From: Caldilineaceae bacterium
GTDB lineage: Bacteria; Chloroflexota; Anaerolineae; Caldilineales; Caldilineaceae
NCBI GenBank assembly: GCA_026989655.1
Contig: JALSIX010000134.1
Span: 1-41,557, forward strand
DNA: 41,557 nucleotides
Direction: 5' to 3'
Shown here: piece by piece, positions 1 to 41,557 of the stretch
Layout: every line of letters starts with the position of its first letter
Position numbering within the stretch: the first letter of the stretch is position 1
Notes under the pieces: generated by a model
What the model was told of the DNA's origin: nothing
The model's database searches: none
The model's input: the letters and a program-made list of their open reading frames with translations, nothing else
Position numbers and translations under genes: made by a program

Positions 1-197
1 CCGAGGCCGGGGACCCCCACCGGGGAACACCCGCCCCCGCGGACCGGCGCGAAGGACGCCCCCGTTCCTTGCCGGCACGGTTCACCCCCCATGGGGCCGT
101 GGGGAAAGCGAGGCCCTCCCCGCCCCGGCAGCCCGGAGGTCGCTGCACCCTGCCGGGCCTGGGCCGATCTCCAGACAAAGGCCCCTTCCCACCCCCG

Positions 198-226
198 TTG
201 CCCTTCTCCCTATCCCCTGCTATACT
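198..226 (+). promoter_or_regulatory. sigma70-type promoter of the amidase gene
   Basis: TTGCCC (198-203), a 17-bp spacer and TATACT (221-226) match the sigma70 consensus at 4/6 and 5/6 positions. Transcription would start near 233, only about two bases before a GTG at 235 that opens the amidase frame. An ATG at 91 in the same frame lies upstream of the promoter and cannot be the start on this transcript. Confidence 0.55.
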
Positions 227-234
227 TTACCGGT

Positions 235-1920
235 GTGAAACGTACCGGTGAGAGACGGCTGACAAAGGATCTCCTACCACCCCACGGCTCCCGGCGTCGG
301 GCCTTTCTGCGCCGGATGGCCGCCCTGGGCGCGGGACTGGCCCTGGCGACCTGTGCCCGTCCCAAGACGTCGGGGCCTCCACCCACCCTGCCCGAGAGGA
401 GCACCGCCATGTCCGAGGAACTCCGCAAGGCCTCCCTGGTGGAACTGCAGACCCGCATGGCCCAGGGCGAACTCACTGCCCAGGAGCTCGTCCAGGTGTT
501 CCTGGACGCCATCCATCGTCTGGACGAGCGGCTGGGCTCCGTGATCGAGGTCAACCCCGCGGCCCTGGCCACCGCAGAGGCCCTGGACCAGGAGCGACGA
601 AAGGGCCGGGTTCGGGGACCGCTGCATGGCATCCCTGTGCTCCTGAAGGACAACATCGACACGGACGATGGAACCCTGACCACCGCGGGCTCCCTGGCCT
701 TGGTCGGCAGCCGCCCCAGCCAGGAGGCCACGGTCGCGGCCCGGCTGCGGGAGGCCGGGGCGATCCTCATGGGCAAGGCCAACATGAGTGAGTGGGCCAA
801 CTTTCGCTCCACCCGCTCCACCAGCGGCTGGAGCGCCCGGGGCGGCCAGTGTCGAAACCCCCATCGCCCGAGCCACAACCCCTGTGGCTCCAGCTCCGGC
901 TCCGGCGCGGCCGTGGCCGCGCATCTGGCTCCCGTCTCCTTGGGGACGGAGACAGACGGCTCCATCGTCTGCCCTTCGGCCGTGTGCGGCATCGTGGGCA
1001 TCAAGCCCACCGTGGGGCTGACCAGCCGAGCCGGGGTCATCCCTGTGGCCCACAGCCAGGACACGGTGGGCCCCATGGCTCGGACCGTGGCCGACGCGGC
1101 CCAGGTCCTGGGCGCCCTGGTGGGCCCCGACGGCCGAGACCCAGCCACCGCGGCCAGCCAGGGCCACTATCACCGGGACTACACCCGCTTCCTGGATCCC
1201 GAGGGGCTCCGGGGGGCACGGATCGGCGTCCCCCGGAGCCGGTTCTTCGGCTACCACCCGGCCACCGACGCGGTCATCGAACAGGCCCTGGCCGCCATGG
1301 AGGACGCGGGAGCCATCCTGGTGGATCCGGCGGACATCCCCACGGCCACCGACGATCGGCTGCGGGAGGCGGAGTTCCAGGTCCTGCTCACGGAGTTCAA
1401 ACACGACATCGCCGCCTACCTGGCCACCCGGATCCCCCTCCCCACCGCGGAGCTGCCCACCCCCCGCACCCTGGAGGACCTGATCCGTTTCAACCAGGAG
1501 TACGCAGACCTGGAAATGCCCCACTTCGGCCAGGAGATCTTCGAAATGGCCCAGGAGAAAGGGGGACTGGACGATCCGGCCTACCAGGAGGCCCGAGCCC
1601 TGAGCCGCCAGTTGGCCGCGGTAGAGGGGTTGGACGCCACCTTGGACGCCTACCAACTGGACGCCCTGGTGGCCCCCACCACCAGCCCGGCCTGGCCCAT
1701 CGACTACGAACAGGGAGACCGATATCTGGGCAGCAGCTCTCAGCTGGCCGCAATGGCAGGGTACCCGCTGATCACCGTGCCCGCAGGCTTCGTGGACGGC
1801 CTGCCTGTGGGCATCACCTTCATGGGCCGCGCGTGGAGCGAACCCACCCTCATCCGGCTGGCCTACGCGTTCGAACAGGCCACCCAGGCCCGCCGGCCGC
1901 CGCCGGAGTTCATCGACTGA
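235..1920 (+). CDS. Amidase signature family hydrolase with Tat/lipoprotein-like leader
   Basis: Amidase-signature enzyme that hydrolyses a C-N amide bond with a Ser-cisSer-Lys triad; the substrate is not predictable. Visible motifs are LLKDNID (catalytic Lys near residue 138 counting from the GTG at 235), NPCGSSSGSGAAVA (cis-Ser near 220) and GTETDGSIVCPSAVCG (nucleophile Ser near 243), with a normal C-terminal fold. The N-terminus carries SRRRAFLRRM, a hydrophobic stretch and LATC, which resembles a twin-arginine lipoprotein signal (RRxFL), so the enzyme is probably exported and anchored. The start is uncertain. GTG 235 keeps the Tat motif and sits almost at the predicted transcription start. 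ATG 409 has a clear SD (AGAGGAG, 7 nt) and would give a cytoplasmic protein. The HHH gene follows 42 bp downstream, probably co-transcribed. Confidence 0.85.
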   Translation: MKRTGERRLTKDLLPPHGSRRRAFLRRMAALGAGLALATCARPKTSGPPPTLPERSTAMSEELRKASLVELQTRMAQGELTAQELVQVFLDAIHRLDERLGSVIEVNPAALATAEALDQERRKGRVRGPLHGIPVLLKDNIDTDDGTLTTAGSLALVGSRPSQEATVAARLREAGAILMGKANMSEWANFRSTRSTSGWSARGGQCRNPHRPSHNPCGSSSGSGAAVAAHLAPVSLGTETDGSIVCPSAVCGIVGIKPTVGLTSRAGVIPVAHSQDTVGPMARTVADAAQVLGALVGPDGRDPATAASQGHYHRDYTRFLDPEGLRGARIGVPRSRFFGYHPATDAVIEQALAAMEDAGAILVDPADIPTATDDRLREAEFQVLLTEFKHDIAAYLATRIPLPTAELPTPRTLEDLIRFNQEYADLEMPHFGQEIFEMAQEKGGLDDPAYQEARALSRQLAAVEGLDATLDAYQLDALVAPTTSPAWPIDYEQGDRYLGSSSQLAAMAGYPLITVPAGFVDGLPVGITFMGRAWSEPTLIRLAYAFEQATQARRPPPEFID

Positions 1921-1962
1921 GGGGGGACCCCAGGGCCCATCCCCCATCCCAGGAGGTCAGCC

Positions 1963-2625
1963 ATGTGGCTCACGATGACGTTTGCCGTGGATCTCGCAGA
2001 GGAGGTGGTCTCGATGGCCATAGAAGGGGCAAAACAGGACCGGGGAATGCCCTGGTGGTTTTGGCTGCTCTTCATCCTGTTGATCCTGGTCCTGTGGGGC
2101 CTGTGGTGGCTCATCGGCCCCGGGGCCCGAAAACGCGCCCGGCCCGGTGGCCGGGATCGGGCCGCAGCACCGCAACCTGCCCCGCCCCCCACAGCCGACC
2201 CGGTCGTCCCGCCCGGCCCCACCCCCACAGAAGCCCCCCCGGCCCCCATCCCGGACAGGCCCACCGCCGAAGAGGCCCACGAGCCGTCCCCGGAGCGGGA
2301 GAGCGGAGACGAAGAGGCCGGGAGCCCAGAGCCCCCGGCTCCTCCAGAGGCCCCAACCCAGGCCTCTGCCCACGACGACCTGACCCGCCTTGCCGGCATC
2401 GGCCCCAAGGTGGCCCAGATCCTCCAGGAGGCCGGCATCCGCTCCTTTGCCCAGCTGGCCGCGGCAGACGTGGAGGAGCTGCGGCGCATCCTTCGGCAGG
2501 CCGGCCTGCGCTTCATGGACCCATCCACCTGGCCCGAACAGGCCGCCCTGGCCGCCCAGGAGGAGTGGGACGCACTGGACCGGCTCCAGAGCCGGCTCAG
2601 GCAGCGGAGACGGCGAACCCCCTAG
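1963..2625 (+). CDS. Membrane-anchored helix-hairpin-helix domain protein
   Basis: 220 residues of unknown function. Residues 31-52 form one Trp-rich transmembrane helix (MPWWFWLLFILLILVLWGLW). A basic stop-transfer segment and about 75 residues of Pro/Ala/Glu-rich, probably disordered linker follow. The C-terminal part (from about residue 140) reads LTRLAGIGPKVAQILQEAGI and continues as a helix-hairpin-helix unit with the GIGPKVA hairpin, of the kind found in DNA-binding or H3TH-like domains (related to DUF4332). The tail is basic (RLRQRRRR). A strong SD, AGGAGGT, lies about 5 nt before the ATG. The gene follows the amidase by 42 bp and converges on amt. A membrane-tethered nucleic-acid or protein docking role is an inference; no catalytic motif is seen. 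Confidence 0.8.
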   Translation: MWLTMTFAVDLAEEVVSMAIEGAKQDRGMPWWFWLLFILLILVLWGLWWLIGPGARKRARPGGRDRAAAPQPAPPPTADPVVPPGPTPTEAPPAPIPDRPTAEEAHEPSPERESGDEEAGSPEPPAPPEAPTQASAHDDLTRLAGIGPKVAQILQEAGIRSFAQLAAADVEELRRILRQAGLRFMDPSTWPEQAALAAQEEWDALDRLQSRLRQRRRRTP

Positions 2626-2648
2626 GCCGGCCCCGGAGACCCCCCACA

Positions 2649-2681
2649 ACAGGGGGTGGTGGGCAGCCCGCCACCCCCTGT
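2649..2681. terminator. Hairpin between convergent genes
   Basis: ACAGGGGGTGG (2649-2659) pairs perfectly with CCACCCCCTGT (2671-2681), and an inner GGG/CCC pairing leaves a three-base loop. It lies between the ends of the convergent HHH gene and amt. Neither side has a T-run, so it may work with Rho or simply as a 3' end stabiliser. Confidence 0.5.
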
Positions 2682-2711
2682 CCGCGTTCCCCACCCGGAT
2701 CGGCCGGCCCA

Positions 2712-4052
<1,341 letters not shown>

Positions 4053-4147
4053 GGGGAACACCTCCATCCAAATCGGAACAGATCCACGGGCAACGACGAC
4101 AGAGAGGGTTCGGAACGCCGCGGCGTCTCCCCGCCCTTGGGGACGAA

Positions 4148-4256
4148 CATCTTGCACAACTCTATGCGACCATAGCCAGGATACCACCCGGACAAAGGCC
4201 GATCATCGGCCAGGACGCCCAGGCTTTGCCCCCAAGAATATGTGCATCATGCACAA
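4148..4256 (-). promoter_or_regulatory. Candidate operator sites upstream of amt
   Basis: A perfect 15-bp inverted repeat TGTGCAT-C-ATGCACA lies at 4241-4255. One half with its flank (TTGTGCATGATG on the minus strand, 4245-4256) recurs with one mismatch as TTGTGCAAGATG at 4148-4159. Both lie in the 5' region of amt, about 100 and 190 bp before its ATG. The arrangement suggests a dimeric regulator with a second weaker site. No regulator gene is adjacent, and the binding protein is unknown. Confidence 0.35.
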
Positions 4257-4325
4257 GAAATGAGGGCCGACACGCCCGGCACCCGTCGCCAGGCGGTCGA
4301 TCCCACGGCCCAAGCACCGGAGCCC

Positions 4326-4361
4326 AAGAAAACAGCGGAGGGACGGGGCTCGTCCCTCCGC
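4326..4361 (-). terminator. Intrinsic terminator of the BMP-type ABC operon
   Basis: GCGGAGGGACG (4335-4345) and CGTCCCTCCGC (4351-4361) form an 11-bp perfect stem with a 5-base loop. Read on the minus strand the stem is followed by TGTTTTCTT. It lies 65 bp beyond the stop of the last permease gene. Confidence 0.85.
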
Positions 4362-4403
4362 CTGGGTTCCGGCCGTTCTCTGTCCAAGAGGCCCAGGGTA
4401 AGC

Positions 4404-4413
4404 GGGGGGGGGG
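4404..4413. repeat. Homopolymer tract of ten G
   Basis: Ten consecutive G on the plus strand, 13 bases beyond the stop codon of the last permease gene. It is non-coding and could be a replication-slippage or sequencing-error site. Confidence 0.95.
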
Positions 4414-4426
4414 AGGTGCGCTGGCG

Positions 4427-5302
4427 TCACTCCCGATGGTAGGGCTGGCCCAGAGCCTGGGGCCGGGTGGCCCCCCAGCGGGCACGGAACCAGTCCGTGG
4501 AGATGAACACCAGCACCAACACGGTCACCGCGAAGGGGACCATGCGCCAGATATAGCGGGAGAAGAGGCCCGGAAGCAGCAGCTCCGGGTTCAGGGAGAG
4601 TTGCCAGAGCAGGCCGAAGAGCAGGGCACCGCCGAAGAGGAGGAAGGGGTTCCACATGGAGAAGAAGACCAGGGCCAAGGAGATGAAGCCCCATCCCATG
4701 AGGAAGTTGTAGTTCCAGACCGGGTTGTAGTAGAGCGCGTAGAGCGCGCCCGCGAAGCCGGCCAGCATCCCTCCGACCACCACGCACAGGTAGCGCAGGC
4801 GGGCGACGTGGATGCCCGACACCTCGGCCACGTCAGGGGTCTCGCCCACGGAGCGAATGGCCAGGCCCAGGCTGGTCTTGGTGAGGACGAACCAGATCCC
4901 CACCGCCAGGAGCACGGCCACGTAGAAGAAGGGCGAGATGCCCAACACCGTGGGCAGCCGCTCCATTCCCAGAGGGCCTGTGAAAGGGCTGCCGATGTAG
5001 GTGGTCATGCCGAAGCTGAAGATCCAGATCCCCATGCCGCTGACCACCTGGTCCACGCCCAGGGATATGGAGAAGACCCCGTGCAACAGGCCCAACAGGC
5101 CCCCGACCAACACGCCCACCAGAAAGCCCACCAGATAGCTCTCGGTGGTCTGGGCGGCGACGAAGCCCAGGGTGGCCCCGAAGAGCATGATGCCCTCCAG
5201 GCCCACGTTGAGGATGCCACCCCGCTGGTTCACCAGCTCGCCCAGGCCGGCAAAGGTGAAGATCATGGCCGCTTCCAGGCTGCGCAGGATAAAGGGAAGC
5301 AC
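4427..5302 (-). CDS. BMP-type (nucleoside) ABC transporter permease, second subunit
   Basis: 291 residues, one of two membrane subunits of a BMP-type importer (BPD_transp_2 fold, as in YufQ/NupQ and RnsD). About eight to nine hydrophobic helices are visible. The family signatures are AGLGELVNQRGGILNVGLEGIM near the N-terminus and the cytoplasmic coupling segment TSLGLAIRSVGETPDVAEVSG. The start is GTG 5302, three bases after the stop of the upstream permease gene, which implies translational coupling. It is the last gene of the operon and is followed by a strong terminator. Nucleoside specificity is inferred from the family and not shown by the sequence. Confidence 0.9.
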   Translation of the reverse strand: MLPFILRSLEAAMIFTFAGLGELVNQRGGILNVGLEGIMLFGATLGFVAAQTTESYLVGFLVGVLVGGLLGLLHGVFSISLGVDQVVSGMGIWIFSFGMTTYIGSPFTGPLGMERLPTVLGISPFFYVAVLLAVGIWFVLTKTSLGLAIRSVGETPDVAEVSGIHVARLRYLCVVVGGMLAGFAGALYALYYNPVWNYNFLMGWGFISLALVFFSMWNPFLLFGGALLFGLLWQLSLNPELLLPGLFSRYIWRMVPFAVTVLVLVFISTDWFRARWGATRPQALGQPYHRE

Positions 5303-5305
5303 GGT

Positions 5306-6469
5306 TCACTCTCCTCCATAGCTCGCCAGGTCCGAGGGGGCCGGTGTGCCGCTGGGCCTGGGTTCGGGCGCCAGGGGCTCCACCACGATCCGGTAGCGGT
5401 AGAAGAACTGGAAGGCCACCAGCGTGATCATGAGCACGCCCATCAGCGCGTAGTCCACGCCGAAGCCCAGGTGCAGCTTCCCCTGGGCATACCGTCCGCC
5501 GATGGACAGACCGCCGAAGAGGAGGGCCACCGGCAGGGTGGCCAGGGGGTTGCCCAGGGCAATGAGCCCGCAGATGATGCCGAAGAAGGCCAGGTCGCCG
5601 AACTCCCCGTAGTTCCGGGGGATCTTGTAGACCCCGGGCACCGCGGCGAAGTAGTGGTAGGCGGCCAGGCCCGCGATCCCGCCGCCGAGGAGGAAGACCC
5701 ACAGGGAGATCCGGGTGGTGTCCATCCCCGCGTAGCGGGCGGCCTTGGAGCTGAGGCCCGCGGCCCGGATCTGGTAGCCCAGGCTGGTGCGCGCGAAGAG
5801 GAACTCCAGGGCCCCGGCCAACACCAGGACGAAGAGGATGGTGAAGGGCATGCCCAGGACCGTGGGCGCCCGCAGGGAGGTAGGCAGGGTGAAGCCCTCG
5901 CCCCGTCCGCCCACGTTCATGAAGGGGCCGCCGTCCTTGATCATGTGGGAGACCAGCCAGAAGGCGATGAAGTTCAACATCATGGTGACCACGATCTCGT
6001 TCACGTCCCAGCGGCCCTTCAGATATCCGGCGATGCCCCCCATGAGGGCCCCGCCCAGGGCCGCGGCCAGGACCATCAGGGGAAGGACCAGGGCCGGGTT
6101 CAGGGGCACGTCCTTGGAGACCTTGCCCCCGAACGCGTAGACCACCGCGTAGGCCGCCAGGCCGCCCATGTAGATCTGGCCGGTCATGCCGATGTTCCAC
6201 TCTCCGGCCCGGAAAGGCACGATGAACGCGTAGGTGGAGAGGGCCAGGAAGATGAACCGGCTCATGGTCAAGGGGATGCCGTTCGCGTTGAAGAACGCGT
6301 AGCGGAAGATCTCCTGGTAGGCCTGCATGGGGCTTGCGCCCGCGAAGAGGAAGACAAAGCCGAACAGGAACAGCCCCACCCCCAGGGCCAACACCGAGAA
6401 GAGGGCCGCCTCCCAGCCGGGCAGGGTGGCCCGGCGCAGGATGCGCACCCGATAGCCGCCGACCGTCAT
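5306..6469 (-). CDS. BMP-type (nucleoside) ABC transporter permease, first subunit
   Basis: 387 residues, the partner permease (YufP/NupP-like) of the importer. It has an N-terminal helix, a periplasmic region typical of this subunit, the motif GEWNIGMTGQIYMGGLAA, and the coupling loop TSLGYQIRAAGLSSKAARYAG. Its ATG overlaps the stop of the ATPase gene by four bases (ATGA), so the subunits are translationally coupled. The C-terminal 30 residues are Pro-rich and polar, probably cytoplasmic. Related to the subunit at 34945-36078 but clearly diverged. Confidence 0.9.
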   Translation of the reverse strand: MTVGGYRVRILRRATLPGWEAALFSVLALGVGLFLFGFVFLFAGASPMQAYQEIFRYAFFNANGIPLTMSRFIFLALSTYAFIVPFRAGEWNIGMTGQIYMGGLAAYAVVYAFGGKVSKDVPLNPALVLPLMVLAAALGGALMGGIAGYLKGRWDVNEIVVTMMLNFIAFWLVSHMIKDGGPFMNVGGRGEGFTLPTSLRAPTVLGMPFTILFVLVLAGALEFLFARTSLGYQIRAAGLSSKAARYAGMDTTRISLWVFLLGGGIAGLAAYHYFAAVPGVYKIPRNYGEFGDLAFFGIICGLIALGNPLATLPVALLFGGLSIGGRYAQGKLHLGFGVDYALMGVLMITLVAFQFFYRYRIVVEPLAPEPRPSGTPAPSDLASYGGE

Positions 6470-8058
6470 GGCGTCCCCTCCTGCTGCTGGTACGAACCCG
6501 CGATCATGGCACCGATGGTCTCCTTGTCCGCCTGGTCCGCGGGGATGAGGTCCACCACCCGCCCCTCGTACATGGGCGCGACCACGTCGCTCAACATCAG
6601 GATCTCGTCCAGGTCCTCGGAGATGAAGATCACGGCCGCCCCCTCGGCCCGGGCCTCCAGGAGCTTCTGCTGCACGAACTCGGTGGCGCCGATGTCCAGG
6701 CCCTGGGCAGGCAGGTTCGCAATGAGCAGCCGAGGTCGCCGGGAGAGGACCCGCCCCATGATGACCTTCTGGAGGTTGCCCCCGGAGAGGGTCTTGGCCT
6801 TCACGTGGGGACCTGGCGCCGCGACCCGGAACTCCTCCAGGATCTGTTCCGTCAGCTCCCGCAGCTTCGCCTCATCCAGGACGCCGTGGCGGTTGTAGTC
6901 CGGATCCCAGAAGTAGTTCATGGCCACGTTCTCCACCAGGGTGAACTCGCCGATGGAGCCCACCTCCGTCCGTTCGGCCGGTGTGTATCCCACGCCCTGC
7001 TGCCACCGGGCCAACACCGGTGCCCGGGTGATCTCCTGGCCGTTCAACAGGATGCGCCCCTGCTCCACCCCACGGAGACCGGCCAGGACCTCGGCCAGCT
7101 CGTGTTGGCCGTTGCCGGCCACGCCAGCCACCCCCAGGATCTGTCCGGAGCGGACGGTGAAGGAGACGTTGTCCAGGGCCAGGTTCCCCTTGTCGCTCCG
7201 GGCCGACACGCCCTCCACCTGGACCACCGGCTCGCCCTCCTGGGCCGGGGGCTTCTGGACATCGAAGAGGACCGGCCGCCCCACCATCAGCTCGGCCAGC
7301 CTCTGCTCGTCCGCGTCCTGGGTGTCCAGGGAAGCCGCCACCCGTCCGCTGCGGAGCACGGTCACCCGATGGCTGATGCGCAGCACCACCGGCAGCTTGT
7401 GGGTGATGAAGGGCACCACCCCCAGCTTGTGCTCGCTCATGCGCTCGATGGACTCCAGGAGCTTCTCCGTCTCCACCGGGGTCAGGGCAGAGGTGGGCTC
7501 GTCCATGATGAGGATGTGGGCGCCCCGGTAGAGGGCCTTGAGGATCTCCACCACCTGTTTCTCGCCCTCGGTGAGCTGCCACACCTTGGCCCGCAGGTCC
7601 ACCCGAAAGCCGTAGGTCTCGGCCAGGGCGGCCACCTCCTCCTCGGCCTCCCGCAGACGGAGGATACCCTGGGCCCGAGGATGGCCCAGGAGGATGTTCT
7701 CGATGACGCTGTGGGCGGGCACCAGCTTCCGATGCTGGTGCACCATCCCGATGCCGTAGCGGATGGCGTCCTGGGGCGAACGGAAGTGGACCCGCTGTCC
7801 CCGCAGGTAGATGGCCCCCTGATCGGGCTGGATCAGGCCGAAGAGGATGTTCATCAGGGTGGTCTTGCCCGCGCCGTTCTCCCCCAGCACCGCGTGGACT
7901 TCCTGGGCCCGGACCTCGAAGTCGATCCGGTCGTTGGCCAGGACGCCCCCCGGATATTGCTTGGTGATGCCCCGAGCACTCAGCAGCACCTCGCCGGGCT
8001 GGATATCGGCCCAGAAGGCATCTGGATCGAACGATGTGTGCTTGGATCTTCGAGTCAT
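6466..8058 (-). CDS. BMP-type ABC transporter ATP-binding protein (two nucleotide-binding domains)
   Basis: 530 residues with tandem ABC ATPase domains, as usual for nucleoside/ribose-type importers. The first domain has a canonical Walker A (GENGAGKTTL), Q-loop, signature LTEGEKQ and Walker B (ILIMDEPTSAL). The second has a degenerate Walker A (GVAGNGQHELAEVLAG), signature LSGGNLQKV and a Walker B-like LLIANLPAQGLD in which the usual Asp-Glu is replaced. That asymmetry is known for YufO/RnsB-type proteins. The start at ATG 8058 gives MTRRSKHTSFDPD. No convincing SD precedes this ATG or the ATG at 8118, so the start is uncertain. A 137-bp spacer with a hairpin separates it from the binding-protein gene. 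Confidence 0.92.
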   Translation of the reverse strand: MTRRSKHTSFDPDAFWADIQPGEVLLSARGITKQYPGGVLANDRIDFEVRAQEVHAVLGENGAGKTTLMNILFGLIQPDQGAIYLRGQRVHFRSPQDAIRYGIGMVHQHRKLVPAHSVIENILLGHPRAQGILRLREAEEEVAALAETYGFRVDLRAKVWQLTEGEKQVVEILKALYRGAHILIMDEPTSALTPVETEKLLESIERMSEHKLGVVPFITHKLPVVLRISHRVTVLRSGRVAASLDTQDADEQRLAELMVGRPVLFDVQKPPAQEGEPVVQVEGVSARSDKGNLALDNVSFTVRSGQILGVAGVAGNGQHELAEVLAGLRGVEQGRILLNGQEITRAPVLARWQQGVGYTPAERTEVGSIGEFTLVENVAMNYFWDPDYNRHGVLDEAKLRELTEQILEEFRVAAPGPHVKAKTLSGGNLQKVIMGRVLSRRPRLLIANLPAQGLDIGATEFVQQKLLEARAEGAAVIFISEDLDEILMLSDVVAPMYEGRVVDLIPADQADKETIGAMIAGSYQQQEGTP

Positions 8059-8136
8059 GGTGGGACAGGATGCGTCGTGCAGGGGTTCTTCGATGGATCT
8101 CGCAGCTGGATCTCGCATGCCGGCCAGACGCGCTGC

Positions 8137-8177
8137 GCGGGTGCGCCGGAACCCCAAGAGCTGCCGATCGCACCCGC
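8137..8177 (-). other. Hairpin in the spacer between binding-protein and ATPase genes
   Basis: GCGGGTGCG (8137-8145) pairs perfectly with CGCACCCGC (8169-8177) around a 23-base loop, in the 137-bp gap inside the operon. Such stem-loops behind a binding-protein gene often protect its mRNA and set a higher binding-protein yield. No T-run follows. Confidence 0.45.
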
Positions 8178-8195
8178 ACAGCCGCACGTGTCCAC

Positions 8196-9494
8196 TCACT
8201 CCAGGATCTGGACACCCGCCAGGTCGAAGTTGAACTGGGACAGGAGCCACTCGTCCGAGGGCATCTCGTTGGCCGGCTTGACCACGGTGCCGGCCTCGGG
8301 CACGGGCAGCCCCTCCAGCTCCAGGCCGGTACCGTTGCTCACGAACTCATGGGCGAAGAAGGGATCCCACACCCCCTTCATCATCTGGTCCCGGCGGGCC
8401 GCCACCAGGTCCAGGATCTCCTGGGGCACCAGCTCCCGGGCCGCGGGGCTGATGGCATCCACCCCCACCTTGCCGTCGTTCATGATGTCCACCGTGGCCA
8501 CCCGGGTGCCGTCGGCCAGGACCATGAAGTCGTCCATGCCCAGGTAGAGGACGTTCACCGGCTGGCTGTCCTGGGCCAGCCAGTCCTTCACCATCCGATC
8601 GTAGATCACCTCCCAGCGGGTGTCAAAGGAGATGGCCACCGTGTTCGTGTCGGACCAGCCATACTCGCCCACGATGTCCATGTCCTTGCCCACATACCAG
8701 ATGCCGGCCTCCGCGGCCACATCCAGGGGCGAACCCGAGTCGGTCTGCTGGGTGAGCACGTCCACCCCGTACTGGTCGATCAGGGTCTTGGCGATGTCCC
8801 GCTCCTCCGAGGGGTTGTACCAGTCTCCCACGTACTTGACGTAGATGGTCACCTCCTTGCCCAGCAGCGCCGCGGCATCCTGGACCCCCAGGGTGAAGCC
8901 GGCCTGGCGTCGGATCACCTGCACCGAGGGGAACGCGGAGACCACGCCGATGCTCCCCGACTGGGTCAGGGCGCCGGCCACCAACCCCTCCAGGTAGAGC
9001 GCCTGGTACTGCCGGGGGAAGAAGCGGATGAAGTTCCGCTTGGTGGTCAGGTCGCTGGCGATGACCGCGCCGAAGTAGACGTCCGGGTACTTGTCCGCCA
9101 GCTCCTCCAGGGGGAGCCCCATGAACTCCGCGTTGCCGATGACGATGTCCGCACCCTCCGCGATGAGCTCCTCGGCAAAGGGCACCGCACTGTCCGGCCC
9201 CACCTCTTCCCGGTAGATGTAGTCCACCGTGGGGTACTTCTCCGCCACACGGTTGCCGGCCCGGTGGTGGGCCCCCGACCAGGTGGTGCCCTCGATGATG
9301 CTGAAATGCTCGATGGCCAGGGTGACCTGGGTACCCACCGCCTGGGCGGCCTCGCCGGCCTCGGGTGCCGCCGGTTCCGGCTGCGGCGCAGCGGGCTGGA
9401 CCGCGCACATGGTGGTGAAGAGCATCACCCCCACCAGGGCCAACAGGGTCGGGATCCGGCGCAACAACGGGTGGGAGCGGAGGAGACGTCGCAT
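8196..9494 (-). CDS. BMP family substrate-binding lipoprotein of the ABC importer
   Basis: 432 residues of the BMP/Med/PnrA-like family that captures purine or pyrimidine nucleosides (or related ligands) outside the membrane. The N-terminus has a basic start (MRRLLRSHPLLRR), a hydrophobic core and a Cys in FTTMC, then an Ala/Pro/Glu-rich tether, consistent with a lipoprotein although Met at -1 is atypical. The mature part shows EEGADIVIGNAEFMG-like and QTDSGSPLDVAAEAGIWYVG segments typical of the family. ATG 9494 has AAAGGAG 7 nt upstream. It is the first gene of the operon and has its own strong promoter about 75 bp upstream. Confidence 0.93.
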   Translation of the reverse strand: MRRLLRSHPLLRRIPTLLALVGVMLFTTMCAVQPAAPQPEPAAPEAGEAAQAVGTQVTLAIEHFSIIEGTTWSGAHHRAGNRVAEKYPTVDYIYREEVGPDSAVPFAEELIAEGADIVIGNAEFMGLPLEELADKYPDVYFGAVIASDLTTKRNFIRFFPRQYQALYLEGLVAGALTQSGSIGVVSAFPSVQVIRRQAGFTLGVQDAAALLGKEVTIYVKYVGDWYNPSEERDIAKTLIDQYGVDVLTQQTDSGSPLDVAAEAGIWYVGKDMDIVGEYGWSDTNTVAISFDTRWEVIYDRMVKDWLAQDSQPVNVLYLGMDDFMVLADGTRVATVDIMNDGKVGVDAISPAARELVPQEILDLVAARRDQMMKGVWDPFFAHEFVSNGTGLELEGLPVPEAGTVVKPANEMPSDEWLLSQFNFDLAGVQILE

Positions 9495-9575
9495 AGGCGA
9501 ACTCCTTTCGTTGAGTGGAAACGGTTGGCTACCGAGAACACTTTGGGGGAAGGACATGGACCAGGTGGTGCCCAT

Positions 9576-9604
9576 ATCTTAGCCCGGCCGGCCGGATCTG
9601 TCAA
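9576..9604 (-). promoter_or_regulatory. sigma70-type promoter of the BMP ABC operon
   Basis: On the minus strand TTGACA (9604-9599), a 17-bp spacer and TAAGAT (9581-9576). The -35 is perfect and the -10 matches 4/6. The start site near 9569 gives a leader of about 75 nt before the lipoprotein gene. Confidence 0.65.
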
Positions 9605-9665
9605 TCGCGATGCGCCGACCGACTGCGCCCTGGCCGCCGGGGAGAACGGCTGCTTCCAGGCGCAG

Positions 9666-9703
9666 AAAAAAACAGGGGAGGACCGACTCGCGGTCCTCCC
9701 CTG
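9666..9703 (-). terminator. Strong intrinsic terminator downstream of the small membrane protein gene
   Basis: CAGGGGAGGACCG (9673-9685) and CGGTCCTCCCCTG (9691-9703) form a perfect 13-bp stem with a 5-base loop. On the minus strand it is followed by seven T. It lies about 240 bp beyond the stop of the 66-residue gene and just before the promoter of the BMP operon, which it insulates. Confidence 0.88.
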
Positions 9704-9772
9704 CGTCTCCGGGGCTCGGTGCTGGGCGCACCGAGTTCCGGACAGATCGAACATAGAGAACAACGTCAGCAG

Positions 9773-9873
9773 TTCACGAACTCGTAGCGGAGTCGGCATC
9801 CGAGGATGCCGACTCCAGAGGGGCGATGCCGCATCGGAGGATGCTCACTCCTCCGCTTGGCTAAAATCGTGAA
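9773..9873. repeat. REP/BIME-like composite repeat with TTCACGA ends
   Basis: The element is bounded by TTCACGA (9773-9779) and its inverse TCGTGAA (9867-9873). Its left unit has GTAG (9784-9787) just before a near-perfect hairpin: GGAGTCGGCATCC (9789-9801) pairs with GGATGCCGACTCC (9804-9816) around a two-base loop. The right unit, inverted, carries a related CGGAGG..GCATC block. The inverted right unit (9873-9840) matches 41387-41420 at 29 of 34 positions, and all differences are transitions. GTAG followed by a hairpin resembles REP elements mobilised by RAYT transposases. No such transposase is present here, so the class is an inference. Confidence 0.6.
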
Positions 9874-9940
9874 TGACTGAAGTAACGTATACAGAGTAAT
9901 AGAATAGTGTAGGATGTGAAGGCGGAGTGTCTGGATCGGC

Positions 9941-10141
9941 CTACCCGCCCGCCACCACGGAGATGAGGAGGCCGAAGAAGCTGACCGAGCTCACCACCCC
10001 CAAGCCCAGGGCGATGTAGAACAGCCGGCCAAAGGAGGGCTGCTGAGGCCTCTTCTTCCGATTCCCACGGGCCCGGGACCGTCGCCGGGGCCTGGAGGAG
10101 CTCCACTGGGAACCGAACAGGCGCATGGTGGAAGTGGACAT
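9941..10141 (-). CDS. Small single-pass membrane protein, unknown function
   Basis: 66 residues: a basic, Ser/Arg/Gln-rich cytoplasmic-type N-terminus (SSRPRRRSRARGNRKKR) followed by one C-terminal transmembrane helix (RLFYIALGLGVVSSVSFFGL) ending ISVVAGG. A tail-anchored or single-span topology is likely. An AGGGGG tract about 8 nt before the ATG is a weak SD. A GATAAT -10-like element at 10257-10252 could start a transcript about 100 nt upstream, but a good -35 is missing. A strong terminator at 9666-9703 implies a real minus-strand transcript. The kinase gene ends 167 bp upstream on the same strand. No family recognised. Confidence 0.5.
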   Translation of the reverse strand: MSTSTMRLFGSQWSSSRPRRRSRARGNRKKRPQQPSFGRLFYIALGLGVVSSVSFFGLLISVVAGG

Positions 10142-10308
10142 AGGACAAACCCCCTGCTCCGATGAGAGAACCGAGATACACCGTTCGGAGGCGTGGACAG
10201 GGCGCCCAGGACGGATGCCCTCGGTGTCCGTGCCCCCCTTCTCGTGCCTCCATTATCCTGGAAGAAGGCCCCTCCTGAAATGGCCATATTGCCCCATTCC
10301 CACCCCGA

Positions 10309-12165
10309 TCAGGCCAGCCGGAAGCGGCGCAGGATGGAGCCGCCGATGAACTCCCGGATGATGGAGTTGTCCGGCACCAGGGCCGCGTCCGCGGGGCGTA
10401 CCCAACGCAACAGGGCCAACAGGCGACGGGCCTCCACGTAGGCGGGGGTGTCCCACTCGATCTGGAGCAGCAGGGGCTCCACCACCGGTCGCAGCACCGA
10501 GAGCTCGTAGAGGAGGGCCGCGTTGAAGATCACGTCCGCGTTCTCCTGGAAGGGAAAGATGTAGCGTTCCTCCCCCCGGCGGACGTTGGGCCAGTTGCGG
10601 AGGGTGTCCGCGGCCGTGTAGCCCCGGTGGCGATGGTCCCGGGCGATCCGGCGCAACAGCCGCACATCCGAGGTGGAGACCCGGTTGTGGCGATCCAGGT
10701 TCAGGTGGGCCAGGACACTGACGTAGACCCGCAGCGCGCTGGGCGCGGGGATCCGCTCGGTCAGGGCCGGGTTCAGGCCGTGGATCCCCTCGATGATGAG
10801 CACCTGGTTGGAGGCCAGGCGCACGGTGTCGCCCACCTCGCTGCGGCCGGTGACGAAGTTGTACCGGGGCAGGGTCACCTCCTGGCCGGCCAACAGCGCG
10901 GCCAGTTGTTCGTTGAAGCGGGCCAGGTCGATGGCCTCCAGGGCCTCGAAATCGTAGTTGCCCTCCTCGTCCCGAGGGGTCTTGTCCCGGTCGACGAAGT
11001 AGTTGTCCAGCGAGAGGGCATAGGGACGGATCCCATAGGAGAGGAGCTGGATGCCCAGCCGTTTGGCAAAGGTGGTCTTGCCGCTGCTGCTGGGGCCGGC
11101 CACGAAGACCACCCGGATGCGCTCTCGGTCGGATGCCCGCCACGACTCGGCCACCAGGGAACCGATGTGGGCAATGCGGCGCTCGTGGAGGGCCTCGCTC
11201 ACCAGGATCATCTCGGTGATGCGGCCGTTCTGCACGGCCTCGTTCAGGGAGCCCAGGTCCCGCAGGCCGATGGTGGTCATCCACTCCCGGTACTCGTGGA
11301 AGATCCGGACCAGCTTGTCGCTGGGCGTCACCGGGGGCAGTTGGAAGGGGTTCTCCGCGCGGCCCCAGGGGCTGCGGGGAAAGCGGAGCAGGAACCCCGG
11401 ACCGTAGCGGACCAGGTCGAACCAACGCAGATAGCCGGTGCTGGGCACCATGTAGCCGTGGAAGGTGTTCTCCACCCGGTCCAGCCGGTAGAGGGAGATC
11501 TCGTCCCGCTGCAGGAGCAGATCCTGGGCCCGATGGGCCATGAGCTTGACCTTGCTCTCGTCCCCCAACTCCTCGAAGAGACGGGTGACCTGCTCCAGGG
11601 GAAGGCGTCGTTTGGTGATGGGCAGGTCGGCCTCCACCATCCGTCGCATCTCCGTCTCCAGGGCCTGGAGCTCCTGCTGGGTGAAGGGCGGACGCCCCTC
11701 CACCGAGCAGAAATAGGCGCCGAAGGGGAGGCTGTGTTCCACCGCGATCTCCGCCCCTGGGTAGAGGCGATGGGCCGCGGCCAACAGGAGCAGGGTCAGG
11801 CTGCGCCGGTAGATGCGGCGCCCATCGGGGTGCGCCAGGTCCACGATCTCCACCGAGGCGTCCCGATCCACCGGCATGGACAGCTCGCGCAGACGGCGGT
11901 CCACCAGCACCGCGATGGGGTACAGGGCAGGCCGTCCCGAGTCCTCCCGGGCCCGATCCCGGACCGCCCGCCAGACGAACTGTTCCACCGGGGTCCCCGC
12001 CGGGCCCCGATAGGCCCGGCCGTCCGGAAAGTCCACCCGGACGGTGGTTCGGGTGGGCGCGGGCTCCACCGAGACGGTGGAGAGGCGTCGGTCGAGCCAC
12101 GCCGCGGCCCAGCCATCCCACAGCACCCCATCCTGTTCTGTTGGGGAACCGAAACGGGTCTCCAT
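10309..12165 (-). CDS. TGS-SAD-uridine kinase-like fusion protein
   Basis: 618 residues. Residues about 40-110 look like a TGS domain (VRVDFPDGRAYRGPAGTPVEQF). About 120-330 resemble the threonyl-tRNA synthetase second additional domain (AAAHRLYPGAEIAVEHSLPFG, ITKRRLPLEQVTRLFEELG). The C-terminal half is a phosphoribulokinase/uridine kinase P-loop domain with Walker A GPSSSGKTTFAKRL, the LDNYFVDRDKTP acceptor motif and LIIEGIHGLN. Proteins with this architecture are annotated as uridine or nucleoside kinases, but the physiological substrate is not firmly known. The HxxxH zinc motif of an editing SAD is absent (SLTLL at that place). ATG 12165 has AGGAG 5 nt upstream. It follows the Cys/acidic gene by 22 bp in one operon. 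Confidence 0.88.
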   Translation of the reverse strand: METRFGSPTEQDGVLWDGWAAAWLDRRLSTVSVEPAPTRTTVRVDFPDGRAYRGPAGTPVEQFVWRAVRDRAREDSGRPALYPIAVLVDRRLRELSMPVDRDASVEIVDLAHPDGRRIYRRSLTLLLLAAAHRLYPGAEIAVEHSLPFGAYFCSVEGRPPFTQQELQALETEMRRMVEADLPITKRRLPLEQVTRLFEELGDESKVKLMAHRAQDLLLQRDEISLYRLDRVENTFHGYMVPSTGYLRWFDLVRYGPGFLLRFPRSPWGRAENPFQLPPVTPSDKLVRIFHEYREWMTTIGLRDLGSLNEAVQNGRITEMILVSEALHERRIAHIGSLVAESWRASDRERIRVVFVAGPSSSGKTTFAKRLGIQLLSYGIRPYALSLDNYFVDRDKTPRDEEGNYDFEALEAIDLARFNEQLAALLAGQEVTLPRYNFVTGRSEVGDTVRLASNQVLIIEGIHGLNPALTERIPAPSALRVYVSVLAHLNLDRHNRVSTSDVRLLRRIARDHRHRGYTAADTLRNWPNVRRGEERYIFPFQENADVIFNAALLYELSVLRPVVEPLLLQIEWDTPAYVEARRLLALLRWVRPADAALVPDNSIIREFIGGSILRRFRLA

Positions 12166-12187
12166 GGATTCTCCTGCCGCGTTCGGC

Positions 12188-12505
12188 TCAGAACCCCCAG
12201 TCGTCGTCCTCCAGGACCCGGAGATCGTCCTCGTCCTCTTCCTCTACTTCGTCCTCCTCCACCAGGCCGAACTCCGTGGATACCTCGTAGAGGCGCTCGT
12301 CGAACTCGTCCGCGAAGAGGTCCTCGGCATCGTCCCAGTCCAGCTCCAGTTCCAGGTCATCGGCCGGTGCGGTCAAGGCGGCCTCGTCCATCTCCTCGAA
12401 GGTGAGGCAGGACAGGTTCTCCGGATCCAGCTCGATCTCGTCGGCGTCGCACCAGCCGTCGAGCCAGTGGATGCACAGCTTCTGAGGGCACCGTACTTTG
12501 GGCAT
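12188..12505 (-). CDS. Small Cys-containing acidic protein, unknown function
   Basis: 105 residues. The N-terminal 35 residues hold four Cys (positions 6, 11, 19 and 33; MPKVRCPQKLCIHWLDGWCD then ENLSCLTFEE), which could bind a metal such as zinc. The remaining two thirds are strongly acidic (LELELDWDDAEDLFADEFDE, then EEDEVEEEDEDD) and end DDDWGF. ATG 12505 fits the N-terminal motif and has GAGGAGTGGGAG upstream. Its promoter is at 12634-12661, giving a leader of about 120 nt. It is the first gene of a two-gene operon with the TGS-SAD-kinase. No function is assigned; an adaptor or RNA-polymerase/ribosome-associated role would be speculation. Confidence 0.75.
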   Translation of the reverse strand: MPKVRCPQKLCIHWLDGWCDADEIELDPENLSCLTFEEMDEAALTAPADDLELELDWDDAEDLFADEFDERLYEVSTEFGLVEEDEVEEEDEDDLRVLEDDDWGF

Positions 12506-12633
12506 GGCTCCCACTCCTCGCCGATGGCCCGGCCATTCTCCGGCCAAAACGCGTGCACAGCCGCCCACTCCAACTCCGTGGACCCGGGGGAAGGGCGGCT
12601 GGACATCCGGGGCTCCGTTCACCACCTATCGCC

Positions 12634-12661
12634 AGTATAGCACAAAAAGGGCCACGGTCAA
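12634..12661 (-). promoter_or_regulatory. Promoter of the Cys/acidic protein and kinase operon
   Basis: On the minus strand TTGACC (12661-12656), a 16-bp spacer and TATACT (12639-12634), each 5/6 to consensus. The predicted start is near 12627. It is divergent from the hydrolase promoter about 100 bp away; apart from the two promoters and SDs, nothing else is seen in the 322-bp gap 12506-12827. Confidence 0.65.
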
Positions 12662-12759
12662 CGGGTGCCCGGCCCATGGAAAGCCGGGGACAAGGCGTCG
12701 ATCCGGGCGACCGGTTGCGGGCCTTCGGAGCGGAACAGGCCCCTTCCCCGAGGCCCGGT

Positions 12760-12789
12760 TTGCCCTTTTCGGGCCTGCTGGAGTATGGT
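12760..12789 (+). promoter_or_regulatory. Candidate promoter of the epoxide-hydrolase-like gene
   Basis: TTGCCC (12760-12765), an 18-bp spacer and TATGGT (12784-12789), both 4/6 to consensus. The start near 12796 leaves a leader of about 30 nt with AAAGGA before the ATG. Confidence 0.4.
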
Positions 12790-12827
12790 TGTGGATGGGA
12801 TCCCGAACGCCGGAAAGGACTCTCTCG

Positions 12828-13709
<882 letters not shown>

Positions 13710-15431
13710 GGCCACCGGGCCCATCCTGGAGGACCTGGTAGGCCGGATCGCTGCGCAGGGACACGCGCAGGCCACTGCAGCAATCCCAGGTCAGGGACGC
13801 GTTGAGGGCCGTCGTCCGTTTGCCCACGTACACATGGTCGAAGGAGATCCCGGCCTGGGCTGCCCAGCTTTCCAGACAACGGACCTCCTGGTGCACACAC
13901 GCCTGGAGGGCCTCGTACCGATCCACCAGGAGATCGAACTGGCCGTCGGCCAGCCACTCGGTCCCCTGGACCGTGGCCACGCTGGTCCGACCTGCCAGGA
14001 CCGGGAACCACTCGGCCAGGGCGTCCTGGGGCCATCCAGGGGCCCCGCTGACCACCACGAAACGGCTCTGGGGCGGCGTGTGCGCGCGGACCCAGGCCAT
14101 GGCCTCCCGTTCCGCCGGGGACAGAGCCCGAAGGGGGGTGTTGGGCGCGTGGGCCAGATAGAGGGTGGCCAGGGTCGCATGGGCCAGCAGGACCCCCAGG
14201 ACGATGGCCGGCCAACGGCGGTGCGCTCGGGCCAGTCGAGGCCACAGGAGCTGGTCCACCAGGTAGGCGAAGGCCATGGCCATGGGCACCATCGCGGTGG
14301 TGGAGGCCTTGCGGGGATCCGCGACGAAGAGCAGGAGCACCCAGAGAGGGATCCAGGGGCGGCCGTCGGCCCACAGCACCAGCAGGCCGAGGGTGCCCAG
14401 CACCCCGAAGAGACCGGCCAGGGGCTCATCCGCGAAGTCGAAGGCCAGCAGCTTCAGGAGCGCCAGGGGAGTGTGCTGGCCAGAGGCCGCAGCCGCCAGG
14501 AAGGGCGCCACCCCATGTCGGGCGATCACCGTTCCCCACCATGGGGCCGTGAGCGCCAGGACCCCCAGGCCCACCCCAACGATCGGACGCCATCGAGACC
14601 CCACCCGGCCATGGCATACCCGGATCAGGGCCGCGGAGAGGGCCGCGAACAGGGCCATCTCCAGGTGGGAGAGGAGGGTGAGCGCGCCGAAGAGGAGGCA
14701 CCCCACCCCGTCCCGACGTCGCCCCTCTCGGACCAGCCGCAACGCCGCGCCGATGGTCCACAGGGCGAAGAAGAATCCCAGAGAACGGGTGAGGCCGCCG
14801 CCCATGATCTCCCAGTTGTAGGCCCGGGGAACAAAGGCAAAGGCCATCGCGGCCAGAAGCCGCTGGCGAGGCGTGGGCAGGGCTGCCTGGACCAGATAGT
14901 AGAAGGGCACCAGGGTCAACACGCTGACCACCGGGGGAAGCCACCGGAGAACCGTCAGCGGATCCACCTGGAGAACCGTTGCGAGCCAGGCCGCCACATA
15001 GAAGGCCAGGGGCGGATAGGCAAAGGGGATCGCCCATCCGTTGTAGCTCACGTGGACAGGCAGAGCGAATCCCCCCTCCTGGATGGCCTGGACCATGCGC
15101 AGGAAGAGGCCGCCGTCGTTCAGGGGGAAGTCCCCCTGGAGGACGAAGTAGAAGCGGACGGCCGCGGCCACCTCCAGGACCAGGGCCAGGTGCAACCAGC
15201 GCGCTCCTCCGGCCCTTTCCGCGGGGCCAGCATGGCCCGAGCCCCGAGCATGGACCAGGGAGATCGCGGACCGAGTCATGGCCTGTTGCCCCTCCCTTTC
15301 CACCGCGGTGAAGCCGGGCCCTACACCTGTCCAGGGCTCTCGGTGAGCCCGGTGGCCCAGCGTTTGGCTGCCCAACACGTCCTTCCCCAGGGAAGGCACT
15401 GCACCCTGCTCCGATAGCCCGAGCAGAGCCC

Positions 15432-16394
15432 ATGGCAACCCATCCCAACCCCTATCCCGTCGACCTGCAGACCCACTCCACCCGCTCCGACGGGACCGAG
15501 AGCCCCGCAGAGCTGGTGGCCCACGCCGCGCGCCGGGGCATCCGGGTCCTGGCCCTCACCGACCACGACACCGTCCTGGGGCTTCGGGAGGCCCAGGAGG
15601 CCGCCCACCGTCACCGGGTGTACCTGGTCCCCGGCATCGAGTTCAGCACCCGCCACGAGCCCGAGCGGGATCTCCTGGACATCAACATCCTGGGCTATGG
15701 GATGGATCCCGACCATCCTGAGCTCCAGGAGGTGCTCCGCCGGGTGATGGAGAGCCGGCTGGAGCAGAAGATCCGGCAGATCGAACGGCTGCAGAGCTAC
15801 GGCATCCGGGTCCCCGTGGAGGAGGTGCTGGCCCTGGCTCAGGGGGTGCCCGGCCGACCTCACATCGCCCAGGTGGCCCTCCGGCACAACCCGGAGCGCT
15901 TCTCCTCGCTGGAGGATGTCTTCCGCCAGTTCCTGGCCTCCGATGCGCCCCACTCCACCTACGTGCCCCGGGGCTTCAGCCTCCAGGTAGAGGAGGTCAT
16001 CCAGCTCGTCCACAGGGCCGGCGGCATCGCGGTGTTGGCCCACCCGGGCCTCTACCATCGGGTCCAGGACGTGGACGCCGCGATCCAGCGCATGGTGGAC
16101 GCGGGCCTGGACGGCATCGAGGTGCGCTATCCATACTATCGAGCAGGCCGTCGGCCGGTCCATGGGACAAGGGAGCGAGAGACGGTCGGCCATTTCGCCG
16201 AAGTGGCCCGGCGCCACGGCCTGTTGATGACCGGTGGCAGCGACTACCATGGGGCGCGCAAGGCCAATCGGCTGGGAGAGGCCGGCCTCACGTGGGAGGA
16301 ATGGGAGGAACTGGCCGGCCGGGTGGGCTGGACGGCTATGCCCCCAACACCCGAGGGACCCGGGGCAGGATCCGGCTCACCACGTCGTAGTTGA
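15432..16394 (+). CDS. PHP domain phosphoesterase (RNase AM / nucleoside bisphosphate phosphatase-like)
   Basis: 320 residues of the TrpH/YciV-type PHP family. Metal-binding motifs are in the expected order: LQTHSTRSDGTESPAEL, ALTDHDTVLGL, PGIEFST, VLAHPGLYH and GGSDYHG. Characterised relatives remove the 3'-phosphate of pAp-type nucleotides or act as 5'-3' exoribonucleases on RNA 5' ends, with manganese. Which activity applies here cannot be told from sequence. The SD before ATG 15432 is weak (GAGCAGAG). The last 59 bases overlap the end of the convergent alr gene, so the C-terminal 20 residues (Gly/Pro/Ser-rich) are encoded opposite alr. Confidence 0.88.
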   Translation: MATHPNPYPVDLQTHSTRSDGTESPAELVAHAARRGIRVLALTDHDTVLGLREAQEAAHRHRVYLVPGIEFSTRHEPERDLLDINILGYGMDPDHPELQEVLRRVMESRLEQKIRQIERLQSYGIRVPVEEVLALAQGVPGRPHIAQVALRHNPERFSSLEDVFRQFLASDAPHSTYVPRGFSLQVEEVIQLVHRAGGIAVLAHPGLYHRVQDVDAAIQRMVDAGLDGIEVRYPYYRAGRRPVHGTRERETVGHFAEVARRHGLLMTGGSDYHGARKANRLGEAGLTWEEWEELAGRVGWTAMPPTPEGPGAGSGSPRRS

Positions 16395-17478
16395 TGGTGG
16401 CCAGCCGTTCCGCGACGGCCTCCGCGGAGAGCGCTGCGTCGCCCTGACGGCCGATGAGCACCACCTCGTCGCCCCGGGCCACGGGCTGGCCCGCCGCGAA
16501 GTGCTCGCTCACGTCCACCACCGTCTGGTCCATGCACACCCGCCCCAGGATGGGTGCCGGTCGGCCGTGGACGAGCACATGGCCCCAGGTCCGCGGAGCT
16601 CGAGGGAACCCATCCGCGTAGCCCACGGGAACCACCGCGACCATCCGCGGTGCCGGCGCCACATAGGTGCGATTGTAGGAGACAGGGGCCCCCTTTTCCA
16701 GACGTTTGACCTGGGCCACCCGGGCCTTCCAGGAGAGGACCGGCTGAAATCCGGAGTCCAGCCGGGTCTCCGGGCTTGGGTGGAGGCCGTAGAGGGCGAT
16801 GCCACAGCGCACGCCGTCCAGGTGGCTGGTGGGCACGGTGAGGGTGGCCGCGGAGTTGGCCGCGTGGACCAGGGGAGGACGCAGGCCCCGGTCCGCCAGC
16901 GCGGCCACCAGCTCGGTGAGCCGGAGGAGCTGCTCCAGGGTGTAGCGTTTGTCCGCCTCGTCCGCGCTGCTGAAGTGGGTGAAGAGCCCCTCCACCGTCA
17001 GGCCGGGCAATTGGGCCAGGGCCGCCAGGAAGTCCAGGGCCTCCTCCGGGTAGATGCCCAGCCGATGCATGCCGGTGTCCACCTTCACATGGACCCGGAT
17101 CCGGGCCCCCAGGGCCTGGGCCTGGTGGGACCAGGCCTGGGCCACCTGGAGATCGTAGAGGGTCGCGGCCAGGTTCTCCCGGACCAGGGTCTCACCCAGC
17201 TCCTCGGGGGTGAAGCCCAGCACCAGGATGGGCGCGGCCACCCCCTCCTGGCGCAGGGCCACGGCCTCGTTCACCGCGGCCACGGCCAGCCGGTCCGCGC
17301 CGGCTGCCAGCATCAGGGGCGCCACGAGCGCAGCCCCATGGCCGTAGGCGTTGGCCTTCACCACCGCGAACAGGGTGCGTTCCGGGCCGATCCGGGCGCG
17401 GATCCGGCGGACATTGTTCGCCAAGGCCTGGCGCGAGATCTCGATCCAGGTGGGACGCAGCAGCACATCGCTCCCCAT
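16336..17478 (-). CDS. alr: Alanine racemase
   Basis: 380 residues, a full-length PLP enzyme interconverting L- and D-alanine for peptidoglycan. The PLP-binding Lys lies in FAVVKANAYGHGAALV. The family motifs VKVDTGMHRLGI, FTHFSSADE and SYNRTYVAP are present, as is the second active-site region GRVCMDQTVVDVSE. ATG 17478 has GGAGAG about 7 nt upstream; a GTG at 17481 directly before it is less likely. It is the last gene of the minus-strand directon, 49 bp after the MFS gene. Its 3' end overlaps the PHP gene by 59 bp. Confidence 0.95.
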   Translation of the reverse strand: MGSDVLLRPTWIEISRQALANNVRRIRARIGPERTLFAVVKANAYGHGAALVAPLMLAAGADRLAVAAVNEAVALRQEGVAAPILVLGFTPEELGETLVRENLAATLYDLQVAQAWSHQAQALGARIRVHVKVDTGMHRLGIYPEEALDFLAALAQLPGLTVEGLFTHFSSADEADKRYTLEQLLRLTELVAALADRGLRPPLVHAANSAATLTVPTSHLDGVRCGIALYGLHPSPETRLDSGFQPVLSWKARVAQVKRLEKGAPVSYNRTYVAPAPRMVAVVPVGYADGFPRAPRTWGHVLVHGRPAPILGRVCMDQTVVDVSEHFAAGQPVARGDEVVLIGRQGDAALSAEAVAERLATINYDVVSRILPRVPRVLGA

Positions 17479-17527
17479 CACACGTCTCTCCGCCCATGGA
17501 GTGTCTGCGGACCTGGGGAAGACGGGA

Positions 17528-18715
17528 TCACATGGGGGCCTGGGTCCGGGTCTGGACCTCCGAGACCGCGTCCGAGGAGACGGGCAGCCGGGCTCCGGCC
17601 ACGGCCAACAGGCCCAGCACCACCGCTGCCGAGAGGTAGGCCACCCCTTCCCCGTACAGCCCCAACAGGCCGTTCCCCCAGACAGGCCCCAGGGTTCGGC
17701 CCAGGCTCTCCAGAGCGCTGCCCACGCTCTGGATGCGGCCGCCCTCGGCCGCGGTGCCCGTCTTGCTCAGCATGGCCACCAGGGTGGGGCTGACCAGCGC
17801 AGCCCCCACCGAGGCCACCCCCAGGAAGAGCACAAAGAAGGTCACCTGCTGGGCAAAGGCCGCGGCCCCCAGGCCCAGGGCCGAGAGGACCATCCCCCAC
17901 ACAAAGGTCTGCCGCTCCCCCAGCCGTCGAACCACCCGTCCCACCTCCCGTCCCTGGATGTAGGCCCCGATGAGGCCGATGCCGGCCAGGGTGTAGCCCA
18001 TCTCCCGGGCGCCCCAGCCAAAGCGGTGGAGGGCAAAGAGGGCGAAGGTGGTCTGGTAGACGGAGAACGCGGCCCAGGTGAAGAAGTCGATGAGCAACAG
18101 CCGTCCCAGCAAGGGGCGGCGCATCAGGCGGGGCAGCTCTCGCCAGGGGTTGATCCAGGTCTGGGTCCGCTGGTGGTGGCTCTCGGGCAGCCAGAGCCCG
18201 GTCATGACCAGGGCCAGGGCGGCCAGCCCGGCCGCGGCCCAGAAGGGTGTGGCCAGGCTCACCTGGCCCAACAGCCCGCCCAGAGCCGGCCCGAAGATGA
18301 AGCCCAGGCCGAAGGCGGCACCGATGAGCCCGTAGGCCCGGGCCCGCTCCTCGGGCGGGGTGACATCGCTGATGTAGGCCCGGGCCGTGGGGATGTTGCC
18401 GCCGGAGAGCCCATCCAGGATCCGGGCCACGAAGAGCAGGGCCAGGGAGTTGGCCAGGGCCAACATGGCGAAGCTCACCACCGTGCCCAGCAGGCTCAGG
18501 AGCAGGATGGGACGCCGTCCGTACCGGTCCGACAGATAGCCCAGCACCGGGGCGGCCAGGAGCTGGCTCAGGGAATAGGACGCGAAGAGGAGGCCGATCT
18601 GGGGTTCAGAGGCCCTGTACTGGACGGCGTAGAGGGGCAACAGGGGGATGACGATGCCGAAGCCCAGCAGGTTGACGAAGATGATGGCGAAGATGATCCA
18701 GAGCTCGCGGCGCAT
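17528..18715 (-). CDS. MFS transporter (TetA/DHA1-like)
   Basis: 395 residues, about twelve transmembrane helices. The MFS motif A between helices 2 and 3 is clear (GYLSDRYGRRPILLLS), helix 1 has NLLGFGIVIPLLPLYA, and motif C-like GFIFGPALGGLLG lies in helix 5. These features fit drug:H+ antiporters of the TetA type, but the substrate cannot be inferred. ATG 18715 follows GAGGGAG by 5 nt; the GTG at 18721 is an alternative. The gene begins 10 bp after the protease stop and is followed by alr. Confidence 0.9.
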   Translation of the reverse strand: MRRELWIIFAIIFVNLLGFGIVIPLLPLYAVQYRASEPQIGLLFASYSLSQLLAAPVLGYLSDRYGRRPILLLSLLGTVVSFAMLALANSLALLFVARILDGLSGGNIPTARAYISDVTPPEERARAYGLIGAAFGLGFIFGPALGGLLGQVSLATPFWAAAGLAALALVMTGLWLPESHHQRTQTWINPWRELPRLMRRPLLGRLLLIDFFTWAAFSVYQTTFALFALHRFGWGAREMGYTLAGIGLIGAYIQGREVGRVVRRLGERQTFVWGMVLSALGLGAAAFAQQVTFFVLFLGVASVGAALVSPTLVAMLSKTGTAAEGGRIQSVGSALESLGRTLGPVWGNGLLGLYGEGVAYLSAAVVLGLLAVAGARLPVSSDAVSEVQTRTQAPM

Positions 18716-18725
18716 GAGCACTCCC

Positions 18726-21014
18726 TCAACGCAGATCGCTGGGAAGCCAGGTCAGACGTTGGCCCCCCCGGGGCAGCTGACCGTAGACCTCGGGACCCCG
18801 GACACAGGCCACCTGGGTGTAGAGCAGGCTGTCCTGGATCTCCATGCCCACCACCACCGGATTGGCCCAGGAGGGCACATCCTCGTACACCAGATGCACC
18901 CGTCCATCCGGCCGCAGCAGGATCTGGAAGCGGACGGTGTAGGACGGCCGGGTGCCCGCCGCGCTGGGCACGTCCGCGAACTCCACCACGAAGATATCCG
19001 GCCCGGACTGGAAGGTGCTCACCTGGCCGCCCCGGCGGGGATCCAGGTCGGCCCACCAGCCGTAGATGGCCCAGTGGGCCGGGCTCTCCTCGGGGAGACA
19101 GGTAACAGGCAGGTTGTCCACGCTGCGAGCCCCCGGAAAGGTCACGAAGCCGTCCGAGTACAGGCGCAGGGTGGTGAAGGCCTGCCCCTCCACCGTGTAG
19201 GTGAAAGGCAGCAGGAGGCCGATGCTGCTGTTGTCCGTCAGGGCATAGACCTGGCGCCCGCGGGCATCGGGCTCCTGCCATCCAGGCCCTCCCTCCTCTG
19301 GGGCATGGGTCACCACCGGCAGGTAGAGGGAACGCGTCAGCGGAGCGGACACGGTCAGGCGCACCGGCCACTCCCGGACCGTCTGGGCCCCGTCGCGCTG
19401 CCGGCCCACGGTGCGCAGGGTGCCGGTGTAGCTTCCCCGCGAGAGGGCCGTCGGCGACACCACCGCGGTCAGGGTTCCCGGCTGGCCATAGCGCACGGTC
19501 CCGCTCATGGGAACGGACAGGGTGAGCCAGCTCCGGCCCGAGACCACCTGGGCCTCCCAGGCCAGGGGCTCGCCGCTGGGATTGGCCAGGGCCAAGGTCT
19601 GGGTGAAGGCCGGGGCACCGAGCTCCACCAGGTAGGTGGGTTCCGGCGGCTCCAGCCGGAGCTCCGGCGGCAGGGCCCGACGCAGGGCATCCCGGCCGCT
19701 CACCCGTCCCTGGGCCACCTGCTCCGGCGGCCCGTCCAGCTTGCGAGCCGTCTCGTACAGGACGGCCGTGACCTGGGCCCGGGTCCACTCCGGCCGCTCT
19801 CCCCATATCAGCGCGGCCAGGCCGCTGACAAAGGCCGCGGACATGCTGGTCCCCACCGCGCCACAGTAGGCCGGGCCGGCATCGGCCAGGGGCGCGGGGC
19901 AGGGCACGCCGTCGGGCCAGGTGCTGTAGACCAGGTCGTCCGCGGTGCCGCCGGGGGCCACCAGGTCCAGCGCCCGGCCTCGGCGGCTGTAGGCCGTGGG
20001 GTTGTCGAAGCGGTCCGTCGCGCCCACCGCGATCACCACCGAGTACGCGGCCGGCCACAGGACATCCTCCACGCTGGGGGCGCCCAGGGGCTGCCCCACG
20101 TTTCCGGCGGAGGCCACCAGGAGCACCCCCGCGTTCCAGGCCTCGTTCACCGCAGACTCCAACACCGCGCTGGGCTGGGGGCTCTCCAGGCTCAGGTTGA
20201 TGATCCGGGCTCCGGCCTGGGTGGCCTCTCGGATGGCCAGGGCCACGTCGGAGACCGAGCCGCTGTTGGCCTCGTTCAGCACCTTGCGGGGGTCCAGAAG
20301 CACCTGGGGGGCCATCCCCGCCACCCCGATGGCGTTGTCCAGGGCCGCACCGATGATCCCGGCCACATGGGTGCCATGGCCCGCGTCGTCCTGGGGTGGG
20401 GTTCCCGGACGCACGTAGTTCTTTCCCTCCAGGATCCGCCCCTGGAACTCCGGGTGGTCCAGGTCGATGCCGCTGTCGATGACGGCCACCTGGACAGGCC
20501 CCCCTCGCCCGATGGCCCAGGCCCGGCTCATCCCCAGGCGCTGCATGGCCCACTGGTAGGCCCGGTAGTAGGGATCGTTGGGGGCCACCGGAGACTCGGG
20601 GCTCTGGTGGACGGCCCCCTGGACGTACCAATCCGGTTCCGCGAAGGCCACCCGAGGATCCACCCGCAGAGCCCGGATGACCTGGGACTCCCGCCCTGGA
20701 GGCACCTGGAGCCGTAGCTCCAGCACATCCTGCCGGGTGAGGGCCAGGACCTGGACCTGCTCCACCGGATGCGGTGCCAGCTCGGGGAAGGTGGCCAGCG
20801 CCTGGGAACCCATCCCCCTGGAGGCCATCCGCCGACGGCCGTCCCGCAGCCCCACCAACACCACCCCCGGCACCCATGGGGCTCGAAGCTCCGGCTCCTC
20901 CAGGGGGGCCGCTGCCGCCCATCGATCCAGGCGGGCCACCGTTGCCGTGGGCACCAGGGCCACCAACAGGAGGATCCACATCCAGAGCCGGCCCCCTGGC
21001 CTGGGCCCGCTCAT
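18726..21014 (-). CDS. Secreted subtilisin-like serine protease (S8)
   Basis: 762 residues. An N-terminal signal (residues 1-28, MWILLLVALVPTATVA) is followed by an I9-like propeptide (about 48-130) and the S8 domain. The catalytic triad is Asp180 (VAVIDSGIDLDHPE), His213 (AGHGTHVAGIIG) and Ser390 (GTSMSAAFVSGLA), with oxyanion Asn305 (ASAGN). After about residue 450 comes a BACON/Ig-like segment (PAFTQTLALANPSGEPLAWE). A C-terminal beta-rich domain follows, with LYSDGFVTFPGA and SYTVRFQILLRPDGRVHLVY, which resembles nidogen-like or protease-associated domains. The ATG overlaps the HD gene stop by four bases (ATGA) and has GGAGGAGG upstream. Probably secreted. Confidence 0.9.
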   Translation of the reverse strand: MSGPRPGGRLWMWILLLVALVPTATVARLDRWAAAAPLEEPELRAPWVPGVVLVGLRDGRRRMASRGMGSQALATFPELAPHPVEQVQVLALTRQDVLELRLQVPPGRESQVIRALRVDPRVAFAEPDWYVQGAVHQSPESPVAPNDPYYRAYQWAMQRLGMSRAWAIGRGGPVQVAVIDSGIDLDHPEFQGRILEGKNYVRPGTPPQDDAGHGTHVAGIIGAALDNAIGVAGMAPQVLLDPRKVLNEANSGSVSDVALAIREATQAGARIINLSLESPQPSAVLESAVNEAWNAGVLLVASAGNVGQPLGAPSVEDVLWPAAYSVVIAVGATDRFDNPTAYSRRGRALDLVAPGGTADDLVYSTWPDGVPCPAPLADAGPAYCGAVGTSMSAAFVSGLAALIWGERPEWTRAQVTAVLYETARKLDGPPEQVAQGRVSGRDALRRALPPELRLEPPEPTYLVELGAPAFTQTLALANPSGEPLAWEAQVVSGRSWLTLSVPMSGTVRYGQPGTLTAVVSPTALSRGSYTGTLRTVGRQRDGAQTVREWPVRLTVSAPLTRSLYLPVVTHAPEEGGPGWQEPDARGRQVYALTDNSSIGLLLPFTYTVEGQAFTTLRLYSDGFVTFPGARSVDNLPVTCLPEESPAHWAIYGWWADLDPRRGGQVSTFQSGPDIFVVEFADVPSAAGTRPSYTVRFQILLRPDGRVHLVYEDVPSWANPVVVGMEIQDSLLYTQVACVRGPEVYGQLPRGGQRLTWLPSDLR

Positions 21015-21691
21015 GGCCCCCCCTCCTCCAGGGCCTGGAGAAACCCCATCTCCTGGTCCAAGGCGTCGAAGAAGGCCTGCATGGTGGCCTGGCGCTCCTG
21101 GGCGAGAGCACGCCCCGTCCCGGTGAACAGCGTATCGCCCAGGCGACGGAGCTTGTACACGAACTCGTGGACCGGGGTGTAGTCCGGCGAGGAGGGTCGG
21201 TCTCCGTCGGGATCGATGGCCTGCCATGGGGTGGTCCACACCCGGGCCCGATGGGTGCCTGCGTGGGCAAAGGCACGGGCCACCCCGATGGCCCCCAGGC
21301 TGTCCAGCTTGTCCGCGTCGTACAGGCAACGGGCCTCCAGGGTCTGAGGGGGAATCCGATCCCCGCGAAAGCGATGGGCCCGAACGCAGTGGACCACGTT
21401 GGCGGTCCGAGCTGGATCCAGGCCGTGTTGGGCCAGGAAGGCCCCGGCGAAGTCCGCCGCGGCATGGTGATGACGGTCCCGGTGCCCGCCGGGAACGGGC
21501 ACGTCGTGGAGCAGGGCGGCCCAGCGGACCACGGTGACGTCCGCGCCCTCCATCCGGGCGATATGTTCCGCCAGCCGGGCCACCCGAAGCACATGGTCGA
21601 AGTCGTGGGCCGGATCGCCCTGGCCATACAGGGCGCGAACCCGGTCAAGCGGCGGAGGGATGAACATGGCGTGCTCGTCTTCCAGGTGCAC
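21011..21691 (-). CDS. HD domain phosphohydrolase (YedJ-like)
   Basis: 226 residues. Metal-binding signatures of HD phosphohydrolases are visible: HDFDHVLRVARLAEHIA, then WAALLHDVPVPGGHRDRHHH with the HD pair, a later VVHCVRAHRF, and DADKLDSLGAIGVARAF with the final Asp. Relatives such as YedJ are uncharacterised or hydrolyse nucleotides. The start is GTG 21691 or ATG 21667; neither has a clear SD, and coupling to the upstream gene 15 bp away is likely. Its stop overlaps the protease ATG, so the two are co-translated. Confidence 0.82.
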   Translation of the reverse strand: MHLEDEHAMFIPPPLDRVRALYGQGDPAHDFDHVLRVARLAEHIARMEGADVTVVRWAALLHDVPVPGGHRDRHHHAAADFAGAFLAQHGLDPARTANVVHCVRAHRFRGDRIPPQTLEARCLYDADKLDSLGAIGVARAFAHAGTHRARVWTTPWQAIDPDGDRPSSPDYTPVHEFVYKLRRLGDTLFTGTGRALAQERQATMQAFFDALDQEMGFLQALEEGGP

Positions 21692-21706
21692 GGTCCCGAC
21701 AGGGCG

Positions 21707-22780
21707 CTACCGCACGGGAGAGCCCGGCAGGGGCGAATCGGGTGGTGGATAGCCGGACGACGGGGCCACCGGCTCCTGGGAGATCCCCTGGCCCCGGATC
21801 CAGAGCAGGAGGCCGGGCAGGCTGACCACATAGGTGACCACCTGTTGCAACAGCCCCACCAGGAAACCCAGAGCCGGGGAGACCCCCACGGTGACGAAGA
21901 GCGCGGAGAAGGCCACCTGGCGCACCCCCAGCCCGCCAGGCGAGAGGGGGATGACCGTGAGAAAGCCGATGATGGGGTTGATCACCAGGACGGAGAGGAA
22001 GTCGATGCTGTTCGGCTGCACCGCGTTGGCCAGCAGCCACACGGTGATGCTGGTGACCCCCACGATCAGGCCGCTGATGAGCCCTGCCAGGAACATGGCC
22101 GGATAGGCATGTCGGTAGGCGTTGATGGCCCCGGCCGCGGCCTGCCACAGGGGGAGCAGGCGCTGGAGAAGGGGCAGATGGGCGATGGCCCGCTCCACCC
22201 ACCGCTTGGTCCGACGGCTGAGCATCAGGGCCAGGGCCACCAGGAGCACGGCCGAGGCGCCCAGGCTGCCCATCCGGATCAGCTCCAGGTCCACGAAGCG
22301 CAGAAAGGTCAGCTCCTGGGGCGTGGCGGGTCGGGGCGTCCCGGTCCACGCCATGGCCGTGGAGGCCAGGGCCGTGGCCAGCATGAACGCGGTGAGGCCG
22401 GTGATGCGGTCGATGAGGACGCTGGCGGCCGCATCCGCGGTCCGTCGGGTCTCTCGGGCCAGGCTGTAGCCCCGGACCACGTCGCCCCCTACCTGGGCGG
22501 GGAAGAAGTTGTCGAAGAAGATGGCCGTCCACTGGAAGGCCAACAGCCGACGCAGGGAGACGTCCACCCGCTGGGCCCGGAGCAGCACATGCCATTTCAG
22601 CCCGTTCAGGGCCACGGCCACGCTGTGGGTGACCAGGGCCAACAGCAGCATCCGTCGGTCCGCGGCCAGGGCCTGCTGCCAGAGGAGCTCTGGGTCCTCC
22701 AGCCGCAGGTAGAGGAAGACCAACAGGCCCACGCCGGCCCCGATCTTGAGCCCGTTGACCAGGAGGGGATTCTTGCGCAC
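21707..22780 (-). CDS. UPF0104 / lysylphosphatidylglycerol synthase TM-region family protein
   Basis: 357 residues, about eight to nine transmembrane helices. The family motifs are FQWTAIFFDNFFPAQVGGDV, RGYSLARETRR, ASVLIDRITGL and, near the C-terminus, PLSPGGLGVRQVAFSALFV. Relatives include AglD-like proteins and the membrane part of MprF. They are thought to act in lipid-linked glycan or phospholipid handling. The soluble aminoacyltransferase domain of MprF is absent. The start is GTG 22780, six bases after the glycosyltransferase stop; earlier in-frame starts run into that gene. Context suggests it works with the adjacent GT2 on a glycolipid or polyprenyl substrate. Confidence 0.85.
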   Translation of the reverse strand: MRKNPLLVNGLKIGAGVGLLVFLYLRLEDPELLWQQALAADRRMLLLALVTHSVAVALNGLKWHVLLRAQRVDVSLRRLLAFQWTAIFFDNFFPAQVGGDVVRGYSLARETRRTADAAASVLIDRITGLTAFMLATALASTAMAWTGTPRPATPQELTFLRFVDLELIRMGSLGASAVLLVALALMLSRRTKRWVERAIAHLPLLQRLLPLWQAAAGAINAYRHAYPAMFLAGLISGLIVGVTSITVWLLANAVQPNSIDFLSVLVINPIIGFLTVIPLSPGGLGVRQVAFSALFVTVGVSPALGFLVGLLQQVVTYVVSLPGLLLWIRGQGISQEPVAPSSGYPPPDSPLPGSPVR

Positions 22781-22785
22781 AGCTC

Positions 22786-23763
22786 TCAGGCCTTCCGAAC
22801 GGAGCGGGCCAGGGGCGTGGGCACCGGTTCCTGGGCCGTCTGGTCTTCCCGCTCTTTCTCCGCCTGGACGTTCTGCTTCTGGCTCCAGGCCATGTCCCAC
22901 ACCACGTGGCGTTCGCCCCGGATGGCGAAATCGTACCAGCCCAGCAGGCGGCTGTAGCCCTCCAGGACCGCCAGGAGGAAGAGGACCCACAGGAAGCGCA
23001 CCACCCCCCAGAGCTCCCGCAGCACCACCTTGATCACCCGCCGGTTCTGGATGCTGCTCACCGCGTAGCCGTACTTGTGCTTCAGGTAGAGGTGGCCGGC
23101 ATGGTTGCGCCGCCGCTGCCGCACGAAGTCCCGGATGCTGGTGGGCCCGGTGTTGTAGACGATGGCGTCCGGCGCGTAGCGCACGGACATGCCCCGCTGG
23201 ACCACGATGGCCTCCACGAAGGCCTCGTCCATGGCCACGTCCGGCGGGATCTGGTCGAAGACCTTGCGGAACGCGATCATCTCCCCCAGGCGGGGGATCT
23301 CCAGGCAGAGCTGGTGTTCCAGGCGCAGGCGGATGTGGCTCAGGAGCCCCACGATGTGGTCCGGCGTGTTCACGGCCACCTTCTGCGCGCCCACCATGCC
23401 CACCGTGGGGTCCTCGAACATGCGCACCAGGTGTTCCACCGCGTACTCGTGGGGAAGGGTGTCCCCGCTCTCCAGCACGCAGATCTCCGCGCGGGCTGCC
23501 TTCAGGAAGAGGTTGATCGCGCTGGTCTTTCCCTCCCGCCGCTCCTGTTCGATGAGCTTGATGCGCGGGTCCCGGGCCATGAACTCCTGGACGATGGGGA
23601 CCGTCCGGTCGGTGCAGGCGCTGGCCACCACGATGATCTCCACGATCTCCACCCGGTGGAGATGCTGGTCCAACAGGGCCTGGAGCAGTGCCCCGATGTT
23701 GGCCTCCTCGTTGTAGGCCGTGATGCCCACGCTACAGCGGATCTTCTCTCCTGACGTTCCCAT
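22786..23763 (-). CDS. Family 2 glycosyltransferase with C-terminal membrane segment
   Basis: 325 residues. The GT-A fold begins at RCSVGITAYNEEANIGALL. A nucleotide-sugar site follows (VVASACTDRTVPIV, REGKTSAINLFL), and the metal-binding region reads LESGDTLP, where the usual Asp-x-Asp is reduced to SGD. An acceptor-side motif VAMDEAFVEAIVVQRG and QRRRNHAGHLYLKH lie before hydrophobic segments near residue 265 (LWGVVRFLWVLFLLAVLEGY). It is probably membrane-associated and adds sugar to a lipid carrier. ATG 23763 has AGGAG 7 nt upstream. It lies between mutS2 (63 bp) and the UPF0104 gene (5 bp). Confidence 0.88.
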   Translation of the reverse strand: MGTSGEKIRCSVGITAYNEEANIGALLQALLDQHLHRVEIVEIIVVASACTDRTVPIVQEFMARDPRIKLIEQERREGKTSAINLFLKAARAEICVLESGDTLPHEYAVEHLVRMFEDPTVGMVGAQKVAVNTPDHIVGLLSHIRLRLEHQLCLEIPRLGEMIAFRKVFDQIPPDVAMDEAFVEAIVVQRGMSVRYAPDAIVYNTGPTSIRDFVRQRRRNHAGHLYLKHKYGYAVSSIQNRRVIKVVLRELWGVVRFLWVLFLLAVLEGYSRLLGWYDFAIRGERHVVWDMAWSQKQNVQAEKEREDQTAQEPVPTPLARSVRKA

Positions 23764-23826
23764 TCCCCCTCTCCTTCCCGGGCGGGTGCATGCCCTTCCC
23801 ATCCAGGCCATCTGCGGGTCCCAGCC

Positions 23827-26298
23827 CTAGGCCCCGGCCTCGCCCTCCACCAGGTAGGCCACGGTGACGCCATCGCCGCCCTCCCCCACCTGGCCGGAGC
23901 GAAAGCGGGCCACCAGCGGGTGGCGCCGCAGCAGGGCCCGCACCGCGTCCCGCAGGGCGCCGGTGCCCTTGCCGTGGATGATCCGGACCCAGGGGAGCTG
24001 GGCCAGGTAGGCCTCGTCCAGGTAGCGTTCCAGGCGCTCCAACGCGTCCTCCACCCGTTCGCCCCGCAGGTCCAGCTCCATGCCCGGAGATCGCCCCCGG
24101 GCTGCCGGGGCATGGACCTGGACGGTGACCGGTGCCGGCTCCTCCGGGGCCCGCTGGCGAAGCTGCAGCCGTCGGACCGGCAGGCGCAGGCGGAAGTTCC
24201 CCACCTGCACGTCGGCCTCGTGGGGCTCTCCGTCCCGATAGGTCAGATGCAGCACCTGGCCGGTGGTCTGCAGGGAGGGCACGAAGACCCGATCGCCCAC
24301 CTGGATGGGCCCGGTCCACCGTTCGCCCTCCTGGGGCACCGGGACCTCGGGCTCCACCCGGTCCTGGGCCTCCTGGCTCCGCTGGGCCAGGAGGCGCTCC
24401 GCTTCGGCCAGGAACTGGCGGTGCATGTCGCCGAAGGGTGCGCCCCGTTCCAGCTGGCGACGGATGCGGGCGATCTCCCGTCGGGCCTCCTCCAGCTCTT
24501 CCTGGAGCACGGAGCGGGTCTCCGCGATGACCTGGCGTCGGGCCTCCTCGATCCGGGCCAGTTGATAGCGGAGATCGGCCTCCAGGACCTGGGCCCGCCG
24601 TTCCCGGGTGCGGGCCTCCTCCAGGGCCCGTTCGTTCTCCTGGCGGATGCGCCGCAGGTCGTCCAGGAGACGATCCACCTCCAGGGCCTCCGGCCGGACG
24701 ATGCGTTCCGCGTGTTCGATGATCACCGGGTTGAGGCCCAGACGGCGGGCGATGGTCAGGGCATTGGAGCGGCCCGGCAGGCCGATGACGAGCCGGTAGG
24801 TGGGGCTCAGGGTCTCCACGTCGAACTCCACCGACGCGTTGCGCACGCCGGGGGTGTTGTGCGCGTAGAGCTTGAGGTCGCTGTAGTGGGTGGTGGCCAA
24901 GGTGGTGATGCCCCGATCCCGCAGGTTCTCCAGGAGCGCGATGGCCAGGGCAGACCCTTCCTCCGGGTCGGTGCCCGCGCCCAGCTCGTCCAGCAGCACC
25001 AGGCTGCGGGGATCGGCCTCCTCCAGGATCTGGATGATGTGGGTCATGTGGCTGGAGAAGGTGCTCAGGCTCTGCTCGATGCTCTGCTCGTCGCCGATGT
25101 CCGCGTAGACGCCGTCGAAGACGGAGAGCCGGCTCCCCTCGTCCACCGGGAGCATGAGGCCGGACTGGGCCATGAGGGCCAACAGGCCCACGGTCTTCAG
25201 GGTCACGGTCTTGCCGCCGGTGTTGGGCCCGGTGATGACCAGGATGTAGAAGTCGTCGCCGATGTGGACGTCGATGGGCACCACCGTGGCGGGATCCAGC
25301 AGGGGGTGCCGGGCCTGTCGCAGCTCCAGCACCGAGCCCGGATGCTCCAGATACCGCTCCTGCCCCTCCGGGTCCACCGGGCCGGCGGGGATCCGAGGGG
25401 GGTGGGCCCGGAAGGGCACTATCTGAGGCACGGTGGCGCCCAGCTCTACCGCGTAGCGGGCGCGGGCGAAGACGAAGTCCAGGTGGGCCAGGGCCTGGAC
25501 GTTGCGGACGATGTAGATGGACTCCTCGCCGATGAGCTGGGAGAGCTCCGCGAGGATGCGGCGGATCTCCTTCTCCTCCTCCAGCTCCAGTTCCCGGACC
25601 GCGTTGTTCTGCTCCACCACCCGCAGGGGCTCGATGAAGAAGGTGGCGCCGCTGGCCGATTGGTCGTGGACGATGCCGGCCACGTGGCCCTTGTGCTCCG
25701 CGCGGACGGGGATCACGTAGCGTCCCTGGCGTTGGGTGACGATGGGCTCCTGGAGGTAGGGCCGGATATCTGGGCTGTGGACCAGACGGTCCAGGGTGCT
25801 GAGGAGGCGTTCCTGGGCCGTCCGCAGTTCCCTGCGGATGCGGGCCAGGGCCTCGCTGGCCCCGTCCACCACCTCGCCTCGTTCGTTGATGCAGCGACCG
25901 ATCTCCCCGATGACGTGCTCGCAGGGCTCCATGGTGAGCGCGATGTCGGCCAGGCGGGGAAAGCTGCGCTGCATGCGGGCGAAGGTCCGATGGAGGGTAC
26001 GGGCCCGGATGAGGGTGCTGCGGATCTCCAGGAGCTCGCCGGGCAGGAGGATGCCCCCCCGCTCCGCCTTGACGGCCAGGGGACGCACGTCCTCCACGCC
26101 GCCGAAGTGGATGTCCGCCTCCTGGGCCAGCAGGGTGAAGGCCTCCTGGGTCTGGTCCATCCACTCCTGCACGGTGCGGAGGTCGTCGCTGGGCAACATG
26201 GCCGCGGCCCGTTCCTGGCTGGCGCTGAAGGAGCAGTGGCGGGCCACCCGTTCCCGGATCTTGTCGTACTCCAGAACCTGCAGCGCGTGGGGATTCAT
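23827..26298 (-). CDS. mutS2: Endonuclease MutS2 / ribosome-associated MutS2
   Basis: 823 residues, normal length. The N-terminal MutS core opens with NPHALQVLEYDKIRERVARH. The ATPase domain has Walker A TGPNTGGKTVTLKTVGLLAL, Walker B LVLLDELGAGTDPEEGSALA and ATTHYSDLK. A long coiled coil (about residues 510-620) and a KOW-like segment precede the C-terminal Smr domain with LDLRGERVEDALERL and IIHGKGTGALRD. MutS2 has been linked to suppression of homologous recombination and, in Bacillus, to splitting collided ribosomes. ATG 26298 lies just after GGAGAGGAG; an ATG at 26334 has no SD. Its own promoter lies immediately upstream. Confidence 0.95.
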   Translation of the reverse strand: MNPHALQVLEYDKIRERVARHCSFSASQERAAAMLPSDDLRTVQEWMDQTQEAFTLLAQEADIHFGGVEDVRPLAVKAERGGILLPGELLEIRSTLIRARTLHRTFARMQRSFPRLADIALTMEPCEHVIGEIGRCINERGEVVDGASEALARIRRELRTAQERLLSTLDRLVHSPDIRPYLQEPIVTQRQGRYVIPVRAEHKGHVAGIVHDQSASGATFFIEPLRVVEQNNAVRELELEEEKEIRRILAELSQLIGEESIYIVRNVQALAHLDFVFARARYAVELGATVPQIVPFRAHPPRIPAGPVDPEGQERYLEHPGSVLELRQARHPLLDPATVVPIDVHIGDDFYILVITGPNTGGKTVTLKTVGLLALMAQSGLMLPVDEGSRLSVFDGVYADIGDEQSIEQSLSTFSSHMTHIIQILEEADPRSLVLLDELGAGTDPEEGSALAIALLENLRDRGITTLATTHYSDLKLYAHNTPGVRNASVEFDVETLSPTYRLVIGLPGRSNALTIARRLGLNPVIIEHAERIVRPEALEVDRLLDDLRRIRQENERALEEARTRERRAQVLEADLRYQLARIEEARRQVIAETRSVLQEELEEARREIARIRRQLERGAPFGDMHRQFLAEAERLLAQRSQEAQDRVEPEVPVPQEGERWTGPIQVGDRVFVPSLQTTGQVLHLTYRDGEPHEADVQVGNFRLRLPVRRLQLRQRAPEEPAPVTVQVHAPAARGRSPGMELDLRGERVEDALERLERYLDEAYLAQLPWVRIIHGKGTGALRDAVRALLRRHPLVARFRSGQVGEGGDGVTVAYLVEGEAGA

Positions 26299-26329
26299 GG
26301 ACTCCTCTCCGGGCCAATGCGTGCCTTCC

Positions 26330-26359
26330 ATCATATCACAGCGGAGGGAGGGGAGCCAA
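26330..26359 (-). promoter_or_regulatory. Candidate promoter of mutS2
   Basis: On the minus strand TTGGCT (26359-26354), an 18-bp spacer and TATGAT (26335-26330). Start near 26323, leader about 25 nt. It lies in the 180-bp gap after era, so mutS2 and downstream genes may be transcribed independently of era. Confidence 0.42.
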
Positions 26360-26478
26360 AGGAGGTGGCGAGATTCTCCAACGGGTGCGATGCTCCAAGG
26401 GCGGGCGGGGGCGTCCCGAGCCGGCCCTCGGTCGTCCTGGCCGTGACTTCGGCAGCTGCGGCCCCGGGGCCTGGGGGC

Positions 26479-27531
26479 TCAGAGGCTGTAGCCGAGGCGT
26501 CGGAGCATGCCCTCGCGGCGACGCCATTTCTCCCACACCTTTACCCAGAGCTCCAGGTAGACCCGGCGGCCCAACAGGCGCTCGATCTCCAGGCGGGCTG
26601 CCTGGCCGATCTGCTTGATCATCTGGCCCTTGCGCCCCAGCACGATCTTCTTCTGGCTGGCCCGCTCCACGTACAGGGTGGCCGCGATGCGCACCAGGTC
26701 CGGGCGGGGCTCGTCCCACTCGGTCACCACCACCGCGATGCTGTGGGGCACCTCCTGGCGCAGGAAGCGGAGGGCCTGTTCTCGGATCAGCTCCGCCACC
26801 AGGAAACGCTCGGTCAGATCGGTCACCTGGTCGGCGGGGTAGTAGCGGGGCCCCTGGGGAAGGTGTGCCCGGATCGCGGCCAGGAGCTCGTCCACGCCCA
26901 CGCCCTCCAGGGCACTGAGGGCCAAGGCCGGGACCGTGGGCTGGTGGGGCCGGAGCCATTCCAACAGGGCCAGGTATGCCTGCCCGCGCAGCTCCAGCTC
27001 GGCCGGGGTCCCCTGCCAGCGGTCGATCTGGTTCAGGGCCAGGAGCAGGGGGGGCAGGGGGTGTTCCTGGTGGATGGCCTGGAGCCGCTCCGCGATGAGC
27101 CGATCGGCCGAGGTGGGCCACACGTTCACGTCCACCAACCACACCACCACGTCCGCGTCCTGGCTGATGGCCTGCTCCGCGACCCGGACCATGTGCTGCC
27201 CCAGCTTATGGCGGGGTCGATGGATGCCGGGGGTGTCCAGGAAGATGTACTGGGCGTCCGGATCCGTGCGGATGCCCAGGATCGCGTCCCGGGTGGTCTG
27301 GGGTTTGTCGCTGGTGATGGCGATCTTCTGGCCCAGGAGGCGGTTGAGCAGGGTGGATTTGCCCACGTTGGGCCGGCCGATGACCGCGACGAAGCCGCTG
27401 CGGTGGTCCGGGGGCAGGGCCTCGGGCTCCGGCAACAGGCCGAGCTCCGGCGCGGGGCGGTCCGGCTCCTCTCCCGGCAGCTCGGCCTGCCGGGCCTCTG
27501 GGGCAGTCTCGGATGGAGGATGGTCCGACAT
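26479..27531 (-). CDS. era: GTPase Era
   Basis: 350 residues. GTPase motifs are G1 GRPNVGKST (residues 52-60), a G2 region QTTRDAILGI, G3 DTPGIH, G4 NQID and G5 ALSALEG. The C-terminal KH domain follows (VERASQKKIVLGRKGQMIKQ, then ELWVKVWEKWRRREGMLRRL). Era binds the 3' end of 16S rRNA during 30S maturation. An unusual N-terminal extension of about 45 residues, acidic and Pro-rich (GEEPDRPAPELGLLPEPEAL), precedes the normal start SGFVAVIGRP. ATG 27531 is supported by AGGAG 7 nt upstream, so the extension is probably real. The unknown gene lies 52 bp upstream. Confidence 0.95.
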   Translation of the reverse strand: MSDHPPSETAPEARQAELPGEEPDRPAPELGLLPEPEALPPDHRSGFVAVIGRPNVGKSTLLNRLLGQKIAITSDKPQTTRDAILGIRTDPDAQYIFLDTPGIHRPRHKLGQHMVRVAEQAISQDADVVVWLVDVNVWPTSADRLIAERLQAIHQEHPLPPLLLALNQIDRWQGTPAELELRGQAYLALLEWLRPHQPTVPALALSALEGVGVDELLAAIRAHLPQGPRYYPADQVTDLTERFLVAELIREQALRFLRQEVPHSIAVVVTEWDEPRPDLVRIAATLYVERASQKKIVLGRKGQMIKQIGQAARLEIERLLGRRVYLELWVKVWEKWRRREGMLRRLGYSL

Positions 27532-27583
27532 GGTGGGTCTCCTGGTGGGGCGAGCTCCGAGAACCGAGATCGCGGAGGGCAGT

Positions 27584-28237
27584 TCACATCTCTGGATGGG
27601 CCGGCAGGTGGCGGCGCCAGAAGCCCGGGGAGAGCAGGGTGGCCCGCAACAGCCGGTACAGCTTTGGATCCGCGGTGTTCAGGGTCCGAGGGGCCATCAG
27701 GGCAGCGGCCCACCCCTCGGCCAGGTAGCGATGGGGGTCGCTCTGGCCATCCGAGGTCCATCCATAGCCCAGGGTGAAGTACCGGGCGATCTGTTGCCCC
27801 ACCTCCTGCCAGGCCGGGGCGATCCCGCCGCCATCGGAGAGCCATCGACCATCGGATTTCCCCCAACATCCCAGCAAATGATCCAGGGGCATCAGGGCCC
27901 AGCTCAACGCCTGCTGGGGCTCCCGCACGACCCAGAGCGCCGGGATCCGCACCACGGCCAGGCGCCCCTCCGCGTCCACGAGCCGGTAGACCGGCCCGTC
28001 CGGGGCCAGGACCACATGGCCCGCGACGGCCTGGGCCCACCAGTCCAGGGCCTCCCCGGGCAGGGGGGCCATCCACCGGGCCAGGGAGAGGGCTGCCTGC
28101 CAGGGTACGTCCAGCCCATGGTCCTGGGCGATCGAGGCCGATGACAGGGCCTCTGGATCCACATGGACCTTCTGGACCACCCAACGACGCACCTCTGGTC
28201 GAGGGAGCCGGAACTGGGAGGCCGGTCGGGACGTCAT
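27584..28237 (-). CDS. Hypothetical protein upstream of era
   Basis: 217 residues, not recognised. It is soluble and Trp-rich (WWAQAVAGHVVLAPDGPVYR, WVVREPQQALSWALMPLDH). The C-terminal part, DPHRYLAEGWAAALMAPRTL followed by DPKLYRLL, resembles segments next to zinc metallopeptidase sites (an AE[GA]xAxxL helix and DPELYxxL), but no HExxH is visible, so a peptidase call is not justified. The ATG at 28237 has no SD, and a start further downstream is possible. A promoter at 28409-28437 and a hairpin at 28332-28369 lie upstream. It is probably the first gene of the era operon. Confidence 0.6.
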   Translation of the reverse strand: MTSRPASQFRLPRPEVRRWVVQKVHVDPEALSSASIAQDHGLDVPWQAALSLARWMAPLPGEALDWWAQAVAGHVVLAPDGPVYRLVDAEGRLAVVRIPALWVVREPQQALSWALMPLDHLLGCWGKSDGRWLSDGGGIAPAWQEVGQQIARYFTLGYGWTSDGQSDPHRYLAEGWAAALMAPRTLNTADPKLYRLLRATLLSPGFWRRHLPAHPEM

Positions 28238-28331
28238 AGGCAGTGTCCGGGCGATGGCGGCATGTCCATCGGCTGTCGCTCGCGAGCCATGATCGACGTG
28301 CGGGACGGTGCGCCCCTGTGGGACGGGCTGC

Positions 28332-28369
28332 CCAGGGAGCGGAGCCCCGAAGGCGGTTCCGCTCCCTGG
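28332..28369 (-). other. 12-bp inverted repeat in the leader of the era operon
   Basis: CCAGGGAGCGGA (28332-28343) and TCCGCTCCCTGG (28358-28369) pair perfectly around a 14-base loop with an inner GCC/GGC pairing. It would sit in the 5' UTR of the minus-strand transcript from the 28409-28437 promoter. No T-run follows, so it is either an RNA structure or a protein-binding site. Confidence 0.45.
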
Positions 28370-28408
28370 ATCGGGATCTCCTGGCCCCAGGGCTCGGCCG
28401 CCCTCTAC

Positions 28409-28437
28409 ACTTTATCCGCCCCCCTGGGGGTTGACAA
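28409..28437 (-). promoter_or_regulatory. Candidate promoter of the unknown gene-era operon
   Basis: On the minus strand TTGTCA (28437-28432), a 17-bp spacer and TAAAGT (28414-28409), 5/6 and 4/6 to consensus. Start near 28402, leader about 165 nt. The complementary strand reads TTGACA at 28431-28436 but has no matching -10 at proper distance. Confidence 0.4.
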
Positions 28438-28537
28438 ATCCCGACACCTGGGCGCACAATCTGTCCGCGTCGACCATGTAGGCCCATGCAGGCCACTGGC
28501 CCTTCTGGGCTCCAAGAAAATTCGTATATTTCCAAAG

Positions 28538-28565
28538 TTGACGGCCGGACCAAGTGTGGTATAAT
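28538..28565 (+). promoter_or_regulatory. Strong sigma70-type promoter of rho
   Basis: TTGACG (28538-28543), a 16-bp spacer and a perfect TATAAT (28560-28565). The start near 28572 is about 500 nt before the rho ATG. No convincing plus-strand ORF lies in between. Confidence 0.7.
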
Positions 28566-28895
28566 GGGGTGAACACCTCGCTCAAAGCTTTGCTGCGCTC
28601 TTTCCACCAGCAGAAGCTTCTCTTTTCCGGCAGTTCATCTGGAGCCAACGACCGACAGGCCGAACGGGGTGATCTTGCGATTTCCATCGGCGCTCCAACG
28701 TCTGTGTTCTTCGTATCTGTAGCGCTTGCCCCTGCCCCACCAGCCGGCGAGCATCCATCCGGTGACAGCCACCCCCAGGACGGTGGACCTCAACGAATCA
28801 AGATGCCCGGAGGCGTCGTGCGCGATGCCTGAAAGCTCGGCAATGCCGCTCATCTCCCCCGACCGCCCACATATCTGTAGCATGTGACGGAAACC

Positions 28896-28972
28896 GCCGG
28901 CCGGCAACCCTGCCCTGCCCCGCGTAGCGGGATGGGAAGGGCCCGGCAGGTCTCACAGCACCCGGGTGCTGT
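28896..28972 (+). promoter_or_regulatory. rho: Structured element in the rho leader
   Basis: Two consecutive hairpins about 100-180 nt before the rho ATG. The first is built of GCCGG/CCGGC (28896-28900 with 28943-28947), CCCT/AGGG (28908-28911 with 28938-28941), CCC/GGG (28913-28915 with 28934-28936) and CCCGC/GCGGG (28919-28923 with 28927-28931), separated by small internal loops. The second is the 18-base palindrome ACAGCACCCGGGTGCTGT (28955-28972). The position fits leader autoregulation, which is known for rho in other bacteria, but the mechanism is an inference. The remaining leader (28573-28895 and 28973-29074) shows no gene. Confidence 0.45.
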
Positions 28973-29074
28973 CTTCCCACAGTGCCGTTCCATGCGCCAT
29001 GCGCTCCCAGAGGAAGCGAGCCACATCCCATCGATGCGCCATCGATATATCCGAAGGAAACAGGAAAGACGACG

Positions 29075-30400
29075 ATGACCTCAACCAACAACATCCAGAC
29101 CGCCAACCAGATGCCATCCGCCGATGGGACCAGCGCCCAGGCCCCCTTGCTGGAGATGACCATCGGCCAACTGGAGAAGCTCACCCTGGATGAGCTCCGG
29201 GAGCTGGCCCGAACCCTGGGCATCACGGGCTACACCCGCCTCAAGAAGAACGACCTGATCATGCGCCTGCTGGAGGCCAATGCGGAGGCCCAGGGCTACA
29301 CCCTGCGGGGTGGGGTCCTGGAGATCGTCCAGGACGGCATCGGCTTCCTCCGCAGCGACCGGCTGCTCCCCGGGCCCGAGGATGTCTACGTCAGCCAGAG
29401 CCAGATCCGGCGCTTTGGCCTGCGCACCGGCGATTTCGTGGTGGGCCAGGTGCGCCCCCCCAAGGAGACCGAGAAGTACTATGGGCTCCTGAAGGTGGAG
29501 GCGGTCAACGGCATGGACCCAGAGGAGGCCAAGCGACGCCCCCACTTCGATCGGCTGACCCCCATCTTCCCCAACGAGCGGATCATCCTGGAGACCCGCC
29601 CCAACATCCTGGCCACCCGGCTCATCGACCTGCTGGCCCCCATCGGCCGGGGCCAGCGCGGCCTGATCGTCAGCCCGCCCAAGGCCGGCAAGACCACCAT
29701 CCTCAAGCGCATCGCCAACGGCATGACCACCAACTACGACGACCTGCACCTGATGGTGGTCCTCATCGGCGAACGGCCCGAGGAGGTGACGGACATGGAC
29801 CGGTCGGTGGAGGCCGAGGTGGTCTCCAGCACCTTCGACGAGCCCGTGCAGAACCACGTGAAGGTGGCGGAGATGGCCCTGGAACGGGCCAAACGGCTGG
29901 TGGAGAGCGGCCGGGACGTGGTGATCCTCCTGGACAGCATCACCCGGCTGGCCCGGGCCTACAACCTGGTGGTCACCCCCTCGGGGCGCACCCTATCCGG
30001 CGGCATCGACCCCGCGGCCCTCTACCCCCCCAAACGGTTCTTCGGCGCGGCCCGAAACCTGGAGGAAGGCGGCAGCCTCACCATCATCGCCACCGCCCTG
30101 GTGGACACCGGCAGCCGCATGGACGACGTGATCTACGAGGAGTTCAAGGGCACGGGCAACATGGAGCTGCACCTGAACCGCCGCCTGGCCGAGCGCCGGA
30201 TCTTCCCCGCCATCGACATCGAGCGCAGCGGCACCCGGGCCGAGGAGCGCCTGCTGGACCCCGAGACCCTGGCCAAGGTCTACACGTTGCGGCGCATGAT
30301 CGACGCCATGGGCGGCGGCCAGGAGGCCATCGTGCCCATCCTGGAACGGCTCAGCCGGACCCGGAACAACCAGGAGTTCCTGGACACCCTGATCAAATGA
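29075..30400 (+). CDS. rho: Transcription termination factor Rho
   Basis: 441 residues. An N-terminal Rho-N domain ([18 protein letters not shown]) is followed by the RNA-binding cold-shock-like domain ([20 protein letters not shown], then [20 protein letters not shown]). The RecA-type ATPase has P-loop [15 protein letters not shown] and Walker [16 protein letters not shown]. The R-loop region [20 protein letters not shown] is also conserved. The hexamer terminates transcription by pulling on untranslated RNA. ATG 29075 has AGGAAAG about 6 nt upstream; a longer frame from 28982 has no SD and a non-conserved N-terminus. It is monocistronic: own promoter, leader of about 500 nt and a 17-bp terminator stem. 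Confidence 0.97.
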
Positions 30401-30516
30401 CCGCCCCCGGAAGGGTTCTTCCCCTGCCAGCACCGTTTCGGTGGCCCGCGGCCCGGAAAAATCCCATCTGTCTCCCCAAAGATCGACGCTTTTCATACGA
30501 TCACCGTACGGAACCG

Positions 30517-30575
30517 CGATCCTGCCCTGGAGATCCCCACCTCTCCAGGGCAGGATCGTCTCTCCTCGGTTTGTC
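30517..30575 (+). terminator. Intrinsic terminator of rho
   Basis: CGATCCTGCCCTGGAGA (30517-30533) pairs perfectly over 17 bp with TCTCCAGGGCAGGATCG (30542-30558) around an 8-base loop, followed by TCTCTCCTCGGTTTG. It lies 117 bp after the rho stop and just before the next promoter. Confidence 0.8.
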
Positions 30576-30598
30576 AATCCCCTCATCTGTGCTATAAT
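30571..30598 (+). promoter_or_regulatory. Strong promoter of the LysM/M23 peptidase gene
   Basis: TTGTCA (30571-30576, 5/6), a 16-bp spacer and a perfect TATAAT (30593-30598). Start near 30605, leader about 205 nt. Confidence 0.7.
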
Positions 30599-30642
30599 GC
30601 CTACCCGCAATCGAAGTTGACCCAAAGGCCCTTCCCCGCAGT

Positions 30643-30720
30643 CCACCGGGCCGGAAGGCGATATCCGGTGGGCCGCCCCAACCTCACCAGGAGCTCTGGC
30701 CCTTGTGGCCAGGGGCTCTG
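30643..30720 (+). other. Hairpins in the leader of the LysM/M23 gene
   Basis: CCACCGG (30643-30649) pairs with CCGGTGG (30665-30671). A second stem, GAGCTCTGGCC with GGCCAGGGGCTC around CTTGT, follows near 30693-30720. The leader is long for a single enzyme gene, but no known riboswitch consensus was recognised; the c-di-AMP (ydaO) class was considered because it often controls such peptidases. Confidence 0.35.
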
Positions 30721-30809
30721 GAGGACAGCCGGACAGGTCCAGGGTCGTATCTTCGATCGGTGTGGTCCCTGGAGACGACACCACCCGTGATTTCATCGAG
30801 GAGCGGACC

Positions 30810-32225
30810 ATGTCTTCATCCGACCCTGTCGGGGAGTGCAAGCCTTCGCCCCGGTGGTCGTTGAAGAGCCAGGAATACCTCGCTCGACGACGCCAGGCCC
30901 TGCTCTCCTCCCCGAACGGCCGATTCAACCCGTTTCCCCCGCTCAGGCCCTCCCCCAGCCCAGGAAACCACACCGCCCACACCGAGGACCGGACTCCGGC
31001 ACCCCACGCCCGATCCGCGGCCTCGAACGGCACCCCACCCTCCCGGCCGTCCGGCGCCCCGGCCGCCCCGGGAGAGGTGGCCCTGGACACGCCGGCCCCC
31101 CTGTGGAGCCGCGTGCGGGCCCAGTTGACCCATTTTCTCAGCGACCAGGTGACCCCCATCCGGCTGGCCAGCCACGTGGCCGTCCTGGCAGTGGCCCTGG
31201 TGGTGCTCTTCGTCAGCCGCATGGAACTGCCCGAATGGCAGCTCTCCCTGAGCGACCTGCCCCAGAGGAGCGTCCTCTTCGCCAACGTAATGGGCCAGCC
31301 CAACACGGCCGCGGAGCTGACAGATCCCCTGAGCGCGGAGGAGGTGGCCGAGGCGTTCCGTCGGGCCGTGGTCCTCTCCGGCGCCCCGGACACGGCATCC
31401 GAGCCCATGGCTGCTGCGGTCCCGGTCCAGGAGACCCAGCCGGTGGGGAACGGGCCGGTCTCCACCGGACGCACCTCCATCGAGGTCTACACGGTCCAGT
31501 CCGGGGACACGGTGTTGGGCATCGCGCGGAAGTTCGGCCTGAAACCGGACACCATCCTCTGGGCCAACCCGGCCCTGGAGCGCAACCCGGATCTGCTGCG
31601 GATCGGCGATCGCCTGATCATCCTGCCGGTGGACGGCGTGCTCCACGTGGTCCAGCCGGGCGACACCCTGTCCAGCATCGCGGCCAAGTACAAGGTCACC
31701 CCCCAGGAGATCGCGGAGTACCCGCTGAACGGGCTGGAGAGCATCGACACCCCCCTCACCGTGGGCAAGCAGTTGGTGGTGCCCCGGGGCCAGAAACCCT
31801 ACGTGCCCCAGCAGGTCCTGGCCTACGACGGTCCGGTGCCGGAGGGCGCCACCGAGGGCTCCGGTATCTTCGAATGGCCCACCAGCGGCTTCATCACCCA
31901 GCCCTTCTGGAACGGCCATCGAGCCATCGACATCGCGGCCCGAGAGGCGACCCCGGTGTTGGCCTCGGACGGCGGCTACGTGGTCCTGGCCCGCTCAGGG
32001 GGATGGAACTGGGGCTACGGCAACGTGGTCATGATCGACCACCAGAACGGCTACGTCACCGTGTACGCCCACATGAAGGGCATCTACGTGCGCCAGGGCG
32101 AACAGGTGGCCAAGGGCCAGCAGATCGGCATCGTGGGCAGCACGGGGAACTCCACCGGCCCCCACCTCCACTTCGAGATCCGCTACCGGAAGGTCAACCG
32201 CAACCCCCTGTCCTACCTTCCGTAG
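30810..32225 (+). CDS. Membrane-anchored LysM / M23 peptidase
   Basis: 471 residues. A Pro/Ser/Arg-rich cytoplasmic-type region (1-115) leads to one transmembrane helix (119-137, LASHVAVLAVALVVLFVSR). Two LysM domains follow (about 225-273, YTVQSGDTVLGIARKFGL; about 277-326, HVVQPGDTLSSIAAKYKV) and bind peptidoglycan. The C-terminal M23 (LytM) domain has the zinc ligands His370 and Asp374 (NGHRAIDIA) and the HLH motif (residues 452-454, TGPHLHFEIRY). It is therefore likely an active endopeptidase cutting peptide crosslinks, anchored outward in the membrane. ATG 30810 has GAGGAG 6 nt upstream. It is monocistronic with its own promoter. Confidence 0.93.
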   Translation: MSSSDPVGECKPSPRWSLKSQEYLARRRQALLSSPNGRFNPFPPLRPSPSPGNHTAHTEDRTPAPHARSAASNGTPPSRPSGAPAAPGEVALDTPAPLWSRVRAQLTHFLSDQVTPIRLASHVAVLAVALVVLFVSRMELPEWQLSLSDLPQRSVLFANVMGQPNTAAELTDPLSAEEVAEAFRRAVVLSGAPDTASEPMAAAVPVQETQPVGNGPVSTGRTSIEVYTVQSGDTVLGIARKFGLKPDTILWANPALERNPDLLRIGDRLIILPVDGVLHVVQPGDTLSSIAAKYKVTPQEIAEYPLNGLESIDTPLTVGKQLVVPRGQKPYVPQQVLAYDGPVPEGATEGSGIFEWPTSGFITQPFWNGHRAIDIAAREATPVLASDGGYVVLARSGGWNWGYGNVVMIDHQNGYVTVYAHMKGIYVRQGEQVAKGQQIGIVGSTGNSTGPHLHFEIRYRKVNRNPLSYLP

Positions 32226-32239
32226 CTCGGTCCAAAAAC

Positions 32240-32284
32240 CTCTGGAAAAGAGAGAGGCGGTGGGACCTATATCCCCCGCCTCTC
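32240..32284 (-). terminator. Intrinsic terminator of fumC
   Basis: GAGAGGCGG (32252-32260) pairs with CCGCCTCTC (32276-32284), with further GGG/CCC pairing inside. On the minus strand it is followed by TCTTTTCCAGAGGTTTTT. It closes the minus-strand cluster and may also stop the plus-strand M23 transcript, whose gene ends at 32225, though that side lacks a T-run. Confidence 0.75.
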
Positions 32285-32354
32285 CTGCGTTGTGGGCCCA
32301 CTCCCCTGCGCGGCCCTGGGCCGGGCTGGAGCGGGCCCCTCCTCCTTGCCGGCC

Positions 32355-33749
32355 TCACGCCTGCTTGATGATGCCCCCTTCGGTCAGCCGACGGGGATCC
32401 AGAATGGCGTCCAGCTCCTCCGGCGAGAGGTCCGTCATCTCCGCGGCCACCTCCTTCACCGAGCGCCCCTCCGCGTAGGCCCGTTTGGCGATCTGGGCCC
32501 CCAGCTCGTAGCCAATGACCGGGTTCAACGCGGTGACCAGGATGGGGTTGCGGTCCACCAGGCCGGCGATCCGGCCTTCGTTCACCGTGAAGCCGGCCAC
32601 GGCCTTGTCGGCCAGCACCCGACTGGCCCGGGCCAGGATGTGAATGCTCTGGAGCAGGTTGTGGGCGATCACGGGCAACATGACGTTGAGCTGGAAGTTC
32701 CCGGCCTGGTCGCCCACGGTGATGGCCACATCGTTGCCGAAGACCTGGGCACAGACCATGGCCACGGCCTCGGGGACCACCGGGTTGATCTTGCCGGGCA
32801 TGATGCTGCTTCCCGGCTGGAGGGCCGGAAGCTGGATCTCCCCAATGCCCGCGATGGGCCCGCTGTTCATCCAGCGGAGATCGTTGGCGATCTTCATCAA
32901 CGCGGCCGCCACCACCTTCAACTGCCCGCTCAGCTCTGTGGCCGTGTTCTGGCAGCTCAGGCTCTCGAAGAAGTTCGGGCTCTTCCGGAAGGGCAGCCCG
33001 GTACGGCGGGCCATCTCCTGGGCGAAGCGCTCCCCGAACTGGGGGGGCGCGTTGATCCCCGTCCCCACCGCGGTGCCTCCCTGGGCCAGCCGGGCCAGTC
33101 GGGGCAAGGTGCTCTCGACGCGCTGGATGCCGTGCTCGATCTGGCTGGCCCAGCCCCCGATCTCCTGGCCCATGCGCACGGGCATGGCGTCCATCAGGTG
33201 GGTGCGCCCTGTCTTCACCACGGAGTCCAGGTCCTGGGCCCTGTCCCGCAACACCCGGTGGAGGTGGCCCAGGGCCGGCAGCAGCTCCTCGTGGACGCTC
33301 AGGTACGCGCTCACGTGGATGGCCGTGGGGATCACATCGTTGCTGCTCTGGGACATGTTCACGTGGTCGTTGGGATGGACCCGACGGCCCAGCTTCCGGC
33401 TGGCCAGGTTCGCGATCACCTCATTGGCGTTCATGTTCGTGCTGGTGCCGGAGCCGGTCTGGAAGATGTCGATGGGAAAGTGCTCGTCCCATTTCCCGGC
33501 CTCCACCTCGGCGGCCGCCTCCTGGATGGCCGCGGCCATCTCGGCCTCCAACAGGCCCAGCTCCTGGTTCACCGCCGCGGCCACGCCCTTGATCAGGCCC
33601 AGGGCCCGGATGAAGACCCGGGGGAACCGCAGGCCGCTGATGGGGAAGTTCTCCACCGCGCGCTGGGTCTGGGCCCCCCAAAGGGCATCCACCGGCACGC
33701 GCACCTCGCCCAGGCTGTCCCGCTCGATGCGATATTCCTGTGCGCTCAT
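32355..33749 (-). CDS. fumC: Fumarate hydratase, class II
   Basis: 464 residues, normal for the class II (iron-free, heat-stable) fumarase that converts fumarate and malate in the citric acid cycle. It has EYRIERDSLGEVRVPVDALW at the N-terminus, the substrate-site segments GSGTSTNMNANEV and HPNDHVNMSQSSNDVIPTA, the catalytic region KTGRTHLMDA, and the signature GSSIMPGKINPVVPEA. ATG 33749 lies after AGGAGAGAGG. It is the last gene of the minus-strand cluster and is separated by 218 bp from the permease gene. It may have its own promoter (a TAGAAT -10-like element at 33845-33840 without a good -35). Confidence 0.96.
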   Translation of the reverse strand: MSAQEYRIERDSLGEVRVPVDALWGAQTQRAVENFPISGLRFPRVFIRALGLIKGVAAAVNQELGLLEAEMAAAIQEAAAEVEAGKWDEHFPIDIFQTGSGTSTNMNANEVIANLASRKLGRRVHPNDHVNMSQSSNDVIPTAIHVSAYLSVHEELLPALGHLHRVLRDRAQDLDSVVKTGRTHLMDAMPVRMGQEIGGWASQIEHGIQRVESTLPRLARLAQGGTAVGTGINAPPQFGERFAQEMARRTGLPFRKSPNFFESLSCQNTATELSGQLKVVAAALMKIANDLRWMNSGPIAGIGEIQLPALQPGSSIMPGKINPVVPEAVAMVCAQVFGNDVAITVGDQAGNFQLNVMLPVIAHNLLQSIHILARASRVLADKAVAGFTVNEGRIAGLVDRNPILVTALNPVIGYELGAQIAKRAYAEGRSVKEVAAEMTDLSPEELDAILDPRRLTEGGIIKQA

Positions 33750-33967
33750 GGAGCCTCTCTCCTCTGCACCGTGGAAATGGAAGGATGGCGGATCGATCCC
33801 GGGCCTGGGCCAGGCACAGGCCGACCCCGGCCCAGCTCCATTCTAACACCTGGGCCCCCTGCCCGCACAGGACAGACGGCCAGGTTTCCCCCAGCGCCGG
33901 GGAGGGGCGCCGGTGGTTTCGCATGGGCCCAGAAGCAACCTGCGGTGGCAGGAACCGGGGCCCCTGT

Positions 33968-34924
33968 TCACCGCTCGCCGCGCATGTAGGGAACGCCCAG
34001 GGCAGCCGGCGCCCCCAGCCGACGGCTGATGTTCTCGTAGACCGTGATGAGGGTGAGGACCAGGATGGTGAGGAGGTAGGGCATCATCCCCAGCACGGCC
34101 GCGGGGATCACCGTGGCCCCCGCGGCCTGGAGACGGAACTGGATCGCGTTGACGCCCCCGAAGAGGAGCGCGCCCAACCATGCCCGCCAGGGATCCCACA
34201 TGGCGAAGATCACCAGCGCGATGGCGATCCAGCCCCGGCCACCGGTCAGGTTCTCGGTCCATCCCGGGGTATAGGCCAGGCTCAGGTGGGCCCCCCCCAG
34301 GCCCATGAGCATCCCCCCCACGACGGTGGCCGTGTAGCGGATCCGGGCCACGGAGATCCCCATCGCGTCCGCGGTGGCCGGATCCTCGCCCACCGCCCGG
34401 AGATGGAGCCCCGGCCGGGTGCGGTACAGGATGTAGGCGGCCACCGGCACCATGAGATACATCAGGTAGACCAACACATCCTGGTTGAAGAGGGCTGGCC
34501 CCACCAGGGGGATCTCGCTCAGGACGGGCAAGGGGATCCGGGAGAACTTGGGGCCCACCAGGCCCACCAGGGGAGAGCCCTCGGGCCCCAGCCGTTGCCC
34601 CAGGAAGCTGCTCAGGCCCACGCCGAACAGGGTCAAGGCCAGGCCGCTCACCACCTGGTCCGCGCGGAGGGTGACGGAGAGGAAGGCGTGGATGGAGGCC
34701 AGAGCCCCTCCCACGGCCATGGCCGTGAGCACCGCCCACAGCAGGCTCTCGGTGTGGAAGGCCACTGCGAACGCAGTCACCGCCCCCATGATCATGATGC
34801 CTTCCAGCCCCAGGTTGAGCACGCCGGAGCGCTCGGTGAAGATCTCCCCCACAGAGGCGTAGACCAGGGAGGTGCCCGCCTGGATGGTCACGGCCAGGAT
34901 GGAGACAAACAGTGCGGTGGACAT
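33968..34924 (-). CDS. BMP-type (nucleoside) ABC transporter permease, second subunit (orphan pair)
   Basis: 318 residues, same subfamily as the permease at 4427-5302: ASVGEIFTERSGVLNLGLEG near the N-terminus, LRADQVVSGLALTLFGVGLS, and the coupling loop RPGLHLRAVGEDPATADAMG. About eight to nine helices. ATG 34924 is 20 bp after the stop of its partner, with only a weak purine-rich SD (GGAAAAG), so coupling is likely. No ATPase or binding protein gene accompanies this pair in the window. Confidence 0.9.
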   Translation of the reverse strand: MSTALFVSILAVTIQAGTSLVYASVGEIFTERSGVLNLGLEGIMIMGAVTAFAVAFHTESLLWAVLTAMAVGGALASIHAFLSVTLRADQVVSGLALTLFGVGLSSFLGQRLGPEGSPLVGLVGPKFSRIPLPVLSEIPLVGPALFNQDVLVYLMYLMVPVAAYILYRTRPGLHLRAVGEDPATADAMGISVARIRYTATVVGGMLMGLGGAHLSLAYTPGWTENLTGGRGWIAIALVIFAMWDPWRAWLGALLFGGVNAIQFRLQAAGATVIPAAVLGMMPYLLTILVLTLITVYENISRRLGAPAALGVPYMRGER

Positions 34925-34944
34925 GGCTCGTGCTTTTCCGACGG

Positions 34945-36078
34945 TCAATTGGCGGGCTCGGGCGTCTTCGCGGCCTGCACCGGCCGGAGATGGGCCGGAG
35001 GCTGGGGTCGGATCACCCGCAGCCGGTAGCGGGTGAAGACGTCCGCGCCCAGGACGAAGAAGAGGATGGAGCCCTGGAGGACACCGGCCACGGCCGCGGG
35101 AAGCCCCATGGTGATCTGGAGCTGGTCTCCACCGGTGCTCAGGCCGGCCAGCAACAGGCTCACCAGCAGGATCCCCCAGGGGTTGAGCTTGGCCAGCCAG
35201 GCCACGATGATCGCGGTGAAGCCATCGCCCACCGCGATGCCGTTCTGGAGCCGGTGGGCCACACCGGCCACCTGGCTGAAGCCGGCCAGACCGGCCACCC
35301 CCCCGCTGATGCACATCACCAGGAGGATGTTCCGGGCGATGTCCATGCCCGCGTAGCGGGCGGCCACGGGATTGGCGCCGATGACCCGGATCTCCAGGCC
35401 CCACTTGGTGTAGCGCAACACCACCCAGATGAAGATCGCGGCCACCACGGCCAGGACAAGGCCGTAGTGGACCCGTCCCAGGTCCCAGGGAAGGCGGGGC
35501 AGCCAGGCCGCCTCCGGGAACTGGGCCGTCCCCGGAAAGCCGAAGCCCTTGGGATCCTTCCATGGGCCTGTGTACAGGAACTGCATCCAGAGCAGGGCCA
35601 CGTAGTTGAGCATCAGGGTGGTGATGATCTCGTTGACGCCCAGCAGGGCCTTCAGGGCCCCTGGGATCAGGCCCCACAGGGCGCCCATGGCGAACGCGGC
35701 CACCGCCATGGTGGGCAGGAAGGCCCAGTCGGGAAGGCCGCCCAGCCGCTGGGGCAGGAAGAGGGCCACCCAGGTGGCCGCGATGGCGCCCCAGATGAGC
35801 TGCCCCTCCGCGCCGATGTTCCAGAAGAGCATCCGGAAGGCGATCCCCACCGAGAGCCCTGTCAACATGAGCGGGATGGCCTTGACCAGGGTCTCGCTGA
35901 AGGTGTACCGCTCGCCAAAGGCCCCCTTGGCCATGGCCACATAGGTCTCCAGGGGATTGGCCCCGAAGATCCACAGGAGAACGCCCGAGAAGAGCAGGGC
36001 CAGGACAATGGAGACCACCGGAACCAACAGTTCAGCCGTGCGCGATCGCTCCAGGCGGCGTTCCAGGATCAGACGCAT
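34945..36078 (-). CDS. BMP-type (nucleoside) ABC transporter permease, first subunit (orphan pair)
   Basis: 377 residues, related to the permease at 5306-6469. It has an N-terminal helix, an extracytoplasmic loop, FRMLFWNIGAEGQLIWGAIA, GVNEIITTLMLNYVALLWM and the coupling loop TKWGLEIRVIGANPVAARYA. It should pair with the next gene to form the channel of a nucleoside-type importer. ATG 36078 lies 4 nt after GAGGAG. The alternative GTG 36090 overlaps the histidine kinase stop by four bases. The tight spacing to a sensor kinase is unusual for such permeases. Confidence 0.9.
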   Translation of the reverse strand: MRLILERRLERSRTAELLVPVVSIVLALLFSGVLLWIFGANPLETYVAMAKGAFGERYTFSETLVKAIPLMLTGLSVGIAFRMLFWNIGAEGQLIWGAIAATWVALFLPQRLGGLPDWAFLPTMAVAAFAMGALWGLIPGALKALLGVNEIITTLMLNYVALLWMQFLYTGPWKDPKGFGFPGTAQFPEAAWLPRLPWDLGRVHYGLVLAVVAAIFIWVVLRYTKWGLEIRVIGANPVAARYAGMDIARNILLVMCISGGVAGLAGFSQVAGVAHRLQNGIAVGDGFTAIIVAWLAKLNPWGILLVSLLLAGLSTGGDQLQITMGLPAAVAGVLQGSILFFVLGADVFTRYRLRVIRPQPPAHLRPVQAAKTPEPAN

Positions 36079-36086
36079 GGTGCTCC

Positions 36087-37748
36087 TCACTCCCGTTCAT
36101 CCACAGGCAACGCGACGAAGACCGTGGTCCCCTTGCCCACCTCGCTCCGGATCCAGATCTCTCCCTGGTGGGCCTCCACGATGGCATGCACCAGGTACAG
36201 CCCCAGCCCCACCCCAGAGGTCCGGCGCCGAAGCCCCGTGTCCCCCCGGTAGAACCGGTCGAAGATGTGGGGCAGCTCGCTCTCTGGGATGCCGATGCCC
36301 TGGTCGGCCACGTAGATCACCGCCCGTTGCCGGCCCGGCCGCCTGGGGTCCTCCTCCACCCATCCGCCGATCCGGATGGTCCCGCCCTCGGGGGAGTACT
36401 TGATCGCGTTGGAGAGCAGGTTGGTGAAGACCTGGCGCAGCCGTTCCTCGTCGCCCACGATCACCGGCAGATCCGGGGGCAGATCCAGCTCGATACAGTG
36501 GCGCTCCGTCTGGGTCCGGTAGGCCGCGACGATCCGTTCCAGGAGACGGGCCAGATCCACCTCGGCCAGGTCCAGCTTCAGGCCCCCGGCCTGGATCCGG
36601 CTGACATCCAACAGGGTGTCGATGAGGGTCTCCAGGCGGTCGGCCTCCTCCTCGATGACCTGAAGGCCCTGCCGCGCGGTCTCCGGGTCCCACTCCGCGT
36701 CGGGCCGAGCCAAGGTCTGGGCATAGCCCTTGATGATGGCCACCGGCGTCTTCAGCTCGTGGCTGATGATGGAGACAAAGGTGGACTTGATCTCCTCCTC
36801 CTCGCGGAAGGGGGTGATGTCCACCACATTGCCGATGATGTTGGCCAGCCTGCCCCGCTCGTCGAACAGAGGCGTGTAGGTCACCGCGACGGAGATGTGG
36901 CTGCCGTCCGGCCGAGGGATGTCGCCCTCGCAGCGCAGGGGGCTCTCCAGCAGACGGGGGAGGAGGTCCGGCTCGTCGCAGAGGTTGTCCCCGGCCACGT
37001 TCTGGAGACGCAGCACCTGGTCACAGGGCCTGCCCACCACCTCCTCCTTGGACAGGCCCAACATGGCCGCCAGGGCCTGGTTGATCACCTCCACCCGACG
37101 TCCAGGCGTCAGGATGAGAAAGCCGTTGATGCTGTTGTCGATGATGGCGGCCAACCGGCCCCGCTCGCGGGCAAGCTGCTGGTACAGCCGGGCGTTGCGG
37201 ACCGCGATGGCCGCCTGGTCCGCGAACCCCTGGAGGAACTCCCAGTCCAGATGGGTGAAGGCCGAGCCCGTTCGAAACAGGTAGATGATGCCCAGCAGCT
37301 CCTCCTCGAAGACCAGGGGCAGGCCGATGACCTGGCCCAGGGGGCGGCCCAGGTGGGCCTCCACCTCCCGGACCCGCTCCTCCAGCTCGTAACGATAGCG
37401 GTCCAGGAGGGCCTCGTTGTCCTGGAGTTCGGCCCGGCTGCCCGGGACCGGCCAGAACTCCAACAGGGGACGAAAGGTGGGCAGGAGCTGGCGGGAGAAC
37501 CCGTAGTAGGCACGGATCCGGAGCCGACCGCCCTCCAGGCGGGTTCCGGACTCGTCGAACTCCACGGGCTCGTCCTCCTCGTACAACACGATGAGCCCCG
37601 CGGGCGCGGCCACCAGCTCCGCAGCACTGGCCAGGATCAGGCGGAGCAGGCTGGGCAGGTCCAGGCGAGAGTTCATCGCCCGGGTGATGCGAAGCAGATA
37701 CTCCCGCTGCCGCAACTGATAGGCGGCCATCAAGCTGGGGGCGTCCAT
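36087..37748 (-). CDS. Cytoplasmic GAF-PAS sensor histidine kinase
   Basis: 553 residues, no transmembrane segment. A GAF domain occupies about residues 25-195 (SAAELVAAPAGLIVLYEEDE, FADQAAIAVRNARLYQQLA). A PAS domain follows at about 200-315 (IIDNSINGFLILTPGRRVEV). The HisKA domain has the phospho-acceptor His330 in IISHELKTPVAIIKG. The catalytic domain shows the N box NLLSNAIKYS, G1 VADQGIGIPESEL and G2 GVGLGLYLVHAIVEAHQG. No response regulator gene is in the window. The promoter places transcription start exactly at ATG 37748, so the mRNA is probably leaderless, and there is no SD. It overlaps or abuts the downstream permease gene. Confidence 0.92.
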   Translation of the reverse strand: MDAPSLMAAYQLRQREYLLRITRAMNSRLDLPSLLRLILASAAELVAAPAGLIVLYEEDEPVEFDESGTRLEGGRLRIRAYYGFSRQLLPTFRPLLEFWPVPGSRAELQDNEALLDRYRYELEERVREVEAHLGRPLGQVIGLPLVFEEELLGIIYLFRTGSAFTHLDWEFLQGFADQAAIAVRNARLYQQLARERGRLAAIIDNSINGFLILTPGRRVEVINQALAAMLGLSKEEVVGRPCDQVLRLQNVAGDNLCDEPDLLPRLLESPLRCEGDIPRPDGSHISVAVTYTPLFDERGRLANIIGNVVDITPFREEEEIKSTFVSIISHELKTPVAIIKGYAQTLARPDAEWDPETARQGLQVIEEEADRLETLIDTLLDVSRIQAGGLKLDLAEVDLARLLERIVAAYRTQTERHCIELDLPPDLPVIVGDEERLRQVFTNLLSNAIKYSPEGGTIRIGGWVEEDPRRPGRQRAVIYVADQGIGIPESELPHIFDRFYRGDTGLRRRTSGVGLGLYLVHAIVEAHQGEIWIRSEVGKGTTVFVALPVDERE

Positions 37749-37754
37749 GGGGGA

Positions 37755-37783
37755 AAGATAGCAGAGGGGCGGGCAAAAGTCAA
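37755..37783 (-). promoter_or_regulatory. Promoter giving a predicted leaderless histidine kinase mRNA
   Basis: On the minus strand TTGACT (37783-37778), a 17-bp spacer and TATCTT (37760-37755). Six bases separate the -10 from ATG 37748, so +1 falls on the A of the ATG. Confidence 0.6.
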
Positions 37784-37810
37784 CGGAGGCAGGCGGATCG
37801 CGGCAGGAGA

Positions 37811-37841
37811 CCGGGCCCGATGGGACGGACATCGGGCCCGG
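37811..37841 (-). terminator. Hairpin after the cytidine deaminase gene
   Basis: CCGGGCCCGATG (37811-37822) and CATCGGGCCCGG (37830-37841) form a perfect 12-bp stem with a 7-base loop, 9 bp beyond the cdd stop and before the kinase promoter. The minus-strand tail TCTCCTGCC has few T, so termination would be imperfect. Confidence 0.5.
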
Positions 37842-37850
37842 CCGGGAGGT

Positions 37851-38246
37851 TCAGCAGGAGGCCTGGAGGCTGGCCCCGGTGAAGGCGTGGGGAAGCAGCT
37901 CGGCCACCGTGGTGGCGCGGAAACGGCCCTGGGCATCGGCGATGTAGACGGCCATCTCGGGCCCCAGCTCGGCCATCACCTGGCGGCAGATCCCGCAGGG
38001 AGCGCCACCGTCCTGGGTGACCACCGCGAGCGCGACGAGCTCCCGTTTGCCCCGGGCCAGGGCCCCGGTCAGGGCCACCCGCTCGGCGCAGATGGTCGCG
38101 GGATAGGACGCGTTCTCCACGTTGCAGCCCGGGATCACCGTGCCGTCCGCGGCGAGGACCGCAGCGCCGACCCGATAGCGGCTGTAGGGGGCATAGGCCT
38201 GCTCCCGGGCTCGCAGGGCCCAGGCCACCAGTTCCTGGGGTTCCAT
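37851..38246 (-). CDS. cdd: Cytidine deaminase
   Basis: 131 residues, the short homotetrameric type. Zinc-binding and catalytic motifs are CNVENASYPATICAERVAL (Cys ligand and catalytic Glu in CAE) and GAPCGICRQVMAE (two Cys ligands). The N-terminus reads AYAPYSRYRVGAAVLAADG. It deaminates cytidine and deoxycytidine in pyrimidine salvage in the cytoplasm. ATG 38246 has GTGGAG 7 nt upstream. It lies 69 bp after the CNNM-like gene and before the kinase and nucleoside permease genes, which supports a salvage theme. Confidence 0.95.
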   Translation of the reverse strand: MEPQELVAWALRAREQAYAPYSRYRVGAAVLAADGTVIPGCNVENASYPATICAERVALTGALARGKRELVALAVVTQDGGAPCGICRQVMAELGPEMAVYIADAQGRFRATTVAELLPHAFTGASLQASC

Positions 38247-38315
38247 GGGCACGCTCCACCTCGAGGGATGTGGGACGATGGCTGCAGATGTCCACCGCTC
38301 GGCGGCGGCTCGGGC

Positions 38316-39668
38316 TCAGGCCGTGTTGCCCAACAGGTCCGAAGGACGCCGCCGCTGCGCGGGAGCCTCCTCGTCCCCGGTCTCCAGGGCCTGAGCCGTC
38401 TCCAGGGCCGTGGTCAGGGGCTCCACCCGGACCTGGTCGATCCGTCGGGAGTCCACCGAGAGGACCGTGAAACGCCAGCCCTGGAACTCCACGCTCTCCC
38501 CGGGCTCGGGGATGCGGCCGAACTGAGTGTACAGAAAGCCGCCCAGGGTGTCCACCTCCTCCAGATAGGGGCCGAAGTCCACCTGGATGAGCTCCGCCAG
38601 CTCGTCCAGATCCAGGCGGCCGCTGCAGATGTAGGTCCTGCCGGGGAGAACCTGGACGTCAGGGGTCTCCACATCGTACTCGTCTCGGATCTCCCCCACG
38701 ATCTCCTCCAGGAGATCCTCGATGGTGACGATCCCCGCGGTCCCTCCGTACTCGTCCACCACCACGGCCATGTGGATGCGACGGGCCTGCATCTCCCGGA
38801 ACAGCTCGTCCAGGCGCTTGCTCTCGGGCACGAAGTAGGCGGGGCGTACGAGCGGCCGGACAGGGGTGTCCAGCTCCCCCGCCCGGAGATGCCCCAACAG
38901 GTCCTTGGCGTAGAGAAGGCCGATGACGTGGTCGATGTCGCCCTCGTACACCGGGATACGGCTGTAGCCGTACTTCTGGACCAGGGCCAGGGCCTCGTCC
39001 AGGGTGGCCTCCGCGGGAAGGGCCACCACGTCCAGCCGCGGCACCATTACCTCCCGGACATGGGTCTCCCCCATCTCCACGATCCCCGCGATCATGTCCT
39101 TCTCCGCGTCCTCGAGGAGGCTCTCCTCCTCCCGGACCCGCAGGAGAAGCCGCAGGCCGTCCTCGCTGAGGAAGACGCTCTCGCTGGGCGTCTCCTCCCG
39201 GGCCTGCCCCAGGATCCGCCGGGCCAGGGCCTGGACCGCGGCGGCCAGAGGGGTCAGGGCCGCGACCAGGCAGGCCACTGCCGCCGCGACCCGCAGGGCC
39301 ATGCCCTCCGGATCCCGCAGCGCGTAGGCCCGGACCCCGATCTGGACGCTCACCAGCGTCCACCAGACAGCCCCGGTGACCAGGAGCCCCGTGGTGAAAG
39401 GCCACCCCTGAGCGGCCCCCAGCCCCATGACCGAGGCACCGGCCACCACATAGGCGGCTGTCTTCAGGAGCATCAGGGTGGAGAGGAAACGGCTCGGTTC
39501 CTGGAGGAGGGACTCCAGCCGCTCGGCCTGGGCAAAGCCCTGGTCCCGAAGCTGACGAAGACGGCGTCGAGAGGAGGCGGCCAGGGCCACTTCGGCCGCG
39601 GCCACCAGGGGGATCGCGGCCCCGCTCAGGACGAGGCCGACGCTGGCTGAGAGCGATTCCATGTCCAC
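38316..39668 (-). CDS. CNNM/HlyC-type membrane protein with CBS pair and CorC domain
   Basis: 450 residues counted from GTG 39668 (448 from ATG 39662). An N-terminal DUF21-like membrane domain has about four helices (SASVGLVLSGAAIPLVAAAE, LMLLKTAAYVVAGASVMGLG). A CBS pair follows (MVPRLDVVALPAEATLDEAL, YAKDLLGHL, IHMAVVVDEYGGTAGIVTIE). A C-terminal CorC/HlyC domain follows (YICSGRLDLDELAELIQVDF, DTLGGFLYTQFGRIPEPGES). Relatives transport or sense magnesium; the name hemolysin is historical. The canonical GE(I/L)xPK motif of DUF21 is not evident. GTG 39668 has AGGTGG 5 nt upstream. It starts ten bases after the glmU stop, so it is coupled to glmU. Confidence 0.87.
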   Translation of the reverse strand: MDMESLSASVGLVLSGAAIPLVAAAEVALAASSRRRLRQLRDQGFAQAERLESLLQEPSRFLSTLMLLKTAAYVVAGASVMGLGAAQGWPFTTGLLVTGAVWWTLVSVQIGVRAYALRDPEGMALRVAAAVACLVAALTPLAAAVQALARRILGQAREETPSESVFLSEDGLRLLLRVREEESLLEDAEKDMIAGIVEMGETHVREVMVPRLDVVALPAEATLDEALALVQKYGYSRIPVYEGDIDHVIGLLYAKDLLGHLRAGELDTPVRPLVRPAYFVPESKRLDELFREMQARRIHMAVVVDEYGGTAGIVTIEDLLEEIVGEIRDEYDVETPDVQVLPGRTYICSGRLDLDELAELIQVDFGPYLEEVDTLGGFLYTQFGRIPEPGESVEFQGWRFTVLSVDSRRIDQVRVEPLTTALETAQALETGDEEAPAQRRRPSDLLGNTA

Positions 39669-39678
39669 GAGGTCCACC

Positions 39679-41139
39679 TCACTGTGGGTCCGTCCCGTCG
39701 GGCCCGCCGGCCTGGGCAGCCGGGGAGGGCTCCTCGGCCTCCTCCACCAGGGGAGATCGTCCGTGGGGCCGGGCCGGCACCCCGTACACCAGGGTCTCTG
39801 GAGGCACATCTCGGGTCACCACCGAGCCCGCGCCCGTGTGGGCCCTGCGCCCCAGATGTACCGGCGCGACCAGCAGGGTGCCGCTGCCCAGAAAGACCTC
39901 CTCCTCCAGCACGGTGCGGTGTTTGTGAGCCCCGTCGTAGTTGCAGGTGATGGTCCCCGCGCCGATGTTCACGTTCGGCCCCACGGTGGCATCGCCGACA
40001 TAGCTGAAGTGGCCCATCTTCACGCCCGGTCCCAGGTAGCTGTTCTTCACCTCGCCGAAGTTGCCCATGTGCACCCCTTCGCCCAGGTGGGCGCCGGGGC
40101 GCAGGTGGCTGAAGGGGCCGATCTCGCTCCCGGCGTCCATCCGGGCCGCCTCCAGCACGGAGTAGGTCACCCGACAGCGGTCCGCGACCACGGTGTCCAC
40201 CAGCCGGCTGTGGGGGCCGATGACGCAGTCCGCGCCGATGTGGGTCGCGCCCTCCAGGTGGCAGCCGGGCAGGATGACCGTGTCCTGGCCGATGGTCACC
40301 GTGTCGTCGATGTAGGTGCTCTCCGGGTCCACCAGGGTGACGCCGGCCAGCATGTGGCGCTCGTTGATGCGACGGCGCAGGATCCGGGCCGCCTGGGCCA
40401 GATGCAGCCGGTTGTTGACGCCGTGGACCTCCTCCGGGTCGGCCGACATGGCCAGGATGGCTCGCCCCTGGTCTGCCGCCATGCCCACCAGGTCGGTCAG
40501 GTAGTACTCGCCCTGGACGCTGGGCCGGAGGCGGGACAGGTTCTCCCACAGCCACTCCGCGTCGAAACAGTAGATGCCGGCGTTCAGCTCCCGAAGGGCG
40601 AGCTGCTCGGGCGTGCAGTCCGCCTCTTCCACCACGGCCCGCACCTGCCCCTGGGAATCCCGGACCACCCGGCCAAAGCCCTGGGGATCCGGCCGTTCGA
40701 CGGTCAACATGGCCAGGGCAGGCCGCTGCTCCCGATGGGCCTCGAACAGGCTCCGCAGCGCCTGCAAGGTGGTCCTCTGGAGCAGGGGCATGTCCGCGTA
40801 GAGGACGATGACCTGGGCCACCTGGCCCTCCAGCACGGCCTGGGCCTGCATCACCGCGTGGCCCGTGCCCAGCATCTCGGGTTGGACCACGTACTCCACC
40901 TGGTCGCCCAGGGCAGCCCGGACCGCCCGCGCGCCGTGGCCCACCACCAGGACCGGCGGCCGATCCGAGACCGCGCGGGCCGTGTCCACAGCCCACGCCA
41001 CCATGGGGCGGCCTGCCAGCCGGTGCAACACCTTGGGGAGCTTGGAACGCATGCGTGTGCCGTAGCCCGCGGCCAGGACCACGGTGGCCGTCCGACGGGC
41101 TGAGGAGGAACTGGGATCCGCGGAGGTGCGCTCGGCCAT
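39679..41139 (-). CDS. glmU: Bifunctional GlmU (glucosamine-1-phosphate acetyltransferase / GlcNAc-1-P uridylyltransferase)
   Basis: 486 residues making UDP-GlcNAc for peptidoglycan in two steps. The N-terminal uridylyltransferase domain has LAAGYGTRMRSKLPKVLH, LGTGHAVMQA, YADMPLL and GEYYLTDLV. The C-terminal left-handed beta-helix acetyltransferase shows hexapeptide repeats and FSHLRPGAHLGEGVHMGNFG, then NIGAGTITCNYDGAHKHRT. An extra acidic, Gly/Pro-rich tail follows the usual end. ATG 41139 has GAGG about 8 nt upstream; GTG 41154 is an alternative. A terminator-like hairpin ends less than 20 nt before the start. It is the first gene of the glmU-CNNM-cdd group. Confidence 0.95.
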   Translation of the reverse strand: MAERTSADPSSSSARRTATVVLAAGYGTRMRSKLPKVLHRLAGRPMVAWAVDTARAVSDRPPVLVVGHGARAVRAALGDQVEYVVQPEMLGTGHAVMQAQAVLEGQVAQVIVLYADMPLLQRTTLQALRSLFEAHREQRPALAMLTVERPDPQGFGRVVRDSQGQVRAVVEEADCTPEQLALRELNAGIYCFDAEWLWENLSRLRPSVQGEYYLTDLVGMAADQGRAILAMSADPEEVHGVNNRLHLAQAARILRRRINERHMLAGVTLVDPESTYIDDTVTIGQDTVILPGCHLEGATHIGADCVIGPHSRLVDTVVADRCRVTYSVLEAARMDAGSEIGPFSHLRPGAHLGEGVHMGNFGEVKNSYLGPGVKMGHFSYVGDATVGPNVNIGAGTITCNYDGAHKHRTVLEEEVFLGSGTLLVAPVHLGRRAHTGAGSVVTRDVPPETLVYGVPARPHGRSPLVEEAEEPSPAAQAGGPDGTDPQ

Positions 41140-41155
41140 GGAAAGCCTCAACACA

Positions 41156-41200
41156 GAAAAACCAGGCCCGTCTGGGGCAGGGCCCCGGCAGATGGCCTGG
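41156..41200 (-). terminator. Terminator or attenuator hairpin directly upstream of glmU
   Basis: CCAGGCC (41162-41168) pairs with GGCCTGG (41194-41200). Inside, TCTG/CAGA and GGGC/GCCC extend the stem to a three-base loop. On the minus strand TTTTT follows (41160-41156), 16 nt before ATG 41139. It either ends a transcript from beyond the window or attenuates glmU. Confidence 0.65.
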
Positions 41201-41386
41201 CTGCGCGTCGAACAACTCGGTTGGAATTGGAAGGAGGTTCACACAGAGAATGCCGGCCCGCTTCCTGTGCCGGCCTCATACTAGGTGGGCGGTCGTCCAT
41301 GGAGGAGATCTGTGCAGTGAACCCGTACCTCGGATATCCAGATAGATGAAAGGGATCCACGGAATGGATCGGAGGATAACCAGTAA

Positions 41387-41420
41387 TTCACGATTTTAGC
41401 CGAACGGAGGGGCGGGCATC
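41387..41420 (+). repeat. Second copy of the TTCACGA repeat unit
   Basis: TTCACGATTTTAGCC followed by a CGGAGG..GCATC block, matching the inverted right unit at 9840-9873 at 29 of 34 positions with only transition differences. No inverted partner unit is found in the remaining 137 bases. The surrounding non-coding stretch 41201-41557 otherwise shows only small imperfect hairpins and no gene. Confidence 0.6.
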
Positions 41421-41557
41421 ATCCTCAGATCACGGTCTGGAATCCGTCCAGAGCATGTCCACGCCCTCGTTCCGTAAGCCGCTGTCGTGTGTGGGGGTGG
41501 TGTTCAGGGGGTGTGGGGATATGGGCAAGCCCACTTTCAAGGGGGTTGGCAGCGGTC

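Follow-up and report, generated by a model that had tools for sequence, protein, structure and literature searches.

The repeat at 9767–9879 of the window (the whole stretch of 41,557 nucleotides analysed here, contig C134 of the Caldilineaceae genome G000) is very probably a non-autonomous MITE with ISH3-type ends, spread in trans by an ISH3-like DDE transposase and enclosing a REPIN that belongs to a RAYT system. Taken alone, each half is of a known kind: one a MITE of an IS family, the other a RAYT-associated REPIN. The evidence comes from the window itself, from further copies gathered by sequence search across the 4.09 Mb and 150 contigs of G000, and from related genomes that hold the same ends or the same core.

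Direct comparison bears out what the sequence-only reading had noticed first: the reverse complement of 9840–9873 and the stretch at 41387–41420 share 29 of 34 bases, and all five differences are transitions. This shared end is not a chance match, with TTCACGATTTTAGCC occurring twice in the window free of mismatches against a mean of 0.20 matches in shuffled sequence with up to three mismatches allowed. The span first proposed, 9773–9873, folds far more strongly than its shuffles (z = -5.0 and -6.2) and does contain two inverted hairpin units, as had been described, each headed by GGAG (Table 1). It proved slightly short, however: because the flanks of copies stay alike for six further bases per side, the terminal repeats gain six bases each and the unit becomes 113 bp long, with 13-bp terminal inverted repeats, CAGCAGTTCACGA / CAGTAATTCACGA. 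The copy at 9767–9879 sits past the start of a gene for a PnrA/Bmp-type substrate-binding protein (8196–9575, minus strand). The second copy, beyond the start of a nucleotidyltransferase/hexapeptide gene (39679–41154, minus strand), matches the right end well over its first ~45 bp, aligns only with gaps thereafter and folds no better than shuffles.

Table 1. Positions of the putative MITE, its parts and its decayed second copy in the window.
Feature	Position	Strand	Basis
Whole non-autonomous element, probable ISH3-type MITE with REP-pair core	9767..9879 (113 bp)	+	End-to-end alignment to genome consensus, score 198; ~45 copies share ends
Left terminal inverted repeat CAGCAGTTCACGA	9767..9779	+	Transposase-bearing elements of relatives have same end motif
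Right terminal inverted repeat, here CAGTCATTCACGA; consensus CAGTAATTCACGATTTTAGCC	9867..9879	-	Common ends of copies
REPIN-like core: two inverted GGAG-headed hairpin units and spacer	9789..9851	+	Free-standing or other-shell core in other Chloroflexota
Left REP unit GGAGTCGGCATC-CGAG-GATGCCGA; hairpin extends to 12-bp stem	9789..9812	+	Sequence; fold; covariation of unit across genomes
Right REP unit GGAGTGAGCATC-CTCC-GATGCGGC on minus strand	9828..9851	-	Sequence; covariation across genomes
Left 5-bp flank AACGT, probable target duplication	9762..9766	+	End-pair flank comparison
Right AACGT, shifted by AAGT (9880-9883)	9884..9888	+	Flank sequence
Decayed second copy; right end 41381-41401 intact, rest degenerate	41381..41484	-	Alignment to consensus

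The suspicion that these loci belong to a dispersed family is amply confirmed. Searching G000 with the 101-bp query returned 40 places at E <= 1e-24, 39 of which cover 90–100% of the query, and we estimate about 45 complete copies plus a handful of fragments, far above the floor of five further copies that the sequence-only reading had set. Most copies are 112–116 bp long, with variants of 78–139 bp. Short, gene-less, multicopy and bounded by terminal inverted repeats, the unit has the attributes of a MITE. Some copies at contig ends share both flanks (C113:67-200 with C133:8900-9033, and the end of C71 with the start of C122), which suggests assembly duplicates, strain variation or segmental duplication; some of them may be one locus assembled twice.

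Among 50 end pairs in G000, a set that includes a few spurious pairings, 21 are bordered by perfect 5-bp duplications and 13 more by duplications with a one-base difference; two pairs agree at 6 bp and none at 3, 4, 7, 8 or 9 bp. When the flanks were re-paired at random 10,000 times, perfect matches averaged 1.0 and never exceeded 6. The duplicated target follows the consensus ANNNT in most copies. Because the 5-bp duplications are exact, we attribute the copies to transposition, and the duplications strongly indicate an ISH3-like enzyme as the one that last moved them. The duplication of the window copy itself appears to have decayed, since its right-hand AACGT is displaced by 4 bp.

Published ISH3 elements have ends beginning CRGT, span 1225–1500 bp and make duplications of 4–5 bp, usually 5, bounded by A and T (PMC2266710). 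Judged from sequence, agreement with this family in ends, duplication length and target rule appears good; the right end, CAGT, fits the published start, whereas the left end is CAGC in G000, and many relatives have CAGT at both. Elements with the same ends are mostly gene-less in relatives too. One of 785 bp in G005, bordered at either end by ATTGT, codes for the N-terminal half of a transposase, and relatives of that transposase in G022, G052 and G057 lie inside elements of 1263–1307 bp with ends CAGTANWTCACGA. Two of these three are bordered by perfect duplications of 5 bp (AAACT in one, AGTAT in the other); the third begins at a contig end. The 388-aa protein of G022 matches the NCBIfam ISH3 model over the profile length (E 1.2e-52, 179 bits, short of the curated cut-off of 225), contains a Pfam DDE domain and has the motif Y-x2-R-x3-E-x3-R. 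It is because, in relatives, these ends bracket ISH3-family transposase genes that we read the 113-bp unit as an ISH3-type MITE and not as a BIME. The tie to this parent consists of the 13–17 bp end sequence, the duplication length and the target rule: we found no relative of the ISH3-type transposase in G000, no intact ISH3 transposase in G000 or in the relatives carrying the REPIN-cored MITE, and no autonomous element in G000, where the listed ends pair only over short distances.

Within these ends, the core is an inverted pair of GGAG-headed hairpins, which on its sequence appears REPIN-like with a variant head. The GGAG head is invariant in 17 of 17 aligned units, and the 8-bp stem of the REP unit covaries, with two-sided changes in 18 cells where shuffles gave 5.4, and a score of 0.338 against 0.115. 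The sequence-only reading had taken GTAG as the REP head. That tetranucleotide belongs to the left flank, outside the hairpin unit, and relatives lack it in their versions of the element (TTTCGACGC, TTTTGACGC, TTTCGGTGC); since it is not conserved, we reject it as a head in favour of GGAG. The core therefore lacks the canonical GT[AG]G head, and we file it as REP-like with a variant head because noncanonical REP heads are known (PMC6006769).

Units of the core type also adjoin RAYT genes. A protein of G032 matches the NCBIfam RAYT model NF047646 with 128.7 bits (cut-off 80), and its gene lies between an array of five units and a single inverted unit. The array (G032:C64, L116:1024-1262) comprises five head-to-tail repeats of 51–52 bp, with one REP unit each, directly adjoining the gene. 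Relatives of this RAYT, 60–74% identical, occur in G000 (C6:25774-26301), G020, G038, SJ142, BJ8 and CFX4. GGAG-headed units of the same hairpin plan adjoin the RAYT gene in all seven genomes, on both sides in six of them, and the stem varies with compensation. The units stand on both sides in inverted orientation in G032, SJ142, BJ8, G038 and G000 (the last with its own type); in G020 they stand on both sides with a variant stem, and in CFX4 on one side. Y1 genes of these genomes that are more distantly related had no GGAG units alongside.

The sequence-only reading also called for a search for a RAYT gene, and G000 does hold one, flanked by REP units of the same GGAG head and hairpin plan. 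Its units, GGAGTGCGCATNCTCNNATGCGCA, number four at the gene and about three elsewhere, and they differ from the pair in the MITE. Another Y1 gene of G000, on C147, was considered as the RAYT and rejected: the IS200 model gives it 64.8 bits (cut-off 55), it reaches only 22 of the 80 bits for RAYT, and its neighbouring hairpins have another sequence. Tandem G+C-rich hairpins (GCCGGGGGATGATTCCCCCGGCTAC and similar) precede this IS200-type gene at ~5300-5640 of the contig (L172:800-1140), perhaps a second, unrelated REP family.

A resident RAYT flanked by GGAG-headed REPs, together with the hairpin pair and the extragenic placement described below, is what one would look for if the repeat were a plain REP/BIME family spread by that RAYT, with the outer TTCACGA as part of the BIME. 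We consider this unlikely. The 5-bp duplications fall sharply outside CAG...CTG, in relatives unrelated interiors and transposase genes lie within these ends, and the RAYT of G000 has REPs of a different type; moreover, the MITE's REP pair was not found outside its shell in G000 at the sensitivity used. The REP/RAYT reading offered at the outset therefore holds for the core, whose units flank a clade of RAYT genes, and fails for the unit that spreads, which with its 13-bp terminal inverted repeats, its duplications and the genes that relatives carry between its ends appears to be an ISH3-type MITE and not itself a REP or BIME.

The converse simplification, an ordinary ISH3 MITE whose interior resembles REPs through convergence on short palindromes, is quite improbable. 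MITEs often contain internal hairpins, it is true, and the ISH3-shell MITEs of G014 have another hairpin interior. Against convergence, the 21-bp unit GGAGNNNGCATCCTCAGATGC occurs in 14 of the 61 genomes searched, with no match to a reversed control pattern in any of the 61, and an exact inverted pair of it is present in 112 stretches of a collection of bacterial and archaeal genomes. The pair-bearing records among the matches listed are Chloroflexota-type MAGs (Chloroflexi, Anaerolineae, Caldilineaceae, Litorilinea and Dehalococcoidia), along with 'bacterium RI_153' (G020). In G032, SJ142 and BJ8, it is this unit that stands beside the RAYT gene.

Stop-to-stop frames being uninformative in a G+C-rich genome, placement was assessed by codon usage trained on the long frames of G000. 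Coding signal in one frame on both sides of the insertion site was seen for 1 of 38 testable copies, against 70% of random points; the other 37 are extragenic (Fisher p about 2e-18), in line with the intergenic bias that had been foreseen. Purifying selection that removes genic insertions would be expected to produce such a bias as well. That the repeat is instead retained as an RNA element with a regulatory or terminator role, its spread reflecting selection for function at gene ends, is highly improbable, for all its very stable fold on both strands and its extragenic placement, given the exact duplications that mark transposition, the alternative source of the bias, and an Rfam scan of the window that returned no match. 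A tRNA scan of the window likewise gave nothing. Copies at single sites may nonetheless have a secondary role.

The same core recurs in several settings. In some genomes, for example SJ142, NAT123 and Bin_103, the paired core has no recognisable terminal repeats. ISH3-type shells with the core occur in G000, G013, G020, G030 and G032 with a shared layout of 22 bp, core and 29 bp; because the layout is much the same, and those aligned are 73–81% identical to the G000 consensus, we take these shells as one lineage. Other shells have other ends. Among those of CAGTAGATCGAA type (BJ8, CFX4, CFX8, ACE_CHL11), 6 of 12 pairs show perfect duplications of 5 bp, whereas 10-bp duplications, with one mismatch allowed, border CAATGTCATTAAGTTAAG shells (G020, G030) in 11 of 18 and CAATACCATTCAAATAAG shells (G005, G011) in 5 of 6. 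The different duplication lengths lead us to conclude that different transposases carried the core; for the CAATGTCATTAAGTTAAG and CAATACCATTCAAATAAG shells, a length of 10 bp points to an IS4-like family. For the CTAGTGTCCCGTCAACG shell in G011 no duplication length emerged, the loose pattern having paired spurious sites.

G020 (RI_153) holds more than 50 ends per strand of the CAATGTCATTAAGTTAAG shell with 10-bp duplications, one example being C21:47222-47333. In G011, near-identical CTAGTGTCCCGTCAACG...ACACTAG elements with the same REP core (L213, L217, L221-L224, L226 and L232, the last with two in tandem) look like a recent burst. ISH3-type MITEs of G014 (L136:169-260, L154:304-393, L156:318-409, L160:3327-3396 and others) have 5-bp duplications and a different interior hairpin pair, built on GGTCCGTGACC; hairpins similar to this type, GGGTCACGGACCCGGC, stand free next to the core in G011 (L216, L227). 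A third interior is found in an ISH3-type shell of G005 (C44, L138:334-435), where it is a long palindrome, GCGAAGCCGC...GCGGCTTCGC, with GTTTT on both sides.

From these observations a two-stage history for the window element can be proposed. The most likely agent is an ISH3-like DDE transposase that acted in trans and that can no longer be detected in G000. It would have recognised the CAGYARTTCACGA ends, cut at CAG, moved the whole 113-bp unit between genes and duplicated 5 bp (ANNNT); from the viewpoint of that enzyme, the REPIN would be cargo. The REP pair would have been gained earlier, either by RAYT-mediated insertion into the shell or by the shell closing round the pair. We favour insertion of the core as a unit because one core recurs in unrelated shells, although we saw no pair of sites, one filled and one empty, that differed by just the core. 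More broadly, REPINs of Caldilineaceae-like Chloroflexota may repeatedly enter unrelated MITEs, with RAYT placing the pair and the DDE transposase of the shell amplifying it, a generalisation that we advance tentatively and hold at a little under an even chance.

The usual account of REP spread looks only at RAYT. Here, amplification of about 45-fold has taken place inside the ends of another transposon class: free units of the RAYT's own type number about three in G000, against some 45 sites for the MITE-borne REP pair. The same pair in shells with 5-bp and with 10-bp duplications makes a second route of REP dissemination testable, and shells that have the pair and shells that lack it are available as natural sets. 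If RAYT does place and DDE transposases amplify, a REPIN could persist after its own RAYT had ceased to be active. The findings also place ISH3-type ends in an abundant bacterial MITE family. We found no reports in the open-licence literature of ISH3 MITEs or of REPINs inside DDE MITE shells.

Each component nevertheless has recognisable counterparts. The ISH3 family (De Palmenaer et al. 2008, PMC2266710), which that survey found only in archaea, resembles the present system in its 5-bp, A/T-bounded duplications, in the CAGT of the right end and of relatives, and in full-length relatives of 1.26–1.31 kb whose transposase has Y-x2-R-x3-E-x3-R; the present element differs in being 113 bp long, gene-less and bacterial, with CAGC at its left end. 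REPINs and RAYTs (Bertels and Rainey 2011, PMC3116915; Nunvar et al. 2010, PMC2817692) share the inverted hairpin doublet and a unit that flanks the RAYT gene, but the head here is GGAG and not GT[AG]G, and DDE transposon ends, with the target duplications they produce, surround the core. Atypical REPs of TnpA-REP subclasses (PMC6006769) are alike in pairing a REP-flanked Y1 gene with units that lack the GT[AG]G head. REP-TIR composites and TIRtrons (Di Nocera et al. 2013, PMC3733652) likewise join REPs, many times over, to unrelated sequence, be it stem-loops or terminal repeats; their TIRs flank Y1 genes, whereas here the ends belong to DDE transposons that make duplications of 5 or 10 bp. 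Finally, insertion sequences found within REPs (PMC1525189) also place DDE elements and REPs in physical nesting, although the order is reversed in the present case, with the REP pair lying inside the transposon ends.
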